Shown piece after piece: positions 1 through 64,000 of a DNA stretch of 64,000 bases (its first letter is position 1; each line of letters begins with the position of its first letter). The position numbers and the translations under genes were made by a program. This DNA is from Spirochaetota bacterium (GTDB taxonomy: Bacteria; Spirochaetota; Spirochaetia; Treponematales; UBA12059). The stretch is from positions 124,001 through 188,000 of the forward strand of contig JAKPPT010000122.1 of NCBI GenBank assembly GCA_029547205.1, in the 5' to 3' direction. The notes under the pieces were generated by a model that ran no database searches, was not told the origin of the DNA, and saw nothing but the letters and a program-made list of their open reading frames with translations.

Positions 1-872
1 CATATTAATGTTCGTTGTTTTAAAAAATTTGCTAAACGCATATAAACATCATCATCTTCAAGAAGTTCCAATAAAAATAAGGCATTAAAACTGGCATATA
101 ATTCTGACTCAATAAAAGACTTTTTTTCTCGGAATGCTTCTTTTGCATATTTCAAACCTGGTATAAGAAGATATGTATTCCCGGATTCAGCGTCCTTTCC
201 CTGCAGTGCACTACAGGGCAATCTCGAATTATTATGTATAAACCTTATTCCTGCTACTGTATGAAGGGTTTTAAGCATCATAACATATTGTTTGTAACCT
301 GCAATACAAAAATCACTTAATATAAAAACAAGTGAACCAGGATGCAGTTTTTTGTTAATATAAAAAAGAGCATCGGTAATATTGCTTTGTATGGAAAGAT
401 CTGGATCTATAGAAAAGAGCAAATTTTCTATTCTGTGGTAATGCATACTTGTTGATTCAGGTTTAATATATATTACATGAGAAGCAGCATCACCTCGTTG
501 TTTGTAACCAAAAACTGTACAGCCAATCGGAATATGCTGCCACATTGCAGCATAGAGCAGTAAGAGAGCACATTCTTGTATTTTTTCCCACAGTATACGC
601 GATGCTGTCACCGACGCGGATAAATCGAGAACAAGCATTATTGGGATATTACTGTCTTCTACAAAATCCTTAACATACGGTTTCCCAAATCTTGCTGTTG
701 CATTCCAATCAATAAAACGAATATCGTCGCCAGGAACATAATCCCGAATGCTTTCAAAGTTTAAACCTCGCATTCTAAATTCACGCTGAAATTTTCCAGT
801 TTTCATCAAACTGGAAAGGTGTATTGCATTAAAGCGAATTTTTTTTGCTTTTTCGTACAGTGACACATTCAT
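1..872 (-). CDS. DUF58 domain protein (partial, C-terminus outside window)
   Basis: An open frame of 290 codons runs leftward off the window edge. The start ATG (872-870) overlaps the stop of the MoxR gene as ATGA, so the two are translationally coupled. The protein carries the DUF58 hallmark near residues 40-65 (RGLNFESIRDYVPGDDIR followed by IDWNATAR), and then a von Willebrand A-like strand with the metal-site pattern LDLSAS. DUF58 proteins are typical partners of MoxR AAA+ ATPases and are thought to be client or adaptor proteins in envelope or stress functions; the exact role is not known. No internal stop is seen. The remaining C-terminal part and any downstream Bat-like VWA genes would lie outside the window. 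Confidence 0.85.
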   Translation of the reverse strand, partial: MNVSLYEKAKKIRFNAIHLSSLMKTGKFQREFRMRGLNFESIRDYVPGDDIRFIDWNATARFGKPYVKDFVEDSNIPIMLVLDLSASVTASRILWEKIQECALLLLYAAMWQHIPIGCTVFGYKQRGDAASHVIYIKPESTSMHYHRIENLLFSIDPDLSIQSNITDALFYINKKLHPGSLVFILSDFCIAGYKQYVMMLKTLHTVAGIRFIHNNSRLPCSALQGKDAESGNTYLLIPGLKYAKEAFREKKSFIESELYASFNALFLLELLEDDDVYMRLANFLKQRTLI

Positions 873-1864
873 GGCAGTGGAACTGATTTTAATGTAAGTG
901 CAATAATATCGTCAGGTACTATACCCTGAGCTTCTGCCTCATATGAAAGTACGATGCGATGCCTCAATACTGCTGGAGCACAGCGCTTAATGTCATCAGG
1001 ACTTACTGATTGACGACCATCAATGAGCGCATGAGCACGTGCAGCTCTGTGCAATGACAGTACTGCTCTCGGACCAGGACCATACTGAATCCCCCGTACA
1101 ATTTCCTGTTGTACTGTAACAGGAAGGCTCTGATCTCCTTGTTTACGGAGTATACTGACAATTCGAATTATATATTCAAGCAACTCAGAACTAATTGCTA
1201 CTGCATCAAGAATGGTTCTGAGCAAATTCAATTCTTGAGCTTCAATTACTTTTTTGATCTGCGAAACAGGAGTTTGCGTAACCGCACTGTACTGTTTTGC
1301 TATCTCATATTCCTCTTTCTGTGACGGATACTGCATGAGAACCTTCATCATAAACCGGTCAAGCTGCGCTTCTGGCAAACGGAATACACCTTCATGCTCA
1401 AGAGGATTTTGCGTTGCCAATACAAAAAATTGATCAGGAAGTGGATATGTTTCTCCACCAAATGTTACCTGAAGCTCTTCCATGCCTTCGAGCAGTGCTG
1501 ATTGAACTTTTGCAGGCGCTCGATTAATTTCATCAGCCAGGAGCACCTGTGCAAAAATTGGTCCTTTATGTGGAATAAAGCATCCTGTACCCTGTTCAAA
1601 AATCATTGTTCCAGTAATATCACCAGGAAGCAAATCTGGCGTAAATTGAATTCTACTAAATGAAAGCCCTGTACACCCAGCAAATGTTTTTACAGCAAGT
1701 GTCTTGGCAAGTCCAGGAACTCCCTCGATGAGCACATGCCCATGTGCGAGAAATGCCATTATCACCGCATCGATAAGCGCTTCCTGGCCTATTATCACTG
1801 TTTGCATCGCATGTTTTAGTGTTTTGATTATTCTGATACCATCAGACAACTGTTCATTATCCAT
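869..1864 (-). CDS. MoxR-family AAA+ ATPase
   Basis: A 331-residue AAA+ ATPase. Walker A is GVPGLAKT, the variant typical of MoxR, and Walker B is LLADEINRAP followed by KVQSALLEGMEE. A sensor-like region (FFVLATQNPLEHEG) and an arginine finger region (LPEAQLDRF) follow, and the C-terminal lid carries GPSPR-like GPGPRA. MoxR proteins act as chaperone-like ATPases that mature or insert metal cofactors into partner complexes. An upstream in-frame ATG at 1903 exists, but the ATG at 1864 (MDNEQLSDG) has an AAGGAAC ribosome site and is preferred. It is directly coupled to the DUF58 gene downstream, the usual MoxR-DUF58 pair. Confidence 0.93.
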   Translation of the reverse strand: MDNEQLSDGIRIIKTLKHAMQTVIIGQEALIDAVIMAFLAHGHVLIEGVPGLAKTLAVKTFAGCTGLSFSRIQFTPDLLPGDITGTMIFEQGTGCFIPHKGPIFAQVLLADEINRAPAKVQSALLEGMEELQVTFGGETYPLPDQFFVLATQNPLEHEGVFRLPEAQLDRFMMKVLMQYPSQKEEYEIAKQYSAVTQTPVSQIKKVIEAQELNLLRTILDAVAISSELLEYIIRIVSILRKQGDQSLPVTVQQEIVRGIQYGPGPRAVLSLHRAARAHALIDGRQSVSPDDIKRCAPAVLRHRIVLSYEAEAQGIVPDDIIALTLKSVPLP

Positions 1865-1938
1865 GCATAGTTCCTTGTAAACACTTTTAATGTATAGTAC
1901 CATGTTATTATAATTATTTCTATTACGGAGTATCCTTT

Positions 1939-2385
1939 ATGAACATACTGATTGCTAATGATCATGGTGCTGTTGCGCTCAAACAAGCTATTCAAAATGC
2001 TTTAGAACAAGAAGGTCATACGGTTACTAACCTTGGTGTTGACACAGAAGAATCTGTAGATTATCCCGACATTGCTCACAAAGCAGCAACTACATTCCTC
2101 AAAGGTGGTTATGATTTTGGTATTGTTTGCTGTGGTTCTGGCATTGGAATCTCCATCGCAGCAAACAAGCATAAGGGTATACGCTGTGCACAAGTTTTCG
2201 ACCTTTACACTGCAGCAATGTGCAAAAAACATAATAATGCAAATTTTTTAGCTTTTGGCGGGAGAATTCAGTATCCTGTCCCTGTTATTGATATGATTCA
2301 TGCCTACATGGAAGCACAATTTGAAGGTGGCAGACACGAACGCCGAGTAAGTAAATTAAACGATCTATGTTCTAATTCAAATTAA
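1939..2385 (+). CDS. rpiB: Ribose-5-phosphate isomerase B
   Basis: A 148-residue protein, the normal RpiB length. It interconverts ribose 5-phosphate and ribulose 5-phosphate in the non-oxidative pentose phosphate pathway. Seen directly: the N-terminal phosphate-binding ANDHGA, the active-site cysteine loop CCGSGIGIS, and the NNANFLAFGGR segment characteristic of RpiB/LacAB. The cysteine in CGSGIG matches the catalytic base of the Escherichia coli enzyme. The gene is divergent from moxR with a GGAG ribosome site before the ATG. Allose-6-phosphate isomerase or LacAB-like activity cannot be excluded, but no sugar-specific neighbours argue for it. Confidence 0.93.
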   Translation: MNILIANDHGAVALKQAIQNALEQEGHTVTNLGVDTEESVDYPDIAHKAATTFLKGGYDFGIVCCGSGIGISIAANKHKGIRCAQVFDLYTAAMCKKHNNANFLAFGGRIQYPVPVIDMIHAYMEAQFEGGRHERRVSKLNDLCSNSN

Positions 2386-2483
2386 TAAGTAGAATAATAC
2401 GTAGTACAATTTCAACATACATTCATTTGCATAACTCATAGCCATGTACTATGATTGGTATAGTCCATAGTACGAGGCTTTGT

Positions 2484-4382
2484 ATGAAACTATTTAGAAT
2501 TAAAGCAGTAGGAGCAGTAGCATTTATTGCAACAGTGGCTGCTTTTTCAATGCAAATTTTTCTGGGAATCTATTTTGAACGCAATCTATTTGGCGTACTT
2601 TCTATTCTAGGACCATTTATCGGTTTTACCCTTGCAGCGGTTCTCATAGCATGTATACTTATTTACTATGCGTTAAAACCCATTGACCATGCGTATAAAC
2701 TGGTGAAAAAAGGGGAAATACCCGATTCCATGCTCGTTCAAAAATCCAGAAAAGCAGGCAATAAAGTATTGCTTATCATTGTTTCAGTGGTATCACTTGG
2801 TTTTCTTTTGGGACCAATAATTACCATCCTGGTAAATTCATTGCTTGGTCTCAAACACTATACGACACTTGATACGGCTCTGCTCGTCATCTTTAACTGT
2901 GCTCTCGGTGGTATGACAGCGTTGCAATGTATTTTAGCCGTTGAAAATATAATTAGACAACCGCTTGAGCTCATTGGATTCACTACTGCACAAAAAAACG
3001 TTAAGCTAGCCAGTCTTAGCGGGCGGCTCTTACTGTCTACAATTTTTTCTGTGCTATTCACTGCTTTTGCCATGCTCCTTGCATTAAAGGGTTATTCCGA
3101 TAAAGGTACAGAAGTATCTCTCATGCAACGAATTCTAGAAATGATTCCGCTTATTCTCATTTTGACAGGATGGAGCATTTACCTTGTTGGCACAATTGTA
3201 AATTCTACTATCAGTCGTATTCGTGCTATTACCAAACGCATTACAGAAATTACCGATGAAAATGGAGATCTCACACAACGAATTTCTCTTATACGTGATG
3301 ATGATATTGGATTACTTGCATTTGCATTCAATACGTTTGTAGAAACGATCGAAACACTCATTGGATCTGCAAAACAGCTTACGAGTTCCGTTGCTGATTC
3401 AGCAGAAAAATTGAATAGCAGTTCCGATACAGCACAGGAATCGATGAACACAATGAAACAATCACTAAGTGTTATTTCCGAAGCATTTCAGCATCAAAAT
3501 TTGATTGTTACTGATACAAAATCACGCATCGATGATCTCGTATCATCGATTCAGGAAGTAGCTGATCAAGTTTCATCTCAATCTGCTGTTGTTGATGAGA
3601 GTTCTGCTTCGATAACGGAAATGGCTGCCAATATTGCTAATGTTTCAAAGACATCAGAAAAAGCAGACGAGGTAGCTGAAGAGCTTAAAAAACAAGCTGA
3701 TGAAGGTGGAGATGCTCTTAAGGCTTCCATTGAAGCAATTAAGGATCTTGAAAGCACATCGCAAAATGTTAGAGTCATTGTTGGTACAATTTCCAAAATA
3801 GCTTCACAGACAAACCTGCTTGCAATGAACGCAGCAATAGAAGCAGCGCATGCTGGCGAAGCTGGAAGCGGTTTTGCTGTTGTGGCAGATGAAGTACGAA
3901 CACTTGCAGAAAGCGCAGCAAAAAGTGCAAAAGATATTATCAGCCTTATTAAAAATATGATCGATAGAATCAGTCAGGCTGTTACCCTTGCTGATAAAGC
4001 TGGCAATGCGTTTCAAGGAATCCTTGCCGGTGTTGAATCGACCTCGGAACTTGTACGCACAATCGCTGCAAGCATGGAAGAACAGCGTCTGGGAACAGAA
4101 GAAATACTTAAAAGCACTCGAGCACTCATTGATGCAACACACACCATAAAAGAAGTGACTGGAGAACAGCGTATAGAATCTGCAGATATGCTCGCTGCAA
4201 TGGAGGAACTCACCAAAGCTTCTAACAATATTATTGTTTCAGTTCAGGAAGAAATGAAAAGCATCAAGAAAGTAAATGAAGCAATTATGTTAGTGAAAGA
4301 AGAATCACATGCAAACAAAGAACGCGTAAAATCACTGGCAAATTCGCTTATGCAATTTAAAATTCGCGCTTCAGAAAACTGA
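2484..4382 (+). CDS. Methyl-accepting chemotaxis protein with multi-pass membrane sensor
   Basis: The ATG at 2484 (GAGG upstream) gives 632 residues; an ATG 11 codons earlier lacks a ribosome site. The N-terminal 240 residues contain about six hydrophobic segments joined by short loops, so there is no sizeable periplasmic ligand domain. A HAMP-like region follows (near 240-290, ending with DENGDLTQRISLIRDDDIG), then a long coiled-coil signalling domain whose hairpin tip reads [16 protein letters not shown] plus [14 protein letters not shown]. That tip binds CheA/CheW in chemotaxis arrays. The lack of a periplasmic sensor suggests sensing within the membrane or indirectly, for example of energy state; the ligand is unknown. 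Confidence 0.92.
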   Translation: MKLFRIKAVGAVAFIATVAAFSMQIFLGIYFERNLFGVLSILGPFIGFTLAAVLIACILIYYALKPIDHAYKLVKKGEIPDSMLVQKSRKAGNKVLLIIVSVVSLGFLLGPIITILVNSLLGLKHYTTLDTALLVIFNCALGGMTALQCILAVENIIRQPLELIGFTTAQKNVKLASLSGRLLLSTIFSVLFTAFAMLLALKGYSDKGTEVSLMQRILEMIPLILILTGWSIYLVGTIVNSTISRIRAITKRITEITDENGDLTQRISLIRDDDIGLLAFAFNTFVETIETLIGSAKQLTSSVADSAEKLNSSSDTAQESMNTMKQSLSVISEAFQHQNLIVTDTKSRIDDLVSSIQEVADQVSSQSAVVDESSASITEMAANIANVSKTSEKADEVAEELKKQADEGGDALKASIEAIKDLESTSQNVRVIVGTISKIASQTNLLAMNAAIEAAHAGEAGSGFAVVADEVRTLAESAAKSAKDIISLIKNMIDRISQAVTLADKAGNAFQGILAGVESTSELVRTIAASMEEQRLGTEEILKSTRALIDATHTIKEVTGEQRIESADMLAAMEELTKASNNIIVSVQEEMKSIKKVNEAIMLVKEESHANKERVKSLANSLMQFKIRASEN

Positions 4383-4441
4383 CTGAACCAATAGCAACAA
4401 AGCTCAAAAGATTTTTAGTGATTATTTACGATTACTGAAAC

Positions 4442-5296
4442 TCACCTGGATAGCAAGGTATCATCATGTACATCTCGAACAGACGGTCGCCGCATAAACT
4501 TCCAGGCAAAGAAAGCGCTTGCAATCGGTCCAAACAGCCATGCAAGAAACATTCTAAATCTCCAGCGGAAACGCGGAACAGAAATAATTTTACCCTTACC
4601 CGCTTGTTTTATACAATAGAGTACTGCTTTATCAGGATCCCACCCGCCTTTTACATCTTTGCGTAAACCGCCAGAAGCTACTTCTGCAAATTCTGTTTTT
4701 ACAGGTCCAGGACAAAATGCATGGACAAATATGCCCTGTTCCCTCAGTTCAGTTGCTAATCCTACAGAAAGATTGAGCATAAATGCTTTTGTTGCTGCAT
4801 ATAGAGCAAAACCGCCCAATGGAGCAAATGCAGCAAGACTAGCTATGTTGATTATGATTGCCCCAGATTTCATGAATGAGCTTGTTATGCTGATGAGTTC
4901 TGTTGGAACGCGGCAGTTTAAATCAAGTTCTTTAAGGAGCAGATCTCTACCTGTGCTTATAAACGTTCCGTAGGTACCAAATCCTGCATTGTTAATAAGG
5001 AGAGAAACTTGTTTTTTCGCCTCAATAATCTCATGGCGAATAGTGAGCAGTTTACCAGGTTCTGTAAGATCGTAGGCGAAACATCGGATTTGGAGCATAG
5101 GATGTACCTGTGTTAATTCATCCACTACCTTTCGAAGCCTATCCTGTCTTCGTGCAATAAGCCACAATTCATCAAAACCTGGTATACCAGGAATTGAAAG
5201 CGTTCCCGCCGATATTCTGGCTAATGCGCGAGCAAATGAAGCGCCCATACCAGAGGAAGCACCAGTTACAATTGCAATACCTGTACGCTGTTCCAT
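4442..5296 (-). CDS. Short-chain dehydrogenase/reductase
   Basis: A 284-residue classical SDR. Visible are the cofactor loop TGASSGMGASFARAL near residue 11, the structural motif NNAGFGTYG near residue 106, a catalytic serine in NIASLAAF and the active site YAATK near residue 167, followed by PGPVKTEF. The C-terminal tail (about residues 240-284) is hydrophobic and basic, suggesting peripheral membrane attachment. An arginine pair at the end of the second strand (IARRQDRL) favours NADP(H). The substrate is not predictable; the closest style is the DltE/YqjQ-like group of lipid or ketone reductases. GGAGG precedes the start. The gene is divergent from the DUF434 gene. Confidence 0.88.
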   Translation of the reverse strand: MEQRTGIAIVTGASSGMGASFARALARISAGTLSIPGIPGFDELWLIARRQDRLRKVVDELTQVHPMLQIRCFAYDLTEPGKLLTIRHEIIEAKKQVSLLINNAGFGTYGTFISTGRDLLLKELDLNCRVPTELISITSSFMKSGAIIINIASLAAFAPLGGFALYAATKAFMLNLSVGLATELREQGIFVHAFCPGPVKTEFAEVASGGLRKDVKGGWDPDKAVLYCIKQAGKGKIISVPRFRWRFRMFLAWLFGPIASAFFAWKFMRRPSVRDVHDDTLLSR

Positions 5297-5368
5297 CGTT
5301 CCTCCTCATATTTACTATGTTATTGTTTCAATATAGCAAATTCTTTAAATCTATGCAAAACTGAGTCT

Positions 5369-6094
5369 ATGAAGATTAGTAATCGTTTTGCTGATGCCCG
5401 AGAAGATTATCTCTATCTTTTGAACCGCGGTTATCCTACAAAAAGTGCTCTCGATGTTGTTGGCAATCATTACCAACTCTCTAAAGATGAACGCATGCTG
5501 TTGTTTAGAGGCATACGAAATACTCATGCTGTTGTCATGATGGAACATCGTTTACTTGAACTACCCACACATGCAAATCAATCCATTGCAGTTGCAGCTA
5601 CCGATACAGCTATCCTGCATCAGCCGGGCTTATGTTTAATACTCGATGGGTATAATGTTCTGGGAACCATTTTAAGCTACCTGCTCGGCAGAATGCTTTT
5701 TATTTCCAATGATGGTATGGTCAGAGATATTGGCGCATTTCATGGCAAATTTTCCAGAAACACATCTCTCCTGGAAAACGCTATAAACGCACTTGCAAAA
5801 ACATGCAAGGTATTTTTTGAAGGATTATCCTACAAAGTCTATTTAGATGAGCCTGTATCAGAAAGCGCACAGCATAAATTGCTCTTTGTTACTGTTTTTC
5901 AAAAACAGGGGATCAGTATTGATGCAGAAATAATACACTCAGCAGATTACGGATTACTTAATGCAGAACAGGGAATTCTCTGTACTTCAGATTCTGCAAT
6001 TATTGATGCTACCGAACAATTAATACTGGATCTTCCAAGAATTATAATAGAACATGAATTTAATGCAACCATACAACATATTAATAATTTATAA
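5369..6094 (+). CDS. DUF434 domain-containing protein
   Basis: A 241-residue soluble protein. The first 55 residues (RFADAREDYLYLLNRGY, then YQLSKDERMLLFRG) match the DUF434 pattern, and the remainder is an alpha/beta region with LILDGYNVLGTIL and acidic positions resembling the nuclease-like domain usually paired with DUF434 (often called DUF5616). DUF434 proteins are best known from methanogens and some anaerobes and have no established function. The conserved DGYN and DIGAFHG segments could form an acidic metal site; that is inference. It lies 19 bases before the hydrolase gene and probably shares its transcript. Confidence 0.8.
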   Translation: MKISNRFADAREDYLYLLNRGYPTKSALDVVGNHYQLSKDERMLLFRGIRNTHAVVMMEHRLLELPTHANQSIAVAATDTAILHQPGLCLILDGYNVLGTILSYLLGRMLFISNDGMVRDIGAFHGKFSRNTSLLENAINALAKTCKVFFEGLSYKVYLDEPVSESAQHKLLFVTVFQKQGISIDAEIIHSADYGLLNAEQGILCTSDSAIIDATEQLILDLPRIIIEHEFNATIQHINNL

Positions 6095-6113
6095 CTAGAG
6101 AGGAGCAAATAAG

Positions 6114-7040
6114 ATGTACTTACTTAAATTACTGTTACTTACAACATCGAGCTGCCTGTTAATCATACTCGCAGTAAGTGTAGGACTTGCACTCTATGTT
6201 GTTCTCCCTAAAAAACCTGGTATGGAACGAACGCTTTCTACTGACGCTCAAAAAGGATGGATAGATATAGTAAGCTGGAATCGATGGAACAAAGAAAAAG
6301 TAACTATACAATCACCTTTTGGTTATAGCATTGAAGGAACATGGCTACCTGTTCCCAATGCTCGCGGTACTGTGCTCTTTTATCATGGTCACTCATGGAC
6401 ACGATATGGATCCGTAAAGTACGTCCCGATTTTTAAAAAATTGGGATTCAATGCGCTTATCATTGATTTGCGCGGGCATGGTGCAACAGGAGGAATTACC
6501 TGCACATACGGCTGGAAAGAAAAAGAGGACGGTAAAGCGTGTGTTGACTGGATTATTGCAAAAACTAATGGGAATACCTGCATTGGGCTTCACGGAGAAT
6601 CACTCGGTGCTGCAACTGCACTGCTCCATGCTGCTGAAGACAACCGCATTTCTTTTGTTATTGCCGATGCAGCTTTTAGCAGTCTTAAAGCATTACTCAT
6701 AGCACGTTATAAAGCACTCACAAAAGCTCCACTGTTTCCAGTGTTTACACTTGTTGAATATATAATCCCGCTAATTAGCGGTGGATTTGCCATGAACAAA
6801 TCAGAACCAATAGAAGCTGTTAAAAAGTTAGCAATTCCGGTTCTATTTATTCATGGCATTGCAGATGATTTTACTCCGCACGAAATGAGTATAGCAATGT
6901 ATGAAACGGCAAAACAGCACGGCAAGGCCGAATTGTATTTAGTTCCCAATGCACGTCATTCCCAATCACTACCTGTTAACCCTACTGGCTATGAAGAAAC
7001 TGTTACAAATTTTTTTAGAAAATATACAATAACAGAATAA
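6114..7040 (+). CDS. Membrane-anchored alpha/beta hydrolase
   Basis: A 308-residue protein with one N-terminal hydrophobic segment (about residues 5-30) that acts as a signal anchor, so the catalytic domain should face the periplasm. The alpha/beta-hydrolase fold is shown by FYHGHSWTRYG (oxyanion region), LIDLRGHGATGG, the nucleophile elbow HGESLGAAT, a late acid in IHGIADDFTP and the histidine in PNARHSQS. The layout resembles the BAAT/YqkD-like serine hydrolases of unknown substrate. An AGAGGAG ribosome site precedes the ATG. An esterase or peptidase role in envelope metabolism is plausible but not shown. Confidence 0.87.
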   Translation: MYLLKLLLLTTSSCLLIILAVSVGLALYVVLPKKPGMERTLSTDAQKGWIDIVSWNRWNKEKVTIQSPFGYSIEGTWLPVPNARGTVLFYHGHSWTRYGSVKYVPIFKKLGFNALIIDLRGHGATGGITCTYGWKEKEDGKACVDWIIAKTNGNTCIGLHGESLGAATALLHAAEDNRISFVIADAAFSSLKALLIARYKALTKAPLFPVFTLVEYIIPLISGGFAMNKSEPIEAVKKLAIPVLFIHGIADDFTPHEMSIAMYETAKQHGKAELYLVPNARHSQSLPVNPTGYEETVTNFFRKYTITE

Positions 7041-7094
7041 ATATGATTGCGATTTATACTAAAAACAGCAGATATTGCGAAATTGTAAACTAGC

Positions 7095-7134
7095 AACACC
7101 AAGCTTGTTTGATAAATCAAACCAGCTTGGTGTT
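7095..7134. terminator. Bidirectional terminator hairpin between convergent genes
   Basis: A long near-perfect inverted repeat: AACACCAAGCT pairs with AGCTTGGTGTT and GTTTGAT pairs with ATCAAAC around a two-base loop. It lies between the hydrolase stop and the stop of the converging small membrane protein gene. Its outer arm (ACCAAGCTTG) resembles the dispersed AAGCTT repeat described elsewhere in this window. Confidence 0.75.
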
Positions 7135-7166
7135 ATAAGATATTTACTGATAAATAATATAATGAA

Positions 7167-7619
7167 TTAGGGGTTTGCCGATTGTACCTCTGCTGCTGTG
7201 TCCTGAGTGGATTCGCTTGTCTGCTGCTCAGGTTCGCTATACAAACTTTCAGACACTGCTTGAGCCACAATAGTTTTTGAATCGTTTTTTCGACTGTTAT
7301 CAATGAGTGCACCATCGATCATTGCAGCTTTAGTTCCTTTTGGATAATTAAGTGTTCCTTCAAAAATTGTCGTACCGCTCTTAGTTACAATTATGTGATG
7401 CGCACCTGTGCCTTTTACATAGAGTGATTTAACGCTTCCTGCAGGAACAGTTACTGATGTCGCCTTATCCAATTTTATACTGAATGTATAAACTCCATCG
7501 CGAGCTTTATTATCAACAAAAAATAAATATCCTTTTCCAGTAATTGAAGCCCACATAAAAATAAGAATATATAACGCAACAACTATAGCTTTCGCAGCAA
7601 CACCTTGAATTCTTTTCAT
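7167..7619 (-). CDS. Small membrane-anchored protein of the ABC transporter operon
   Basis: A 150-residue protein with one N-terminal hydrophobic segment (about residues 8-28), a central region rich in valine, threonine and glycine that looks like a beta-sandwich, and an acidic glutamine/serine-rich tail. Its start overlaps the permease stop as TAATG, so it is the last gene of the ATPase-permease-permease operon and should be made with the transporter. I recognise no characterised family with certainty; it may belong to the spirochaetal family listed as DUF6672, which I recall accompanying such transporters, but I cannot confirm that. A periplasmic accessory role at the transporter is inference. 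Confidence 0.7.
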   Translation of the reverse strand: MKRIQGVAAKAIVVALYILIFMWASITGKGYLFFVDNKARDGVYTFSIKLDKATSVTVPAGSVKSLYVKGTGAHHIIVTKSGTTIFEGTLNYPKGTKAAMIDGALIDNSRKNDSKTIVAQAVSESLYSEPEQQTSESTQDTAAEVQSANP

Positions 7620-8746
7620 TACTTGCCTCCTTCTGGAGCACCACGCAACGAAGCACGCGCAAGCTCAGCATTGCGTCTATTGCGCCATGCATAAAGAACT
7701 AATGAAAGCGAGATAATTCCATAATTGATAAAATCACTCATATACTGTCCAATCATGGCAGAAGCAAATATTTCTTTGCCCGCAAGCGGCATTGTGATAT
7801 ACAGGAGATGAACCAGGATTACACCGACAATAACATTAATGATTTTTGCATGAGTAACTGATGCTCCTCCAACCAAAATAGCTGCTGCTGCAAAAAATCC
7901 GGCCTGACGTTGACTCGTATAGGTAAACATATTGCCCATATTTTGTAAAAAGATTATCTGTCCAAGGCATGCAAGAATTGTAGAGATAATAATTGCGAGT
8001 ATTCTTGTTCTATCAACATTTATACCTGCAGCATTAGCTACAACCTGATCCTGCCCTACAGCACGCATATCCTGCCCAAGTTTAGTTTTTCTGAACCAAA
8101 CAACAAATAAGCCAAGCAGGGTTATTACAATAAAGGTTCCCAATGGGAGATTGAGACTGAATGTTCCAATTTTTATTGGTATATTGATAAGTTTATCGAG
8201 AGCGCCGCGAACCGGCTCCAATCCTAATGTATTGCGTACTCCATATCCTCTCACCTGTCTTACTGCTGCCGTTGAAAGCGGAATTATCCAGCCCATGAGA
8301 TATAGACCAAAAAATTGGTATATACCATCCATAAAATATCCCAGAATAAAGCCAGTTACCATTTCTCTGCCTCGGGCTTTATTGAGAACAAGACCGCTAA
8401 ACCATCCTAAGAGAATTGCAATTGGTATTCCAATGAGTGCAGCATAAATTAAACCTTGAATACCCATTATTCTATGATCAATTGCAAAAATTAGACCAAT
8501 TTGCCCTGCTGTAGCCCCAAGCACCATAGCAAAGTTGATACCCATACCAGCAAGAATAGGAAGAATCAGTGCAAAAACCAGAAAAGCGCTTCGTGCAAAA
8601 CGGTCAACAAGATTGGTGATAATATACTGAGCAGATAATTTAGAAAATGGTATTGCAATTATAGCAATAACAAGAAACACTATAGTTACAATATTATCAC
8701 TTAAAAAATTTATAATTTTTTTGCCAGTCATTTCCTTTGATTTCAT
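7619..8746 (-). CDS. ABC transporter permease, BMP/ribose-type (second permease)
   Basis: A 375-residue integral membrane protein with about nine hydrophobic segments. The family signature of the branched/ribose-type permeases is seen in the central loop (GQDMRAVGQDQVVANAAGINVDRTR, read in parts) and in AAAAILVGGASVTHAK. It pairs with the upstream permease and the double-NBD ATPase to import a small solute; in this family the substrates are nucleosides, riboflavin, ribose and related compounds. The start overlaps the previous permease stop by four bases and the stop overlaps the next gene. The substrate cannot be read from the sequence. Confidence 0.88.
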   Translation of the reverse strand: MKSKEMTGKKIINFLSDNIVTIVFLVIAIIAIPFSKLSAQYIITNLVDRFARSAFLVFALILPILAGMGINFAMVLGATAGQIGLIFAIDHRIMGIQGLIYAALIGIPIAILLGWFSGLVLNKARGREMVTGFILGYFMDGIYQFFGLYLMGWIIPLSTAAVRQVRGYGVRNTLGLEPVRGALDKLINIPIKIGTFSLNLPLGTFIVITLLGLFVVWFRKTKLGQDMRAVGQDQVVANAAGINVDRTRILAIIISTILACLGQIIFLQNMGNMFTYTSQRQAGFFAAAAILVGGASVTHAKIINVIVGVILVHLLYITMPLAGKEIFASAMIGQYMSDFINYGIISLSLVLYAWRNRRNAELARASLRGAPEGGK

Positions 8747-9786
8747 TTTGCCACCTTCGTCTTTCGTGTTAATGCATAAATAATCATACCGTTGGAGACA
8801 ATAATACGGATGACCTCTGACATATCTGTCTGGAGCATAGAGTTAATTACTGATGGAGTCATCGTAAGCATACCCTGAAACAAAAGCGTACCTATAATTA
8901 CATTAACAATACTTGCCTTATTTACCGATGCACCTCCAATGAGCAAAGCAGAAATAGCGGGGAATGCCATAAAGAGTGGAGCATCATATACCTGCACAAA
9001 ACCAAAGCTTTGCTGATATACCAATATGCCTATTCCTCCGAATATTGTTGATATAATAGTTGCAGATGTGCGCATTTTATTGATAGACACACCGCTTGCT
9101 CTGGCATAATCTGGATTTGATCCAACTGCAGTCATAGCGGTGCCTGTTTTTGTTCTCATAAAAATGAACATAAAAAAGGCACAGAGCGCAACAAATAAGA
9201 TAAGACCAGTAGGAAATATAACCGAACCTATTTGTATGGTTAATGCATTGTCATTAAGCACGTGACGCCAATAATTTTCCAGTGAAATAGATCTTCGAAG
9301 TCCTTCACCAGCATAGCCCATAACAAGTGTTGGTTTTGTGAACGGGAGAACGAGCCAGAGAATTGAAAACAACATTACAATTGAAAAGCCAATGTACATT
9401 GAAATTGTCATTTCCTCACCTTTGACTCGATTTAAGAGTGCTGCATAAAACCAACCGAATAAACTACCAAAAAACACCGTAAAAACTATTGAGACGACAA
9501 ACCCAGTGAATCCTGTTAGACCTATCTGCATGGTAATAAGCGCACCAAGAAGCCCGGCAACAATACCGACTGGCAACCCAAAATTAAGTCCACAACCAGC
9601 CTGTACCATCGGCACAAGTGCAAGTACCATAACAGCGTTCTGGCCAAAACGGTTAAACACATCAGTAAATGAGGGACCTAATTTTACTCCTACAAAAGGC
9701 GCTGCTATAAATAACGCCATGAGAAACAGTGCAATAATGATACGCGGCCAGCCAAAATCAGTAATAAAATCTTTAAGCCATTTCAT
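8743..9786 (-). CDS. ABC transporter permease, BMP/ribose-type (first permease)
   Basis: A 347-residue membrane protein with eight to nine hydrophobic segments. The conserved cytoplasmic loop reads GTAMTAVGSNPDYARASGV followed by NKMRTSATIIS, and the late segment FPAISALLIGGASVNKAS matches the partner permease. This makes a heterodimeric membrane domain with the adjacent 375-residue permease. The start overlaps the ATPase stop by four bases (ATGA), which indicates tight co-translation. It is the YufP/YufQ or RfuC/RfuD type of permease pair known for nucleoside or riboflavin uptake in Treponema and Bacillus; which of these applies here is open. Confidence 0.88.
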   Translation of the reverse strand: MKWLKDFITDFGWPRIIIALFLMALFIAAPFVGVKLGPSFTDVFNRFGQNAVMVLALVPMVQAGCGLNFGLPVGIVAGLLGALITMQIGLTGFTGFVVSIVFTVFFGSLFGWFYAALLNRVKGEEMTISMYIGFSIVMLFSILWLVLPFTKPTLVMGYAGEGLRRSISLENYWRHVLNDNALTIQIGSVIFPTGLILFVALCAFFMFIFMRTKTGTAMTAVGSNPDYARASGVSINKMRTSATIISTIFGGIGILVYQQSFGFVQVYDAPLFMAFPAISALLIGGASVNKASIVNVIIGTLLFQGMLTMTPSVINSMLQTDMSEVIRIIVSNGMIIYALTRKTKVAK

Positions 9787-11369
9787 GCTGCACCTCCTTC
9801 TTTAGCTGATCCTGACATGAGATATCCAAATTCTTCGATTGCGGCAGAATACGGAAGAATACCAGCTATTCTGCCTTCATCTACTATTGCAATACGGTGA
9901 CATATTGCTCTGAGTTCCTCAAGCTCACTGGAAACCATCACAATAGTCATGCCATATTCTTTGTTATATCTTCGTAACGTATCGAGCACAATCGTTTTTG
10001 CTCCTACATCAATACCTCGTGTAGGTTCTGAGACAAAGAGTAGTTTAGGTTCGAGAGCAAATGCTTTTGCAAGACATACTTTTTGCTGGTTACCTCCAGA
10101 AAGTTCCTTAGCCTTCTGTTTAACACCTGTACACCTTATTTCCAAAGCCTGAATATATTCCTGAGCAAGTTTTGTCATGCCCTTGGCATCGCGTAAAGAA
10201 AAAAGATTAAGAATTGATGTTAAAAACTGATTTTTTATCTGCATTGCAGTAAATGCAATATTCCAATCAAGACTTTCATCGAGCAAAAGACCTACACCGC
10301 GTCTATCTTCACTTACAAAAGCCAAACCAGCTTCAAGCACAGCTCGTGCATTATTAAGAGGAAGCTCTTTGTCATCGAGTAAAACTTTTCCTCCTGCGGG
10401 AAACAATCCCATAATTCCATTTGGAATACCAAGCTTTCCCTGACCAGTTAGACCGCCTATTCCAAATATTTCCCCTTTGTTAACATCAAAGCTAACACTG
10501 CGTACAGTTTCGCCAGGCATATCAACCCAGAGGTTCTGGACTGAAAGATACACTCTATTCTCAACAGGAGTTCTCTCATGTGATTCAATTTTTACATCAC
10601 GGCCAACCATCCATCCAGCTACATCACGGATGGTTACATTTTTCGCAGGAGTTTCTTTTACTACCTTACCATCACGCAATACAACAATTTTATCTGCAAC
10701 ACTCGTTACCTCAGCTAATCGATGTGAAATAAAAATAACAGAAATACCCTGTGCTGCAAGATTTCTGATAGACGCAAGGAGAATCTCAGCTTCCGATTCT
10801 GTTAATACAGCTGTTGGTTCATCGAGAACCAGCAATTTAACCTGTTTTCTGTCAATCTCTCGTGCAATCTCTGTAAATTGTTTATGTCCCACAGGCATTT
10901 CACTCACGAGTGTTTCAGGATCAATCTTAACGCCTAAACGCTCAATAGCAGCCTGTGCTCGATTATGCATTGCAGCGCGATCAAGAATACTCATACGTTC
11001 GCCAAAAATATCACACATAAAATTTCGTTTGAGAGATTCACGATTAAGTGTGATATTCTCAGTTGCGGTAAAACCAGGTATCAAGCTAAATTCTTGATGC
11101 ACCATCCCGATTCCAGCATCGAGTGCATCAAATGGGCTTGTAAAAACAACAGGTGTACCCTCAAGCTCAATTGTACCACCAAATCCGCCTGTTTCTGCAA
11201 TAACTGGCATACCAAAGAGGATACGCATAAGAGTGGTTTTGCCTGCACCGTTTTCACCGACTAAACCAATGATTTCTCCTTTGTTTATGGTAAAGGAAAC
11301 ATCTTCAAGAACTCTGTTGCCATAAAATTCTTTAGAAATGTTTTTTAGAGAAAGTAAAGGTTCTGACAT
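9783..11369 (-). CDS. ABC transporter ATP-binding protein with two nucleotide-binding domains
   Basis: A 528-residue tandem ATPase. The first domain has Walker A GENGAGKTT (about residue 37), a Q-loop MVHQEFSLIPG and Walker B LLVLDEPTAVL. The second domain has a degenerate Walker A (GLTGQGKLGI, lacking the serine/threonine after lysine) but a full signature LSGGNQQKVCLAKA and a Walker B variant LLFVSEPTRGIDVG. The asymmetry is normal for RbsA/YufO-type importers. It is the first gene of the four-gene operon and has a strong promoter upstream with an embedded palindrome. It should power the two permeases encoded next, with the DUF3798 lipoprotein as the likely binding protein. Confidence 0.92.
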   Translation of the reverse strand: MSEPLLSLKNISKEFYGNRVLEDVSFTINKGEIIGLVGENGAGKTTLMRILFGMPVIAETGGFGGTIELEGTPVVFTSPFDALDAGIGMVHQEFSLIPGFTATENITLNRESLKRNFMCDIFGERMSILDRAAMHNRAQAAIERLGVKIDPETLVSEMPVGHKQFTEIAREIDRKQVKLLVLDEPTAVLTESEAEILLASIRNLAAQGISVIFISHRLAEVTSVADKIVVLRDGKVVKETPAKNVTIRDVAGWMVGRDVKIESHERTPVENRVYLSVQNLWVDMPGETVRSVSFDVNKGEIFGIGGLTGQGKLGIPNGIMGLFPAGGKVLLDDKELPLNNARAVLEAGLAFVSEDRRGVGLLLDESLDWNIAFTAMQIKNQFLTSILNLFSLRDAKGMTKLAQEYIQALEIRCTGVKQKAKELSGGNQQKVCLAKAFALEPKLLFVSEPTRGIDVGAKTIVLDTLRRYNKEYGMTIVMVSSELEELRAICHRIAIVDEGRIAGILPYSAAIEEFGYLMSGSAKEGGAA

Positions 11370-11394
11370 AGCACCTTCCTTGATGAATAGATTA

Positions 11395-11434
11395 AAAGCG
11401 CTTTCATTGTACTATAGAAAAAAAATGCGGTCAA
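11395..11434 (-). promoter_or_regulatory. Sigma-70 promoter with palindromic operator for the ABC operon
   Basis: On the minus strand TTGACC (11434-11429) and TACAAT (11411-11406) are separated by 17 bases. Immediately downstream, over the expected start site, is the perfect palindrome AAAGCGCTTT (11404-11395). The extended TGAAAGCGCTTTTA resembles a LacI/CcpA-type operator. Repression by such a regulator is inference. Confidence 0.65.
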
Positions 11435-11542
11435 ACAAAAAGATTCAATTAAAAAAAGATTGAAAAAATTAAACTAATGCACTATATTATATCAATTAAT
11501 ATATGTTCTGACTTCATACATATTGAGTCAACATATTTTAAT

Positions 11543-11559
11543 ACTGTCTGTACGACAGT
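11543..11559. promoter_or_regulatory. Short inverted repeat upstream of the beta-barrel gene
   Basis: ACTGTC and GACAGT flank a five-base spacer, 36 bases before the start codon. It could be an operator or an mRNA leader hairpin; no promoter boxes are clearly placed around it. Confidence 0.3.
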
Positions 11560-11594
11560 AAATCTTAAACTCATAAGTATAAAAAGGTGGTGCT

Positions 11595-13519
11595 ATGAAA
11601 CGAATCATTGTTTCTATTATGGTTTCACTTGCAGCTGTAGTCATTTTTGCGCAAAATCAGCCATTAAACCCAGTTGCAATCGCCAGCATGAATGATTTAT
11701 TTATCCAGAAACCTTTTTGGGCAATTGAGCTTTCCGGTGGGTTTGGTTACAGAATTGAAACCTATTGGGTTCCAATAGTACAAAATGGCAGCTTGACTGA
11801 TGCTACGCCTTTGATTGGTGTAGATGTTACTGCCAAACCCTATTTTTACAGTATTCCCCGTATAAAAACTGGATTTTCGAATTTATATCTTTCAGCAGCG
11901 TTTTATCTCGATGTAAACAATAATAGTGCAATAATGCCTACTCTTGGAACAACTGAGCCTGGTTTTTTTAACCAAACCCCGCATGAAGCAGGAAAATTTG
12001 CAGAAATTGGCATGACATTTGTGTGTCAGAAGCCTTTACCTATAATAACAAATTCTATATAGATTTTGAGAATATTCATCATGGTGCGAATCTGTTTTTC
12101 ATAGAAAACAATCTCAAACTTACCATGAACAACGTATCTGCCTATGTTGCAACACTCTCCAGCTGGGATGGCACACTAACCAATATTGCTGTTAACGATC
12201 TTATAGTTACTAATGCATGGCTTTCTCTTAAAGATATTTTTTCTTGCATAAGCATACTTGCAGGTAGTACGGATTTCTCATATCTCCGCATTAATTCACT
12301 GTTTGCGCCTTCCACATATAGAGAACGCATCCTCGAATATAACAGAAGCGCATTTTTTATCACGCCTTTTGTTACCCAGCAACCCCGTTTGGGAATGGAT
12401 TTCTATTATGGAATAACAGGCTATTTTGGGTTTACCGTGATTGACGGTATGACTGATATTGTTACGCTTTCACCTACTATTCCAGTGCTTTCTACTATCG
12501 CACTCCAAAAACCATTTAAAATCCCGCTCACTATATATCTGTTTACACCACTTCCAGGAAATCCTATTACAGTAGCTGATTACTTCAATAAAAACTATGT
12601 TACAGTTGCACTTTCTTATGAGATAACTGGAGTTGGGTCAGTTGACGCAGGATGGATACCTGGAATCGGTTATACTACCCCTGGTATACAACCAATTTTT
12701 ATGACATGGTATAGTCCAGTACAGTACCATGATAACAATGTTTTCTTTATCGATGCAAAACTCAATTTTGCTTCTTTCAAAGAACTCATTATTGTAACCG
12801 GTGCAGAATTTATCGAAAGTACTTTTTACAATAAGGATATTATAGGTGGTACAGGCACAGCAAATGATCCATTCGTTCGCGAAGTCTTAAATAGTTTTGA
12901 AATCAACTACGGTCTGGAAGTTTCATACAAAGCAGACGTACTTGTAAAAAATCTTACCATAGGATTAGGTTTTTATATTAACTATGGTACTGGTAAAAAT
13001 TTCCAGAATATGGAAACCGGAACTGAAACATTTGACCAATATAATAGCACAAACTTTCCTGCTGCATCATGGATACTACTAAGTTCATTCACTGAAGAAA
13101 ATTACATACAAAAAAACTATTACGGTAATTATCCATTATCAATCTTTTTTAAAACAGATTATAGTTTTTCAAATGTTTCTCTTTCATTGCAAAATCTCTT
13201 TATAAAACTACGAGGTTCAATTGACGGAAGCAGCATATGGTGGAATGTAGTCGCTCCCGGTGTTAAGCGCCCGCTCGGTTATTATGATTCCGATACCCTT
13301 TTAGTATCGGGCACTTACACAGAAGGTATTTTGAGTGTAACTGCTTCTGTCAGTTATACCTTTTATTTTGGACTTCCCAGCATCACTGATCTCGGCTACA
13401 CTGATACAATTGCACAAAGTATCGGATATTACAATGCAGAAGCATTGTATTGGGATAAAACCCCTGATATTGTAAAATATCCCTGGAACATTACCGTAAC
13501 GTATACAGTGAAATATTAA
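11595..13519 (+). pseudogene. Outer-membrane beta-barrel protein gene with a frameshift
   Basis: Two overlapping frames together make one protein of about 640 residues. The first (11595-12062) has a ribosome site AAGGTGG, a signal peptide (residues 1-20, cut after VVIFAQ) and alternating-strand sequence. The second (12023-13519) continues the same composition to an aromatic C-terminus (VTYTVKY), as expected of a beta-barrel inserted by the Bam machinery. The switch lies at GTGTGT (12021-12026): removing one GT restores a smooth reading, GMTFV then SEAFTYNNKFYIDFE. It may be a real inactivating indel or a sequencing or assembly error. Its position between the DUF3798 lipoprotein and the ABC operon suggests an outer-membrane channel for the same solute, which is inference. 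Confidence 0.75.
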
Positions 13520-13520
13520 T

Positions 13521-13552
13521 AAAACAGGCTGCCGTAAGAGGCAGCCTGTTTT
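13521..13552. terminator. Bidirectional rho-independent terminator
   Basis: AAAACAGGCTGCC pairs perfectly with GGCAGCCTGTTTT around a six-base loop, with A and T runs on the two flanks. It serves both the beta-barrel gene (plus) and the DUF3798 gene (minus). Confidence 0.88.
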
Positions 13553-13574
13553 ATTGTGTTAGACAAGAATCAAA

Positions 13575-14792
13575 CTATTTCTTGAATTTAATCTCGAAAT
13601 ATTTCGGATCGATTGTCTGCTTGGTGGTGGGGAGATAACCCTTACCGAATACATAGGTATCCATGTATACGAGCATATGGTTAGCAGCTTTTTCACCGGT
13701 TACTGGATTGATATAATTGGTTGAGTTCCAGTTTGCACCAGGGGTGAATTTTGCAAATGCAGTATTGAGTGCTGAAAGGTCACCCTTCTGAGCAGTGCCT
13801 TCAATAATCATTTTTGCATATTCGCCAAGACCTGCGGTTACGGTAAATCCATAGCTGTATGCCCAGGTACCAAAACGGCCAGCTCCGCCTTTATCAACAA
13901 CTGCTTGCTCAACTTTTGCGAGAATCTTCTGGAAATCTCCAGCTTCTGCTTTAAGATCAAGATCAAGTGCTCCGGGGTATCCCATGAGCGGTGATGGAAG
14001 GTCAGCTTCTACAAAATATCCACCATATGTAAGAAGTTGCTTAAGGAGCGGCTCAGTATGAGCATCATTGGTGCAGAAGAAAGCTGTATCGGTGCCGTAT
14101 TTCTTAATCCACTGGGGAACTTTTTCAAGGATATACTGTTGAGCACCTGCTACACCAACTTCGGTCGTAGGATCTGGTGCAGTTTCAAATATGAATTCAA
14201 GACCAAGATCCTTACAAGCTTGTTCCATAATGAGGCGGCGAAGACCAAGTGTTTCATAGGACATGTGGCGTGGGAATGAAATATGAACAAATTTTTTTGC
14301 TCCCATTTCTCGTGCTGCCCAGATGATGGTATAGCCACGAGCAATAAAATCTGAATTGATAGCAACATCAGCTGCTTCCTGAATTACAGGAGGATCTTCA
14401 TGAGGTTCTCCAGCAAAAAGCAGAATGTCTGGGCGTTTTTCACGGACACGCTTGAAAGCCTCAGCAGTACCAGGAACTGCCTGGTTAACAACAATTGCCT
14501 TCATGAGCGGATCATCTGCAAGAGAGACAATCTGGGAAATGGTAACATCCATCTGATCCATAAAGTTGTCTGGATAGGTAAGATGTTTAATCATTCCACC
14601 ATTCTTTACATCACCATAAAGCTCAATGAGCTTTTCAGCACCACGGAGATCGTCTTCGGACTGTGAAACAGAACCGGTAACGACACCAATGTGGAAAGCT
14701 GCACCTTTAGCAGCTTCTTTTTTGGGACAGCCCATGACTACTACTGCAAACGCAGCGAGTAAAACGAGGGCAAGCACAAGGCTTTTTTTCAT
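13575..14792 (-). CDS. DUF3798 substrate-binding lipoprotein
   Basis: A 405-residue exported lipoprotein. The signal peptide ends in a lipobox (VVVMG then Cys22). The mature part looks like a two-lobed periplasmic binding protein: FHIGVVTGSVSQSEDD opens the first lobe, and TAFFCTNDAHTEPLLKQLL is a hinge-like segment. The match to DUF3798 (spirochaete, fusobacterial and clostridial proteins) is by recall. It lies near the BMP/ribose-type ATPase-permease operon and is the best candidate for its solute receptor, although it is transcribed from its own promoter and separated by the beta-barrel gene. AGGAGG precedes the start. The ligand is unknown. Confidence 0.85.
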   Translation of the reverse strand: MKKSLVLALVLLAAFAVVVMGCPKKEAAKGAAFHIGVVTGSVSQSEDDLRGAEKLIELYGDVKNGGMIKHLTYPDNFMDQMDVTISQIVSLADDPLMKAIVVNQAVPGTAEAFKRVREKRPDILLFAGEPHEDPPVIQEAADVAINSDFIARGYTIIWAAREMGAKKFVHISFPRHMSYETLGLRRLIMEQACKDLGLEFIFETAPDPTTEVGVAGAQQYILEKVPQWIKKYGTDTAFFCTNDAHTEPLLKQLLTYGGYFVEADLPSPLMGYPGALDLDLKAEAGDFQKILAKVEQAVVDKGGAGRFGTWAYSYGFTVTAGLGEYAKMIIEGTAQKGDLSALNTAFAKFTPGANWNSTNYINPVTGEKAANHMLVYMDTYVFGKGYLPTTKQTIDPKYFEIKFKK

Positions 14793-14837
14793 TACTTTCC
14801 TCCTAATTTAGAAGTATGAGAAAGTTCTCTTGTAGCA

Positions 14838-14866
14838 ATGATAAACCAGAGATATTTTAAAGTCAA
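14838..14866 (-). promoter_or_regulatory. Sigma-70 promoter of the DUF3798 gene
   Basis: On the minus strand TTGACT (14866-14861) and TATCAT (14843-14838) are spaced by 17 bases, about 45 bases before the start codon. It matches the consensus at five of six positions in both boxes. Confidence 0.7.
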
Positions 14867-14926
14867 GGAAATAATAGCAACCATTTTAACTTGTAAAATA
14901 CTTTGCTGTAAAAAAAATTATAAAAT

Positions 14927-15715
14927 TTAAACTTTTGGTAGATACTCACCATTAATATTCATAAGCGAATTAAGCAGTAAATGCTTTTTTTTACTTGAAC
15001 CTCCAGTAAGCTGCTCAAGCAGTTTCCCGGTTTTGTCTCGTTTGCCGCCAATGTTAAAAGAACAGGTGCAAACGGTTATGCCATTATCATTGTATAAACC
15101 CAACTCTTTTGCAAAAAGCTTAATCTGATGTTCTTCAACAAGATAGAGCGGACGCACTAGTTTGATTGGATATTTTTTGTAGAGCATACGGGGAATCATT
15201 GTTGAAAGTTCACCCTTTTCCAGCATGTTCATGAGAACTGTTTCTAGCACATCATCAAGATGGTGTCCGAGTGCAATGGTATTGTAACCATGCGTTTCGG
15301 CAAATTTGATGAGTTCCGTTCTTCGTTGCATAGAACACCAATAGCAGTTAAGTGTACGATCTGCTTTTAATCGTCCCACTATTGGAACATACAATTCCGT
15401 TACTGTAATACCCCAGCTCTGAACAAGTTCTTTGAGAACAGGTGAAAGACCTCCTGTTGTTGTTTGTGAGTTTGTTTGTGACGAATTTGTTTGTTTATTA
15501 CTCATTACTGATGAAAAATCATTCACAATGTGGAGCGCGTGGAGCGTTATTGGCAATCGTCCATGTTTTACCATTGCAGCGAGGAAATATGCTAACACCG
15601 TGGAATCTTTTCCGCCAGATAAGCCAATAAGCGCTCTGTCATGAGGTTCAAAAATATTCCAGGTTTTAATAGCTTTTGTTATAAGCCCATCGATTATATG
15701 TTCATGTGTATACAT
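14927..15715 (-). CDS. TtcA-family tRNA thiolation ATPase (PP-loop)
   Basis: A 262-residue PP-loop ATPase with the signature GLSGGKDSTVL near residue 33. Cysteine pairs at NCYWCSMQRR and TVCTCSFN are placed as in TtcA, where they hold a 4Fe-4S cluster. The segment ALGHHLDDVLETVLMNMLEKGEL is also typical. TtcA makes 2-thiocytidine at tRNA position 32; related proteins act at other positions, so the exact target is uncertain. Residues 72-90 (around SNKQTNSSQTNSQTTTGG) are an unusual polar low-complexity insert. The start lies 19 bases after the cyclase gene stop, so the two may be co-transcribed. Confidence 0.85.
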   Translation of the reverse strand: MYTHEHIIDGLITKAIKTWNIFEPHDRALIGLSGGKDSTVLAYFLAAMVKHGRLPITLHALHIVNDFSSVMSNKQTNSSQTNSQTTTGGLSPVLKELVQSWGITVTELYVPIVGRLKADRTLNCYWCSMQRRTELIKFAETHGYNTIALGHHLDDVLETVLMNMLEKGELSTMIPRMLYKKYPIKLVRPLYLVEEHQIKLFAKELGLYNDNGITVCTCSFNIGGKRDKTGKLLEQLTGGSSKKKHLLLNSLMNINGEYLPKV

Positions 15716-15734
15716 GATACCCTAAAGTATTTAC

Positions 15735-17003
15735 TTATTTACGTCCCCACACCAGTTGTGGCTGAGTCTTATTTCTGAAGAGCACTTCACCAAGTTTCTC
15801 AAACTCTGCCTGATGCTCAAGCGAAAGATTCTTATAGACGTCGTTACTAATTATCAGATTCTGTTTGAATTCTCTACATAAAGAGTCCAGTCTAGCAGCT
15901 ACATTTACTGCATCACCAACAACGCTGAGACGCTTTTCGCCTGAAGGATTAATTAAGTCTCCAACCGCGACAATTCCCGCATGAATACCAATGCCGATAT
16001 TTTTGATTATGGGAAGTTTATTTTCAGCTAACTCATCCTGAAGATATATAAACTGGTGCAAGAAATCAAAAGCACAATCGACTGCATAATTTGCACCTTT
16101 TTCGTTCTCAAGCAGACCGAAAACAGCAATAACGGTATCACCAACAAATTGTTCAATAATGCCATGGTTTCTGCGTACCACAATATCCCACAGAGCATAG
16201 TATCGATTGAGCATTTCAAAAGCATTCTGCGGATTTTCTTTTTCAGCTATTGGAGTGAAATTCCATATATCGGCATACAGTATTACTACAGGACGTTGCT
16301 CTCCACGTATCTGTGAGCCAATTGGCATAGCATCTTGTGTTGGTGGAGTAACAGCTGCATAAATAGAATCAATCCGATATTTGAGCGATATCTGCTTAAC
16401 CTTATCAGAAAGCTGAAACAAACCAAACATAAAAACGCCAAAAATAAAAAATATATGTTGGACAGGTTTTAAAAAATTTATAAAAGATGGAATAAACATT
16501 TTAATAGTAAGTGCTTGACTCAATGCAGAATAATCAAGCTCACCACTGAGATAGCTGTTAAAGAGCCGTATTCTCAGATCCATATAAAAATAAAAGAACA
16601 CGAAAGAGAGAATTGTTCCAGCGGTCATAAAAATTTCTGCAATTCGTTTTGGCCACTTGCGCCGAAATACCAGTTCCAGCGCCTGAATGCTTCCCTGATA
16701 GAGCGAAATGCCCCATAAAAAATAACTCGCCATATCTGCTAACGTTCCAGGACTTACGAGTGCCTTACTTAACGTATATACAATAGGAGTAATACAGGAA
16801 AAAACGAGCCTGGCTAGTGGTCTGTGTCCAAATCGTGCCAGGAGGGCAATCTGTATAAATAGTGAAATGATAAGTACAATAACTGGTAATAGTTCTGGCC
16901 TGAGTACCGGAGGTGCTGCAAGCAATGCTATAGTATAAAACAAGACGAACTGACTGGAATATAAAAAAAACTCTTCCAGATACCGCCTGGTAAAAAATGT
17001 CAT
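15735..17003 (-). CDS. Membrane-anchored class III nucleotidyl cyclase
   Basis: A 422-residue protein. The first 210 residues hold about six hydrophobic segments. The catalytic domain (about 235-420) has both metal-binding aspartates in VVILYADIWNFTPIA and GDTVIAVFGL, plus the SVVGDAVNVAARLDSL helix with transition-state Asn/Arg. This makes cAMP or cGMP. A methionine/glutamate-type specificity pair cannot be assigned with confidence. There is no HAMP domain, so the membrane region probably senses and signals directly. It lies between ffh and the TtcA-like gene on the same strand, with a dispersed AAGCTT repeat upstream. Confidence 0.88.
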   Translation of the reverse strand: MTFFTRRYLEEFFLYSSQFVLFYTIALLAAPPVLRPELLPVIVLIISLFIQIALLARFGHRPLARLVFSCITPIVYTLSKALVSPGTLADMASYFLWGISLYQGSIQALELVFRRKWPKRIAEIFMTAGTILSFVFFYFYMDLRIRLFNSYLSGELDYSALSQALTIKMFIPSFINFLKPVQHIFFIFGVFMFGLFQLSDKVKQISLKYRIDSIYAAVTPPTQDAMPIGSQIRGEQRPVVILYADIWNFTPIAEKENPQNAFEMLNRYYALWDIVVRRNHGIIEQFVGDTVIAVFGLLENEKGANYAVDCAFDFLHQFIYLQDELAENKLPIIKNIGIGIHAGIVAVGDLINPSGEKRLSVVGDAVNVAARLDSLCREFKQNLIISNDVYKNLSLEHQAEFEKLGEVLFRNKTQPQLVWGRK

Positions 17004-17068
17004 GATTCAAACTCCAGGAATCGGGATTGCAGTATCATAGCGCTGTTTGTTAGAGTTGTAAAGACTTT

Positions 17069-17087
17069 CACAAGCTTTGTGACACTG
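17069..17087 (+). repeat. Dispersed AAGCTT palindromic repeat, copy 1
   Basis: CACAAGCTTTGTGACACTG, an imperfect palindrome between the ffh stop and the cyclase start. It shares the core ACAAGCTT..TGACACT with copies near 24951, 34234, 43114 and 51595. Confidence 0.6.
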
Positions 17088-17133
17088 TTCATAAAAAACT
17101 TTTAAGCTTAGAACATAATCCAAACTAGGGCAT

Positions 17134-18459
17134 TTACTGAAATCCGCCCAGCATTTTTTTGTTTTTTACCATTTTTTTCATCATCGAACGAGTCTTTTCA
17201 AAATCCTTAAGCAGTTTTGCAACCTCTGCAACAGAAGTGCCAGACCCGCGTGCTATTCTTGACCGACGAGTAGGTCCAATAATGAGATGATTGAGCCGCT
17301 CTTTTTTAGTCATCGATAATATGATAGCTTCATTTCGTTTGAGCTGATTCTCATCAATCTGATCTTCTGAAATCTGCCCTGCAAGACCTGGCATCATATC
17401 AAGTACCTGTTTCATGGATCCCATTTTTTTAAAGCGGCGCAATTCCTGTAAATAATCCTCCAGCGTGAACGTTTCTTTTCGAAGTTTTTGTTCCAGCTCG
17501 AGTGCTTCCTGTTCTTCAATCACAGATTGAGCTTTTTCTACCAGCGATACGATATCGCCCATACCTAAAATACGGTTTGCCATTCTATCAGGATAGAAGG
17601 GCTCAAGACCATCAGGTTTTTCCGAAATACCAACAAATTTGATTGGCTTACCGGTAATCGATTTAATTGAGAGCGCTGCACCGCCCCGAGTATCTGAATC
17701 GAATTTGGAGAGAATTACCCCAGTTAAACCAACTTTTTCATCGAACGTTGTAGCAATATCGACTGCAGTCTGCCCAGTCATGGCATCTGCAACCAGTAAA
17801 ACTTCATCGGGTTTGATGGCTGTCTTCATTGCCACCAGTTCCTGCATCATCGCATCATCAATCTGAAGACGGCCTGTTGTATCGATGATTACAACATCAA
17901 AAAGTTCTTTTCGTGCTCGTTCAAGAGCTGCTTTAGCAATAGGTAATGGATTCTTTTGAGCACTGTCTGCTGGCATTGGATTGGTGTGCACAGCAATTCC
18001 AAGCCCGGTGCCAAGTGTGACAAGCTGATCAACAGCAGCCGGTCGAACGAGGTCACAGGCGGCTAAGAGTACACGCTTATTTTTGTTTTTAAAATAATTG
18101 CCTAATTTTGCTGCCGTTGTAGTTTTACCGGATCCCTGAAGACCGACAAGCATGATTACAGTAATACCGTCCTTGAGCACAATATCTTGCCTGCTGTCTC
18201 CGAGGAGCGCAGTAAGGCGGTCATGCACAATTTTAACAAACTGCTGACCAGGAGTAACAGACCGCAGAACTTTCTCACCCTTTGCTTCTTCAATGGTACC
18301 ATTAACAAAACGGCGTACAACACGTACATTGACATCAGCTTCCAGCAAAGCAATTTTTATAGCTTCAACTGCGTCTTCGATGTTTTTTTCAGTAATGGAA
18401 GCTTTTCCGCTAATTTGGCGGACGATATCGCCCATTTTTTGTGTCAATCGTTCTAACAT
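17134..18459 (-). CDS. ffh: Signal recognition particle protein Ffh
   Basis: A 441-residue SRP54 GTPase, the usual length. The N domain opens with MLERLTQKMGDIVRQISGK. The G domain has GLQGSGKTTTAAKLG, DLVRPAAVDQL, DTTGRL and LSKFDSDTRGGAAL. The M domain is methionine-rich and has the RNA-binding segment RIARGSGTSVAEVAKLL. Ffh with 4.5S RNA delivers nascent membrane proteins to FtsY. The ribosome site AAGGA precedes the start. No ffs, rpsP or rimM lies in the window. One copy of the GGGTCTGACCC palindrome lies only 21 bases before the start codon, so it is probably in the 5' untranslated region. Confidence 0.97.
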   Translation of the reverse strand: MLERLTQKMGDIVRQISGKASITEKNIEDAVEAIKIALLEADVNVRVVRRFVNGTIEEAKGEKVLRSVTPGQQFVKIVHDRLTALLGDSRQDIVLKDGITVIMLVGLQGSGKTTTAAKLGNYFKNKNKRVLLAACDLVRPAAVDQLVTLGTGLGIAVHTNPMPADSAQKNPLPIAKAALERARKELFDVVIIDTTGRLQIDDAMMQELVAMKTAIKPDEVLLVADAMTGQTAVDIATTFDEKVGLTGVILSKFDSDTRGGAALSIKSITGKPIKFVGISEKPDGLEPFYPDRMANRILGMGDIVSLVEKAQSVIEEQEALELEQKLRKETFTLEDYLQELRRFKKMGSMKQVLDMMPGLAGQISEDQIDENQLKRNEAIILSMTKKERLNHLIIGPTRRSRIARGSGTSVAEVAKLLKDFEKTRSMMKKMVKNKKMLGGFQ

Positions 18460-18479
18460 ACTTGTTTCCTTGTATTTAT

Positions 18480-18521
18480 GGGTCTGACCCTTTAGCTGCT
18501 TAAAAAAGGTGGGTCTGACCC
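18480..18521 (+). repeat. Two REP-like palindromes upstream of ffh
   Basis: GGGTCTGACCC occurs at 18480-18490 and 18511-18521, each followed by CTTT-rich sequence. Five-base arms (GGGTC/GACCC) flank a single T. The second copy extends as CCCTTTTGTCAATTTT, almost identical to the copy inside the nearby transposase gene. The surrounding interval 18460-18768 is otherwise AT-rich with no gene seen. Confidence 0.75.
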
Positions 18522-18768
18522 TTTTGTCAATTTTTTCGATATTATGCAGGGTTAAACAATTCTGGTCAACAGAATATATTCAATTTTTTGTCTAATTTGA
18601 GATAATTATTTTTTTGTTTTTGGAAAATTTTTATTAGTTTCAGAATTTTTAGAATCAAATTTGACAAATTATAGTACAATTCAAATGCATTAAGGATATA
18701 GTTAGCCCAACATTTTTTTATTGAGAATTAAAATAAAAATAAAATCTACGGTCTACTGGTAGCTTATA

Positions 18769-19380
18769 CTACTTTTTATGCTTTCGCTTATGCTTTTTCA
18801 TTTTAATTTGCATTGTCACATTAAAAATTACTTTTTTTGTGATTTCTTTCTGCCTAAGGGTCTGACCCTTTTGTAATTTTGATATAGCCTTCATATGCAA
18901 ATCAACTGACCAGGGGCTCATCCAGCGCGATACAAAATCAGGCGCAAATCTATAAAACGCAAGCGAACTCCATGGCCAGCTTAGTTCATTTTTAACGAGC
19001 TCTGCTTTTACTGGATTTTGATTTAGATATTCAAAACATTGTTCCACATCGTTTTGCGTTCTGAGTACACGTGAAAAATATCTATCGCCCCAGATGTGCC
19101 CAGTTCGTTTCATAGCCTTGTTATAGCGAATTGTATATGTCATCAACAGTCGCTGCATAATTTTGGGGAGTTCCATATCTAACGTGCTAATAATAAAATG
19201 TACATGATTATCCATAATCGCAAAGTGTTCGAACTTAAAACCCATCTCTGTCTGAAGTTTTTCCATAATCTCTAACATGATGCTTTTACAGAGCACTTCC
19301 TGTAGATGCAACTCTCTATTATTTATTCGTGCACTTACATGGTAAGTACCACCAGGCACGAGTTCGCGCAGTTTACGCAT
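18769..19380 (-). CDS. REP-associated tyrosine transposase (RAYT, Y1 family)
   Basis: A 203-residue protein starting at the ATG at 19380, which has a strong AAGGAGG site; upstream codons in frame look non-coding. The single-strand transposase HUH motif is HVHFI in AIMDNHVHFIIS, and the catalytic tyrosine lies in CFEYLNQNPVKAELV, the RAYT YLNPV-type helix. The start PGGTYHVSARINNRE is also typical. RAYTs mobilise or process REP palindromes and are usually single-copy domesticated elements. The reading frame runs through a GGGTCTGACCC copy (18858-18868, encoding part of KLQKGQTLRQ) into a very basic lysine/histidine tail, so the C-terminus may have been extended by the repeat. Confidence 0.88.
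   Translation of the reverse strand: MRKLRELVPGGTYHVSARINNRELHLQEVLCKSIMLEIMEKLQTEMGFKFEHFAIMDNHVHFIISTLDMELPKIMQRLLMTYTIRYNKAMKRTGHIWGDRYFSRVLRTQNDVEQCFEYLNQNPVKAELVKNELSWPWSSLAFYRFAPDFVSRWMSPWSVDLHMKAISKLQKGQTLRQKEITKKVIFNVTMQIKMKKHKRKHKK
18858..18868 (+). repeat. REP-like palindrome inside the RAYT coding region
   Basis: A third GGGTCTGACCC, followed by CTTTTGTAATTTTGATAT. It is in the last 35 codons of the transposase gene. Confidence 0.75.
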
Positions 19381-19507
19381 ATATGCCTCCTTGAAAAAAG
19401 AGATTTTTTGCATTGCAATACTTGCACATACGGTTAAACTGCTTGAGACCAATTTCTGCATGCACTTTTCATTGATAAAACAGCATTTCTGTGTATACAA
19501 TAAGTAC

Positions 19508-21394
19508 ATGGCAACAGATATCGATGTTCTTCAACTTTTAAAATCATACGCACAGAAAAACCGAACCTATGATATTGGTTATCGAAATTTTGCAATAACA
19601 CTATCAAAGCAGTTTAGAGCTGCAGATCAAACTATTCCTCTCTATCGAGACCTTGTGCTAAACCCAGATGTCGTGCTCGTTCCAAGACTGATGAAATTGG
19701 CTCAAAAGCGAGAAGTCGCCCTTATACTCGCAGGCAATGAAATTGACACGATTCGCTTGCCAGAATCATGTATTAACCCTCTCATAGCTGAATATGCACG
19801 CATTGAAGAATTCCCGGAAGTACCGTTCCCCGATGAAGAAATGCTAAAACTCTCAATTCCTCCCGAATGGATTCTCTCAATAGGCATTGATGATGAATTT
19901 AAGAGAGTCCTTGATGCAGAAGACACCAATAACATCCCCATTTGCAGAATTTCATTTCCGGAAGGAATTAAATCGATGATAATTCCTGTGGAAACAATTA
20001 AAAACAAGCTCCTCGAATTTGCTATATTAAAAATCAGACATTATTTGCGTAAAGGCGCTAACAAAGATTATATCCAGCAGCGGCTTTTAGGTGCTTTTCC
20101 GACTAAAGATATGCTCGTTAGAGATTCCATGACCGGTATTCTCATTAAGCCATACGATCTCATTTCAGAAATTCAAAATGCGAAGAGTGATTTTACATTC
20201 CCATTTGTGGCATATCTCAACAATTCTATCCGTAAGGATATTATGAACAAAGGTGAGCAAACCCCAGATGATGTAGCGGTACTTCAGGCTACCTATATTC
20301 TTGATTTATTCACCAATTATCATAAAAGCAAAGCACAGCGCTCTTTTGACCGCGACAATGCATTTAAAACACTGGAACAGCTATTGGGAAAAGCACCATA
20401 CGCATATACTATCGAAGATATCTGTGATTTCCGTGATAGCCAGGGTCGTCCACTCTTAGGAAAATATACACGCGAAGAACTAGAAGACTGGCTGAAAGAA
20501 AAAACACGAGCTAAAGATGAAAACCATCTTCCTCAAATCCTTATACTCACGATTAAAGGACAACAGCTCTTTATAAAATTAGAATTTTTTCTTCCATATA
20601 TAGTCAACTTAATAAACAACATACGTCCAGGAGTACGATCAAAAATTATTCAGGAATGGCAAAGCATCATGTATCAGTTTGAAAAAATACCTGCCATGCT
20701 TTCCGATGAAGATTTTAACAAGTACCTTTCCTATAAAATTGATGAAATCAATCCAGCCCTATCGCAAGCATTGGCAAGTGGTTTTGCGCCACTAGTCTAT
20801 CAAGAAATTTATGGTTCACGAGGCGAAAAAAATAATCTTTATCCTCTTTTTGGCAATCTGAAACAAGCACCACTCAATGTACTCCTCCACCTTGACCGAC
20901 AGCATCTGCTTACTGATGTTAAAATTCTACTCCCTATCTGGTACACAATTCCTCTACTTTCATGGTTTTATAAGCTCATAAAAAAGATCAGTAAACGAAA
21001 ACCCCAAAAAGAACAAACAAAACGACAGGAACAGCCAGTCGCAAGACCTGAAAACAATCGAGCGCTGGAATTTTCTCAGATTGCAGGAAAATTAGAAAAG
21101 GATATTGTTCCACAAAACTATACAATCGATCAGTACCTGATGCTGCTCATTGACAAGTGGAATACCCTAATCAATCCAGAAGCTAAACGGAACCTGGTTG
21201 AAGACATCAATTCGCTCGTACGTGATTATCTTAGAAAAACACTCCGATCCATGAAACCATCTTCATTAACCCTTGAAAGAGTTGATTCTATGGCTAATAA
21301 TCTCCTCAGAGTTCCTGCACTCATGCAGATAAAAAATCATGGGGCTTTGCGAGAATACATTAAAACATATTTTTTAAAACTGCTTAAACGTTAA
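19508..21394 (+). CDS. Uncharacterised 628-residue protein
   Basis: I recognise no family. The protein is soluble for most of its length, rich in leucine, isoleucine and charged residues and probably mainly helical. A hydrophobic stretch near residues 475-490 ([18 protein letters not shown]) is followed by a highly basic linker ([18 protein letters not shown]), which suggests a membrane-proximal hinge before a helical C-terminal domain. The frame is open from 19391, but the first 39 codons overlap the divergent transposase leader; the ATG at 19508 is the more natural start, although no good ribosome site precedes either. Next comes a chemoreceptor gene on the same strand after 60 bases. Probably a spirochaete-restricted cytosolic or membrane-associated protein. 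Confidence 0.6.
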
Positions 21395-21453
21395 GTCTAT
21401 TTGATACATCTAGTTTGCTTTTATACATCAGGATGATATCAGGGAGTAAGGTT

Positions 21454-23700
21454 ATGAAAACAATGAAAAACCGACATGTTATTTCCATTGCAGCGCGTAT
21501 TCAGATTGCAATTGCTATCTTATTGCTTGTTACCTTTACCACTATAACAGTGATTCTCCATAGCACTATTAAACGCACCGAACAGGTTATCACATCAAAT
21601 CTTGTCATTTCACTCGCTAACCAGTATGCCGCAGAAATCGATAAACACATAGAAGAAAACCTCAATGTAATTCGCAGTACTGCACGCATGTTTGCTGCTG
21701 TTACCTCAATGAAGCCATCTGAACAAAAATCGATTCTGCTTGGTTTTTCTCAAGCAATGGTAAACCAGAATATCACCATCGACACCTTATATCTCAGTAT
21801 CAATTCAGAATATTACAGTGGTTTCACAAGCAACGAAGCATGGGCATGCTATGAAAAAGATGGTAAGTCCATTCAGGAAAGTATTGATGAAGATACTCTC
21901 AATACTTTTCCCTGGTATACAACAATCAAGAGTCAAAATCAAGAAACTGTTTCTGACATGCACACCTCATACCAGAGCGGGAAACTGGTGATCTCGCTTG
22001 CAGTACCAATACAAAACTCCGATGCGCGTCAAATTGGAATTATTGCTGTTGATATTGATGTATTTACATTCAATGCAATCATCAGTCAAGCTCGTCCAAT
22101 GGGGAAAGGCTATGCAGTGCTGTTTACAAAGAATGGTACGATTCTCACCCATGGTGATAGCAATAAAGCAATTTATCAGACAGCGATGAACGCAGAACAG
22201 ACACAAGCTGCACTCAAAGCTTCTGATATAATTGTAGAACAGCGAACTATTGATTTTGAAGCCGAACGATGGAAAACTGGTTGGCAGCAGCTTAAAGAAC
22301 AACTTACACTCGGACAATCATATTCTGGTAGTTTGCAATCACTTTTTAACGGAACGATGTGGAAAGCTGGTATAGCGCCATTCAGGATTGGCAACTCATA
22401 TACTGTATGGGCTATTGGAATATTCCTGCCAGAAAGCCTTCTCACAAAAGATTTTAATAATTTTATAAAGGTACTTCTCATCATCGCAGGAATTGCTTTT
22501 ATAGCAAGTATGATTATCATTATTTTACTATCACAATCTTTCATGAAACCACTTACACTTTTTTCCAGAGCCTTTGTTAGTATCAGTCAGGGAGATGCTG
22601 ATTTAACACGAACAATCACCGTTTCAGGTAAAAGTGAAGTCACGCTGCTTGCAGAGTCATTTAATACTTTTCTGGCAAAATTGCGTGCTTTAGTATCACA
22701 AATCAAAGAAACTGCGCATACCGGCTATAAAATTGGCACAAATATCTATGAACAAAGCAATGCAACTTCACAGACACTTTTAACTGCACAAAATAATTTT
22801 GATGAAACTAAAAAGAAACTCGATGAGCTTACAGTATTGTTGCAGCAATTCTCCAGAACCGTAAGAAACATTGGAGAAAATTCTGAAGTATTAAATAAAA
22901 ACCTCGTAACGCAAACCAAAGAATCTGAAGCAGCAATGGAAAAAATTGATATCACTATTAAAAGTCTGGCGCAGCTCGCTAAAGTTGCTCTCGAAAAGAA
23001 GAAAGTCTCTGATAATCTCAATGCGAATGCTTCTGTAGCTATCAAAACAGTAGAGCAACTGGTAAACGGAGTTAAAGAAATCGCTCTCGATGCAGAAAAA
23101 ATAAAAAACTTTAATGAAATTATCAATGACATTGCAGAGCGTACTAATCTATTGGCAATGAATGCAGCTATCGAAGCAGCTCATGCAGGAGATAAGGGAA
23201 GAGGCTTTGCTGTAGTTGCCGATGAAATTAGAAAACTTGCAGAAGAAGCCGGGAAAAATGCTTCTCTCATTCAAAATGAAATAAGCGGAATTCTATCACG
23301 AATCGAACATGCAATAACCGATTCTGCAGATGCTAATACCTCAATACAGGAACTTGCACGAGGAACCTCAGAAATGGCAGAAGCAATGAACAGTATGATT
23401 GGCTCTGTGCGTCAGTCTGCTCAACAAACTGGAAGTATCTCGGATGTTTTTGAAAAACTAAAACATGCTGCAGGAGAAAGCATGCATGATGTCTCTGAAA
23501 TTTCAGAAAACTCACAATTACTGCTTGCTGAAAATGAGAAAAATGAAACGCTGATAGCCAATATGATAACTGTTCTTGAAGATTTTATACAAACATCAGA
23601 AGCCATGCTTCAATCAATAACAGCCATTTCAAAACTTGGTAAAGAAAATATCGAGGCACTAACCTATCTTGAACAAGAAGTTTCACGATTCACGGTATAA
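21454..23700 (+). CDS. Methyl-accepting chemotaxis protein with dCache-like sensor
   Basis: Starting at the ATG at 21454 (GGGAG upstream), 748 residues. A transmembrane segment (about 14-38), a periplasmic domain of about 300 residues that looks like a double Cache domain ([18 protein letters not shown], then WYTTIKSQ and [19 protein letters not shown]), a second membrane segment (about 335-358), HAMP and the signalling domain with tip [16 protein letters not shown] and [17 protein letters not shown]. Cache domains typically bind amino acids, organic acids or other small nutrients. It is followed after two bases by the CorC-like gene. Confidence 0.92.
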
Positions 23701-23702
23701 TC

Positions 23703-24944
23703 ATGATCGATATGTATAAACTAATTGCTGTTCTGGTTTCTCTCGCTTTTTCGTTTATATTCTCCGCAGCAGAAACCGCATTTACATCACTTACCATGAT
23801 TCAAATAGCTGGATTAAAAAAGCGTAAGAGAAATACTTTTTTTATCGAAAAATTAACTGAAAAACCCGATGAACTCTTATCAACAATCCTTGTTGGTAAT
23901 AACATTGTCAACATTCTAGTTTCAATTTTAACGAGCGATATCATTCTTGAACGATTTGGTAATATTAATATTGCGCTGGTCACAGGAATTTTGACATTTG
24001 TAATTCTCATTATTGGAGAAGTCACACCGAAACGTATCGCTATTGCTCACAATGAGACAATCGCCCTAGCTTTCGCACCCCTTATTTACTGCATTGCAAT
24101 CGTATTTAAGCCAATTGTTTTTATTATTAACAGTACCAGCAATATTATAACGCGAATCTTTGGGAAAAATACCAGAAAAGAAATCTCTCTGGAAACTTTC
24201 ATCCAAATGCTTGCAATAGCAGAACACATGAATATTATCGATAAAATCAATGCTTCAATGATAAAAAACATACTCAGACTCAAAAAAACCACAGCACTTT
24301 CGGTGATGACACATCGCAAGGATGTAGTAAAGCTCGATGATTCTATAAGCTGCGAAAATGCAATACAGGAAATTATTAATAAAAACATAACATGGATACC
24401 TGTATACAGCAAAAGCGAGGAACTCATAACTGGCGTTGTTAGACTCAAAGATATTTTCAAAATGATTTTAGAGGGACAGGGACATTTTACTTTAAAAAAA
24501 ATTGCTGCACAGCCTGTTTTTGTGACACAATCAAAATCTCTTGATGATATTTTTAATATCATGAAACACACTCGAGAAAAAATTGTCATTGTTATGGATG
24601 AATATGGCGGTTTTTCTGGCATTATTACCATGCAGGATATAATCGAAGAGATTGTCGGTGAATTATATGACAAGAATGCTCCTGCGGAATCCCGAATAAA
24701 ACGCCTCTCTGATGGTACCTATAGCATTGCAGGTGATACACCACTTGTTGCTGTACTCGATTTTTTTTCTAAAAATCTTTCAGAAATGCCCCCTGCACAT
24801 ACTTTAGCTGGTTACTGTGCATGGCTCTTAAATCGAATCCCCGAAAAAAACGATAAAATTAAAACCGAATTTGGAGAAATTACTATTACTGAGGTTCGGC
24901 ACAATAGAGTACTTTCAACTATTGTAAAGCCCCTCGATGAGTAA
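23703..24944 (+). CDS. CorC/HlyC-family protein with CNNM (DUF21) and CBS domains
   Basis: A 413-residue protein. Three to four hydrophobic segments form an N-terminal DUF21/CNNM domain (about 1-170, with SAAETAFTSL and IGEVTPKRIAI). Two CBS domains (about 190-315) and a C-terminal CorC_HlyC domain (about 325-405) follow. The segment MDEYGGFSGIITMQDIIEEIVGEL (read in two halves) is the family signature. Members are linked to magnesium, cobalt or sodium export and to divalent-cation homeostasis; older haemolysin labels are misleading. An AAGCTT repeat and a bidirectional terminator lie downstream. Confidence 0.9.
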   Translation: MIDMYKLIAVLVSLAFSFIFSAAETAFTSLTMIQIAGLKKRKRNTFFIEKLTEKPDELLSTILVGNNIVNILVSILTSDIILERFGNINIALVTGILTFVILIIGEVTPKRIAIAHNETIALAFAPLIYCIAIVFKPIVFIINSTSNIITRIFGKNTRKEISLETFIQMLAIAEHMNIIDKINASMIKNILRLKKTTALSVMTHRKDVVKLDDSISCENAIQEIINKNITWIPVYSKSEELITGVVRLKDIFKMILEGQGHFTLKKIAAQPVFVTQSKSLDDIFNIMKHTREKIVIVMDEYGGFSGIITMQDIIEEIVGELYDKNAPAESRIKRLSDGTYSIAGDTPLVAVLDFFSKNLSEMPPAHTLAGYCAWLLNRIPEKNDKIKTEFGEITITEVRHNRVLSTIVKPLDE

Positions 24945-24950
24945 AATAGT

Positions 24951-24975
24951 AGTGTCATAAAGCTTGTGAATCTGT
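24951..24975 (-). repeat. Dispersed AAGCTT palindromic repeat, copy 2
   Basis: On the minus strand the sequence reads TTCACAAGCTTTATGACACT, seven bases beyond the CorC-like gene stop. Confidence 0.6.
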
Positions 24976-25042
24976 CGCAAAGCAGGCTGCAAAATGTATG
25001 CCCATTGGTGTCTGTGAAATACCTGACCGGGTGCACAAAAAG

Positions 25043-25074
25043 AAAAAACCAGCTGGATTACAGCTGGTTTTTTA
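25043..25074. terminator. Bidirectional terminator after tRNA-Asn
   Basis: AACCAGCTG pairs with CAGCTGGTT around a five-base loop, flanked by A and T runs. It ends the tRNA transcript (minus strand) and also lies downstream of the CorC-like gene. Confidence 0.85.
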
Positions 25075-25147
25075 CTCCCCCGCGCGGGTTCGAACCACGG
25101 ACCCAGTGGTTAACAGCCACTTGCTCTGCCGACTGAGCTACAGGGGA
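25075..25147 (-). tRNA. tRNA-Asn (GTT)
   Basis: A 73-base cloverleaf on the minus strand. The acceptor stem TCCCCTG pairs with CGGGGGA with one G-T pair. The D-arm AGCTCAGTCGG..AGAGC, the anticodon loop CTGTTAA (anticodon GTT) and the T-arm with GGTTCGAAC are all present. The discriminator base is G, as usual for tRNA-Asn. CCA is not encoded, so it must be added by the CCA-adding enzyme. Confidence 0.97.
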
Positions 25148-25158
25148 AGGACAATAGA

Positions 25159-25187
25159 AACATAGCAAAACTAAAAAATATTGTCAA
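25159..25187 (-). promoter_or_regulatory. Promoter of tRNA-Asn
   Basis: On the minus strand a perfect TTGACA (25187-25182), a 17-base spacer and TATGTT (25164-25159) sit about 12 bases upstream of the mature tRNA 5' end. Confidence 0.75.
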
Positions 25188-25395
25188 TATACTTGTATAC
25201 AAATTTTGCAACAAAAATTTTTGCACATAGTATTTGCATACTGGTAATGTTTCATTCTGTACATTTCAATTTTTAATATACTGTTTTATTTTTTACAGTG
25301 TTTCGTTAAAACACTTTGACAGAATCGTATTTATCTGCTATGAATTTGAGGTCTGCAAGTTAAGCAGACTATCCCATGCAAACAGGTGGAAATAC

Positions 25396-26436
25396 ATGTA
25401 CAAGTGGTATGCGATTAAACGCATCCTGAAAGGCATTGTTATTTACTCCTTGCTGATCTTTACGTTCTCTCTGCTCTTTAACAAAGTTGCTGATGAGACC
25501 CAACGCTCTCAGATCGAAGAACAAGTTCGTGCTGAAGCGATGAGACAGAAAGGAAAAAAAGCAGAAGAAATAAAAGCTTTTCAGGACCAGAGGCGAAAAG
25601 CCCTCATCCGTCTTTACGGTCTTGATAAACCATATTTTGAAAAGGTTATTTCGCGAACAGTGAAAACGCTAACCTTTAATTTTGGAAAATCAACCATTAT
25701 AAAATCGAGCGATGGTGACCGTGATGTTCGAAAAATAATTTTTGAAACTATTCCGCGATCGTTGTTGCTCTTTACTCTAGCTGCCATTATAGAACTTATC
25801 ATTGCTATAATTTTAGGTCTTAAAAAAGCTCAAAATCCTGGTAAGAGTCTTGATAAAGGAACAACATTAGTTACCATGATTCTCTATGGATTACCCACAT
25901 GGTGGCTTGCAATGCTCCTTGTTATGCTTTTTGCGTATATCATTAAAATTTTCCCGTCTGGTGGAATGTACTCGTCACCTCCTCCTGAAGGAATTATGCG
26001 ACTTTTTGATATGCTCTACCATATGATACTTCCGCTCGCAACGCTTGTCCTGCTCGGTTTCTGGGGCGGCTCATTTTTTATCCGAAACATCGTGCTGAGC
26101 ATTTTACAGGAAGACTACATTATGAGCGCACGCGCGCGTGGTATTCCTGAAAAGAAAGTTCTTTTTGGCCATACACTGCGTTCTGCTGCACCTCCCATTG
26201 TTACGATGGTATTGTTAGGCATTATCGGCTCTTTGGGTGGCGCTATAATTTTTGAAGGTATCTTCTCCTGGCCTGGTATGGGAAACCTATACTGGATCGC
26301 ATTACAGCAAAATGATATCCCGGTTTTGCTGGCTGACCTTGCAATCACAACAGGTATCTATCAATTAGGTCTCATAGCGCTTGACCTTATTTATGGATTC
26401 CTCGATCCGCGTATTAAAGTAGGAGGCAAAGCATGA
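25396..26436 (+). CDS. Opp/Dpp-type ABC transporter permease (DppB-like)
   Basis: The ATG at 25396 has AGGTGG upstream and gives 346 residues; the longer open frame upstream looks non-coding. There is one N-terminal membrane segment, then a charged helical periplasmic stretch (about 35-85, rich in KAEEIKAFQDQRRK), then five membrane segments. The cytoplasmic EAA loop is EDYIMSARARGIPEKKVLFG. It is the first gene of a four-gene operon and overlaps the next gene by four bases. DppB-family permeases import oligopeptides, or in some anaerobes cello- or other oligosaccharides. The substrate is not evident. Confidence 0.9.
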   Translation: MYKWYAIKRILKGIVIYSLLIFTFSLLFNKVADETQRSQIEEQVRAEAMRQKGKKAEEIKAFQDQRRKALIRLYGLDKPYFEKVISRTVKTLTFNFGKSTIIKSSDGDRDVRKIIFETIPRSLLLFTLAAIIELIIAIILGLKKAQNPGKSLDKGTTLVTMILYGLPTWWLAMLLVMLFAYIIKIFPSGGMYSSPPPEGIMRLFDMLYHMILPLATLVLLGFWGGSFFIRNIVLSILQEDYIMSARARGIPEKKVLFGHTLRSAAPPIVTMVLLGIIGSLGGAIIFEGIFSWPGMGNLYWIALQQNDIPVLLADLAITTGIYQLGLIALDLIYGFLDPRIKVGGKA

Positions 26437-27833
26437 GCCAGTTTATGGAATTTTGGAATGAGTTTAAGCGGGATAAATCTGGTCTTGTAGGTTTAGGAAT
26501 TCTTATTCTTTGTATCCTGCTTGTTGTTTTTGAACCCTTAATCATTCCGTATAAAGAAGCAGGTACAAAGTGGCGCAGTATTGAGTACTGGCAGGATAAT
26601 AGCCAGAGTGCTCCACCTGTTTGGACTAATCTTTTTACAAAAACCAAACAAGCAGCATCCGCAGATCTTCGTGATTTTAGTAAGACCGTGGATGCTGATG
26701 GAAATACAATTTATCAGTTCCACTATAATTACCAATACGATCTTGCTCCGTACGACCTTATCATCCGAGCAGTTGGAACCGGAACGATTCCTCTTACAGT
26801 TTCTGTGATGCGTCCCGACAAACAGGTTATTGAGCTCTTCTCTACCTCGCTTTATAATCTTTCTGAAAATGAGCCAATAAGAATTTCTATACTCAATAGT
26901 TCTCGTGATTCAGCACTCTCTTTTGTAAGAGAATTTGAATCAGAAGAAAATTTTGGCAACATTCAAACCATGAGTGCTGGTGTTACTGAAATTATTTTCT
27001 CAGAAGCAAAACCTGGTTTTGTTCAAAATCAGATTCCCCTCAAGGGCAACTACATTTTTGAAATAAAAGTATCGCAACCCATAGCCGAGGAAGGACAAGA
27101 AATACCAAAGGTTTACTTCGAAGAGCCTCACATTTCAGTTGTTGGAAGAGTTTCTGGACTGCTCGGTACCGATAACTCTAAGCGTGATATCTTTTCAGGT
27201 ATTATTGCAGGTTTAAAGTGGGCACTCCTCATTGGTTTCTTCACCAGTATTATTTCTGTATTTGTTGGAGTAATCTACGGCATTATTACCGCATACTTTG
27301 GTGGCAAAGTTGATTCAGCTATGATGTTCTTCTGGGACTACTTTATTTCACTCCCGGTATTACCAATTCTTATTGTTGCTGCAGCAATCTTTAAACCGAG
27401 TATCTGGACTCTCGTTGGTGTACTTATCGTATTCTCATGGGCAGGATCGGTTAAAACAGTTCGATCGATAGCCCTCCAGATTAAAGAGGAAACTTTTGTT
27501 GAAGCAGCTCGCGCTCTAGGAGCAAGCCATGGAAGAATCATCTTCCGTCATATGGCTCCTATTCTCATACCGTATTCATTTGCATCAATGGCGCTTGCAG
27601 TTCCCGGTGCTATTATCTACGAATCAACAGTCAGTCTCCTTGGTCTTGGCGATACTACTGTTGTTACCTGGGGACAAATTCTCAATGATGCATATCAGGG
27701 ACAGGCAATGCTTACTGGACTCTGGTGGTGGATCATTCCTCCTGGATTAGCCATAGCAATTATTGGAATGACCTTTGCTTTCCTAGGCTTTGCCCTGGAT
27801 AGAATCTTACATCCTAAACTGCAAACGAGGTAA
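26433..27833 (+). CDS. Opp/Dpp-type ABC permease with large extracytoplasmic insertion (DppC-like)
   Basis: A 466-residue permease, well above the usual 280-320 for DppC. The first membrane segment (about 16-38) is followed by some 190 residues before the next one near 260. This insertion is polar, strand-rich and has segments such as LAPYDLIIRAVGTGTIPL and PLKGNYIFEIKVSQ, suggesting a periplasmic beta-sandwich. The core domain has the EAA loop ETFVEAARALGASHGRIIFR. The insertion could substitute for or dock a solute receptor, since no binding protein is encoded in this operon; that is inference. Similar long DppC proteins are known in Thermotoga and spirochaetes. Confidence 0.88.
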   Translation: MSQFMEFWNEFKRDKSGLVGLGILILCILLVVFEPLIIPYKEAGTKWRSIEYWQDNSQSAPPVWTNLFTKTKQAASADLRDFSKTVDADGNTIYQFHYNYQYDLAPYDLIIRAVGTGTIPLTVSVMRPDKQVIELFSTSLYNLSENEPIRISILNSSRDSALSFVREFESEENFGNIQTMSAGVTEIIFSEAKPGFVQNQIPLKGNYIFEIKVSQPIAEEGQEIPKVYFEEPHISVVGRVSGLLGTDNSKRDIFSGIIAGLKWALLIGFFTSIISVFVGVIYGIITAYFGGKVDSAMMFFWDYFISLPVLPILIVAAAIFKPSIWTLVGVLIVFSWAGSVKTVRSIALQIKEETFVEAARALGASHGRIIFRHMAPILIPYSFASMALAVPGAIIYESTVSLLGLGDTTVVTWGQILNDAYQGQAMLTGLWWWIIPPGLAIAIIGMTFAFLGFALDRILHPKLQTR

Positions 27834-27836
27834 GCC

Positions 27837-28805
27837 ATGGAAAATTTACTTGAAGTCAAGAATTTACGACTCTACTATCACACATCAAAAGGTGCTGTAA
27901 AAGCACTGGACGATGTTTCTTTTTCACTTAAAGAAGGAGAAACGCTTGGTCTTGTAGGTGAATCCGGATGTGGAAAAACCACTACTGGTGTTGCATTGCT
28001 TAAAATGCCAAGCCCTCCAGGAAGAATTGAAAAGGGTTCACAGATCATTATTGATGGAACCGATATCGTTCCTCTTTCCGATAAGGAAATTCGCAAGAAT
28101 ATCCGCTGGGAAAAGATCTCAATGGTGTTCCAGGGTGCTATGAACTGCCTTACGCCCGTGTATACCATTGGCAGGCAGATGCTCGAAACACTCAATGAAC
28201 ACCGCATGATGGAAGAAAAACAGGCAGTTGAACTCATAAAAGAATACCTCGGCCATGTTGGTCTTCCTCCTGAGGTTATGAACCGATATCCTCATGAGCT
28301 TTCCGGCGGTATGAAACAGCGTGTTGTTATTGCGTCCGCATTGTTCCTAAAGCCCCGTCTCGTTATTCTCGATGAACCAACTACTGCGTTGGACGTAATT
28401 GTACAGGCACAGATTATCAATCTGCTCAAAGAACTTAAGAAAACATTCAATCTTTCATTTATCTTCATTACGCATGACCTTGCTCTTGAAGCAGAAGTAA
28501 GTGACAGAATTTGTGTTATGTACGCTGGAAAAATTGCAGAGCTTGGCACCAATGCACAGATTTATGGCAAAGAGCCACTCCATCCGTATACGCAAAAACT
28601 GCTGCAGGCAACACCGCTCTTGCATAAAAAAGTTGATACACTAGCATTTATTCCCGGTACACCTCCCGATTTAATTAACCCGCCAACTGGATGTCGATTT
28701 AACCCACGCTGTCACTGTACCATGGAAAAATGCTTTACAGAGGAACCGCCTCTCATCGAGGTTGAACCTGGCCATCAAGTAGCCTGCTGGAGGTGTGTAA
28801 AATGA
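27837..28805 (+). CDS. Opp/Dpp-type ABC ATPase (DppD-like)
   Basis: A 322-residue ATPase three bases after the permease. Walker A is GESGCGKTTTG, the signature is LSGGMKQRVVIA, Walker B is LVILDEPTTALD, and the switch histidine is in FITHDLAL. The C-terminal oligopeptide/dipeptide domain ends with a cysteine-containing segment (GCRFNPRCHCTMEKCF), which in the DppD/OppD family can carry a 4Fe-4S cluster. The stop overlaps the start of the second ATPase as ATGA. Confidence 0.93.
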   Translation: MENLLEVKNLRLYYHTSKGAVKALDDVSFSLKEGETLGLVGESGCGKTTTGVALLKMPSPPGRIEKGSQIIIDGTDIVPLSDKEIRKNIRWEKISMVFQGAMNCLTPVYTIGRQMLETLNEHRMMEEKQAVELIKEYLGHVGLPPEVMNRYPHELSGGMKQRVVIASALFLKPRLVILDEPTTALDVIVQAQIINLLKELKKTFNLSFIFITHDLALEAEVSDRICVMYAGKIAELGTNAQIYGKEPLHPYTQKLLQATPLLHKKVDTLAFIPGTPPDLINPPTGCRFNPRCHCTMEKCFTEEPPLIEVEPGHQVACWRCVK

Positions 28806-29818
28806 GTGAAGTATTACTCGAAGTTAAAAACTTAAAGAAGCATTTCGTTCCCCACTTAACGCTTGCTCAAACATTGGCAGGCGGGAAAAAACGCGTTATC
28901 AAAGCGGTTGATGGCGTAAGCTTTTCTATCATGAAGGGCGAAATCTTTGGCTTAATTGGTGAATCAGGTTCTGGAAAAACAACTACCGGTAAGCTCATCA
29001 TGAAGCTCATTGAACCTACAAGCGGCACAATCACCTTTGATGGTGAAGATGTAACCTTTACCAATAAAGCAAAAACACAGGAATATCGTCGCAAAGTTCA
29101 GATGATATTCCAGGATCCTTATGCATCAATGAATCCGCGTTTTAAGATTCGCGATGTTTTATTGGAACCGCTTATCATCCATAAAATGCATGGAAATCGT
29201 GCAGAGCAGATTGAGCGCGTTCTCAAAGCACTCACCGAAGTAAAATTGACACCACCCGAAGAGTTCCTCGTTCGATACCCGCATATGCTCTCCGGTGGTC
29301 AGCGCCAGCGAACAGCAACTGCAAGAACACTCATTCTTAACCCTAAAATGCTTGTAGCAGATGAGCCAGTATCGATGATCGACCTTTCTACTCGCGCTGA
29401 GATTCTCCACATGATGAAAGAAGTCCAACGCGATTTAGGGCTTACATACCTCTACATAACGCATGACCTTTCTACTGCACGATACTTTACTGACCGCATT
29501 GCGGTTATGTATCTTGGCAGAATTGTTGAAATGGGTCCAGCCGATGAGATAATTGATAACCCGATTCATCCCTACACACAGGCACTCATCGCTGCAGTAC
29601 CGGAGCCCCAAGCCGGAAAAGTTGATATTATTAAAAAACTTCCTATCTCCGGAGAAATTCCTTCACCAGCTAACATCCCTTCTGGATGTCGTTTCCATAC
29701 TCGCTGCCCATATGCAACCGAAGCTTGTGCTAACAACCCGGAACCAGAACTCATGGATGCTGGTAATGGACATTTCCATGCATGCGCACGCTGGAAAGAA
29801 ATCCCAAAAGCACAGTAA
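28802..29818 (+). CDS. Opp/Dpp-type ABC ATPase (DppF-like)
   Basis: A 338-residue ATPase starting at the ATG at 28802 within the previous stop. Walker A is GESGSGKTTTGKL, the signature LSGGQRQRTATA, and Walker B LVADEPVSMID, which replaces the common LDEP with VADEP as is frequent in OppF. It also has the C-terminal oligopeptide-transporter domain with GCRFHTRCPYATEAC, another possible cluster ligand set. It forms a heterodimer with the preceding ATPase. A terminator follows 34 bases downstream, so no solute-binding protein belongs to this transcript. Confidence 0.93.
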   Translation: MSEVLLEVKNLKKHFVPHLTLAQTLAGGKKRVIKAVDGVSFSIMKGEIFGLIGESGSGKTTTGKLIMKLIEPTSGTITFDGEDVTFTNKAKTQEYRRKVQMIFQDPYASMNPRFKIRDVLLEPLIIHKMHGNRAEQIERVLKALTEVKLTPPEEFLVRYPHMLSGGQRQRTATARTLILNPKMLVADEPVSMIDLSTRAEILHMMKEVQRDLGLTYLYITHDLSTARYFTDRIAVMYLGRIVEMGPADEIIDNPIHPYTQALIAAVPEPQAGKVDIIKKLPISGEIPSPANIPSGCRFHTRCPYATEACANNPEPELMDAGNGHFHACARWKEIPKAQ

Positions 29819-29851
29819 TTTGCTATCAGGCGAATTGAACATTATTTTTAC

Positions 29852-29883
29852 AATGAGCTGTCTTACGGCAGCTCATTTTTTTT
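29852..29883 (+). terminator. Rho-independent terminator of the ABC operon
   Basis: AATGAGCTG pairs with CAGCTCATT around an eight-base loop, followed by eight T residues. Confidence 0.9.
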
Positions 29884-30065
29884 AAATGTTGTACCCCTCA
29901 TATTATAAATGCAGTAATCCTCATATATCGTATATTAATATTACGGAGCACGTAAGATTGTTACCCTTGCAGATATACAATTCCTGACGTATAGTTATAG
30001 TTAGATTTGAATAGCATTAAATACTTTATGACAAATACTGCAATAATGATTGAGGAGGCAAACGT

Positions 30066-30371
30066 ATGATTAGTAAAAAATATAACAAGGCAGGAACAAA
30101 ATGCTCAGTAACTTTTCTAGTACCCCCTGAACAGGCTCATGGTTTCCTTGAAGCCTACATTGTTGGTGATTTTAACAATTGGGATACGAATGCTCATCCA
30201 ATGGGACGAACAAAACAGGGTGGTTTTGAAATTACTCTTGAACTTGAAAGCGGTAAAGAATACTATTTTCGATATCTCTTTGACAGCAAAACATGGGATA
30301 ATGATTGGAACGCTGATAAATATGTTCCAAGCCCCTTTGCTGACTCCGAAAACAGTGTAGTTATCGTTTAA
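30066..30371 (+). CDS. Small CBM48/isoamylase early-set domain protein
   Basis: A 101-residue single-domain protein. VGDFNNWDTNAHPMGR followed by GGFEITLELESGKEYYFRYLF is the glycogen-binding CBM48/E-set pattern seen in branching enzymes and AMPK beta subunits. There is no catalytic domain and no signal peptide. Such stand-alone domains are common in anaerobes and may target or regulate glycogen-related enzymes. GAGGAGG precedes the start. The preceding 180 bases hold no gene. Confidence 0.85.
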   Translation: MISKKYNKAGTKCSVTFLVPPEQAHGFLEAYIVGDFNNWDTNAHPMGRTKQGGFEITLELESGKEYYFRYLFDSKTWDNDWNADKYVPSPFADSENSVVIV

Positions 30372-30424
30372 AATTTTGCTAATAAACCTTGATGATTTGA
30401 TATATTTCAGTATACACTCCCCCT

Positions 30425-31570
30425 ATGACTGAAGATACACATCTAGAGAGCGCGCTTGATGCGCTTCGCATCTATAAAGGAAAGACTATTGCGGTAGGTC
30501 TTTCCGGTGGCGTTGATTCCAGTGTAGCCCTCACTCTCCTTTCCAAAGCCGGCGCTAATGTCATAGGCATCAGCATGAAGATATACAATCCCGATGCAGG
30601 GACGGTTCCTCCTGGAATTGACGCATGCTATGGACCGGGCGAAGCTGAAGACTTTGCGTTATGTGAACGCATCTGTACAGCACTTGGTGTCCCGTACCAT
30701 GTTATTGATTGTACTGAGCAATATGAAACCACCATCCTCAATTACTTTAAAGCAGAATACATGCAGGGACGAACACCTAACCCCTGCGTGCGCTGTAACG
30801 TAGAGATGAAATTTGGTTTTATGCTCCAGGAAGCGCAGCGTCAAAATATCACCTTTGATTACTTTGCAACAGGTCACTATGTCCGTATCGAACCTCGCAA
30901 TGGTATTTTGCACCTCAGAAAAGGCATCGATGCAAACAAAGATCAATCATATTTTCTCTATCGGCTTGCTCCAGAAACACTTGCCGGGCTTGTATTCCCG
31001 TTGGGCATGTATACTAAACAGCACGTCAAAGCGCTCGCCCGGGAACTCGGGCTTCCAACCGCGGATAAGCCAGAGAGCCAGGATTTTGTAGGAGGAAACT
31101 ACGGTATTCTCTTTGATGAAACAAAACCTGGTGATATGGTCGATGAACAGGGTAATGTACTGGGAAAGCATAAGGGGATTATTCACTACACGATTGGTCA
31201 GCGGCGCGGTGTTGGAGTGAGCTCAACCGGAGAACCATACTATGTGCTTGCGATAAAACCAGAAAAAAATCAGGTTGTGCTTTCCAATAACAGTAGACTA
31301 TTTTCTGGCGGTCTTGCAGGTTCCCATGCAGTGGTACATGACCCCAAACTTGCTCACACACCATTCCGTGCATGGGTAAAGATACGACAGGCGCATAAAC
31401 CAGCGCCAGCTACTGTCACGATTAGCGCCGATACTGCAACAGTGATATTCGATGAGCCCCAACGTGCTATCGCTCCCGGACAATCAGCCGTATTTTATGA
31501 TGAAGCTGGCTTTTTACTGGGAGGCTGCATTATAGAACAAGGTTTGCCTCTCGCAGAAGAGAATTCATGA
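30425..31570 (+). CDS. mnmA: tRNA-specific 2-thiouridylase MnmA
   Basis: A 381-residue MnmA. PP-loop GLSGGVDSSVAL near residue 22, the cysteine segment TPNPCVRCN (Cys121 and Cys124), GHYVRI, DQSYFLYRL and YTIGQRRGVGV are present. MnmA thiolates uridine 34 of tRNA-Lys, -Glu and -Gln. Unusual: at the place where most MnmA proteins have the second catalytic cysteine (motif like DSxxICFIG), this protein reads KPESQDFVGGNY with no cysteine; two residues seem to be missing. This raises the question of the sulfur-transfer route, since Escherichia coli needs both cysteines. No clear ribosome site is seen before the ATG. Confidence 0.88.
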   Translation: MTEDTHLESALDALRIYKGKTIAVGLSGGVDSSVALTLLSKAGANVIGISMKIYNPDAGTVPPGIDACYGPGEAEDFALCERICTALGVPYHVIDCTEQYETTILNYFKAEYMQGRTPNPCVRCNVEMKFGFMLQEAQRQNITFDYFATGHYVRIEPRNGILHLRKGIDANKDQSYFLYRLAPETLAGLVFPLGMYTKQHVKALARELGLPTADKPESQDFVGGNYGILFDETKPGDMVDEQGNVLGKHKGIIHYTIGQRRGVGVSSTGEPYYVLAIKPEKNQVVLSNNSRLFSGGLAGSHAVVHDPKLAHTPFRAWVKIRQAHKPAPATVTISADTATVIFDEPQRAIAPGQSAVFYDEAGFLLGGCIIEQGLPLAEENS

Positions 31571-31650
31571 AAAAATCTACCGCTCTGCTCTATGGAAATT
31601 TTTGAAAGATAGGATTAATGAAACTGCACAGGTACTACTCTTAAAAAAAA

Positions 31651-31681
31651 GGGGTGTCCCAAAACCTTTCATGGACACCCC
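31651..31681 (-). terminator. Terminator of the PEGA-protein gene
   Basis: GGGGTGTCC pairs with GGACACCCC around a 13-base loop, followed on the minus strand by eight T residues. It ends transcription from the PEGA gene. Confidence 0.88.
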
Positions 31682-31708
31682 GTGTATCATGAGCAAAATT
31701 TGTTAGGA

Positions 31709-32836
31709 TTATTTTATATTTAGTCCCATGAAGGGTTCGAACACATAGCTCTTCCCTGCCTCGAACTCATACATGATTTCGACCTGCATGCCGCCAGAGG
31801 TTATCTTGATGAGGTGCTTGCCTGGTGTTAGCTGGATGACGTTGCCCTTCTGCTGGACACCATCGACCCAGATAATAATCTGGCTCCAGTGGCCGCCTTT
31901 CATATCGGTGTTGATATTGGCAGCAGGAAGCTGGATGGTAAGTGTTGCCAGAGCCTGCTGGAGATTGACCGCTATGGTTTTATCAGGACCTACCGTAAAG
32001 GATTCGGTATAGGCTATATAACCGGGAGCCTGAATGGTTACCGTGTACGTGCCCGCAGTGAGCTGTGTATGAAAGGGCGTTGTTCCTGCTTGAGCGCCGT
32101 TCAAAAGCACCTGAGCACCCTTAACGTTGTTTGCATTGACGCTGAGCTTGAAGGTCTGTGCCTGGAGCGTTACGGGTAGTGTCATATCGCCGTTTACGGT
32201 TACAGTGGTGTTGTAGTCCAGGTAGCCGGGAGCGGTAACGCGGATAGAGTGGTTACCCATGGTGACAGTCGCCGTATTCCCCTTAATCGCTTGGTTGTCA
32301 ACGTAGACCTGCGCATTGGGAGGATTCACTTGGAAGCTGACCTGGGCTGTAGCCTGCTGCATCGTTACGGGAACAACCATGTTGCCCGTTACATTGATGG
32401 TGGTGGTAAAATCGATGAAACCAGCAAAGCTCACGCGAACCGTATGGGTTCCAAACGGAAGTGTTGCGACCGTGCCTTTAATAGGTTGGTTGTTCACGTA
32501 AATCTGAGCTCCCGGCACATTGAGCTGGAACGTTACCGTTGCGGTTGCGGGCTGCAGCGTAATGGGTACCGTAATATTGCCCGTGACATTAATGGTGCCA
32601 TTATACTCAAGGTATCCGGGAGCCGTTGCTTTAACGGTATGATTGCCTGCGGTAAGCGTGGCTACGTTTCCTTTAATTGCCTGGCCATCAACAAAAAGCT
32701 GAGCATTGGGTGGGTTAAGCTGGAAGGTAACAGTGTAGGTTGTTGTGCCTTTTTTACCGCCACCTGCTGCTGACTGAGCGAGAAGCCCCACGGCTACGAG
32801 AAGAAAAATTGACATAATCGCAAATAATTTTTTCAT
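31709..32836 (-). CDS. Exported PEGA-repeat protein
   Basis: From the ATG at 32836 (AAAGGAGC upstream) 375 residues. A signal peptide (1-21, ending LLAQS) and a short glycine-rich linker precede a ladder of about four PEGA-type repeats of roughly 72 residues. Each repeat has the form PNAQ(L/V)(F/Y)VD(G/N)QAIKGN, then GNH(T/S)(V/I)(K/R)(A/V)TAPGYL(E/D)YN, then V(T/N)G(N/D)..(V/L)P(I/V)T(L/M)Q. A divergent repeat (GAQVLLNGAQAGTTPFHT) and a non-repeat C-terminal domain follow. PEGA proteins are S-layer or surface-associated and often extend binding domains. High similarity among repeats suggests recent internal duplication. Confidence 0.88.
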   Translation of the reverse strand: MKKLFAIMSIFLLVAVGLLAQSAAGGGKKGTTTYTVTFQLNPPNAQLFVDGQAIKGNVATLTAGNHTVKATAPGYLEYNGTINVTGNITVPITLQPATATVTFQLNVPGAQIYVNNQPIKGTVATLPFGTHTVRVSFAGFIDFTTTINVTGNMVVPVTMQQATAQVSFQVNPPNAQVYVDNQAIKGNTATVTMGNHSIRVTAPGYLDYNTTVTVNGDMTLPVTLQAQTFKLSVNANNVKGAQVLLNGAQAGTTPFHTQLTAGTYTVTIQAPGYIAYTESFTVGPDKTIAVNLQQALATLTIQLPAANINTDMKGGHWSQIIIWVDGVQQKGNVIQLTPGKHLIKITSGGMQVEIMYEFEAGKSYVFEPFMGLNIK

Positions 32837-32860
32837 TATTGCTCCTTTCATAAACGACAA

Positions 32861-32880
32861 GAGGCTGATTATTCAGCCTC
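32861..32880. terminator. Hairpin between lipoprotein and PEGA genes
   Basis: GAGGCTGA and TCAGCCTC flank a four-base loop. On the minus strand it lies between the upstream lipoprotein stop and the PEGA ribosome site, so it may end the first transcript or lie in the PEGA leader. Only two T residues follow on the minus strand, so termination may be weak. Confidence 0.5.
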
Positions 32881-32912
32881 TTATATAACAGCAATCTAAT
32901 TGCTATGGTTAC

Positions 32913-33920
32913 TTATTTTCTGCCACTGCAGACAAAAACACTATCTTCTGGTATTCCAGCTATGCTCTTGATATTGGCTAAACCATCAACAAGGCGCAAA
33001 TCGGGCATGAAGACGAGGTAGTAATTCGCATTGTCGGAGGTATACAGTATCTGGACACGGAATAAACTAATTGTCTTTTGTGTCATATTGGTTGGAAGGT
33101 TAAAAATGCCTTTAATTGCATTTCCCTGAGTGATGACAACACGTACTTGCTGGTTCTCGAGACTGGTATTCGTAGTGTATGCATTGAGGTAATACTCGCC
33201 AATTCCAGCCCAGTAGTAATTGCCAGCGGGAATTGCTGAACCAATAAACGGCGTCCCGGAGTTGACCGTGATCTGAGTACCGCTCGCGTTACCAGTATTT
33301 GTTCCCAGAAGCGTTATCGTTTCAGGACCCATTCCACCATTATTCGCTGTTTTATCGATGTCAAGGGACGAAAATTTAGTTGTATCCTGCTTGTTGGAAT
33401 AATTGACACTCGTCCGGGAACCACTAAGATTCTGGTAGGCATCGACAGCGCTCCAGGGGTAAAGTGCTGTTACGCTGGTTTCGAGCGTGTTAGGATAGGT
33501 GAAATAAGCATCGATATCATTCGTTGTGTTCCAGGTTAAGAATATAGAAACAGCATTGGGATCTCCTCCTTTACTCGTTGCGACGCCCCATATTTTTCCT
33601 AGATCCTGGCTCCACCCTGCTACGGTGACATTAAAAGGAATAAACACATAACCTGAAAGGCTTCCCGTTACTGTATATTCGCCATATTGTACTTTGTCAG
33701 TAAACACAACAGTGCCATCTGTACCGCTTGTTCCTTTGATTGGTTCCTGTGATTTGTTTTCATCAACTTTTATAGGTGTAAGCGTAACTTCAGCATTTGC
33801 AATACCGTTGCCGGTACGTGCATCAATTACTTTTATTGTGGGTGACACTAAGAGATCACATCCTGCTGTAAGCAGTGCGAACACTGCTAATACACTAACC
33901 AGTAATACACTCCGTTTCAT
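32913..33920 (-). CDS. Lipoprotein with carboxypeptidase-regulatory-like domain
   Basis: From the ATG at 33920 (AAAGGAG, good spacing; a second ATG two codons earlier abuts the ribosome site) 335 residues. The lipobox is LLTAG then Cys. Residues about 27-100 look like a carboxypeptidase-regulatory/SpaA-type fold: VIDARTGNGIANAEVTLTP and GTDGTVVFTD. The rest is beta-rich, asparagine/threonine-rich, and begins with SIFLTWNTTNDIDAYFTYP, as in spirochaetal surface lipoproteins that resemble a YfaP-like domain. The function is unknown; the cell envelope location is clear. It may share a transcript with the PEGA gene. Confidence 0.78.
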   Translation of the reverse strand: MKRSVLLVSVLAVFALLTAGCDLLVSPTIKVIDARTGNGIANAEVTLTPIKVDENKSQEPIKGTSGTDGTVVFTDKVQYGEYTVTGSLSGYVFIPFNVTVAGWSQDLGKIWGVATSKGGDPNAVSIFLTWNTTNDIDAYFTYPNTLETSVTALYPWSAVDAYQNLSGSRTSVNYSNKQDTTKFSSLDIDKTANNGGMGPETITLLGTNTGNASGTQITVNSGTPFIGSAIPAGNYYWAGIGEYYLNAYTTNTSLENQQVRVVITQGNAIKGIFNLPTNMTQKTISLFRVQILYTSDNANYYLVFMPDLRLVDGLANIKSIAGIPEDSVFVCSGRK

Positions 33921-34182
33921 ATACATCTCCTTTCCTAACTATAGTTTTAGGTTTACTCAGTTAAATATAACGCATTGCTCAAAAAAATCAAATGAATCAT
34001 GAAACGATTATAATCCATGAGAAACATGCTCATCATTTCGGAGTTAATTTTCAGAAACAGTGTAGTGGTTATGTGCGGGAGCATCTCACGATGGAAACTA
34101 AACCATGCAATAATGCAGGTACCGATGCTGTTTATGTTACAGAATACCGTAGAAAGAACTCTCTCCATTAAATGAGGGGGTA

Positions 34183-34320
34183 GCGGGAGACCCCACAGGG
34201 CGAGTCGTCTGCATTGGTGCGGTACTGGTATTTACAAGCTTCCTGACACTAATTGAGGTATCAGAAGCGAGCAGAAAGCAAGCGCCCGAGGAGGCTCCCG
34301 CGAGGGGGAGACCTCCCCCC
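34183..34320 (+). promoter_or_regulatory. Structured, GC-rich leader upstream of the lysine operon
   Basis: Nested pairings can be drawn: GCGGGAG (34183-34189) with CTCCCGC (34295-34301), GGGCG (34198-34202) with CGCCC (34283-34287), and TCTGC (34208-34212) with GCAGA (34271-34275), plus an inner CTT.CTGA/TCAG.AAG stem. A second hairpin, GGGGGAG/CTCCCCC, follows at 34304-34319. An AAGCTT repeat lies within. It precedes kdd by about 150 bases. I see no lysine or cobalamin riboswitch consensus. The wider interval 33921-34471 holds no gene; its first 250 bases are AT-rich with nothing recognised. Whether this is a cis-regulatory RNA or a mobile palindromic repeat is open. Confidence 0.5.
34234..34254 (+). 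repeat. Dispersed AAGCTT palindromic repeat, copy 3
   Basis: ACAAGCTTCCTGACACTAATT, embedded in the loop of the structured leader. Confidence 0.5.
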
Positions 34321-34471
34321 TTGCCATTTGAGACATCACCAGATCATTTTAATAGTTAAAACCCGCATTGTGCTTGACGATATGCAAGGCTCGGTATATA
34401 AAGGAATTACTGCCCCCCGCTACCTTTGTATAAGGCAAGCCGGGAATTTTATTCCATATACAGGAGGTCTT

Positions 34472-35512
34472 ATGGCGTTAGGTTGTAAGTACGGAACGCA
34501 TCGGGTTATTGAACCCGTGGGAGCGCTCCCACAAACTGCCCAGAAACTCAACAATGATATGAGTACAATCTGGGACAATGAGATTTTGCTCGATGTTATT
34601 GCACTTAACATCGACTCTGCAAGTTTTACGCAGATTGAAGAAGAAGCCCATGGTGATGTAGACAAGATTGCTGCAAAAATCATGGAAATTGTCAGCACCC
34701 GCGGTAAACAGCAGAATCCTGTTACCGGTTCCGGTGGTATGTTTATTGGTAAGGTTGCAAAGATTGGTTCTGCATTACAGAATCGCGACCTTAAAGTTGG
34801 CGATAAGATTGCAAGCCTTGTATCGCTTTCGCTGACTCCGCTTAAGATTAACAAAATTCTTAAGGTGATGCCGGAAGTTGACCGTGTGCTCATCGATGGT
34901 CAGGCTATTCTTTTTGAAAGTGGTATCTACGCAAAGCTCCCCGATGATATGGACGAGGGTCTTGCGCTTGCTGCACTTGATGTAGCTGGAGCTCCTGCTC
35001 AGACTGCAAAGCTCGTCAAGCCGGGTGACAGGGTACTCATTCTTGGCGCTGGTGGCAAAAGCGGTATGCTCTGCTGCTATGAAGCTATGAAGCGCGTTGG
35101 TCCTACTGGCCGTGTCATTGCCAATATCCACTCTGAACGCAGCAGAAAGGCTCTCGAAGACATGCACCTTGCTCACGATATTGTCGTTGCCGATGCAACA
35201 AAACCGCTCGATGTGCTCAATGCTACTCTCAAGGCTACTGGCGGAAAAGAAGTGGATGTTGTCATTAACTGTGTCAATATCCAGGGTACGGAAATGGCAA
35301 GTATTTTGCCTGTACGCGATGACGGTATTGTGTACTTTTTCTCTATGGCAACGAGCTTTACCCGGGCAGCGCTCGGCGCAGAGGGTATCGGTAAGGACTG
35401 CCTCATGATTATTGGTAATGGCTATACCAAAGACCATGCTGAGATCACGCTCTGGGAACTTCGGGAGAATCCACAGCTCCGCAAGTATTTTGAGGAACAG
35501 TACGTAAAGTAA
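34472..35512 (+). CDS. kdd: L-erythro-3,5-diaminohexanoate dehydrogenase
   Basis: From the ATG at 34472 (CAGGAGG site) 346 residues, the usual Kdd length. Kdd oxidatively deaminates 3,5-diaminohexanoate to 5-amino-3-oxohexanoate with NAD(P)+ in lysine fermentation. The start GCKYGTHRVIEPVGALPQ is characteristic, and the Rossmann loop ILGAGGKSGML lies near residue 190. The frame is open for 73 codons further upstream but those overlap the leader hairpins and lack coding character. It is first in the operon kdd-aminotransferase-kce-kamA-kamB-kamC-amidohydrolase. Confidence 0.93.
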   Translation: MALGCKYGTHRVIEPVGALPQTAQKLNNDMSTIWDNEILLDVIALNIDSASFTQIEEEAHGDVDKIAAKIMEIVSTRGKQQNPVTGSGGMFIGKVAKIGSALQNRDLKVGDKIASLVSLSLTPLKINKILKVMPEVDRVLIDGQAILFESGIYAKLPDDMDEGLALAALDVAGAPAQTAKLVKPGDRVLILGAGGKSGMLCCYEAMKRVGPTGRVIANIHSERSRKALEDMHLAHDIVVADATKPLDVLNATLKATGGKEVDVVINCVNIQGTEMASILPVRDDGIVYFFSMATSFTRAALGAEGIGKDCLMIIGNGYTKDHAEITLWELRENPQLRKYFEEQYVK

Positions 35513-35828
35513 GTTCTGGTTTTAGAGCCACGCCATAAGGAAGATGGCGAGCCGTGAGCGCTCTTGTAATGTTTCCTGTCATTGGAGAGCTGCAAAATCC
35601 GGCGGGGGCAGATCATCTTCCTGCTTCGTGTTACCAATGTTGTGTAATGCGAAGAAGGAGCGTGTTTCGTCGTGTTGCACGAAAGCTTAACAGAAAGCTT
35701 TCTGGTAACTACCGGGAGCTCCCCGTTCCCGGCGCGGCAGAGGTAGGGTGCATTGTTGCTACTCCCTGCCTGTTCTGCCGGGTTTTCGATGGACGAGACC
35801 ATCACTTCTTAATCGCAAGGAACACAGT
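35513..35828 (+). other. Non-coding, structured gap inside the lysine operon
   Basis: A 316-base interval, GC-richer than usual here, between kdd and the aminotransferase gene. No convincing coding frame is seen. It has several hairpins: CGCCAT/ATGGCG, GAAAGCTT/AAGCTTTC and CCGGGA/TCCCGG. Other intergenic gaps in this operon are under 50 bases, so this spacer is conspicuous. It could be a regulatory RNA, a processed intergenic structure or the scar of a lost gene. Confidence 0.45.
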
Positions 35829-37100
35829 ATGGCACGAGAATATCCTAAATTAAAACTCGATAAATCACTCGCCATGTTTGAAGAAGCTAAACGGCTTTCT
35901 CCAGGCGGCGTTATGGGAATTAGACGCCCTTATAATTTTGTAGAAGGCGAATATCCAATATTTTTGACTCATGGTTATGGCGGACACATTGTTGATGTCG
36001 ATGGAAACGACTACATCGATATGCTCTGTGCCTACGGACCTATTATCCTTGGGTACAATGAGCCGGAAATCAATGAGGTTGTAAAAGCACGCATCGATAA
36101 GGGGTTCTGTTTCAGTCTTGTTCAACCTGTTCAAAATGAATTCGAACAGCGCATCATCGATATGGTGCCGTGCGCAGAAATGGTTATTCCGGTAAAAACC
36201 GGGTCTGACGCTACATCGCTTGCAGTCCGCATAGCCCGCGGATATACCGATAAGTCTGTCATTCTCCGCTGCGGCTACCATGGCTGGCATGATTGGTGTG
36301 TTGAGGTACACGGTGGTGTTCCGGAAGAGACGCTGGCTCTCACCGATGAGTTTGAATACGGCGATATTGCTTCGCTTGAAGAAAAACTCGATGCACATAA
36401 GGGTAAGGTTGCCTGTGTAATTATAACACCAGTTGGACACCCGCTTGCAAAACCAGTACAGGCTCCGCCTCCCGGTTATCTTGAAGCTGTAAAAGAACTC
36501 ACGCACAAGCATGGTGCAGTACTCATTTTTGATGAAATCCGCACCGGTTTCCGGGCAAGTCTTGGCGGCGCACAGGAGCGCTATGGCGTAACTCCTGATC
36601 TTGCGACGTTTGGCAAGGCTGTTGCCAATGGCTACCCCATCTCGCTTGTTGCTGGTAAAAAGGAAATCATGAGCATCTGCGAGAAAAAGGTATTTGTTTC
36701 TTCCACATTCTTCCCAAACAGCATTGAAATGGTGGCTGCACTCAAGTGCACCGAAATTCTAAAACGAGAAGATGTCCCTAACAAAATCTGGGAACGTGGT
36801 ACAAAATTTCTGGCTGAACTTGAAAAGATTGTGAATGATCTTAAGGCTCCTGTGCGCGTCTCAGGCATACCGCCTATGCCGTTCCTGACGTTTGAACAGG
36901 CACCTGGAGACCCAGACAAAACCTATAAACTCCGACGTGAATATTTTTATACCCAGACCATAAGGCGCGGACTCTTTATCCAGCCCTTCCATCACTGGTA
37001 CATTGCATACCGCCACACCGATGAAGACCTTACCCGCGCTTTGACTGCAATCCGCGAAAGTATGGAGTTAATGCTGGAGAAGTATCCTGCAAAGCAGTGA
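35829..37100 (+). CDS. Class III PLP-dependent aminotransferase in the lysine operon
   Basis: From the ATG at 35829 (AAGGA site) 423 residues. Fold-type I, class III (glutamate-1-semialdehyde aminomutase/omega-aminotransferase family). The start LSPGGVMGIRRPYNF is GSAM-like; TGSDATSLAVRIARG binds phosphate, YHGWHDW stacks on the cofactor, IFDEIRTGFR contains the PLP aspartate, and the PLP lysine is Lys263 in FGKAVANGYP. No hem genes are nearby, so a heme role is unlikely. Lying between kdd and kce, it probably acts on beta-lysine, 3,5-diaminohexanoate or a related amino acid. It is not part of the textbook kam operon; its reaction is unknown. Confidence 0.88.
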   Translation: MAREYPKLKLDKSLAMFEEAKRLSPGGVMGIRRPYNFVEGEYPIFLTHGYGGHIVDVDGNDYIDMLCAYGPIILGYNEPEINEVVKARIDKGFCFSLVQPVQNEFEQRIIDMVPCAEMVIPVKTGSDATSLAVRIARGYTDKSVILRCGYHGWHDWCVEVHGGVPEETLALTDEFEYGDIASLEEKLDAHKGKVACVIITPVGHPLAKPVQAPPPGYLEAVKELTHKHGAVLIFDEIRTGFRASLGGAQERYGVTPDLATFGKAVANGYPISLVAGKKEIMSICEKKVFVSSTFFPNSIEMVAALKCTEILKREDVPNKIWERGTKFLAELEKIVNDLKAPVRVSGIPPMPFLTFEQAPGDPDKTYKLRREYFYTQTIRRGLFIQPFHHWYIAYRHTDEDLTRALTAIRESMELMLEKYPAKQ

Positions 37101-37145
37101 TACCGTTACTCGTAAACCCCAGCGCTGTAAGTTAAGGAGCATGTT

Positions 37146-37967
37146 ATGAACAATAAAATAGTTATTACCTGTGCATGCACGGGAGCCGAAACGAGTAAGG
37201 AGCTTCAGCCTGCGCTCCCTATTACTCCAGAAGAAGTTGCTCGTACGGCAGAAGAGTGCCGCGCCGCCGGTGCTGCAATTCTCCACCTGCATGTACGCGA
37301 CGAAGCTGGTAAAGCCACACAGAGTGTCGCCCGGTTTAGAGAAGCAATTGAGGCTATCCGCCGCAAGAGCGATATTATTATCGAAATTACCACCGGCGGC
37401 GCTGTTGGTGACACCGCAGAGGAGCGCCTCCGCCCCGTTATTGAGCTTGAACCGGAAATGGCTTCGCTCGATTGCGGCACGGTAAACTTTGGCGATGAGT
37501 ATATCGTCAATACCTTACCAATTATGCGCACCTTTGCAGCCGAGTTTAAAAAACGTAAAGTACGTGCAACGCTCGAGTGTTTTGACCTTGGGCATGTCTA
37601 TGCAAGCCAGTACCTTATTAAAGAGGGACTTCTTGAGGAACCATATCACTATGGGTTTGTGCTCAATGTTCCCGGCGCTGTTCCCTACTCTGTAGAAAAC
37701 CTCAATGCGTTTATCAGAGCGCTTCCGCAAGGTGCAAACTTTACGGTTATGGGTATTGGACGCAGTTCTCTGCCTGCTCAATATGGCGCAATTGCCACAG
37801 GCGGCTGGATACGTGTTGGTTTTGAAGATAATGTGTACTATAGCAAGGGTGTACTTGCGACAAGCAATGCACAGCTTGTTGAGCGTGCTGCACGTATTGC
37901 ACATGAAGCAGGATTAACGCCTGCTACACCGGACGAAGTTCGTCAGTATCTTAAACTGAGAGGTTAA
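37146..37967 (+). CDS. kce: 3-keto-5-aminohexanoate cleavage enzyme (BKACE family)
   Basis: A 273-residue protein with an AAGGAGC ribosome site. The BKACE family condenses a beta-keto acid with acetyl-CoA; Kce converts 5-amino-3-oxohexanoate plus acetyl-CoA to acetoacetate and 3-aminobutyryl-CoA. Zinc ligands are in HLHVRD near residue 46 and in a later histidine; the substrate-binding TTGGAVGDTAEERL and GRSSLPAQYGAIATGG are conserved in Kce. Other BKACE members use different keto acids, but the neighbouring kdd and kamA strongly support Kce. It is followed three bases later by kamA. Confidence 0.92.
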   Translation: MNNKIVITCACTGAETSKELQPALPITPEEVARTAEECRAAGAAILHLHVRDEAGKATQSVARFREAIEAIRRKSDIIIEITTGGAVGDTAEERLRPVIELEPEMASLDCGTVNFGDEYIVNTLPIMRTFAAEFKKRKVRATLECFDLGHVYASQYLIKEGLLEEPYHYGFVLNVPGAVPYSVENLNAFIRALPQGANFTVMGIGRSSLPAQYGAIATGGWIRVGFEDNVYYSKGVLATSNAQLVERAARIAHEAGLTPATPDEVRQYLKLRG

Positions 37968-37970
37968 TCT

Positions 37971-39266
37971 ATGCATGACTATCCATCGTATGACTATAGA
38001 AGCATTCCACTCTACAAGGATGTAACGCCGGAAGAATGGAATGATTGGCACTGGCAGATGCGGAATGACATTAAAGATGTCGAAACGCTTGCAAAAGTTA
38101 TTCCGCTCTCCGACCAGGAAAAGGCTGATATCGGTGCTGTGCTCAAAACATTCCGAATGGCAATAACACCATACTATGCATCACTCATCGATAGAAACAA
38201 TCCTACCTGTCCGGTTAGACTCCAGGCTATTCCCCGCATCATGGAAACACATTTTTCAGAGAGCGATCAGGCAGATCCACTGCATGAAGATGTTGACAGT
38301 CCGGTACCAGGACTCACACACCGCTACCCTGATCGTGTCCTCCTCCTCGTTACGCATATCTGCTCAATGAACTGCCGCCACTGCACAAGGCGACGCATTG
38401 TCGGAGAAGAAGACCAGCACATGCTTGAGTCTCAAATAGATGCAGCAGTCGAGTATATTAAGAAAACACCGATTATCCGCGATGTGCTCATTTCGGGCGG
38501 TGATCCGTTTGTGCTTTCCGATGAAAGGCTTGAGAGTATCATTCAAAAAATTCGTGCTATTCCGCATGTTGAGATTATCCGCATTGGAACAAGAACTCCA
38601 GTCGTTATGCCCATGCGCATAACAGACAACCTTGTTAACATGCTCAAAAAATATCATCCGATATTCATAAACACCCATTTTAATCATCCTAAAGAAATAA
38701 CGGCAGAAGCCCGTGAAGCATGCAGAAAGCTTGCCGATGCTGGTATTCCGCTCGGTAATCAGACTGTGTTGCTCCGTGATGTCAATGATTGTCCGGTGAT
38801 TATGAAAAAGCTCATGCAAAAATTGCTGACCATTCGTGTGCGCCCGTACTACATCTATCAGTGCGATCTCTCTATGGGTATTGAGCATTTCCGTACTCCA
38901 GTAAGTAAGGGCATTGAGATTATAGAAAATTTACGAGGACACACAACCGGTCTTGCCGTTCCGACATTTGTTATTGATGCTCCTGGCGGCGGAGGAAAAA
39001 CTCCTGTTATGCCGGATTATGTTATTACCCGAAACGAAAAACGTGTTATACTCCGCAATTACGAGGGTGTTATTACTACCTATGATGAACCTGATTCGTA
39101 CAGAGAAGACTGCGGTAAATGCAAACTCTGTTCCGATGAGTTACTCCTCAATGCTACTTGCGGTGTAGCTCGGCTCTTATCGGGTGATGAGAAAGTACTC
39201 GAACCTAAAAATCTTGTACGGGCCGCACGCAATCCTTCACAGCAGACTCCTCGTAAAAAGAAATAA
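37971..39266 (+). CDS. kamA: L-lysine 2,3-aminomutase
   Basis: A 431-residue radical SAM, PLP-dependent enzyme that converts L-lysine to L-beta-lysine, the first step of lysine fermentation. The cluster motif is C131-x3-C135-x2-C138 in CSMNCRHCTRRR. PLP is bound by Lys343 in DAPGGGGK. The C-terminal cysteines in EDCGKCKLC fit the structural zinc site of the clostridial enzyme. The length is slightly above the usual 416 because of a basic tail (QQTPRKKK). EpmB-type lysine mutases are shorter and lack this context. Confidence 0.95.
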   Translation: MHDYPSYDYRSIPLYKDVTPEEWNDWHWQMRNDIKDVETLAKVIPLSDQEKADIGAVLKTFRMAITPYYASLIDRNNPTCPVRLQAIPRIMETHFSESDQADPLHEDVDSPVPGLTHRYPDRVLLLVTHICSMNCRHCTRRRIVGEEDQHMLESQIDAAVEYIKKTPIIRDVLISGGDPFVLSDERLESIIQKIRAIPHVEIIRIGTRTPVVMPMRITDNLVNMLKKYHPIFINTHFNHPKEITAEAREACRKLADAGIPLGNQTVLLRDVNDCPVIMKKLMQKLLTIRVRPYYIYQCDLSMGIEHFRTPVSKGIEIIENLRGHTTGLAVPTFVIDAPGGGGKTPVMPDYVITRNEKRVILRNYEGVITTYDEPDSYREDCGKCKLCSDELLLNATCGVARLLSGDEKVLEPKNLVRAARNPSQQTPRKKK

Positions 39267-39275
39267 TATTCCGCG

Positions 39276-40145
39276 ATGCTTGACATCAACGCATTTCCGG
39301 GCCGCGTAACTTGTATTACCGGTCCGGAAAAAAATTGCGGTAAAACGCAGTTTATGAATTATCTCGTACAGAAACTCGTCAGGAAGGGACATGCCCCTGC
39401 GGTAATGACTGCAGGCTATGACGGTGAAGCACGGGATCTCCTCAATGGCACAAAAAAGCCTTCGGTTTACATCAATCCAGGCACTATTGTAGTAACACCG
39501 GAGCGATTCCTCAGAACGAGCACTATTTTCCCTGAAATTCTTGAAGTTGTTCCTGGCTCTACATCACTCGGGAACTGCTGCATTGCACGGGCACAGCGTG
39601 CTGGTACTGTAATTTTGGCAAGCGGAGAAGGTAATTCAAGTATTACCTGGACACTCACGTATCTTGAGGAAAACAAATTAGCACACACAGTGCTTATTGA
39701 TGGCGCTTTTAATAGAATTACACAGGTAAGTGCATGGCATAATTCACAATTAGTGTATGTCGTCCGTGTTGATACTGTCAACGTTAAGAAAACTATCGAA
39801 ACGCTCACACGTTTGCTAATGTTATTATCACTCAATGAAGCATCACCGGAGCTCATCGATACAGAAACCACATTTACCATGCCGGATGTACTCTCGCTTG
39901 AGACAATTCATGCAATTCCTGAACGCATTAAAACAGTGATCCTTAAAGATTTCACACGGGTGTTTTTACCGTATCGCGAACTTAAATCGCTCCTCTCAGA
40001 AAAACAGCTCATGGTTTTGAGAAAAATTCCCTGTGCGGGTATACCGGTAATTGTTCGCGGTCTTTCATTTAAAGATTTTTATGATGCTGTGCCCGATCTC
40101 CCGCTCAAAGAACTCATTTTCTCAAATCCATATCAAGACTCATAA
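39276..40145 (+). CDS. kamB: Lysine 5,6-aminomutase reactivase subunit KamB
   Basis: A 289-residue protein with a P-loop-like start (CITGPEKNCGKTQFMNYL, near residue 14). The following text (TIVVTPERFL, SLGNCCIARAQRAGTVILAS, TVLIDGAFNR) is typical of the protein that sits beside the MutS-like KamC in lysine- and ornithine-fermentation clusters. From established annotation practice these two form a reactivase for the B12-dependent 5,6-aminomutase, exchanging damaged cobalamin. It lies nine bases after kamA and six before the long frame of kamC. Its presence predicts that KamD and KamE exist in the genome, although they are not in this window. Confidence 0.82.
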   Translation: MLDINAFPGRVTCITGPEKNCGKTQFMNYLVQKLVRKGHAPAVMTAGYDGEARDLLNGTKKPSVYINPGTIVVTPERFLRTSTIFPEILEVVPGSTSLGNCCIARAQRAGTVILASGEGNSSITWTLTYLEENKLAHTVLIDGAFNRITQVSAWHNSQLVYVVRVDTVNVKKTIETLTRLLMLLSLNEASPELIDTETTFTMPDVLSLETIHAIPERIKTVILKDFTRVFLPYRELKSLLSEKQLMVLRKIPCAGIPVIVRGLSFKDFYDAVPDLPLKELIFSNPYQDS

Positions 40146-40174
40146 CCACGGTGGCGCACTGCAAGGAGGTATGT

Positions 40175-41812
40175 ATGCATGACGATGCGTGGAGCTTTTC
40201 CCAGATTGATACATTTCTACAAAAATTGACACCGCTTTCGGTATGGGCAAAAGACGAGCATGCAAAATGCATTGTTTACACAGACAGGAAAAAGCTTGAG
40301 ACACTCTACGATGATATAGATGCTGTGTTTGCATCACTCGAGGCTTCGCCATCGTCTATTGCACAGGACAGGATTTCCTACCATCTCAAAAGACTCCCGC
40401 GCATTCCGCTAACGGAAAAAGACACATATGAAATCATTGAACTTTTCCAGTTTAAAAAATTTTTAACAAACTTTAGAGCAATCTGTCATGAAATCACACC
40501 CGATATTGCCGAACGGTTTGCGCTCAAACCAGTTGCACGTGAAGCTACAGCACTGCTTGAACAGGGCGGCTCTGATGCAGAAACCTTTTTCCTTGCAGAC
40601 TCCTATCACCCATCACTTCCAGAAATTAGAAAACGCATAGTCATCGTTCAGGAACTTATTAGCAAAGCAAAACACACGCGCGACGAAACGATACTGGAAC
40701 AGTTTGATATTGCACTCAATGAACGCGAATTTGTGATTGTTGACACATCACATGTTACTGAGAACCTTACTGCTTCACCGCTCGTTAATCTTGAGCCCTA
40801 CGATGACAACCATTTTATAGTAAAACCCAGTCTCAATGCAGAGCTCATTAAGCTGGAACAGGAACTTGAAAAGCTCAGGAATCAGGAACAGCTTGTCGAA
40901 CAGGAAGTTATCACAGAGCTTTCAAAGGTTATTAATACTTCCCTCACGGAAATTCATCGTGCAATCGAGGCAATCATTCGCTATGACCGCGCACGTGCAT
41001 GTGCGCTGTTCATTACTTCATACAAGCTTACACGACCATGTTTAAGCAGCAACTGTTTGACTCTTCATGATGGGCGCTATATCCCCTGTGAAGAAGAATG
41101 TACTGCTTTAGGTCTTGCATATACTCCGCTCACCATTTCGCTTCAAAAAAACACCACCGTATTATTTGGCTCCAATATGGGCGGAAAAACTGTAGCGCTC
41201 AAAACGCTGCTCTTTTTCCAGCTTCTTGCACAGTGCGGTTTTTTTGTGCCAGCTCGTTCTTTTGAAACACGAGTATACAAACATATACGGTATGTGGGTG
41301 AACTCTATGGCGAGCGGCTTACAGGACTTTCTGGTTTTGGTTTTGAAATCTGGCGTTTTAACTCCGTATGGTCTCAGGTTGATGATGGTCTCATTGCATT
41401 CGACGAATTTGCTCGAACAACCGGAAGCCATGAAGCCGAAGCACTCCTCTCTGCTGTGGTCGATGCCTACCGTAAAAAACCTGCAATTACTTCGATTTTT
41501 GCAACACATTTTAGAGGCATAGAACGCTATACTGATGTATACTATATAAAGATGAAAGGCCTTAACCATGAACAGGCTGTTGCCTGTTTAGATGAACACG
41601 CTCCACTTAAGGACCGTCTCATGAGTATCAACCAGCATATGTGTTATGCTGTGTGTCCTGATACTGGCTCAGATATCCAGAGCGATGCGCTTGCAATTGC
41701 GGACATGCTTGGTGCTGACAGCACTATTATCCGGGCAGCGCAAACTATCATTCAAAAACGAAATACTCTTACCAATGAGAATGCAGGAAAACTGCCATGC
41801 GCTTCATCGTAG
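40175..41812 (+). CDS. kamC: Lysine 5,6-aminomutase reactivase ATPase KamC (MutS-like)
   Basis: From the ATG at 40175 (AAGGAGGT site) 545 residues. The C-terminal half is a MutS-family ATPase: Walker A GSNMGGKTVALKTL near residue 333, Walker B LIAFDEFARTTGSHE and switch ATHFRG. The DNA-binding mismatch domains of MutS are absent; instead there is a helical N-terminal half with a glutamate-rich coiled coil (LIKLEQELEKLRNQEQLVEQE). This is the architecture of KamC next to KamB. The stop overlaps the next gene by 16 bases. Confidence 0.85.
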   Translation: MHDDAWSFSQIDTFLQKLTPLSVWAKDEHAKCIVYTDRKKLETLYDDIDAVFASLEASPSSIAQDRISYHLKRLPRIPLTEKDTYEIIELFQFKKFLTNFRAICHEITPDIAERFALKPVAREATALLEQGGSDAETFFLADSYHPSLPEIRKRIVIVQELISKAKHTRDETILEQFDIALNEREFVIVDTSHVTENLTASPLVNLEPYDDNHFIVKPSLNAELIKLEQELEKLRNQEQLVEQEVITELSKVINTSLTEIHRAIEAIIRYDRARACALFITSYKLTRPCLSSNCLTLHDGRYIPCEEECTALGLAYTPLTISLQKNTTVLFGSNMGGKTVALKTLLFFQLLAQCGFFVPARSFETRVYKHIRYVGELYGERLTGLSGFGFEIWRFNSVWSQVDDGLIAFDEFARTTGSHEAEALLSAVVDAYRKKPAITSIFATHFRGIERYTDVYYIKMKGLNHEQAVACLDEHAPLKDRLMSINQHMCYAVCPDTGSDIQSDALAIADMLGADSTIIRAAQTIIQKRNTLTNENAGKLPCASS

Positions 41813-43059
41813 ATGTTCACTGCCATATCATGACGCTTTCCCGTCCCAATGTCGGTACCTTTATCGATGCACTAGCGCACCGTCCGTTTGAATATCTCAA
41901 GACACAAATTTCAGCACCGAAATATTTGTTAACAAGCCTATTTAGTAATCGCGGTTCTGCCATACGCAACACAATTGCAGTTGCAGATAACGATGCATCG
42001 GCAATTATCGGGCTTATGCACGATGACCTTGCAGGAACTATAGGCCCTGCCGATACAAATCCTATTTTGCACAATGGAGCATTTCATATACTCGGTGACA
42101 TATATGACAGCATGATTATCTGTCCGCTCCTGATGGATTTTTCACGTCCGGCACGAATTACACCGGACATTTACTATAACCAGCCAACAGAAAAGCATCA
42201 TACATTTACGATTCTGGAAATACTTCATGGTATCCGTCAGTATCTCAAAGAACATCAAAAACCACACAGAAGGGGCTTTTTGCAACATCCTGCTCAAGGC
42301 AGGCTCATTGTTCGTCCCTTTTTAGGTGTAGATCCAAGCTGGATGACTCCTGACGAGGTGCTCATTTTCCTTAATCGCTATTTTCGATCATATAAGCGTG
42401 ACCTGAATAAACAGGTAAAGGCTAGCCTTGCACTGGAGCACTGGGATGGCTCGCTCAATCGACTTCCTCCTGCACTGTTTTCCGGCATAAAATTATATCC
42501 GCCGCTTGGTTTTGATCCCTGGCCTGATAATCCGCTCGCGCGCGAAGCATGCAAAACACTCTATCAATACTGTGAACAGAAACAAATACCCATAACAACA
42601 CATTGTGATGATGGCGGCTACCGGGTAATTCCATTACCAGAAGCAGAACACTACACAAATCCAGAACGATGGCTTCCTGTGCTTGAACACTATCCCGAGC
42701 TCTATCTTAATTTTGCACATTTTGGACACCGATACCAGGAGAATCGCAAAACTGCCAACAGCTGGACAGACTCTATTGTTACGCTTATGAACCGCTATCC
42801 GCACATTTACACCGATGTATCGTTCAATGGATGTGATTTTGCATACTGGACATGGCTTGAAACGTTTATCAATAGCAAAACTGATACGATTAGCGAGTTG
42901 CTCCGCAATCGAATCATGTTTGGTACAGATTTCCTCATCAATCTCCTGAAAATCGACTCATACCGTTCATACATCAAGGGGTTTCTGGAATCGGATCTCG
43001 ATCATAGCTTAAAACGGGCAATGCTCACTCAAAACCCACTGTCATTTTTGTTTATCTGA
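41797..43059 (+). CDS. Amidohydrolase-family protein at the end of the lysine operon
   Basis: A 420-residue metal-dependent hydrolase. The N-terminal metal motif is DVHCHI, later ligands are ITTHCDDGG, FAHFGH and FGTDFLI. This is the Amidohydro_2-like TIM barrel. The start overlaps kamC by 16 bases, so it is co-translated with the reactivase. A role in lysine breakdown is not known to me; possible substrates include lactams formed by cyclisation of amino acids such as beta-lysine or 3,5-diaminohexanoate, which is speculation. It is the last gene before convergent repeats. Confidence 0.82.
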   Translation: MRFIVDVHCHIMTLSRPNVGTFIDALAHRPFEYLKTQISAPKYLLTSLFSNRGSAIRNTIAVADNDASAIIGLMHDDLAGTIGPADTNPILHNGAFHILGDIYDSMIICPLLMDFSRPARITPDIYYNQPTEKHHTFTILEILHGIRQYLKEHQKPHRRGFLQHPAQGRLIVRPFLGVDPSWMTPDEVLIFLNRYFRSYKRDLNKQVKASLALEHWDGSLNRLPPALFSGIKLYPPLGFDPWPDNPLAREACKTLYQYCEQKQIPITTHCDDGGYRVIPLPEAEHYTNPERWLPVLEHYPELYLNFAHFGHRYQENRKTANSWTDSIVTLMNRYPHIYTDVSFNGCDFAYWTWLETFINSKTDTISELLRNRIMFGTDFLINLLKIDSYRSYIKGFLESDLDHSLKRAMLTQNPLSFLFI

Positions 43060-43078
43060 TCACGCTCAATGAGTGCTG

Positions 43079-43140
43079 TCACCAAACCGGTGATATGCGC
43101 ACACAAGGTAGCGTTTCACAAGCTTGGTGACACTAAAATT
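43079..43140. repeat. Convergent-gene repeat region with AAGCTT repeat, copy 4
   Basis: A hairpin TCACC/GGTGA (43079-43093) and the repeat TTTCACAAGCTTGGTGACAC (43114-43133). TGTCACCAA can also pair with TTGGTGACA. The region lies between the stop codons of the amidohydrolase and pyrBI and may act as a terminator for both. Confidence 0.6.
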
Positions 43141-43152
43141 TTGTCTACCTAT

Positions 43153-44745
43153 TTATAAATCCCAGATCTCTGAAAAATCATGCTCTTTTTCACACCATTT
43201 ACAGATAAATATATCTTTGCCTTCTGGTGTTCGTTTTCGTATGAAATACGGTTCGATATGTTCCTGATGTTTTGGATGTGATATGCAGTTTTCATTTTTG
43301 CAGGAAATATCACTAAAATTATAAATACGAGGTGGCATACCGAGTCTGAACTTTTTTACCACTGTGTGGTTCTGGATAATATTGAGCGTACAACCGGGTG
43401 AGATTGCACCGAGACGTTTTAAGTTTTTTTCTCCAAATGTCTGCAGGTCCGGTATAGAAATTATTCCTTTAAAAACATCAGGACCTTTGTTTGAATGATA
43501 CACACCATGCGAAGAACGCAGATTCAAATTCATGAGCTTGCGGATAGCATCGATTCTGTCCCAGATTGCAGCAATAGGGAATCCCGTTGCTATATGGTCT
43601 ATAACAAGGCCATTTTCTACAGGTTTTATACCTATTTTATATTCTGGCTTTTCATGCTTAACAATTGGTGCTTCCACAATAAAATCGTCGGTAAACTCAG
43701 GTTCTGCATGGTTTGTGCCAGAAAAATCGTCTCCGAGATGTCCTGCGCACAGTGCCATTTCGATAATGCGCGTATAGTATCCGTTTGCGGACTGTTCGTC
43801 CCAACCATTGAGTGGTGTCTCATCGAGGAATGATGGAATTACCGGGTTTAACCGATCACGAGGCAGCGGATGATAAAAACGCGTTCCTGGTCCCAGTTTT
43901 TCCATCATATCAGGACGGAACGTGACTGCTTTTCGCAAGAGTGGTGCTTTTTCCAATACGCTGTCTCCCATGCGCTCTAGCTGCAGTCTTGTAAAGTACC
44001 AGATTCGGGCAGTTTCACCGGAAGCCAGATACTCATCGAGTGATGAGAAAATCCGCACTGTGAAACCGTTTTCTTTCATTTTATTGATGTAGTACGCAGG
44101 CATCATGAGTTCTTGCGGTGCAATAAGATCAACCGTTACGTGCTTGAAAATTCGCAAGCCATCTGCTTTTGAATGCACCGTTCTGCCATGGTAAAGGTCT
44201 CCGATGAGCGCAACGTGAATCGATGACATATCCCACTGCAGGTGTTCAAGAAACGTAAATTCGTCGAGGAATTCTTGTGTAGGGTGTTCGTGCTTGCCAT
44301 CTCCAGCATTGATAAAGGATGGCCTTGCGTGACCATGTTCTTCTGCCCAGGCACCAATATAGTAGTCCAGCCAGGTACAGGTGCCTTCCAGTTTTGACCG
44401 TATTATAAAACAGGATTCTGGCGCATAGCCAACGAGCATTTTTATTGTGTCTGTAATGCTTTCATTTTTTGCGAATGACGATGTTGCAGAATCAAACATG
44501 TTAACGCGAACCTGGTGAAATTCAGCTGCATTTTTAAACGATTCACGAGTCCGTGTCGAGTTTTCAAGAAAAATGAGATATGCTGAAAAATCTTTTCTGT
44601 TTATTCTAAAACTATCAACCGCACTGCTCTTATTGATAATTGCAGTTTTAAGCTCACGTGCTTTCTGGTACAGATACCGCTGTTCATCAAGTGAAAAATC
44701 ATTCACAACACTGATTGACCGTCCTTTGAATACTCCTTGTTTCAT
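43153..44745 (-). CDS. pyrBI: Fused aspartate carbamoyltransferase (PyrB-PyrI)
   Basis: A 530-residue fusion. Residues 1-345 are the catalytic subunit with ENSTRTRESFKNA, the GDGKHEHPTQ loop, GDLYHGRTVHS and HPLPRDR. Residues about 365-530 are the regulatory subunit, with the zinc-binding cysteine set CKNENC and CKWC at the end. PyrB commits carbamoyl phosphate and aspartate to pyrimidine synthesis, and PyrI is the nucleotide-binding regulator. A single-chain PyrBI is also known from Thermotoga and some Treponema. GGGAGG precedes the start, and a terminator hairpin of the upstream gene sits only 15 bases before it. No other pyr gene is nearby. Confidence 0.95.
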   Translation of the reverse strand: MKQGVFKGRSISVVNDFSLDEQRYLYQKARELKTAIINKSSAVDSFRINRKDFSAYLIFLENSTRTRESFKNAAEFHQVRVNMFDSATSSFAKNESITDTIKMLVGYAPESCFIIRSKLEGTCTWLDYYIGAWAEEHGHARPSFINAGDGKHEHPTQEFLDEFTFLEHLQWDMSSIHVALIGDLYHGRTVHSKADGLRIFKHVTVDLIAPQELMMPAYYINKMKENGFTVRIFSSLDEYLASGETARIWYFTRLQLERMGDSVLEKAPLLRKAVTFRPDMMEKLGPGTRFYHPLPRDRLNPVIPSFLDETPLNGWDEQSANGYYTRIIEMALCAGHLGDDFSGTNHAEPEFTDDFIVEAPIVKHEKPEYKIGIKPVENGLVIDHIATGFPIAAIWDRIDAIRKLMNLNLRSSHGVYHSNKGPDVFKGIISIPDLQTFGEKNLKRLGAISPGCTLNIIQNHTVVKKFRLGMPPRIYNFSDISCKNENCISHPKHQEHIEPYFIRKRTPEGKDIFICKWCEKEHDFSEIWDL

Positions 44746-44758
44746 AATGCCTCCCTTA

Positions 44759-44790
44759 TAAAAAAAGCCGTTCAGAAATGCTGAACGGCT
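44759..44790 (-). terminator. Rho-independent terminator of the P83/100 gene
   Basis: AGCCGTTCAG pairs perfectly with CTGAACGGCT around five bases, and T residues follow on the minus strand. It sits in the immediate leader of pyrBI, so read-through here would feed pyrBI. Confidence 0.88.
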
Positions 44791-44796
44791 TAAAGA

Positions 44797-46359
44797 TTAC
44801 TTGATTTCTTTTTCCAACGACAGGTTGTCTGGCTTGAGCAAATAGAAGGAACCCTTTGGTCCTTGTATGATAATTTTTGAGTCTACTTCCATAATTGCTG
44901 ACCATGGACTTACTGCTGATGACGTAGCAAGCAGTGTGAGTTTTTGCGGATCGTATTTGCCCAGCACCCATGTATCATCCTTTTTAATAATGGTATAGAT
45001 AAACTGACCAATCTTCACAATACGTGCATCGGGAAACACTGCTTCCTCCGACTGTGCTAGAACTTCGAACGTTGATTTAGAAACAGCAACAAGCCGCACA
45101 ACTCCACCAGCATTGGTGTTTTGACCTGCTACAGCAATAAAGTAATCGCCTGCATCAAATGCTGTATTAGCACGCATCGTATTGATTTCGCTCTTTTTTA
45201 TACGATTTCCTGTAGTTAAGTCAAGGAGTATCAACCGAGCCAGTGGGCTGTTAGGATCGAGGAGTTCAAACACGACATTGCCTTTCGGTGGCTGCTCCTG
45301 TGCGGCAACCTGTGCAGCAATTTCTTTTTTTTGATCTTCTGCAATAGCCTGTCGTTCTTGAGCTACTTCCTCTTTTTGCTGCGCTAAAGCCTGTTCCTGC
45401 TGCTCCGTTTGTTTCTTTTGTTCCTCTAGCTGTGCCTGTTGCTGCTGCAAGGCTTCCTGCTGTCGTGCGAGTTCTTCTTGTTGTTTAGCTCGTTCGGCTT
45501 TTGCAGCTTCTGTTTCTTCGACAGTTGCTTGCTGCCCACCGCCTGCAAGCTGCTCCTGTTGTTCCTGGAGTTTTTTCTGTTGTTCCTGGAGCGCCTGTTC
45601 TTCTTGAGCAATGCGCGCTTTTTCTTCTGCTAAGGCTTTTTCCTGTTGCTGTATTTCCTCTTCGCGGAGATCAACCATCTGCTGGCGCTGTTCTGCTGCT
45701 GTTCCGCCTGTTTCTTCTTTCAGGCTCTGCACTACCTGCTTGTCACTGATAGGACCAGTTGCAACTCCGGAACCTGTTGGAGAACCTGGTTTTGTCGTCA
45801 GTGGAATAACGATGCGTGATTTTCCTGCCCACTCATCCCAGCGTATGGAGAGTCCTGCATTATCTGGAGTAAGTTCTTTAAGCACGAGCGGTTTATATTT
45901 GCTTTGAAAATAGGCAATGTCTTTTCGATAGACTGCATTGTAGATTGTTATAAACAATGCGAGCAAGTCTGCATCTTTTTGAGAGTAGCCATATGCTTTT
46001 TCAAGATAACCTGAAATAATGAGCCGTAAATTTTTGATGTGATCAACTCTGGCATTTGGTCCAAGAAACAGAATATCAGCATCGAATCCGCTAGGAGTGG
46101 CAGGGTCTACAAGATGAAGCACAAAATACGTTTGCCGATTGCCTGATTGTCCCGTACCTGCTCTCACTGCCTGTCCCATACCCTGTCCGATTCCTCTAAT
46201 TTCAGCAACAGTATTTATAAAATCATGAGGACCGACATAATTGATAAACTCAATTGTCTTATTTGCAGTTGAAGAAAGTTCATCTTGATTGACAGTTTGA
46301 GCAGTGAGCAGTACAACGACAAACCAAAAACAAAAAACACATAATGTACACTTTTTCAT
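44797..46359 (-). CDS. P83/100 family exported protein
   Basis: From the ATG at 46359 (GGGAG upstream) 520 residues. A signal peptide (to about LLTAQT) leads into an N-terminal domain that includes the P83/100 hallmark FINYVGPHDFINTVAEIRGIG (read in part) and DILFLGPNARVDHI. Residues about 215-365 are a long glutamine/glutamate/lysine coiled coil (EEEIQQQEKALAEEKARIAQ). The C-terminal domain is a beta-propeller-like region. P83/100 proteins are conserved spirochaetal envelope antigens (Borrelia p83/100, Treponema Tp0486); the function is not established. It is divergent from the small exported protein. Confidence 0.88.
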   Translation of the reverse strand: MKKCTLCVFCFWFVVVLLTAQTVNQDELSSTANKTIEFINYVGPHDFINTVAEIRGIGQGMGQAVRAGTGQSGNRQTYFVLHLVDPATPSGFDADILFLGPNARVDHIKNLRLIISGYLEKAYGYSQKDADLLALFITIYNAVYRKDIAYFQSKYKPLVLKELTPDNAGLSIRWDEWAGKSRIVIPLTTKPGSPTGSGVATGPISDKQVVQSLKEETGGTAAEQRQQMVDLREEEIQQQEKALAEEKARIAQEEQALQEQQKKLQEQQEQLAGGGQQATVEETEAAKAERAKQQEELARQQEALQQQQAQLEEQKKQTEQQEQALAQQKEEVAQERQAIAEDQKKEIAAQVAAQEQPPKGNVVFELLDPNSPLARLILLDLTTGNRIKKSEINTMRANTAFDAGDYFIAVAGQNTNAGGVVRLVAVSKSTFEVLAQSEEAVFPDARIVKIGQFIYTIIKKDDTWVLGKYDPQKLTLLATSSAVSPWSAIMEVDSKIIIQGPKGSFYLLKPDNLSLEKEIK

Positions 46360-46521
46360 ACAATGCACTCCCGCTTTATAAGATTCCTACCTGGATGCAT
46401 GTTGTAATTGTACCACGAAACGGTAAATTTGCAATGCAGTATGCGATAAAAGCACTCAACTCAAGCAGTAAGGTACCGATATTTGAAATGAGATATCATA
46501 GTGTGGGACATTGAGGTTTTC

Positions 46522-47007
46522 ATGAAAAGATTTATAAGCTTTGCAGCATGTTTGCTGCTCGTTACAACGCTCCTTGCAGCACAGACCGTAAACATCAATC
46601 TGCTCTGGTCATCTCCAGTAGAAGAACAGCAAGTGCTACCGTTCATCGAAGCAATGATAGGCGGCTGCCTCATGGAGCTATTTGAGCAAGGGTTTATGGG
46701 CACCAATAGCTTGCCTAAAAAGGCAGATAAGGCAGCGTTTACAGCGGCAATTCCCACAAGTGAAGATGCTGAGGCATTTATAGACTATGAAGTCTATATT
46801 TATATTGAAATTACTGACCTAAAACTAAAACCGGCAGAAATACAGTATCGTATTGTTAAGCTTGATTCGGGAAAAGAAGTATACAAAGGAAAAATTGCAA
46901 TTCCCACACTCAAAGCCGTTTCAAGACAAGAATATATGCAGTATTACCATACATTAGGAACACTCGTGATAAAAGATATTACAGCAAAAGTTTCTATGCG
47001 TTATTAG
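46522..47007 (+). CDS. Small exported protein divergent from P83/100
   Basis: From the ATG at 46522 (TTGAGG site) 161 residues with a signal peptide (MKRFISFAACLLLVTTLLAA). The mature protein is an alpha/beta domain of about 140 residues (VNINLLWSSPVEEQQVLPFI, then EVYIYIEITDLKLKPAEIQY). I do not recognise its family. It lies 13 bases before the SPOR protein gene and is probably co-transcribed, suggesting an envelope role. Confidence 0.7.
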   Translation: MKRFISFAACLLLVTTLLAAQTVNINLLWSSPVEEQQVLPFIEAMIGGCLMELFEQGFMGTNSLPKKADKAAFTAAIPTSEDAEAFIDYEVYIYIEITDLKLKPAEIQYRIVKLDSGKEVYKGKIAIPTLKAVSRQEYMQYYHTLGTLVIKDITAKVSMRY

Positions 47008-47020
47008 CAGGGGAGTTTAT

Positions 47021-49153
47021 ATGAAAAAAAGCAGAGTTGTTGTAATTATAGTACTCATTGTAAGCGTGCTCTGTGTTTTTGCATCTTCGTGGGATGGCAG
47101 TGCAATTGTAGGCGCATATGGAGATTTTCCTCTGCAAGGCTACTATGGCGCCTGTAACTCATTTCCACGGAATACTATTATTGATGTGACTAATCTAGCA
47201 AACAATAAAACTGTTACTATTATAATAACCCGCGAATTGGCTACAACCGGAATATTGATTGCATTATCTCCTGAAGCAGCTCAGGAATTGGGGATTATTG
47301 CAGGCACAACAGCAATAGTTCGGCTCACAAATCCCCGTATGACAGGACAAACACTCGGTTCTGTGAATTCATCCGTAAGCGGCACCGATGCAGATGATCT
47401 TAAGAAAAAAGCAGAAACAGAACTTGCTCGATTAGGGTATGCAGTTACTGCACCAGTGAGCGCGCCTCAAACCGGAGTGCCACAAACAGCTACCCAAACA
47501 CAACCACCGACGCAACAGGTACAGCCAGATACATCTCAAACGCGAATCGTTCCTCAACAGAGTCAGGTAATTGGAATGCCTGTACCAGAAACCAAACCAG
47601 GAACAACTGGTCAACCTGTTCGACCACAAGCACCATCAACGCAACCGACAGCTACTCAACCTGCAACAGCTCAGCCGGCTGGGGCAAGCACACCATCTGA
47701 ACAACCACAGGTCTATGATGGTAAACCTAAACCCATTAGAACAATTATCATAAGCGGTCTCCCGGTTCCTGACGCAAAACCTGGACAAGTTGCGGCTCAG
47801 CCTGTTACACCAGCTCAGCAGCTAACAGCTCCACAGCCACAAACCACTCAGATACCAGAAGCTGTTGTGCAACAACCTCAACAAATGCAAGCAGTCATGG
47901 CACAACCAGAACTCTATACGCTTATCAGTATTCCCTTAAATCAGGTAGTAAAGCAAAAAGATATTTATGCAGAACCAGTGCCTCGTTCAAAAGAAAGTGG
48001 TATTTCGTATGTACGACAGGGAGCAGCGATAAAACCGGTTGATACACCGTATATGGAACTTCCAGCTCCCGAACGAGAAAAAGCACTGGTACTTGAACGG
48101 CTCGGGTTACTGGGAACATCACTTGCGTTTAATCTTCCCGGTTATGTAGAACCGCTTGTAAACCCTGCAGAACGAGCAACAATTATTGATAAAACCTGGT
48201 TCCAGGTGACCCAGAATCAGCCAGAAGTAGCACTGCTTGAACCCGAAGTAGGACAGACTGAGAAAGGGTTGGTCTATGATACACGCTTGTTTGCTCCCCT
48301 ACCCGCTTCCGTACTCGCAGATTTAGCTGATCCTGACACAACACCAGAAGAGCAGGCATTGCTGTATGCACTGGGTTTACGATCACCTTTTACATCTCAA
48401 GCTACAATGGATCTGTTAGAACCGGGACTTAAAGAATCAGAAAAAGCAGTACTCTATGCATATCGATTTCAACAAACGGTCCATGAGCCAGTTTCAGTTG
48501 ATTTAAGAGATCCGCTCATGGCAGCAGAAGAAATTCCTGTAACCTATCTGGGGTATCAGCCTCTACCAGATCAGACGATACCTACAGTATCACTGGCAGA
48601 AAGTTTTGTTACAGTGGAAGATAAGAACCCGAGCGCAATATTAAGCTATCGAAAACCATATATGCAAGCTGCAGAAACTGTTATTCAGCTTGAAACAGTG
48701 CCTTTACAGGATCCAAAACAGCAGGTTGTAACTGTTGTTGCTCCTCAAAGCCTCCCACCAGGAGAAACGGTTATATCTATGGTTCCAACTACAGAGCGTC
48801 CACCACAAGCAGTTTCACCATCAACTACTTCATCGAGTGCAGAAGCTACCAAGCCTCAAGTTACCCAGCAAAAGCCAACAACACAGGCTCAAATTGCGCA
48901 GACTACAGGTTCTGCTCTGGAAAAAGGTTTCTTCTATATTCAGATAGCATCGTTTACAACCGAAGAAGCATTACAAAAAGCTGTTCAAGGATTGGGAAAT
49001 CGATACGCTGTTTTTATTGAAAAAGCAGTCGTAAAGGGTAAAACAGTCTTTAGACTGTACCTTGGTCCGCTTAAAAAAGATGAAACTGGTGTTGCACTCA
49101 TGTATGCTCGTTCCCTGGGGTATAAGGATGCATTCATTAAGGAAGGCAGCTAA
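47021..49153 (+). CDS. Double-psi-barrel and SPOR domain envelope protein
   Basis: A 710-residue exported protein with a signal peptide. Residues about 30-115 resemble the RlpA-type double-psi beta-barrel (AYGDFPLQGYYGACNSFPRN, VTNLANNKTVTIIIT). The middle 500 residues are proline/glutamine/threonine-rich with long low-complexity runs (about 150-310 and 580-630). The C-terminal 75 residues are a SPOR domain (GFFYIQIASFTTEEALQKA, then FRLYLGPLKKDE), which binds denuded peptidoglycan at division sites. This is an RlpA-like cell-wall or cell-division protein. The lytic glutamate/aspartate of RlpA cannot be confirmed. Confidence 0.85.
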   Translation: MKKSRVVVIIVLIVSVLCVFASSWDGSAIVGAYGDFPLQGYYGACNSFPRNTIIDVTNLANNKTVTIIITRELATTGILIALSPEAAQELGIIAGTTAIVRLTNPRMTGQTLGSVNSSVSGTDADDLKKKAETELARLGYAVTAPVSAPQTGVPQTATQTQPPTQQVQPDTSQTRIVPQQSQVIGMPVPETKPGTTGQPVRPQAPSTQPTATQPATAQPAGASTPSEQPQVYDGKPKPIRTIIISGLPVPDAKPGQVAAQPVTPAQQLTAPQPQTTQIPEAVVQQPQQMQAVMAQPELYTLISIPLNQVVKQKDIYAEPVPRSKESGISYVRQGAAIKPVDTPYMELPAPEREKALVLERLGLLGTSLAFNLPGYVEPLVNPAERATIIDKTWFQVTQNQPEVALLEPEVGQTEKGLVYDTRLFAPLPASVLADLADPDTTPEEQALLYALGLRSPFTSQATMDLLEPGLKESEKAVLYAYRFQQTVHEPVSVDLRDPLMAAEEIPVTYLGYQPLPDQTIPTVSLAESFVTVEDKNPSAILSYRKPYMQAAETVIQLETVPLQDPKQQVVTVVAPQSLPPGETVISMVPTTERPPQAVSPSTTSSSAEATKPQVTQQKPTTQAQIAQTTGSALEKGFFYIQIASFTTEEALQKAVQGLGNRYAVFIEKAVVKGKTVFRLYLGPLKKDETGVALMYARSLGYKDAFIKEGS

Positions 49154-49174
49154 GAGCATCCTCCTCTATTTGTG

Positions 49175-49266
49175 TCACGAAGATTGTGGAAATAACTATA
49201 TTTTATTATAAATGAGCAAGGGCAAAATTTATTTTGCTGAACTAACCCTTTTCACAATCTTCATGA
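49175..49266. repeat. Inverted-repeat element of about 92 bases
   Basis: TCACGAAGATTGTGGAAA (49175-49192) and TTTTCACAATCTTCATGA (49249-49266) are inverted copies with 16 of 18 matches. The centre is AT-rich with no gene. The arms resemble the dispersed AAGCTT repeat with a changed centre. It may be a miniature element or a long hairpin between two plus-strand genes. Confidence 0.55.
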
Positions 49267-49299
49267 TATACTACAATAATTAATAAAGGGAATATTAAC

Positions 49300-51486
49300 A
49301 TGAATAGAAAAAAAATATTATTGCTCACGCTGTTGATTTGCTTCAATTTAATTGCATATGCATCAGATTCAATACGAGCAGTTCAGGGCATTGCAGATCT
49401 TTCATCAATTCAATTTTCCAATCAAAAGACTTTTACCATAATTGGAGCATGGGAATTCTGGTGGGGAACATTTATTGAACCATCAGCATTTCAGAATGGT
49501 ACTGCCCCTCATCCTGATTACTATCCAGTTATGCCATCGTATTGGACCGATAAAACCCATGGTAAGCAGTATCCTGCACAAGGCTCAGCAACATATCGTC
49601 TCATTCTCATCTTACCTGACAGTAAGGTTTATGGTATCTACCTCAGTCAGATGGTCAGTGCTTATGATCTGTATATCAATGGCGTTAAAATTGGCAGTAA
49701 TGGCAGGGCATCCAGCACGCCTGAACAAACAAAAGGTGAGTACAAACCATCAGCATATTATTTTATACCTGAGAATAAAAAAGCAGAAATTATCCTGCAT
49801 ATTTCGAATAAGGACTACCGATTTGGTGGACAATGGAAACCTATAACAATTGGTTACGCACCGGCAATTCAAAATGAAATTAACCGCATGAGCATGCAGG
49901 AACTTTTTCTCTTTGGATCCATTTTAATCATTGGTCTCTACAATATTGCAGTGTTTCTTTTCAGGCCAAAAAATAAAAGCCCATTGTTTTTTGGACTTTT
50001 TTGTTTCTTTGTAGCAATTCGCATTATTACAACAGGCACAATCGCTGTATCAAATATTTTTGAAAATTTTCCATGGGAGCTGCAAATAAAACTCGAATTG
50101 AGCATTTTTTATCTTGGTTCTCTTTTCTTTGCTTTCTTTTTTTGGTCATTGTATCCAAAAGATGTTCCATTAATTCCTATAATAGTTATTATTAGCCCAT
50201 TTTTCATTTTTACTTTGCTTGCCCTTGTGACGCCTTTACATTTTTTTAACAAGCTTGTTACACCTATGGAAATTTTAACACTCCTTGGACTTTTATTTGT
50301 ACTCGTATGCATAATAATAGCAGCAATAAAAGGAAGAGAAAATGCATGGCTTGTTTTGGCAGGTTTTACAGTTTTCTTTTTGACTGCAGTAAACGATATT
50401 CTATTTTCCAAGAATATTATTCACACTGTATATATGGTACCATTCGGACTATTCAGCTTTATCTTTGTGCAGGCAGTTAATCTCGCCAAGCTTTTTTCTA
50501 ATTCTTTTACACAGGTTGAAAAACTTTCAGAAGAACTTACAACAATCAATAATTCACTTACTCGGTTTGTTCCTAATGAATTTCTTGCATTTCTCAATAA
50601 GCAAAGTATTACTGATGTAAATCTAGGCGACCAAACTCTGCGTACTATCACAATTCTATTTGCTGACATTAAATCATTTACAACACTTTCGGAAACCATG
50701 TCGCCACAGGACAATTTTAACTTTCTCAATTCATATTTGAGTCGAATTGGACCAATCATTCGTGAAAATTGTGGGTTTATCGATAAGTATATTGGCGATG
50801 CCATTATGGCGCTCTTTGCAGAAGAATTTTCCGATACAGAGCAGACTCAGCTTGCATCTTCCGCAGGGCAAAACACCTCACTCACTCAACCATCTCACTG
50901 CTCTTGCGCTGCTGGTCATTCCATAAAAGCAGCATTAAGCATATACCAGAAACTTCAAAGCTATAATGAAGAGCGAAAAATTTATAACCTTGTGCCCATA
51001 GAAATAGGCATCGGTATTCATACAGGTCAGGTAATGCTTGGAATTATTGGCGAAAAACAGCGAATCGAAAGCACCGTTATTTCGGACACCGTCAATGTTA
51101 CAAGCAGAATCGAACGCCTAACTCGAACCTATCTTGCTCCAATTATTGTTTCCGGTTCAGTTGTACAGTCGCTTCCGATAGACCATCCATTCCACATACG
51201 TCGTCTCGATAATGTTGTTGTAAAAGGAAAATCCCGCTCGTTTGATATTTATCAGGTGCTTGACACATTTACGGGTGAGGAATTTGAAAAATTCATGAAT
51301 ACAAAAAAAGACTTCGAACATGCTGTCGCACTCTATGAAGCTCATTCATATATCGAAGCACTGAATCTTTTTAAAGAGTGCTACTATAAAAACCAGTCTG
51401 ATAAAACATGTCTTGTTTTTATTCAAAAAATTAAAAAGGCACTCCAGATTGAATCGGTAATAAAAGAGCTTGATGTCAAACAGTAA
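49300..51486 (+). CDS. 7TMR-DISM receptor with class III nucleotidyl cyclase
   Basis: A 728-residue receptor. A signal peptide and a periplasmic sandwich domain (about 25-195, with GSATYRLILILPDSKVYG and LYINGVKIGSNG) match the 7TMR-DISMED2 family. Seven hydrophobic segments follow (about 200-400). A coiled linker (VEKLSEELTTINNSLTRFVP) leads to a cyclase domain with ITILFADIKSFTTLSE and GDAIMALFAE carrying the two metal aspartates, and ISDTVNVTSRIERL. It makes cAMP or cGMP in response to a periplasmic ligand, probably a carbohydrate. An insert of about 20 residues (TEQTQLASSAGQNTSL) interrupts the cyclase domain. Confidence 0.9.
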   Translation: MNRKKILLLTLLICFNLIAYASDSIRAVQGIADLSSIQFSNQKTFTIIGAWEFWWGTFIEPSAFQNGTAPHPDYYPVMPSYWTDKTHGKQYPAQGSATYRLILILPDSKVYGIYLSQMVSAYDLYINGVKIGSNGRASSTPEQTKGEYKPSAYYFIPENKKAEIILHISNKDYRFGGQWKPITIGYAPAIQNEINRMSMQELFLFGSILIIGLYNIAVFLFRPKNKSPLFFGLFCFFVAIRIITTGTIAVSNIFENFPWELQIKLELSIFYLGSLFFAFFFWSLYPKDVPLIPIIVIISPFFIFTLLALVTPLHFFNKLVTPMEILTLLGLLFVLVCIIIAAIKGRENAWLVLAGFTVFFLTAVNDILFSKNIIHTVYMVPFGLFSFIFVQAVNLAKLFSNSFTQVEKLSEELTTINNSLTRFVPNEFLAFLNKQSITDVNLGDQTLRTITILFADIKSFTTLSETMSPQDNFNFLNSYLSRIGPIIRENCGFIDKYIGDAIMALFAEEFSDTEQTQLASSAGQNTSLTQPSHCSCAAGHSIKAALSIYQKLQSYNEERKIYNLVPIEIGIGIHTGQVMLGIIGEKQRIESTVISDTVNVTSRIERLTRTYLAPIIVSGSVVQSLPIDHPFHIRRLDNVVVKGKSRSFDIYQVLDTFTGEEFEKFMNTKKDFEHAVALYEAHSYIEALNLFKECYYKNQSDKTCLVFIQKIKKALQIESVIKELDVKQ

Positions 51487-51594
51487 AACAATGCAGCTTG
51501 AGTCACACAGGTTTTGAGTAAGCTGCCGTAGGTATGCTGCAGCCTAATTTAATTTTTTTAAACAAAAAAGGCAGCTTTCTCATGACTTGGCATG

Positions 51595-51617
51595 TTTACA
51601 AGCTTCGTGCTACTAAT
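51595..51617 (+). repeat. Dispersed AAGCTT palindromic repeat, copy 5
   Basis: TTTACAAGCTTCGTGCTACT followed by AAT, a divergent copy. It lies between two convergent gene ends, next to a GGCAGC inverted-repeat pair (AAGCTGCC near 51519 and GGCAGCTT near 51571). Confidence 0.5.
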
Positions 51618-51622
51618 CAGCA

Positions 51623-52039
51623 CTACAAAGTTCTCTGCATGGTAAAAGTACCATTAAAAGTCATGGTATCACTGTAGATATACATTCTTCCTTTAACAAG
51701 GGTATCTGTGATTTCCGTAATTTCATATTTACCCTTGCTAAACAAATGGTTAGTGGTGCCATCAAAGTATGTAACAGTTCTTAGATCAAAAATATTGCCC
51801 AATTGGACTTCTCCAGTTTGAAAAGGACTGAGCGTAAAGATTATTCTTGTAGAAGAAATAGTGCCATAGAGAGTAGCACTCCCATCCTGTCGAATAGTAC
51901 CATTGGTAAACACCCATCCTTCTGCAGTGCCACCGCTTCCGTGCAAAGGCTCAGTGCTATACGTAATCGGTTTACATGCAAAAATTGTGGCGAGCAGTAA
52001 AAAACTGAACAAACCTTTTACAATACATGAACGCTGCAT
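51623..52039 (-). CDS. Small lipoprotein of unknown function
   Basis: The ATG at 52039 has a GAGGAGG site and gives 138 residues. The lipobox is ATIFA then Cys. The mature part is strand-rich with repeated TNGTIRQDGSATLYGTISS and TDTLVKGRMYIYSDTMT, like a small calycin-style barrel. I recognise no specific family. It is alone between the cyclase and threonine aldolase genes. Confidence 0.7.
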   Translation of the reverse strand: MQRSCIVKGLFSFLLLATIFACKPITYSTEPLHGSGGTAEGWVFTNGTIRQDGSATLYGTISSTRIIFTLSPFQTGEVQLGNIFDLRTVTYFDGTTNHLFSKGKYEITEITDTLVKGRMYIYSDTMTFNGTFTMQRTL

Positions 52040-52183
52040 TGCAATCCTCCTCAAGCAATAGATTACTAAGGATGCTGTCAGCTAGTTGTCATTACATACT
52101 ATATCCCAATTTTTCTATTATTCAACATATTTTCCAACCACATATACAGGCAAGTCATGTATTTCATGTATGCAGGCAAAGTC

Positions 52184-53215
52184 TTAAAACTTTGAAAGGT
52201 ATTCTCTGAGTACCTGCACAAAATATTCAATATGGTCTTTTTGTATCCAGTAATGCGTTACAAATCGGTACATGCCAAGCTCCGGCGGGTTAATAAGAAT
52301 ATTTTTTGATTGTAAAAAACCTACCAGATTAGAACTTTCTATGTATTCCGGAATGCGGCAGAAAACCATATTGATATCGAGATTATCTCTCTCAACTTCC
52401 ATGTTCGGGATTTCTGAAAGAAGCTCTGCCATATAGCGGGCATTATAGTGATCGTCGTGAAGCCGTTTGGTCATAGTTTCAAGCGCAATTATTCCTGCAG
52501 CAGCGAGAATACCTGCCTGCCTCATAGCTCCGCCCATAATTTTGCGTTTTCGCCTTGCACTATCGATAAAATTCTTTGTTCCAACGAGCATAGATCCAAC
52601 TGGAGCGCAGAGTCCTTTTGAAAGACAAAACATAATCGAGTCAACAGTTGCTGCAATTGCCTTCACATCGGCATTGAGCGAAGCAGCTGCATTAAAAATA
52701 CGCGCACCATCAAGATGAACGGGGAGTCCATAACGCTGTGCGAGTTCGTGTACTTCCTGCATATACGCAAGCGGTACCATTTTCCCCGATGAATGTGCAT
52801 TTTCCAGACAGATAAGGGAAGTAGGCGGATAATGAATATCATTGTCACGAATGTGTTTTTCAATACTTTCAAGCGGCATAATACCATCTGGTGCATAAAT
52901 TGGCCTCGTTTGAACTCCTGCAATTACCGCAGCAGCACCAGCTTCATGCTGAATAATATGACACTGTTCTCCTACAATAATTTCACTACCCCGCGGGCAC
53001 CAGGTAAAGAGCGCAAGCTGATTTCCAAAAGTTCCCGATGGTACAAAGAGAGCTGCCTCTTTGCCGAGCATTTGTGCTGCAAGCGTTTCCAGTTTATTGA
53101 CTGTAGGATCGTCTCCATACACATCATCGCCAACAAGTGCATGAGCCATTGCTTCTCGCATTTCTTCGGTAGGCCATGTAACCGTGTCACTTCGTAAATC
53201 GATATAGTTCATCAT
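52184..53215 (-). CDS. ltaE: Low-specificity threonine aldolase
   Basis: From the ATG at 53215 343 residues. This PLP enzyme (fold type I) splits threonine or allo-threonine to glycine and acetaldehyde. Conserved segments: IDLRSDTVTWPTEEMREAM, GDDVYGDDPTV, LFVPSGTFGNQLAL, HLDGARIFNAA, and the PLP lysine in FCLSKGLCAPVGSML. The upstream SPL gene stop abuts an in-frame TTG at 53251, so the true start could be 12 codons earlier. It is probably in the operon with the two genes upstream. Confidence 0.92.
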   Translation of the reverse strand: MMNYIDLRSDTVTWPTEEMREAMAHALVGDDVYGDDPTVNKLETLAAQMLGKEAALFVPSGTFGNQLALFTWCPRGSEIIVGEQCHIIQHEAGAAAVIAGVQTRPIYAPDGIMPLESIEKHIRDNDIHYPPTSLICLENAHSSGKMVPLAYMQEVHELAQRYGLPVHLDGARIFNAAASLNADVKAIAATVDSIMFCLSKGLCAPVGSMLVGTKNFIDSARRKRKIMGGAMRQAGILAAAGIIALETMTKRLHDDHYNARYMAELLSEIPNMEVERDNLDINMVFCRIPEYIESSNLVGFLQSKNILINPPELGMYRFVTHYWIQKDHIEYFVQVLREYLSKF

Positions 53216-53247
53216 GGTTACCAGTATATGAGCATTTGTATAAATAT

Positions 53248-54237
53248 TCAATCGAGCACAAAGATTTTTTCTGGAGCAATAAATCGTTCCAGAATGATTT
53301 TGTGGTCATGCAAGACTCTTGCTTTGAGCTCAGCAGGATACGTTATATCGGTACCTTCCCTGCTGTATGGTGCATGATAGATATATAAATGCTCATGAAG
53401 ATTTGCACAGTATCTAAACAGTTTTTGAGGCATTCTAAAAAAACCATAGCTTATATCATGAACTCTATGCGGTGGAAGTGCAGAAAACACCTTTATGAAA
53501 AATTGTTCGTACAGTAAATCCATTTCTGGTACAATAAAAATTGGATCAAAGCATACTCTAACAGTATGTCCAGCATCGATGCACGTTTTAACAGCATTGA
53601 GCCTCGAATCGAGACTGGGTGTTTTATATTCATAGGAGCTTATTATTTCATCTGGTGCAAGACTAAATGCATAAATAATATTTGTAGAAACAGGTACAGT
53701 TTTAAAAAAATCCGGAACTGCGCTTTTGGTTCGTATTTCAAATTGAATTTCTGTAAAAGCAGCAAGTTCAGGAATGATACTCTGAAGCAATTTTCTTCCT
53801 TCTTTGAAGGCAAGTAAATCTGTCTCATGGGTGAGCGGAATATAGATTTTTTTATCACGTTTGCTTTCTGCCAGTGTTTTGACTTCAGTAATAAAATCTT
53901 TATAATTGACAAATAACACACAATGACCGGTTTTATAGAGTCCCTGCAGGTAACAGTAGGAACAGTTAAGCGGACAGTTTAATGCAAGCTGTGCATAGTA
54001 AAAACAATCAGCATTGAAATGCTGACATAGTGGTGAACCTGGAAGTAGAAATGGTGAGTTTCTATATGCCAGTATAAGTGCCTGCCGTGCTTTCTCTATT
54101 TGCACATGCTGGTGAGGTGCATTGAAAATGTCTTTATAATGATTGATGATTGAAAGCTTATCAGTAATTTCAAAAAAATCTTTATTTCTAAAAACATCCC
54201 CAGCTTGTGCTTCCTGAAAATATGTATAAAAACTCAT
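53248..54237 (-). CDS. SPL-family radical SAM protein (spore photoproduct lyase-like)
   Basis: A 329-residue radical SAM protein with C88-x3-C92-x2-C95 in NCPLNCSYCYLQG, the SPL-type motif, where CYLQ follows the last cysteine. Other family features are LTHETDLLAF, EIRTKSA and VRVCFDPI. In Bacillus the enzyme repairs spore photoproduct in DNA; non-sporulating bacteria carry relatives whose substrate is not settled. Spirochaetes do not form spores. It overlaps the unknown 269-residue gene by four bases (ATGA), so they are co-translated. Confidence 0.82.
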   Translation of the reverse strand: MSFYTYFQEAQAGDVFRNKDFFEITDKLSIINHYKDIFNAPHQHVQIEKARQALILAYRNSPFLLPGSPLCQHFNADCFYYAQLALNCPLNCSYCYLQGLYKTGHCVLFVNYKDFITEVKTLAESKRDKKIYIPLTHETDLLAFKEGRKLLQSIIPELAAFTEIQFEIRTKSAVPDFFKTVPVSTNIIYAFSLAPDEIISSYEYKTPSLDSRLNAVKTCIDAGHTVRVCFDPIFIVPEMDLLYEQFFIKVFSALPPHRVHDISYGFFRMPQKLFRYCANLHEHLYIYHAPYSREGTDITYPAELKARVLHDHKIILERFIAPEKIFVLD

Positions 54238-55043
54238 ACAAAAACCTTTTCAATGGCACTCAGTTTATCCATAATATCATTAAAAATATGTTTAACGTGA
54301 GCCTTTGTTTCTGGAACAATTGTTGGATACCGTTCAAGCAGAATACATACCGTTTCAAAAGCAAAAAAAGATGCTGCGAGAGCTTTTTTTTGCAATTGTT
54401 CACTCATCTGGTATGTAAATCTCATCTGTTGTGAGAACAGATTAACAATTTTCTTAATAGTTGATAGTTCATGCAGTGAAAGTGCATGCCTGAAATTGTT
54501 TGCATGTTTAGGAGATTTATCTTGTCTAAAAACAAACTTTTGCAATACTTTGACACTACTTTTATGATAATCGATAATGTTTTTCAAATCGTTCACTATT
54601 AACGATAAATAGTTGCTGGACAGTGGATTTTGTTTTGGAATAAGCAATGGAACAATACAGGTTTCAAAAAAATAATTAGTTAAATAAAAAAACATGTCAT
54701 ATAACTTGTCATTGGTTTCAATATTTTTTGCATGATGCTGTAATTGAGATACTTTTGGCAACAGTTTCTGCCAGACGATTCCTGCAACTATAGGAAATTT
54801 TTCAGAATCTGTACTTCGAATTGTATCCTGAATGTGACAATACGGAGTACATTCATGTTCAAGCATAACAATACATACATTCGGTTCATAATAATACGCT
54901 GTATGTTGAGCAAAATAGTGATCACAGAAATTTTCAATATCATTCCACAATACGCATGCAATTGATTCTTGTGTTTCTATATTGGACACATATTGTTTCA
55001 GTGCATAAAGGAGATCTTCGTTATAAAGAACCAGTACAGTCAT
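54234..55043 (-). CDS. Uncharacterised partner of the SPL-like protein
   Basis: A 269-residue protein, no family recognised. The N-terminal 100 residues are alpha/beta and contain several cysteines and histidines (ECTPYCHIQD, FCDHYFAQH), which might bind a metal. The C-terminal half is helical, rich in lysine, leucine and phenylalanine. Its stop overlaps the SPL start by four bases, and it is first in the operon with SPL and perhaps threonine aldolase. Tight coupling suggests a joint function, for example as a helper or regulator; that is inference. Confidence 0.6.
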   Translation of the reverse strand: MTVLVLYNEDLLYALKQYVSNIETQESIACVLWNDIENFCDHYFAQHTAYYYEPNVCIVMLEHECTPYCHIQDTIRSTDSEKFPIVAGIVWQKLLPKVSQLQHHAKNIETNDKLYDMFFYLTNYFFETCIVPLLIPKQNPLSSNYLSLIVNDLKNIIDYHKSSVKVLQKFVFRQDKSPKHANNFRHALSLHELSTIKKIVNLFSQQMRFTYQMSEQLQKKALAASFFAFETVCILLERYPTIVPETKAHVKHIFNDIMDKLSAIEKVFV

Positions 55044-55129
55044 TTAGAATGACATTATAACAAATGATGTATGCGGTGAAAAGTATTTTTAAATTTGCTA
55101 TACTATTTATAAAAAGTATCAATAATTAT

Positions 55130-55157
55130 GGAACCAACTATGCAGATCTTACGACTA
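55130..55157 (+). promoter_or_regulatory. ECF-sigma-type promoter of the sigma module
   Basis: GGAACC (55130-55135) and CGACTA (55152-55157) are separated by 16 bases, the pattern of many ECF promoters (GGAAC and CGTCTA-like). It lies 24 bases before the start codon of the first gene, with an AAAGGAG ribosome site between. Autoregulation by the sigma factor encoded downstream is likely. Confidence 0.65.
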
Positions 55158-55181
55158 ATAGTATGAAAGGAGATACATACT

Positions 55182-55775
55182 ATGAAAACCAAACTATTTG
55201 CAATTCTTGTTTGCATTTGTATTGCAGCAGGTGCAGGATTTGCTCAGGGAAAGCCAGGAAATCAAGATGGACAGCCCACTCCCCCACAGAGCCAGACCGA
55301 AGTTCAAAAACCTGGTAGTCAGACTGCTCAACCTCAACAAAATGAACTACAAGTTAAAATACAAGAGCTGGCGCGAGAAGTCAAACAACTCAATCTGACT
55401 CAGGATGAAGCAAAACAAATTCAGGAAGCACTTGAAAAACAAACACAAACAATGGAGCTTGCTCGAGCAGAAATCCGAGAAATGCAGGCAAAGCTTTCAC
55501 GATTGCTTCTGGAAGAAAAACCCAATCGCTCAGAAATCGAAAAAACGATTCGCCAGAGCATTGAGGCAGAGTATCGCATTAGAATGATGCAGATGGAGAG
55601 AATCCTGGCTGTTCGTGAAATTCTTGGACAAAACCGCTGGACTATATTGGTCAGAATAATGAAACAGATGGAGGGCAAAGAACTCACTAAAGAAGAAATA
55701 AAGGAGCTAGTTAAATTAGGAATAAATGCAGAAACATTACGATTGCTCTTTGGTATTATTAAATCACTGCAGTAA
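55182..55775 (+). CDS. Exported helical protein with LTxxQ-like motif (CpxP/Spy-like)
   Basis: A 197-residue exported protein. Signal peptide to about GAGFAQ, then a proline/glutamine-rich spacer (25-55), then a long amphipathic helix region. NLTQDEAKQIQEALEK is close to the LTxxQ pattern of CpxP, Spy and ZraP periplasmic stress proteins. It is first in an operon with an ECF sigma factor and a likely anti-sigma, so a role as envelope stress sensor or chaperone is reasonable. Family assignment is tentative. Confidence 0.68.
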   Translation: MKTKLFAILVCICIAAGAGFAQGKPGNQDGQPTPPQSQTEVQKPGSQTAQPQQNELQVKIQELAREVKQLNLTQDEAKQIQEALEKQTQTMELARAEIREMQAKLSRLLLEEKPNRSEIEKTIRQSIEAEYRIRMMQMERILAVREILGQNRWTILVRIMKQMEGKELTKEEIKELVKLGINAETLRLLFGIIKSLQ

Positions 55776-55779
55776 CCTT

Positions 55780-56352
55780 ATGCAATCGGAAGATAGAAAA
55801 CTTGTACGCTTATGGTGTGCCGGTGATCCTGATGCGTTTACAGCGCTTATTCTTAAACATGAAAAATTGATGCGTAGAATAGCAGTAGTTACAGCAGGCT
55901 CACTGGCTACACAGGATGAAATGCTTGTTGATGATATTATACAGGAGGCATGTATGAGGCTGCTTGATGCTCTCAGACGGTATAGGGGCACCTGTGAACC
56001 AGCTACCTATATTGCTGGAGTAGTCCGCATATGTGCTCTCGATGCAGTGAGAAAACAGGTACGCTATGAGAATGAGACGATGCATATAGCGGACGAATTA
56101 AGTTTTCAGAAACTCTATCAGTCTGATATCGCAGATGATATTATCACCAAACTTGAAAATAAAAAGATTTTTGAGCTGCTCGCAAAAATTCCTGAACCAG
56201 AACGTTCACTTTTATACTTGCAGGAAGCAGAACAAATAGGGCTAAAAGAGTTGAGTAAAATGTTTGCTATGCCATTAGGTACAGTAAAAAGCAAATTATC
56301 AAGAGCTAAAAAAAAGTTCAGGAGTTTAATTGGTAAGGAGACGCTGACATGA
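55780..56352 (+). CDS. RNA polymerase sigma factor, ECF type
   Basis: From the ATG at 55780 190 residues. Region 2 has DPDAFTALILKHEKLMRRIA, DDIIQEACMRLLDALRRYRG and ATYIAGVVRICALDAVRK; region 4 has LLAKIPEPERSLLYLQEAE and MFAMPLGTVKSKLSRAKKKFR. The gene lies four bases after the LTxxQ-like gene and overlaps the next gene by four bases (ATGA), the usual sigma/anti-sigma arrangement. The promoter upstream of the module matches the ECF style, supporting autoregulation. Confidence 0.92.
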   Translation: MQSEDRKLVRLWCAGDPDAFTALILKHEKLMRRIAVVTAGSLATQDEMLVDDIIQEACMRLLDALRRYRGTCEPATYIAGVVRICALDAVRKQVRYENETMHIADELSFQKLYQSDIADDIITKLENKKIFELLAKIPEPERSLLYLQEAEQIGLKELSKMFAMPLGTVKSKLSRAKKKFRSLIGKETLT

Positions 56353-56756
56353 AAACAGAACAGGAATTGACACCTCTTGGGAAAGCAATCAAAAGAGCTG
56401 TTGAGGAGCAAGCAGAAAAATTAAATACTATCGATAGCAATACAGTACGTAACCTTGCTGTGAACTATGTAAAGCAAGAAGAATATACTAAAACTCGAAA
56501 AACACGGTATGCATTTACTTTCTTACTGCCAGCAGCTGCTCTTATAGTAATTATTCTCGTTATTAGTGTACCATATATTCAAAAATTACAGCATGATCAG
56601 GTAACAATACATGCAGCTCAATCATATATTGAAACGATTATACCTGAACGCTCAAGCTGGATACATGAAACCTTATTTGGCACAATAGAAAAATCATATA
56701 TTGATGATTATATTGATACTATTATGGAATCAGAAACGCTATACAATTTTTTCTAG
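56349..56756 (+). CDS. Putative membrane anti-sigma factor
   Basis: A 135-residue protein with a cytoplasmic N-terminal helical domain (about 1-55), one membrane segment (about 57-78, LLPAAALIVIILVISVPYI) and a periplasmic C-terminal domain of about 55 residues. Overlap with the sigma gene and topology suggest an anti-sigma factor. There is no zinc HxxxCxxC motif, so it is not a ZAS-type anti-sigma. The periplasmic part may sense the LTxxQ-like protein or its ligand; that is inference. Confidence 0.65.
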   Translation: MKTEQELTPLGKAIKRAVEEQAEKLNTIDSNTVRNLAVNYVKQEEYTKTRKTRYAFTFLLPAAALIVIILVISVPYIQKLQHDQVTIHAAQSYIETIIPERSSWIHETLFGTIEKSYIDDYIDTIMESETLYNFF

Positions 56757-56919
56757 CATACTACCCTATTTATCATTGATGAAGTAAAAAAAACAAAACT
56801 ACTCTATTAAATTTCCTGGTTTATCTTTACCATATTTTCTTGAAATGTACAATAAAAAGGCTTATAGTATAAGAAAGTCTAAGGATCATACTACTATATA
56901 GTAATACGAGGAGGTGAGT

Positions 56920-57534
56920 ATGAAACCTTCTATCAATTGGTTTGGTCATGATGCATTTTGCATAACAGGATCAAAAAAAATATACATTGATCCCTTTCAG
57001 CTTAAAAAAAAGGATAGAGCTGATATTATTTTGATTACACATACACATTATGATCATTTTTCACCGGATGATATTGCAATGATTATGAGTACCAATACTA
57101 CTATAATTGGGCCGCATGATACTCTCGATAAAATAAACCATATAAAAACAATGCAGCCGGGTGATATAATTGAATTGCATGGCGTTACAATTGAAGCTGT
57201 GCCAGCATATAATATTGGAAAAAAATTCCATCCTAAAAGTAATAATTGGCTAGGTTATATTATTTCCATTGATAACACAAGAATTTATCATGCCGGGGAT
57301 ACGGATCATATCCCGGAAATGAATAAGTTATCAAATATTGATATCGCATTATTACCGGTTTCTGGCACCTATGTGATGACAGCTCATGAAGCTGCACAAG
57401 CTGCCCTGGACATTCAGCCCAAAGTTGCTATACCAATGCACTATGGCAGTATTGTGGGAACAGTACATGATGCAGAAATTTTTAAAAGAGAGCTCTCTGG
57501 AAGTATAGAGGTTCAATTATTACAGAGACAGTAA
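56920..57534 (+). CDS. UPF0173-type metal-dependent hydrolase (beta-lactamase fold)
   Basis: From the ATG at 56920 (GAGGAGG site) 204 residues. Metal ligands: THTHYDHFSPDD (HxHxDH), HAGDTDHIPEM and PMHYGS. This is the short beta-lactamase-fold hydrolase of the UPF0173/UlaG-like group, with no large extra domain. No substrate has been settled for UPF0173. The upstream 160 bases contain no gene. The hybrid kinase gene follows after 50 bases and may be co-transcribed. Confidence 0.88.
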   Translation: MKPSINWFGHDAFCITGSKKIYIDPFQLKKKDRADIILITHTHYDHFSPDDIAMIMSTNTTIIGPHDTLDKINHIKTMQPGDIIELHGVTIEAVPAYNIGKKFHPKSNNWLGYIISIDNTRIYHAGDTDHIPEMNKLSNIDIALLPVSGTYVMTAHEAAQAALDIQPKVAIPMHYGSIVGTVHDAEIFKRELSGSIEVQLLQRQ

Positions 57535-57585
57535 TATTAGGAAAATATCTAATAGTACTCCATGAGTACAGTAAAAGGTAGTAGC

Positions 57586-60153
57586 ATGACAGATGCAATT
57601 TGTGATGATAATTCTTGTTTAAATGAACGAAGTTTTTCTGAAGTAACATTCAGTACTATTCTTGAAACGGTAAAAGATCTTGTTACAGCACGATGTTTTG
57701 AGGATGTCATTCATCGAATTATTCAGCGTGCTCAGGCAACATTAACTCATACAGCTGCAGCTGTATACCTTGTTAGTGATGATCGAAAAACATTACATTC
57801 TGCTGGTGCTGAAGGTATATATGCTAATGAACTAAATAAAGAGATTCTCACATTCGGTAAAGGTATATTGGGGAATATTGCACAAAATGGAAAATCAGAA
57901 ATTATTCAGGATACAACGAAAGATTCTCGTGCAATAGAAATTACAGGAACTCCTCAAACTGAAGAAGGAGAAAAACTCATGGGAGCTCCTTTAATTTCTG
58001 GCGGGATGGTCATTGGTGTAATGGCAGTCTGGAGAGATGCTCATGAACCATGCTTTACTCTAAAAGACCTCGAATACCTTGAACTGCTTTCGGGCATTGC
58101 AGTTATTGCTATAGAAAATGCAAGAGGGTATGAAGAAGCTCAGCAGAGAATATTCAGACTATCATTGCTCAAAGAAATTGGCAGAGCACTTTCTGTAAAA
58201 CATAGTCAACAGGAACTTGTCGAAACAATATATAATGAGTTAGGTAAAATTTATGATGTCACAAATTTCTATATTGCAACCTACATCGAAGGATCTCCTA
58301 CATATAGTTTTGCGATTCACATCGAAAATGGCAAACGCGTCCCTTTAACATCACGACAGTCCGATAAAGGGATGACAGGATATATAATAAAAACACGAAA
58401 ACCACTTTTAATGAAAAATCCTATAGAGAATAAAGCGTTTCATGAACGAGAAGGTGTTATATCAATGGGTGTTCCTGCAGTCAGCTGGATGGGAGTACCC
58501 CTTCTTGCTGGTTCAGAACTTGTTGGTGTTATGGTCATACAGAGCTACACTACACCAAACCTATATGATGAGCATGACCTTGATTTTTTCATGCTTATTG
58601 GGACAGAGCTTGCTTTTGCAATTCAAAATGCCCGGTTATACGAAGCACAACAGAAGGCTATTGCAGTTGCAGAAGACGCCAATAAAATGAAATCATCTTT
58701 TCTTGCAAAAATGTCGCATGAACTCCGTACCCCGCTTAATGCTATTATCAATTTTGCATATTTATTAAACCAGAATACCGAAGGTGTACTCAATCCAGGG
58801 CAAGCTGAATTGATTGGACGAATCGAAGAATCAGGCAGGCATCTCCTTGGACTCATAAATGATATTCTTGATCTTGCTAAAATCGAAGCTGGCAAAATGG
58901 AACTTAATTTAGAATCTGTTGAACTGGTGAGTCTAATTGATGATGTTATAAAAACAGCACAGGCACTCTTGTCAGGAAAATCTGTTGAATTGAACTATAT
59001 TTTTCCTGATAGCAATGTTATAGTTAGAGGGGATGCAAAACGTTTAAGACAGGTAATGCTTAACCTGCTTTCTAATGCTATAAAATTCACAGAAACAGGT
59101 TATATTAAAGTTACAGTAACAGTTGATATAGGTTCAGGCATGGTAACGGTATCTGTCAGTGATACAGGCAGAGGTATATCAAAAGAAAATATGAAAAAAA
59201 TTTTTATGGAGTTTGTCCAGGCATCCAGTTCTGATGCCGCACGAGGATCTGGTTTAGGACTTCCTATCAGCAGACATTTTATTGAAATGCATGGAGGCAC
59301 ATTAAATGCCGAAAGCGAACCGGGAAAGGGTTCCACATTCTATTTTACGTTGCCAATACAAGCTATCGTTAATAAAAATTATGACGAACAAATTCAAATT
59401 AGCCATTCAGTAAGTTCTGATAAAACAAAAGTTGTTATAATCGATGACGATGAAGAATCAAGGGTACTGCTTTCCAGAAGCCTTATTGGAGGACGCTATA
59501 ATGTTGTAACTTTACAGGATAGCAGAATTTCACTTCAGACAGTTAAAAGCATAAAACCAGATGTAGTTCTCCTCGACATTATGATGCCTCATGCTGATGG
59601 ATGGAGTATACTTAAAGCTCTGCATGAAGATCCAGAAACAAAAAATATTCCCGTTGTAATATGCTCAATTCTTTCAAAAGAAAATAAAGCGGTTGTTATA
59701 GAAGCATCTGATTATATTTCAAAACCAATCGATCCCGCTGAACTTAAAGAGGCAATACATAAACTTGCAAGTCCTGGCAAAACCGTACTGGCAATTGATG
59801 ATGATCCTAATACGCTCGAGATTATCAAGCGTATTCTTGATTCAATTCCTCTGGATATACAAACAGTACAGGATGGAAAACATGGACTCGAAACAATAAC
59901 TGCGAGTCCTCCTGGAGTAGTTATTCTGGATTTAATGATGCCTGGATTAAATGGCATTCAGGTTCTCAATGAGTTAAAGAAAAAAGCAGAAACAAAAGAT
60001 ATTCCTGTTATTGTTGTTACTGCTAAAGAATTGAACAGTAAGGAACGTGAACAAATAATTCATAACACAGCTGCTCTACTGCAAAAAGGCATGTTTAAAC
60101 CGGAAGAGTTGAGCATACTTATAGAATCAATAATAAAAAAGAATAAAAAATAG
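57586..60153 (+). CDS. Hybrid histidine kinase: GAF-GAF-HisKA-HATPase-REC-REC
   Basis: From the ATG at 57586 (AAAGG site; another ATG eight codons upstream lacks one) 855 residues, soluble. Two GAF domains (about 25-185 and 200-355), HisKA with phosphorylated His378 in MSHELRTPLN, HATPase with NLLSNAIKFTETG, DTGRGIS and GSGLGLPIS, then receiver 1 (LLDIMMPHADG) and receiver 2 (ILDLMMPGLNG). Both receivers keep the phospho-aspartate. There is no DNA-binding output domain, so phosphate must be passed to an unknown partner. GAF domains suggest sensing of small ligands or redox in the cytoplasm. Confidence 0.92.
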   Translation: MTDAICDDNSCLNERSFSEVTFSTILETVKDLVTARCFEDVIHRIIQRAQATLTHTAAAVYLVSDDRKTLHSAGAEGIYANELNKEILTFGKGILGNIAQNGKSEIIQDTTKDSRAIEITGTPQTEEGEKLMGAPLISGGMVIGVMAVWRDAHEPCFTLKDLEYLELLSGIAVIAIENARGYEEAQQRIFRLSLLKEIGRALSVKHSQQELVETIYNELGKIYDVTNFYIATYIEGSPTYSFAIHIENGKRVPLTSRQSDKGMTGYIIKTRKPLLMKNPIENKAFHEREGVISMGVPAVSWMGVPLLAGSELVGVMVIQSYTTPNLYDEHDLDFFMLIGTELAFAIQNARLYEAQQKAIAVAEDANKMKSSFLAKMSHELRTPLNAIINFAYLLNQNTEGVLNPGQAELIGRIEESGRHLLGLINDILDLAKIEAGKMELNLESVELVSLIDDVIKTAQALLSGKSVELNYIFPDSNVIVRGDAKRLRQVMLNLLSNAIKFTETGYIKVTVTVDIGSGMVTVSVSDTGRGISKENMKKIFMEFVQASSSDAARGSGLGLPISRHFIEMHGGTLNAESEPGKGSTFYFTLPIQAIVNKNYDEQIQISHSVSSDKTKVVIIDDDEESRVLLSRSLIGGRYNVVTLQDSRISLQTVKSIKPDVVLLDIMMPHADGWSILKALHEDPETKNIPVVICSILSKENKAVVIEASDYISKPIDPAELKEAIHKLASPGKTVLAIDDDPNTLEIIKRILDSIPLDIQTVQDGKHGLETITASPPGVVILDLMMPGLNGIQVLNELKKKAETKDIPVIVVTAKELNSKEREQIIHNTAALLQKGMFKPEELSILIESIIKKNKK

Positions 60154-60154
60154 T

Positions 60155-60892
60155 TTACTGTTTTGAAATTTCAACTATACGCTGCTGTCCAGAATAAATA
60201 AATGGTTGCGGAGCCTCAATGCGCCCTACAAGGGTAATTCCTATCTTTTGTGCAAGTTCCAATGTTAACGTTGTTGGTATACTGCGAGAGACAAAAATAG
60301 GAATTCCCGCTCGAGACACTTTATTAAGCATATCATACGCAATCCGTCCCGAGCTAAACACAGCGCAGCGAGAAAATTCAATATGGTTTAGCAAAGCCCA
60401 GCCAATAACCTTATCGAGTGCATTGTGGCGGCCAACATCTTCGAAAACCACCGAAGCTTTTTCCTTACCAGCTTCATCATAGCTAACGAGCCTGGCGCAA
60501 TGAATGCCTCCGGTTTCCTTATATTTTTTTGCATTGCGGAACATACTTTCTGCCTGCGCCTTAAGCTCTGAAAGTGGTAATATGAGCGATGTATCTCCCA
60601 GCTCTCCCGGGGATTCGGCATTACGGTACTTATTACCATAATTGGATTCAAAAGATTTATTAAAGCCTGAATGTGCAACAGTAAGACCAGGGATACTGAT
60701 AGAAATTAGTTCACTGTCATCATCAATTTCACACAAAGTAGTTGTATCGTAGCCATTGATAATTCGCTGAGAAAAAAGATACCCTAGCGCTAATTCCGTA
60801 AGTGCTTCCGGTGTACAGTAGACAGTCCCAATCTCTGAACCATTCAGGACAATATGGTATCTTTTTTCCTCAACAACAGGCAACTGTATCAT
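60155..60892 (-). CDS. fdhD: FdhD-family sulfurtransferase
   Basis: A 245-residue protein. Typical FdhD segments: EALTELALGYLFSQRII, TGGIHCARLVSYDE, EDVGRHNALDKVIGWAL and FSSGRIAYDMLNKVSRAGIP followed by SRSIPT. FdhD transfers sulfur from IscS to the molybdenum cofactor of formate dehydrogenase. The CxxC loop of the Escherichia coli protein (Cys121/Cys124) is absent here: the corresponding region reads AHSGFNKSFESN. The single obvious cysteine near the active region is in GGIHCA. The start overlaps the antiporter stop as TAATG, so both are co-expressed. No formate dehydrogenase is in the window. Confidence 0.85.
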   Translation of the reverse strand: MIQLPVVEEKRYHIVLNGSEIGTVYCTPEALTELALGYLFSQRIINGYDTTTLCEIDDDSELISISIPGLTVAHSGFNKSFESNYGNKYRNAESPGELGDTSLILPLSELKAQAESMFRNAKKYKETGGIHCARLVSYDEAGKEKASVVFEDVGRHNALDKVIGWALLNHIEFSRCAVFSSGRIAYDMLNKVSRAGIPIFVSRSIPTTLTLELAQKIGITLVGRIEAPQPFIYSGQQRIVEISKQ

Positions 60893-63048
60893 TATGAGTT
60901 TCCAGTAAGAATATCAAGTATATCCTTTGGATACTGAGCAGCGAGCAGCCGTTTTCTATTTTTTTCTTTTTGAAGCACTGACGATATTGAAGACAGAAAC
61001 TCAAGATGAGAACCAGGATCCGATTTTGGAGCAACAGACAGTATGATAATCTGTGCTGGTTTTCCATCAAGAGAATTAAAGTCAGTACCTTCAGGAACAA
61101 TACCGACAGCAGCGCAGAGCGTATCGATCGCATCTGTTTTAGCATGAGGTATTGCAATCCCATCCTGAAGACCAGTAGTCATTGAATTTTCCCGATCAAG
61201 GACTGCATGGTATACTGCTTCACGATCTTTTATCTTATTATTTTTATAGAGTAAATCTACCAATTCATAAATAATTTCCTGTTTTGGTTTTGGCTTCATA
61301 TTCATTATCACGCAATGTGTATCGCATGCAGGAAACTCAGTTTCTGTATATACTTCTGGTGCTGCAGTAGTATCGGTATGGTAGATGAAGGTTTGTGGAT
61401 TGAAATCTTTTTTGATTTTTTGGAGATGTTCAGTTAAGTTTGCAACTGCTTCTACTACAATGGTATTTACAAGATGTAAAATAGACTGTTTGGCTTCAAA
61501 GATAAGATTTTCATTTTTCACATAAAATGAGAATGTTATATTTTCTTTTCTTGCCTGCGCTATTTCATTATCAACATCAAAAAATCTTACAAAATAGTGG
61601 CTTTCCTCAAGCTGACGACTGATATTTTCTGCAATAAGCACTGCAACTTCTTCTGAAGGAAATGTATATACTAATTCGTTGCTGGTTGTATCTTCTGCCT
61701 CTTTTTTGAGCGATTTTTTGGGAATAGCGAGCAGTTTGTTCAGTAATGCTGGTGCAGCAATGGTGGTAATAAACGTCATCATAATTGCCATACCAAAAAG
61801 CTCATTGGAAAGAATTCCGCTCGAAGCACCAATACCTGCGATGATAAGAGCAACTTCGCCACGCGGTACCATGCCTACTCCAACCCGGAGAGCCCCCATT
61901 GGCGTAAAACCGGTAAAGAGTGAAGGCACTGAACATCCTACTATTTTCGTAAGTATAGCAACTACAGAAAAAATAAAGCCGCCAATAAGTACTTCTGGTT
62001 TTAAAAAAATGGAAACATCAAGTATCATACCCATTACAGCAAAAAATAGCGGTACAATGAACTCGTAAATGATATGAAGCCGTTCCTCAATGACATGGCT
62101 GATATCGGTATTTGAAAGAGAAAGACCAACAATATACGCACCAATAATCATTGCGAGTCCCTCTTTTTCAAAGAAACCACCCAATAACAGTGCAAGACCT
62201 AATGCGAGTATAGAAAAAATTGATATGCTCTTAAAACGTTTTAAGAGCTTTGCAAGTTTTTTTGAAAAAATAATGCCGAGCAATGTGATAATAAGCCAGA
62301 TACCAAATGCTCTCAGCGCTATGAGTCCAATTTTACCCCAATCAATTCCTGCACCAGCGCTTTTTTGAGAAAGTGAAGCAATGCCTACCACAACTGCGAG
62401 GAGTATTATACCAAAAACATCATCAAATACAGCTGCAGCAAGAATTGTGACTCCTTCCGGGCTATCCATTTTCTTTTTTTCTGACAAAATACGTGCAGTT
62501 ATTCCAACACTGGTTGCAGTTCCCATTATGCCAAGAAACAGATTTTGAGGATCCATAATTGATTTGCCATTCATGATCATGCCTAAGACAGCACCTCCAG
62601 CAAATGCAAAGATAATTCCTCCAAGCCCTACGATCGTTCCAGTAATGGAATACTTGAGAAACATACCAATATCAGTTTCAAGACCAGACATAAAGAGTAA
62701 GACAATTGAAGCTACAGTAGAAAAGGTATACAGTTCTGTGCTAACAGGAATTGCGGCATCAGGAATTAACGGGAACAAACCATGCGGAAAACCAGGAAGC
62801 GCGATTTTACCTAATGCATAGGGCCCAATTACCACACCTGCAAGTAGCTCCCCTAATACTGACGGAAGGTGCAATTTTTGAGCAGCAGTATTGCCAAGCC
62901 GAACCATAAAGAGTAAAACAGCAAGCTGTATAACAATATTTGCTTGTTCTTGATTAAGATCTTCATTACTAGCACATACTACAGCTGGTATGATCAGAAC
63001 AAAACAGACAATGAGCAGTGAACGCACCCATGAAGATGGGAATTTCAT
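60892..63048 (-). CDS. CPA2 cation/proton antiporter fused to a PTS EIIA-like domain
   Basis: A 718-residue protein. A signal-like start, then about twelve membrane segments (30-430) of the KefB/NapA type, with LPSVLGELLAGVVIGPYALG, SGLETDIGMFL, and DDVFGIILLAV, the double aspartate typical of the ion site. A cytoplasmic linker (about 440-560) is followed by a PTS_EIIA_2 domain with His635 in GIAIPHAKTDAIDTL. This links ion transport to phosphotransferase state or to a sensor function. Similar fusions are known in some anaerobes and spirochaetes. The ion specificity (Na+ or K+) cannot be read. Confidence 0.88.
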   Translation of the reverse strand: MKFPSSWVRSLLIVCFVLIIPAVVCASNEDLNQEQANIVIQLAVLLFMVRLGNTAAQKLHLPSVLGELLAGVVIGPYALGKIALPGFPHGLFPLIPDAAIPVSTELYTFSTVASIVLLFMSGLETDIGMFLKYSITGTIVGLGGIIFAFAGGAVLGMIMNGKSIMDPQNLFLGIMGTATSVGITARILSEKKKMDSPEGVTILAAAVFDDVFGIILLAVVVGIASLSQKSAGAGIDWGKIGLIALRAFGIWLIITLLGIIFSKKLAKLLKRFKSISIFSILALGLALLLGGFFEKEGLAMIIGAYIVGLSLSNTDISHVIEERLHIIYEFIVPLFFAVMGMILDVSIFLKPEVLIGGFIFSVVAILTKIVGCSVPSLFTGFTPMGALRVGVGMVPRGEVALIIAGIGASSGILSNELFGMAIMMTFITTIAAPALLNKLLAIPKKSLKKEAEDTTSNELVYTFPSEEVAVLIAENISRQLEESHYFVRFFDVDNEIAQARKENITFSFYVKNENLIFEAKQSILHLVNTIVVEAVANLTEHLQKIKKDFNPQTFIYHTDTTAAPEVYTETEFPACDTHCVIMNMKPKPKQEIIYELVDLLYKNNKIKDREAVYHAVLDRENSMTTGLQDGIAIPHAKTDAIDTLCAAVGIVPEGTDFNSLDGKPAQIIILSVAPKSDPGSHLEFLSSISSVLQKEKNRKRLLAAQYPKDILDILTGNS

Positions 63049-63123
63049 AAAAACCTCCTATGCTTTCAAAAAAATACAAAGCAAAGGACTAAATGTCAAT
63101 ATATGCACCTAATGCGCAATTTT

Positions 63124-63774
63124 CTACTTTTGGTGATTTTCTTTTCTTGTTCGCATGCAAGCACTCAGGAGTGCATAGCCTGATAAAAGGTCCTCATTCT
63201 GAACAGTAATGTCTCCTGAAACTTTTAACCGAACTGTTGTAAAATTCCAAATCGATTTGATACCAGCTTTTTCCAGTAGTTCTGCACATGACTGTGCCGC
63301 AAAAGGTGGGACAGCAAGTACTGCAATTGCTACATCTGGATATGATTTAATAAAACTTTGTAATGTATAGATATGGAAAATTGGTATGTCATGAATGCTT
63401 TTATTGATTATTGTTTCATCAATATCAAATGCTGCAACAAAATGAAGACCATGGTTTTTAAAACCCTGATATCCCAGGAGTGCACTGCCAAGATTACCAG
63501 CACCAACAACAATTGCTTTATGTTCATTGTTCCAATTGAGAAAGTTTTCAATTGCGGTTATTAAATCTTTAACCCTATACCCTAGTTTTGGTTTACCAAC
63601 AATACCAGTAATTGCTATATCTTTTCGAACTTGAATAGCATCAAGGTCTAATGCTTCTGCAAGGACAGTTGCGGATATGAGAGACACTCCTTCAGTATCA
63701 GCTTGTTGCGCAAGTGTAAGATAGAGCGGAAGTCTTCGAACCGATGGGTTAGGCAATAGTTTATATTTAGGCAT
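63124..63774 (-). CDS. rex: Redox-sensing transcriptional repressor Rex
   Basis: A 216-residue Rex. An N-terminal winged helix (about 1-80, with RRLPLYLTLAQQADTEG, ATVLAEALDLDAIQVRKDI and GKPKLGYRV) and a Rossmann domain with GAGNLGSALLGY near residue 92, followed by AAFDIDE. Rex senses the NADH/NAD+ ratio and represses fermentation and redox genes. The N-terminal helix-turn-helix is complete. I see no clear Rex operator in the intergenic region. It is followed on the same strand by the antiporter and fdhD. Confidence 0.95.
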   Translation of the reverse strand: MPKYKLLPNPSVRRLPLYLTLAQQADTEGVSLISATVLAEALDLDAIQVRKDIAITGIVGKPKLGYRVKDLITAIENFLNWNNEHKAIVVGAGNLGSALLGYQGFKNHGLHFVAAFDIDETIINKSIHDIPIFHIYTLQSFIKSYPDVAIAVLAVPPFAAQSCAELLEKAGIKSIWNFTTVRLKVSGDITVQNEDLLSGYALLSACMRTRKENHQK

Positions 63775-63848
63775 AATTTTTCCTTACTTAATACACTCGT
63801 AACTTTAATTATACTATATCATAGTTTTATTATATTCTGTCAATAAAA

Positions 63849-63881
63849 AAGCCCCGTGGAAAAAAGGAGGTAAAACCACGG
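63849..63881 (-). terminator. Hairpin terminator of a gene beyond the right edge
   Basis: CCGTGG and CCACGG flank a 16-base loop, with six T residues following on the minus strand. It would end transcription of a minus-strand gene lying to the right. The last 120 bases of the window contain no recognised gene. Confidence 0.5.
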
Positions 63882-64000
63882 AGCCCCATGCCACCATACA
63901 TGGCATTACTTCATAGTATACAATAATGTTTTTCTTTTCAAGTGAAAGTTTCTGATAAAAACTTGTGATGATGCATTTACGCGAAAAAGATTCCAGTGTC

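Follow-up and report, generated by a model that had tools for sequence, protein, structure and literature searches.

Why does one 11-base palindrome, GGGTCTGACCC, recur three times around a single transposase gene, once inside the gene itself and twice in the leader of ffh? In the 64,000-nucleotide stretch of DNA analysed here (the window), three exact copies lie at 18480–18490, 18511–18521, and 18858–18868, all in the same orientation. We consider the locus likely to be a RAYT unit, now partly eroded, in which a Y1/HUH transposase gene goes together with its cognate short repeat, and hence an instance of a known pattern. An earlier sequence-only reading had counted three copies within 390 bases, which our window search reproduced at the same places, but its placing of one of them in the last codons of the transposase did not hold: this copy spans residues 171–175 of 203, and 28 residues follow it.

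The transposase is encoded on the minus strand (18769..19380). The ORF as listed runs from a TTG at 19509 (18769–19509, 246 aa); most likely, however, translation starts at the ATG at 19378–19380, behind a Shine-Dalgarno-like AAGGAGG (19386–19392), giving a protein of 203 aa. Its proposed RAYT identity was borne out by matches to PF01797 (5.2e-14; no other Pfam domain) and NF047646 (88.7 bits, cut-off 80), with both the HuH motif (NHVH, residues 58–61) and the Y-x3-NP motif (Y118, N122-P123) intact. TnpAREP 4er8 was the best solved relative of a profile built from the five paralogous RAYTs of this genome, and one scan of named genomes (three loci) returned one close named relative, from 'Spirochaetes bacterium ADurb.Bin215' (39% identity). 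The host and the related genomes compared below are probably spirochaetes.

With up to one mismatch allowed, the window contains seven matches to the repeat (the three palindromes on both strands, plus one at 36201), against a mean of 0.23 and a maximum of 2 in 100 window shuffles. The copies at 18511 and 18858 indeed have a longer tail in common (CCCTTTTGT(C)AATTTT, with an extra base in one). Searching the whole genome (2,653,957 bp) yielded four exact copies, three in the window and one on contig C69, and none of the backwards control. The copy on C69 (C69:112583; L014:4584) has 16 bases, GGGTCTGACCCTTTTG, in common with two copies in the window; it is read in frame as KGSDP within an ORF that, from its translation, we take to be iorA-like; in an attempted insertion test of this copy, the ORF had no solved relative at E 1e-20. 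The existence of this further copy, and the fact that the tails of the genome's other four RAYTs are unlike one another, are both compatible with the earlier proposal that a repeat had moved into the transposase. An Rfam scan of the window found only one tRNA, away from the locus.

The in-gene copy (GGGTCAGACCC at 18858..18868, minus strand; KGQTL) was placed by paralog alignment as well as by the window search. The closest paralog, C63b (58% identical), stops at the aligned position of window residue T174, with the ends of the other paralogs no more than about seven aligned residues away. Since the copy thus overlaps the C-terminal codons at which the closest paralog ends, it is plausible that the window gene gained the repeat and lost its former stop; translation now continues through 28 further residues encoded by A-rich DNA. 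This is as far as the proposed movement into the 3′ end can be followed: neither an empty site nor an orthologue free of the repeat was found, and hence no movement was seen.

The suggestion that the basic tail came from the repeat itself is not supported: the repeat encodes only some five residues (KGQTL), and those that are basic stem from the A-rich DNA behind it (18772..18855, minus strand). The 28 residues of this extension, delimited by alignment, together carry a charge of +11. None of the 215 in-frame read-through tails examined reaches this value; of 221 composition-matched open 84-mers, a set whose members overlap one another and may include the tail's own DNA, 2 reach it and 219 fall short. 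It could accordingly be argued that copy and tail are adaptive, the repeat having been captured as the gene's own site for self-regulation or mobility and the tail aiding nucleic-acid binding. Against this, when the tail's own 84 nt are shuffled, 1,533 of 20,000 open sequences reach the same charge, which weakens the case for a selected domain, and the tail is missing from all four paralogs. The extension is therefore probably an A-rich read-through rather than a domain, and one without a function. In a structural model predicted from three sequences only (mean pLDDT 66.7), which is too weak to rely on, the tail forms a helix with a pLDDT of about 60–70.

An adaptive role for the in-gene copy draws further support from other RAYTs. 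Among 41 intact RAYT ORFs in the loci examined, eight have the repeat core [GT]G[TA]CAGA[CG] between the catalytic Tyr and the stop codon, a count that includes the window gene and two pairs of close relatives (L054/L070, L073/L169) and leaves out L056, whose core lies across the stop. The opposite orientation was found in none, backwards controls in three and one of the 41, and shuffles gave a mean of 0.82 and a maximum of 5 (500 shuffles). This recurrence also speaks for the RAYT-unit account, with the hits in the backwards controls as a point against. However, the repeat is read in different frames in different lineages (GQT in the window gene, CQT in L047, GTDP in L052, and VSDT in L073 and L169), arguing for placement at the level of DNA rather than for a selected peptide. 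Terminal repeats that overlap the 3′ end of the gene ('3'ov') have already been described, as the available portion of PMC3733652 documents.

The in-gene repeat recurs in a further setting. Two other genera of the order contain multi-copy RAYT-derived ORFs, seven in genome G071 (L173, cut by a contig end, and L175, L177, L179, L181, L183, and L185) and nine distinct ones in G168 (L164/L186, L170, L174, L176, L178, L180, L182, L184, and L187; two further G168 matches lie outside the set examined). In these ORFs, a [DE]D-x-x-x-F stretch takes the place of HuH and the segment with the catalytic Tyr is absent; two members scored 34.1 and 36.1 bits against NF047646 (cut-off 80), and 27 and 33 against PF01797 (cut-off 23). 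Nevertheless, GGGTCAGACCC is present in 16 of the 16 copies, in frame as VRP and 68 to 113 nt before the ORF end, a point in favor of an adaptive in-gene copy. Judging from substitution rates, the family is under purifying selection, with mean dN/dS values before the repeat of 0.15 in G168 (36 pairs), 0.29 in five G071 copies (10 pairs), and 0.33 in the two other G071 copies (1 pair). Behind the repeat, the values rise in all three groups (to 0.31, 1.25, and 0.62, respectively), which speaks against an adaptive tail. Weighing these points, we regard the adaptive reading of copy and tail as unlikely and retain the partly eroded unit as our preferred account.

Pairwise similarity between the G168 copies breaks off at differing distances around the gene, which fits dispersed copies. 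A tree on 108 columns, weakly resolved and with long branches, united the G071 and G168 members and L165 on a branch of their own, away from our genome's five RAYTs. L165 itself (from G001) is missing both the HuH and the Tyr motif and has no 11-mer at its end. In the part of PMC6006769 available to us, the survey retained only sequences with HuH and Tyr, and a non-catalytic family would thus be filtered out there; none of the titles listed in a literature search that covered few subscription papers reports one. Tentatively, and with the odds rather against it, the repeat at the RAYT 3′ end may be a stable evolutionary state that can outlast catalysis: the G071 and G168 proteins would be repeat-binding non-catalytic partners, with the in-gene repeat as their handle for spread in trans, and the window gene an early example, still intact, of such an arrangement.

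The two remaining window copies lie in the leader of ffh (SRP54; 17134..18459, minus strand; PF00448, PF02978, PF02881), likewise on the minus strand, one 247 nt past the RAYT stop (18511..18521) and the other 278 nt past it, 20 nt ahead of the ffh ATG (18480..18490). These distances have counterparts elsewhere in the genome. The first downstream copy of the respective repeat is found at +290 and +288 in C63a and C63b, the two closest paralogs of the window gene, and at +568 in C82 and +900 in C45. As the distance from the RAYT stop resembles that in the closest paralogs, the ffh-side copies make most sense as the unit's 3′ boundary, which would merely happen to abut ffh.

At the other end, all four paralogs possess an upstream copy, 131–179 nt ahead of the gene (−131 to −179). 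In C63a, C63b, and C82, the nearest copy on the upstream side is inverted relative to the nearest one downstream; in C45, both have the same orientation. No upstream copy was present in the stretch searched for the window RAYT, where position −131 already falls within the neighboring gene (ATG at 19508); we infer that the window unit has lost it. The octamer TGCATGCA is found upstream of all five RAYTs, 65–118 nt upstream in the four paralogs (L010–L013) and at 19457..19464 in the window (strand not assigned), where a second, imperfect copy (TGCAATGCA) follows at 19409–19417. The neighboring gene, which is divergent from the RAYT (19508–21394), has no Pfam match.

Could the ffh-side copies instead regulate ffh, as an element that is transcribed with the leader, pairs, and acts on translation or on the messenger? 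A weak promoter-like match (TTGACC-17-CATAAT; 18541..18569, minus strand) does lie upstream of both, and pairing between the two is predicted at −19.5 kcal/mol (z −2.41), a value that 6 of 200 shuffles also attained. Yet promoter-like matches are no more frequent in the region than in shuffles (5 versus 5.0 expected), and the spacing from the RAYT stop is the one seen around the closest paralogs. Moreover, tblastn detected a RAYT in none of the 24 ffh loci examined from 22 other family members (several of them cut by contig ends; L098 is a paralog rather than ffh), suggesting that the arrangement is, as far as seen, not an old feature of ffh. An effect of the leader copies on ffh is possible, but that they constitute an ffh regulatory element strikes us as quite improbable, and the boundary of a RAYT unit is the better description. 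Six of the 24 ffh loci show a homologue of the divergent gene, always downstream of ffh, implying that the region around the RAYT has been rearranged; for the same reason, a search for an empty site at ffh offered no clean comparison.

The rest of the genome ties the repeat to the RAYT. The genome encodes five Y1 (RAYT) genes: the window gene and four paralogs of 174–180 aa (C45, C82, C63a, and C63b), of which C63b scores just under the NF047646 cut-off (79.1 versus 80). Their flanks hold different repeats, namely CACCTGGTAC for C45, ACCTGGCACC and GGTGTCAGGT for C82, GGGTCTGTCCC for C63a, GAGTGTCCC for C63b, and GGGTCTGACCC for the window gene. Genome-wide, these have 85, 67, 28, 58, and 4 exact copies, respectively, compared with 0–5 for the backwards controls of the five patterns; the GGGTCTGTCCC count was taken from a one-mismatch search with 49 matches against 12 in the control, all variants together. 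On the contig of the cognate RAYT lie 72/85 copies for C45, 64/67 for C82, 9/28 for C63a, 36/58 for C63b, and 3/4 for the window gene. Counting similar flanks once, using the 10-base core GGTCTGTCCC for C63a, and covering five contigs, we found within 25 kb of the cognate RAYT 54 of 66 copies for C45 (expected 3.6), 39 of 41 for C82 (2.2), 13 of 47 for C63a (2.5), 26 of 43 for C63b (2.3), and 3 of 4 for the window gene (0.2), where the expectations assume a uniform null on contigs chosen for holding either a RAYT or copy number four of the window repeat. Least local is the GGTCTGTCCC family, 15 of whose 48 copies lie on C69, a point against the RAYT-unit account.

Because each of the five paralogs is surrounded by a repeat of its own, the window repeat is very likely cognate to the window RAYT, as had been proposed, and its copies are a small case of local seeding around that gene. 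In this host, every one of the five diverged RAYTs is paired with a repeat and a territory of its own. Judging from relatives, the protein probably recognizes its repeat as single-stranded DNA, and it would copy or move it mainly into nearby DNA. At C82:82458–83796 (L118), ACCTGGCACC copies form a dense mosaic array with longer units common between them, a sequence pattern for which local duplication may have acted beside transposition. That the three window copies are a mere chance cluster of an 11-base palindrome is scarcely credible, even if the genome total is only four and single copies are common in relatives, given the window shuffles, the genome-wide backwards control, the location of three of the four copies within 1 kb of the center of one RAYT, and the like behavior of the paralogs' repeats.

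Gathering of repeats around RAYTs extends to related genomes. We searched GGGGACAGASC in 12 distinct relatives, some of which had been picked because their RAYT flanks showed that sequence. In five of the eight relatives that could be judged, copies were gathered on the contig of the single RAYT located (8/11 in G028, 13/20 in G190, 25/52 in G050, 13/21 in G018, and 6/12 in G015, five of the latter within 8 kb). In the other three, they showed no such concentration (1/22 in G177; 3/23 in G005, a very fragmented assembly; and 4/31 on the two RAYT contigs of G175). These exceptions, like the small size of the window family, weigh against the RAYT-unit account. RAYT places or copy lists were incomplete for G036, G013, G007, and G022, which therefore stand outside the eight. 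Of 194 genomes searched, 81, our own included, have one or more copies of the window 11-mer GGGTCTGACCC, which reaches 143 copies in G011 and 104 in G049. Four of 12 copy-rich genomes (G011, G002, G047, and G107) had no PF01797 match, although a protein search did find one in G002. G011, G047, and G107, with 143, 44, and 15 copies of GGGTCTGACCC and no PF01797 match, are drafts that are 95, 88, and 69% complete; either their repeats are orphans, or their RAYT is too diverged or absent from the assembly.

The locus has the features of the RAYT/TnpAREP group (class 2 TnpAY1) in its motifs, its NF047646 score above the cut-off, and its own flanking, albeit one-sided, repeat family. As far as the consulted sections of PMC2817692 and PMC8266576 go, it resembles RAYT/REP systems in having one repeat per RAYT, concentrated near the RAYT in some hosts, but differs in that the palindromes are short and weak, the GT[AG]G foot is missing, the window family has only four copies, and the host is outside the groups named there. 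No consistent foot flanks the four copies (GTGG overlaps GGG in one), and with all three window copies in the same orientation there is no REPIN or inverted pair; none of the titles listed in a literature search with the repeat sequences concerned bacterial REPs.

TIRYT and TIRtrons, described in PMC3733652 and placed with TnpAY1 subclass 2.1 by PMC6006769 (both cited from the portions at hand), come close as well. They share the Y1 transposase, repeats near GGGGWSAS—which GGGGACAG of paralog C63a fits and AGGGTCAG of the window misses at the first base—and terminal repeats able to overlap the gene's 3′ end. Unlike them, the window gene is without an upstream copy and hence without terminal inverted repeats, Pfam detected PF01797 but no C-terminal helix-turn-helix in it, and the paralogs measure 174–180 aa, where subclass 2.1 has a median length of 238. 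Subclass 2.4, as covered in the same portion of PMC6006769, also has the repeat in frame inside the transposase gene, yet generally between HuH and Tyr, whereas here it lies past the Tyr, near the C-terminal end.

The literature thus already covers REP-RAYT pairing, GGGGWSAS repeats, overlaps at the 3′ end, and local accumulation, the last for GTAG-type RAYTs (PMC2817692 and PMC8266576, in the parts seen); the non-catalytic family is less expected. Local accumulation here concerns short repeats without a GTAG foot, in the RAYT's own genome and in five relatives. With five RAYTs, five repeats, and five territories, this one genome is a natural experiment in how the target of an HUH transposase changes and in the distance from its own gene over which the enzyme acts. 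Should the non-catalytic relatives be confirmed, they would have a bearing on why RAYTs persist when they are not transposing.

Follow-up and report, generated by a model that had tools for sequence, protein, structure and literature searches.

Upstream of kdd, in a lysine-fermentation operon, the window analysed here (a stretch of 64,000 nucleotides from a Spirochaetota bacterium) carries a GC-rich sequence that folds into an RNA-like structure, which raises the question of whether it controls this operon. A preliminary description had suggested either a cis-regulatory RNA of the lysine operon or a palindromic repeat of the GGGAGACCCC...GAGGAGGCTCCC kind of Bacillus-like genomes. The comparisons presented below indicate that the sequence is a copy of a widespread, apparently uncatalogued folded intergenic repeat family of spirochaetes and Fibrobacterota, which has look-alikes in relatives of Bacillus. 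The architecture first described was confirmed at the positions given for it: the nested pairings GCGGGAG/CTCCCGC, GGGCG/CGCCC and TCTGC/GCAGA (34208-34212 with 34271-34275) cover 34183 to 34301 and are followed by the GGGGGAG/CTCCCCC hairpin, while the natural limits of the element extend from the GGGGG at 34176 to the last base of the C run (34320; Table 1). Its contrast with AT-rich surroundings is also real, since GC content is 61% in the element and 38% in the remaining intergenic region. The plus strand has a predicted minimum free energy of -67.8 kcal/mol (z -3.29), a value reached by 0 of 200 dinucleotide shuffles; the minus strand is almost equally stable (z -2.83), so that folding energy alone cannot pick the relevant strand. 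The single C run is contested by two G5 runs, and in the minimum free energy fold part of it pairs with the first.

When the region around the element was compared by BLAST with the genome it comes from (2.65 Mb in 151 contigs), the GC-rich element was found a second time, on contig C63 (260368-260462), sharing both arms but having another apical stem. These are the only two copies of the folded repeat in this genome. The same search gave about 40 further matches to the apical-loop sequence TATTTACAAGCTTCCTGACACTA, which serves as terminal repeat in a MITE family of 142-144 bp that is unrelated to the folded element. Therefore, the window copy is one repeat holding part of another; the left end of the MITE remnant was not found in the window copy. 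Ends of the MITE family lie at window positions 34228-34251 and 51595-51617, its terminal repeat reads TAGTGTCAGGAA..TTCCTGACACTA, and dozens of end matches occur in the genome.

Table 1. Features of the kdd upstream region in window coordinates
Feature	Position	Strand	Remarks
Whole element, two hairpins in G5 frame	34174..34320	+	Fold, BLAST to second copy, exact family arms
First G5 run, family consensus GGGGG-TA	34176..34180	+	A1 alignment
P1 5' arm GCGGGAG	34183..34189	+	Partner 34295-34301; compensatory changes across family
ACCCCACA: P2 5' strand and 5' side of G.A-type internal loop	34190..34197	+	Family NCNCC-GCA; 34195 is A, family G
P3 5' arm GGGCG	34198..34202	+	Partner 34283-34287
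Enlarged apical region with TCTGC/GCAGA stem and GCTTC/GAAGC hairpin	34203..34282	+	Family range usually 8-36 nt
Remnant of unrelated MITE, terminal repeat TATTTACAAGCTTCCTGACACTA	34210..34251	+	84% over 43 nt to C83 copy
P3 3' arm CGCCC	34283..34287	+	Partner 34198-34202
GAGGAGG, P2 and internal loop 3' side	34288..34294	+	(Nearly) invariant in A1
P1 3' arm CTCCCGC	34295..34301	+	Partner 34183-34189
HP2 hairpin GGGGGAG-AC-CTCCCCCC	34304..34320	+	GGGGGAG 34304-34310 / CTCCCCC 34313-34319
Putative kdd promoter TTGACG-17-TATAAA, sigma-70-like	34374..34402	+	Type and position recur in five relatives
kdd, L-erythro-3,5-diaminohexanoate dehydrogenase, context gene	34472..35512	+	NF052381 266.6 bits, cut-off 200

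Relatives were searched with GAGGAGGCNNNNGCGAGGGGG, allowing up to 2 mismatches, and display the layout GGGGGTAGCG-NNN-G-NCNCCG-NAG-[variable stem]-CGAGGAGGC-TNN-GCGAGGGGG. A scan for both arms across 84,980 species genomes gave at least 119 stretches; among the 80 both-arm stretches listed, all carry the label Spirochaetota or Fibrobacterota except one from a MAG labelled only 'bacterium'. An alignment of 29 sequences (A1) was turned into a covariance model of the core (R1), which has hits in 93 of the 178 genomes surveyed from the order, representing 49 of 71 genera; a single genome gives as many as 30 hits, even though no more than 31 candidates were scored in each. Phylum-wide, 8 of 120 sampled genomes are matched, three of them outside the order, and in the Fibrobacterota sample 28 of 60 are, one genome carrying 61 copies. 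The E-values of R1 are approximate, and isolated weak hits in GC-rich genomes could be due to chance; multi-copy genomes and hits with E below 1e-6 are beyond doubt. The window copy itself scores only 15.9 bits (E 0.58), as compared to 66 bits for the second copy, because its apical insert is long; its family membership is based on the BLAST match to the second copy and from both family arms, GGGGGTAGCG and GAGGAGGC-N4-GCGAGGGGG, which are present exactly and in order. Rfam covariance search (cmscan) gave no match to the window element at the gathering score, all matches at E<=10 being chance-level, in agreement with the earlier remark that no lysine or cobalamin riboswitch consensus is apparent, and the family was likewise absent from Rfam. 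A phage or prophage link was considered and rejected when, in 2.9 million viral contigs, the full pattern was not matched at all and the Bacillus-type core was matched once.

The core of the family can be written GGGGG-TA-[GCGNNAG-NCNCC-GCAG-variable stem-CGAGGAGG-CTNNCGC]-GA-GGGGG-...-CCCCC. Covariation of the named structure in A1 scores 0.194. Shuffled alignments give 0.066 +/- 0.010, with none of 500 as high, and sliding the pairing partners lowers the value to 0.003-0.045. The commonest form of P1 is GCGGAAG/CTGGAGC, leaving a GGA/GGA purine internal loop, and fully complementary variants are found as well (GCGCCAG/CTGGCGC, GCGGCAG/CTGCCGC, GCGCAAG/CTTGCGC and, in the window, GCGGGAG/CTCCCGC). 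In six sequences the pair 13-56 is G-C instead of A-T, and the apical stem varies freely in sequence with pairing retained. The fold of the family is under selection. The preliminary description had proposed looking for compensatory changes among the leaders of kdd; there are many in the repeat family, but none of them among kdd leaders. Mismatches in the paired columns are asymmetric, with 114 purine-purine cases, 12 cases of A-C or C-A and 0 pyrimidine-pyrimidine. Since the same mismatches would be pyrimidine-pyrimidine on the opposite strand, we infer that the strand that must fold is the given (plus) one, as RNA or as single-stranded DNA.

Downstream of the first hairpin (HP1), copies continue with GA and a second G5 with its C5 partner, which form the second hairpin (HP2). 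The C5 lies within about 24 nt in 72 of 112 copies and 60-70 nt away in many others. The loop of HP2 ranges from 2 to about 300 nt. At locus L281, in a genome belonging to the family of the window organism, the C5 is about 265 nt away and the unit reaches 343 nt (predicted -218 kcal/mol), and at the orthologous site of two congeners a similar G5 frame encloses another hairpin. Many copies bear in addition an extra 5' module, GGGGCGTTGCGGGG..CCCCGCA. These variable distances, swapped hairpins and added modules indicate that loops and hairpins turn over while the frame persists, a pattern that the window copy, whose apical loop holds a MITE end, also fits. The giant rod of L281 (G007:C17, about 112000-112260) consists of the core hairpin and then a nested palindrome with GGGGGAGC/GCTCCCCC as its closing arms; this second part belongs to another repeat, of which that genome has about 25 partial copies.

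Altogether, the window feature is probably one degenerate member of a family of non-coding repeats dispersed between genes, REP/MITE-like in type, with a selected fold and moved by an enzyme acting in trans. The unit of the family consists of HP1, with its GCGNNAG/CTNNCGC core, G.A-type internal loops and interchangeable apical stem, and HP2, a G5...C5 hairpin of variable loop, both framed by G5 runs. Copies would spread passively, recognised by the enzyme through their folded single strand (RNA or single-stranded DNA). The window copy would have no role in lysine sensing, any effect on expression being incidental. In agreement with amplification inside lineages, the apical arm is homogeneous within genomes: it is identical in 31 of 34 copies of one MAG, and in 81% of within-genome pairs as compared to 10% of between-genome pairs. 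Presence also differs between congeners, since one site occupied in G144 holds about 79 bp of unrelated DNA in G184, although some other copies are common to congeners. The covariation could equally come from a host-functional structured RNA, a small RNA or a 3'-end or terminator-like element, present in multiple copies and kept for the folded RNA rather than for mobility. This alternative, unlikely but the best placed of those considered, would account for the purine-purine mismatches on one strand, the copies common to congeners and the terminator-like appearance of HP2, which is often followed by T-rich DNA. Nevertheless, copy number varies from 0 to 61 between related genomes, the homogenisation is lineage-specific, and in the window copy a U tract is lacking and no terminator was called. 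Nor do the flanking genes of 120 copies show any preferred orientation (by crude ORF calling); the only recurring neighbour families among them are common ones and duplicated loci, so that the surroundings also argue against a single cis-regulatory role.

If the unit is indeed mobilised in trans, a Y1 transposase of the RAYT (TnpA-REP) type would be the classical agent. REPs carry GTAG at the 5' foot of the hairpin, and so does this intergenic hairpin; moreover, the window's genome has five Y1_Tnp matches. Like REP, BIME and REPIN elements, the family consists of short folded intergenic repeats with many copies and lineage-specific amplification. An origin as a REP moved by a RAYT is nonetheless improbable, because 9 of 16 carrier genomes, among them the Brucepastera genome and a MAG that holds dozens of copies, lack Y1_Tnp/RAYT genes, and because no full element was found around the 12 Y1_Tnp loci inspected. 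The larger two-hairpin unit is a further difference, as is the range: REP-like repeats are usually confined to one genus or family, whereas here a sequence-and-structure core is kept over at least two phyla, probably three. With MITEs, ERIC and similar non-autonomous elements the family shares dispersal, variable copy number and the lack of genes; it differs in having neither simple terminal inverted repeats nor a visible target-site duplication. For 71 elements, whose true ends are uncertain, the longest flanking direct repeat averaged 5.39, against 5.39 after shuffling. One of the five Y1_Tnp genes (IS200/RAYT-type, 54 bits) lies in the window at 19018-19347 on the minus strand. The 1.7-Mb Spirochaetaceae MAG Pcl387_bin37 (G100) has 29 Y1_Tnp matches, many of which begin inside the profile rather than at its start; such an expansion is unusual. 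Integron attC sites were dropped as a candidate because the conserved attC boxes, judged against the attC consensus, appear to be missing from the copies. What looked like an array of seven copies in Brucepastera is a family of large genes repeated in tandem, with which the element is carried. At these loci (L062 and L063, in the Brucepastera-type genome G031), seven copies precede a repeated or truncated large gene with differing C-terminal parts, and the gene repeats resemble a tip-exchange array.

The suggestion of a Bacillus-like palindromic repeat was right in kind. When the family consensus was compared with plasmids by BLAST, repeats were found dispersed on Priestia, Peribacillus, Bacillus and Paenibacillus plasmids that contain the identical core GGGAGACCCCRCAG-stem-CGAGGAGGCTCCC. 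They share the P1/P2/P3 layout and dispersal of the spirochaete family, and differ in having the outer shell GCGAGACTCC...GGAAAGCGAG instead of the GGGGGTA...GAGGGGG frame. R1, trained without them, matches these repeats with E about 0.002, a test that is partly circular because the consensus query had picked them. A search for empty sites gave no near-identical plasmid devoid of the element. Unlinked copies, which the preliminary description had also proposed to look for, are abundant across spirochaete and Fibrobacterota genomes, but only two are found in the genome of the window. Literature searched by sequence returned no relevant repeat and, by topic, only a stem-loop survey (PMC2267715) and its forerunner. 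This survey includes, with its size and copy number, Bhal-1 of B. halodurans, an intergenic structured family that may be the same as the Bacillaceae repeats (PMC2267715). The kind of element, a structured dispersed intergenic repeat, is already known; the family defined here is absent from Rfam and from the literature searched and, unless it coincides with Bhal-1, appears to be undescribed. A broader and tentative proposal is that the motif NAG-NCNCC-GCAG-stem-CGAGGAGG-CTN, with its G.A internal loops, might have been retained in Spirochaetota, Fibrobacterota and Bacillota as the module by which a so far undescribed class of non-autonomous mobile elements is recognised; these elements would move as folded single-stranded RNA or DNA and grow by accepting repeats in their loops. 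Conservation of the core across phyla makes the question of what recognises the family directly testable.

At the level of the lysine operon, whose kce and kamA genes are recognised by curated models (kce with 374 bits, slightly under the cut-off of 382), the suggestion of a cis-regulatory RNA did not hold. A riboswitch or attenuator would be consistent with a stable fold located 152 bases upstream of the kdd start, and the element resembles lysine and cobalamin riboswitches in being an RNA-like structure near a lysine gene. Nevertheless, it has no covariance-model match and lies on the wrong side of the promoter. The putative kdd promoter is located 69 bases upstream of the gene with the folded element further upstream, so that, if this promoter is used, the element would be outside the kdd mRNA. 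Five relatives contain TTGAC(A/G)-17/18-TAT 65-107 bases ahead of kdd. A consensus promoter scanner did not list 34374-34402, because the -10 box TATAAA has no final T, which the scanner demands; the comparison with relatives carries more weight here. In addition, R1 found the element at none of 29 other loci with a kdd homologue (some partial, some second and more distant kdd paralogues), and elsewhere the family is unlinked to lysine genes, its core standing beside unrelated genes in either orientation. A regulatory RNA of this operon is thus very unlikely, and a false riboswitch lead is removed from it. A chance GC-rich palindrome, for which nothing speaks except the low R1 score of the window copy, is refuted by the exact family arms on both sides, the second genomic copy and a fold that beats 200 of 200 shuffles, and its probability is negligible. 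In the kdd 5' UTR, the nine nucleotides CCCGCTACC at 34416-34424 are the exact reverse complement of GGTAGCGGG in the element, perhaps by chance. At kdd loci of relatives (L201, L203, L210, L212, L215 and L217), in several genomes belonging to the family, a different GC-rich repeat (CGGGGACGGGGAGCCCCCGGGGCG...ACTGCCCCCGCC...) adjoins the 3' end of kdd.
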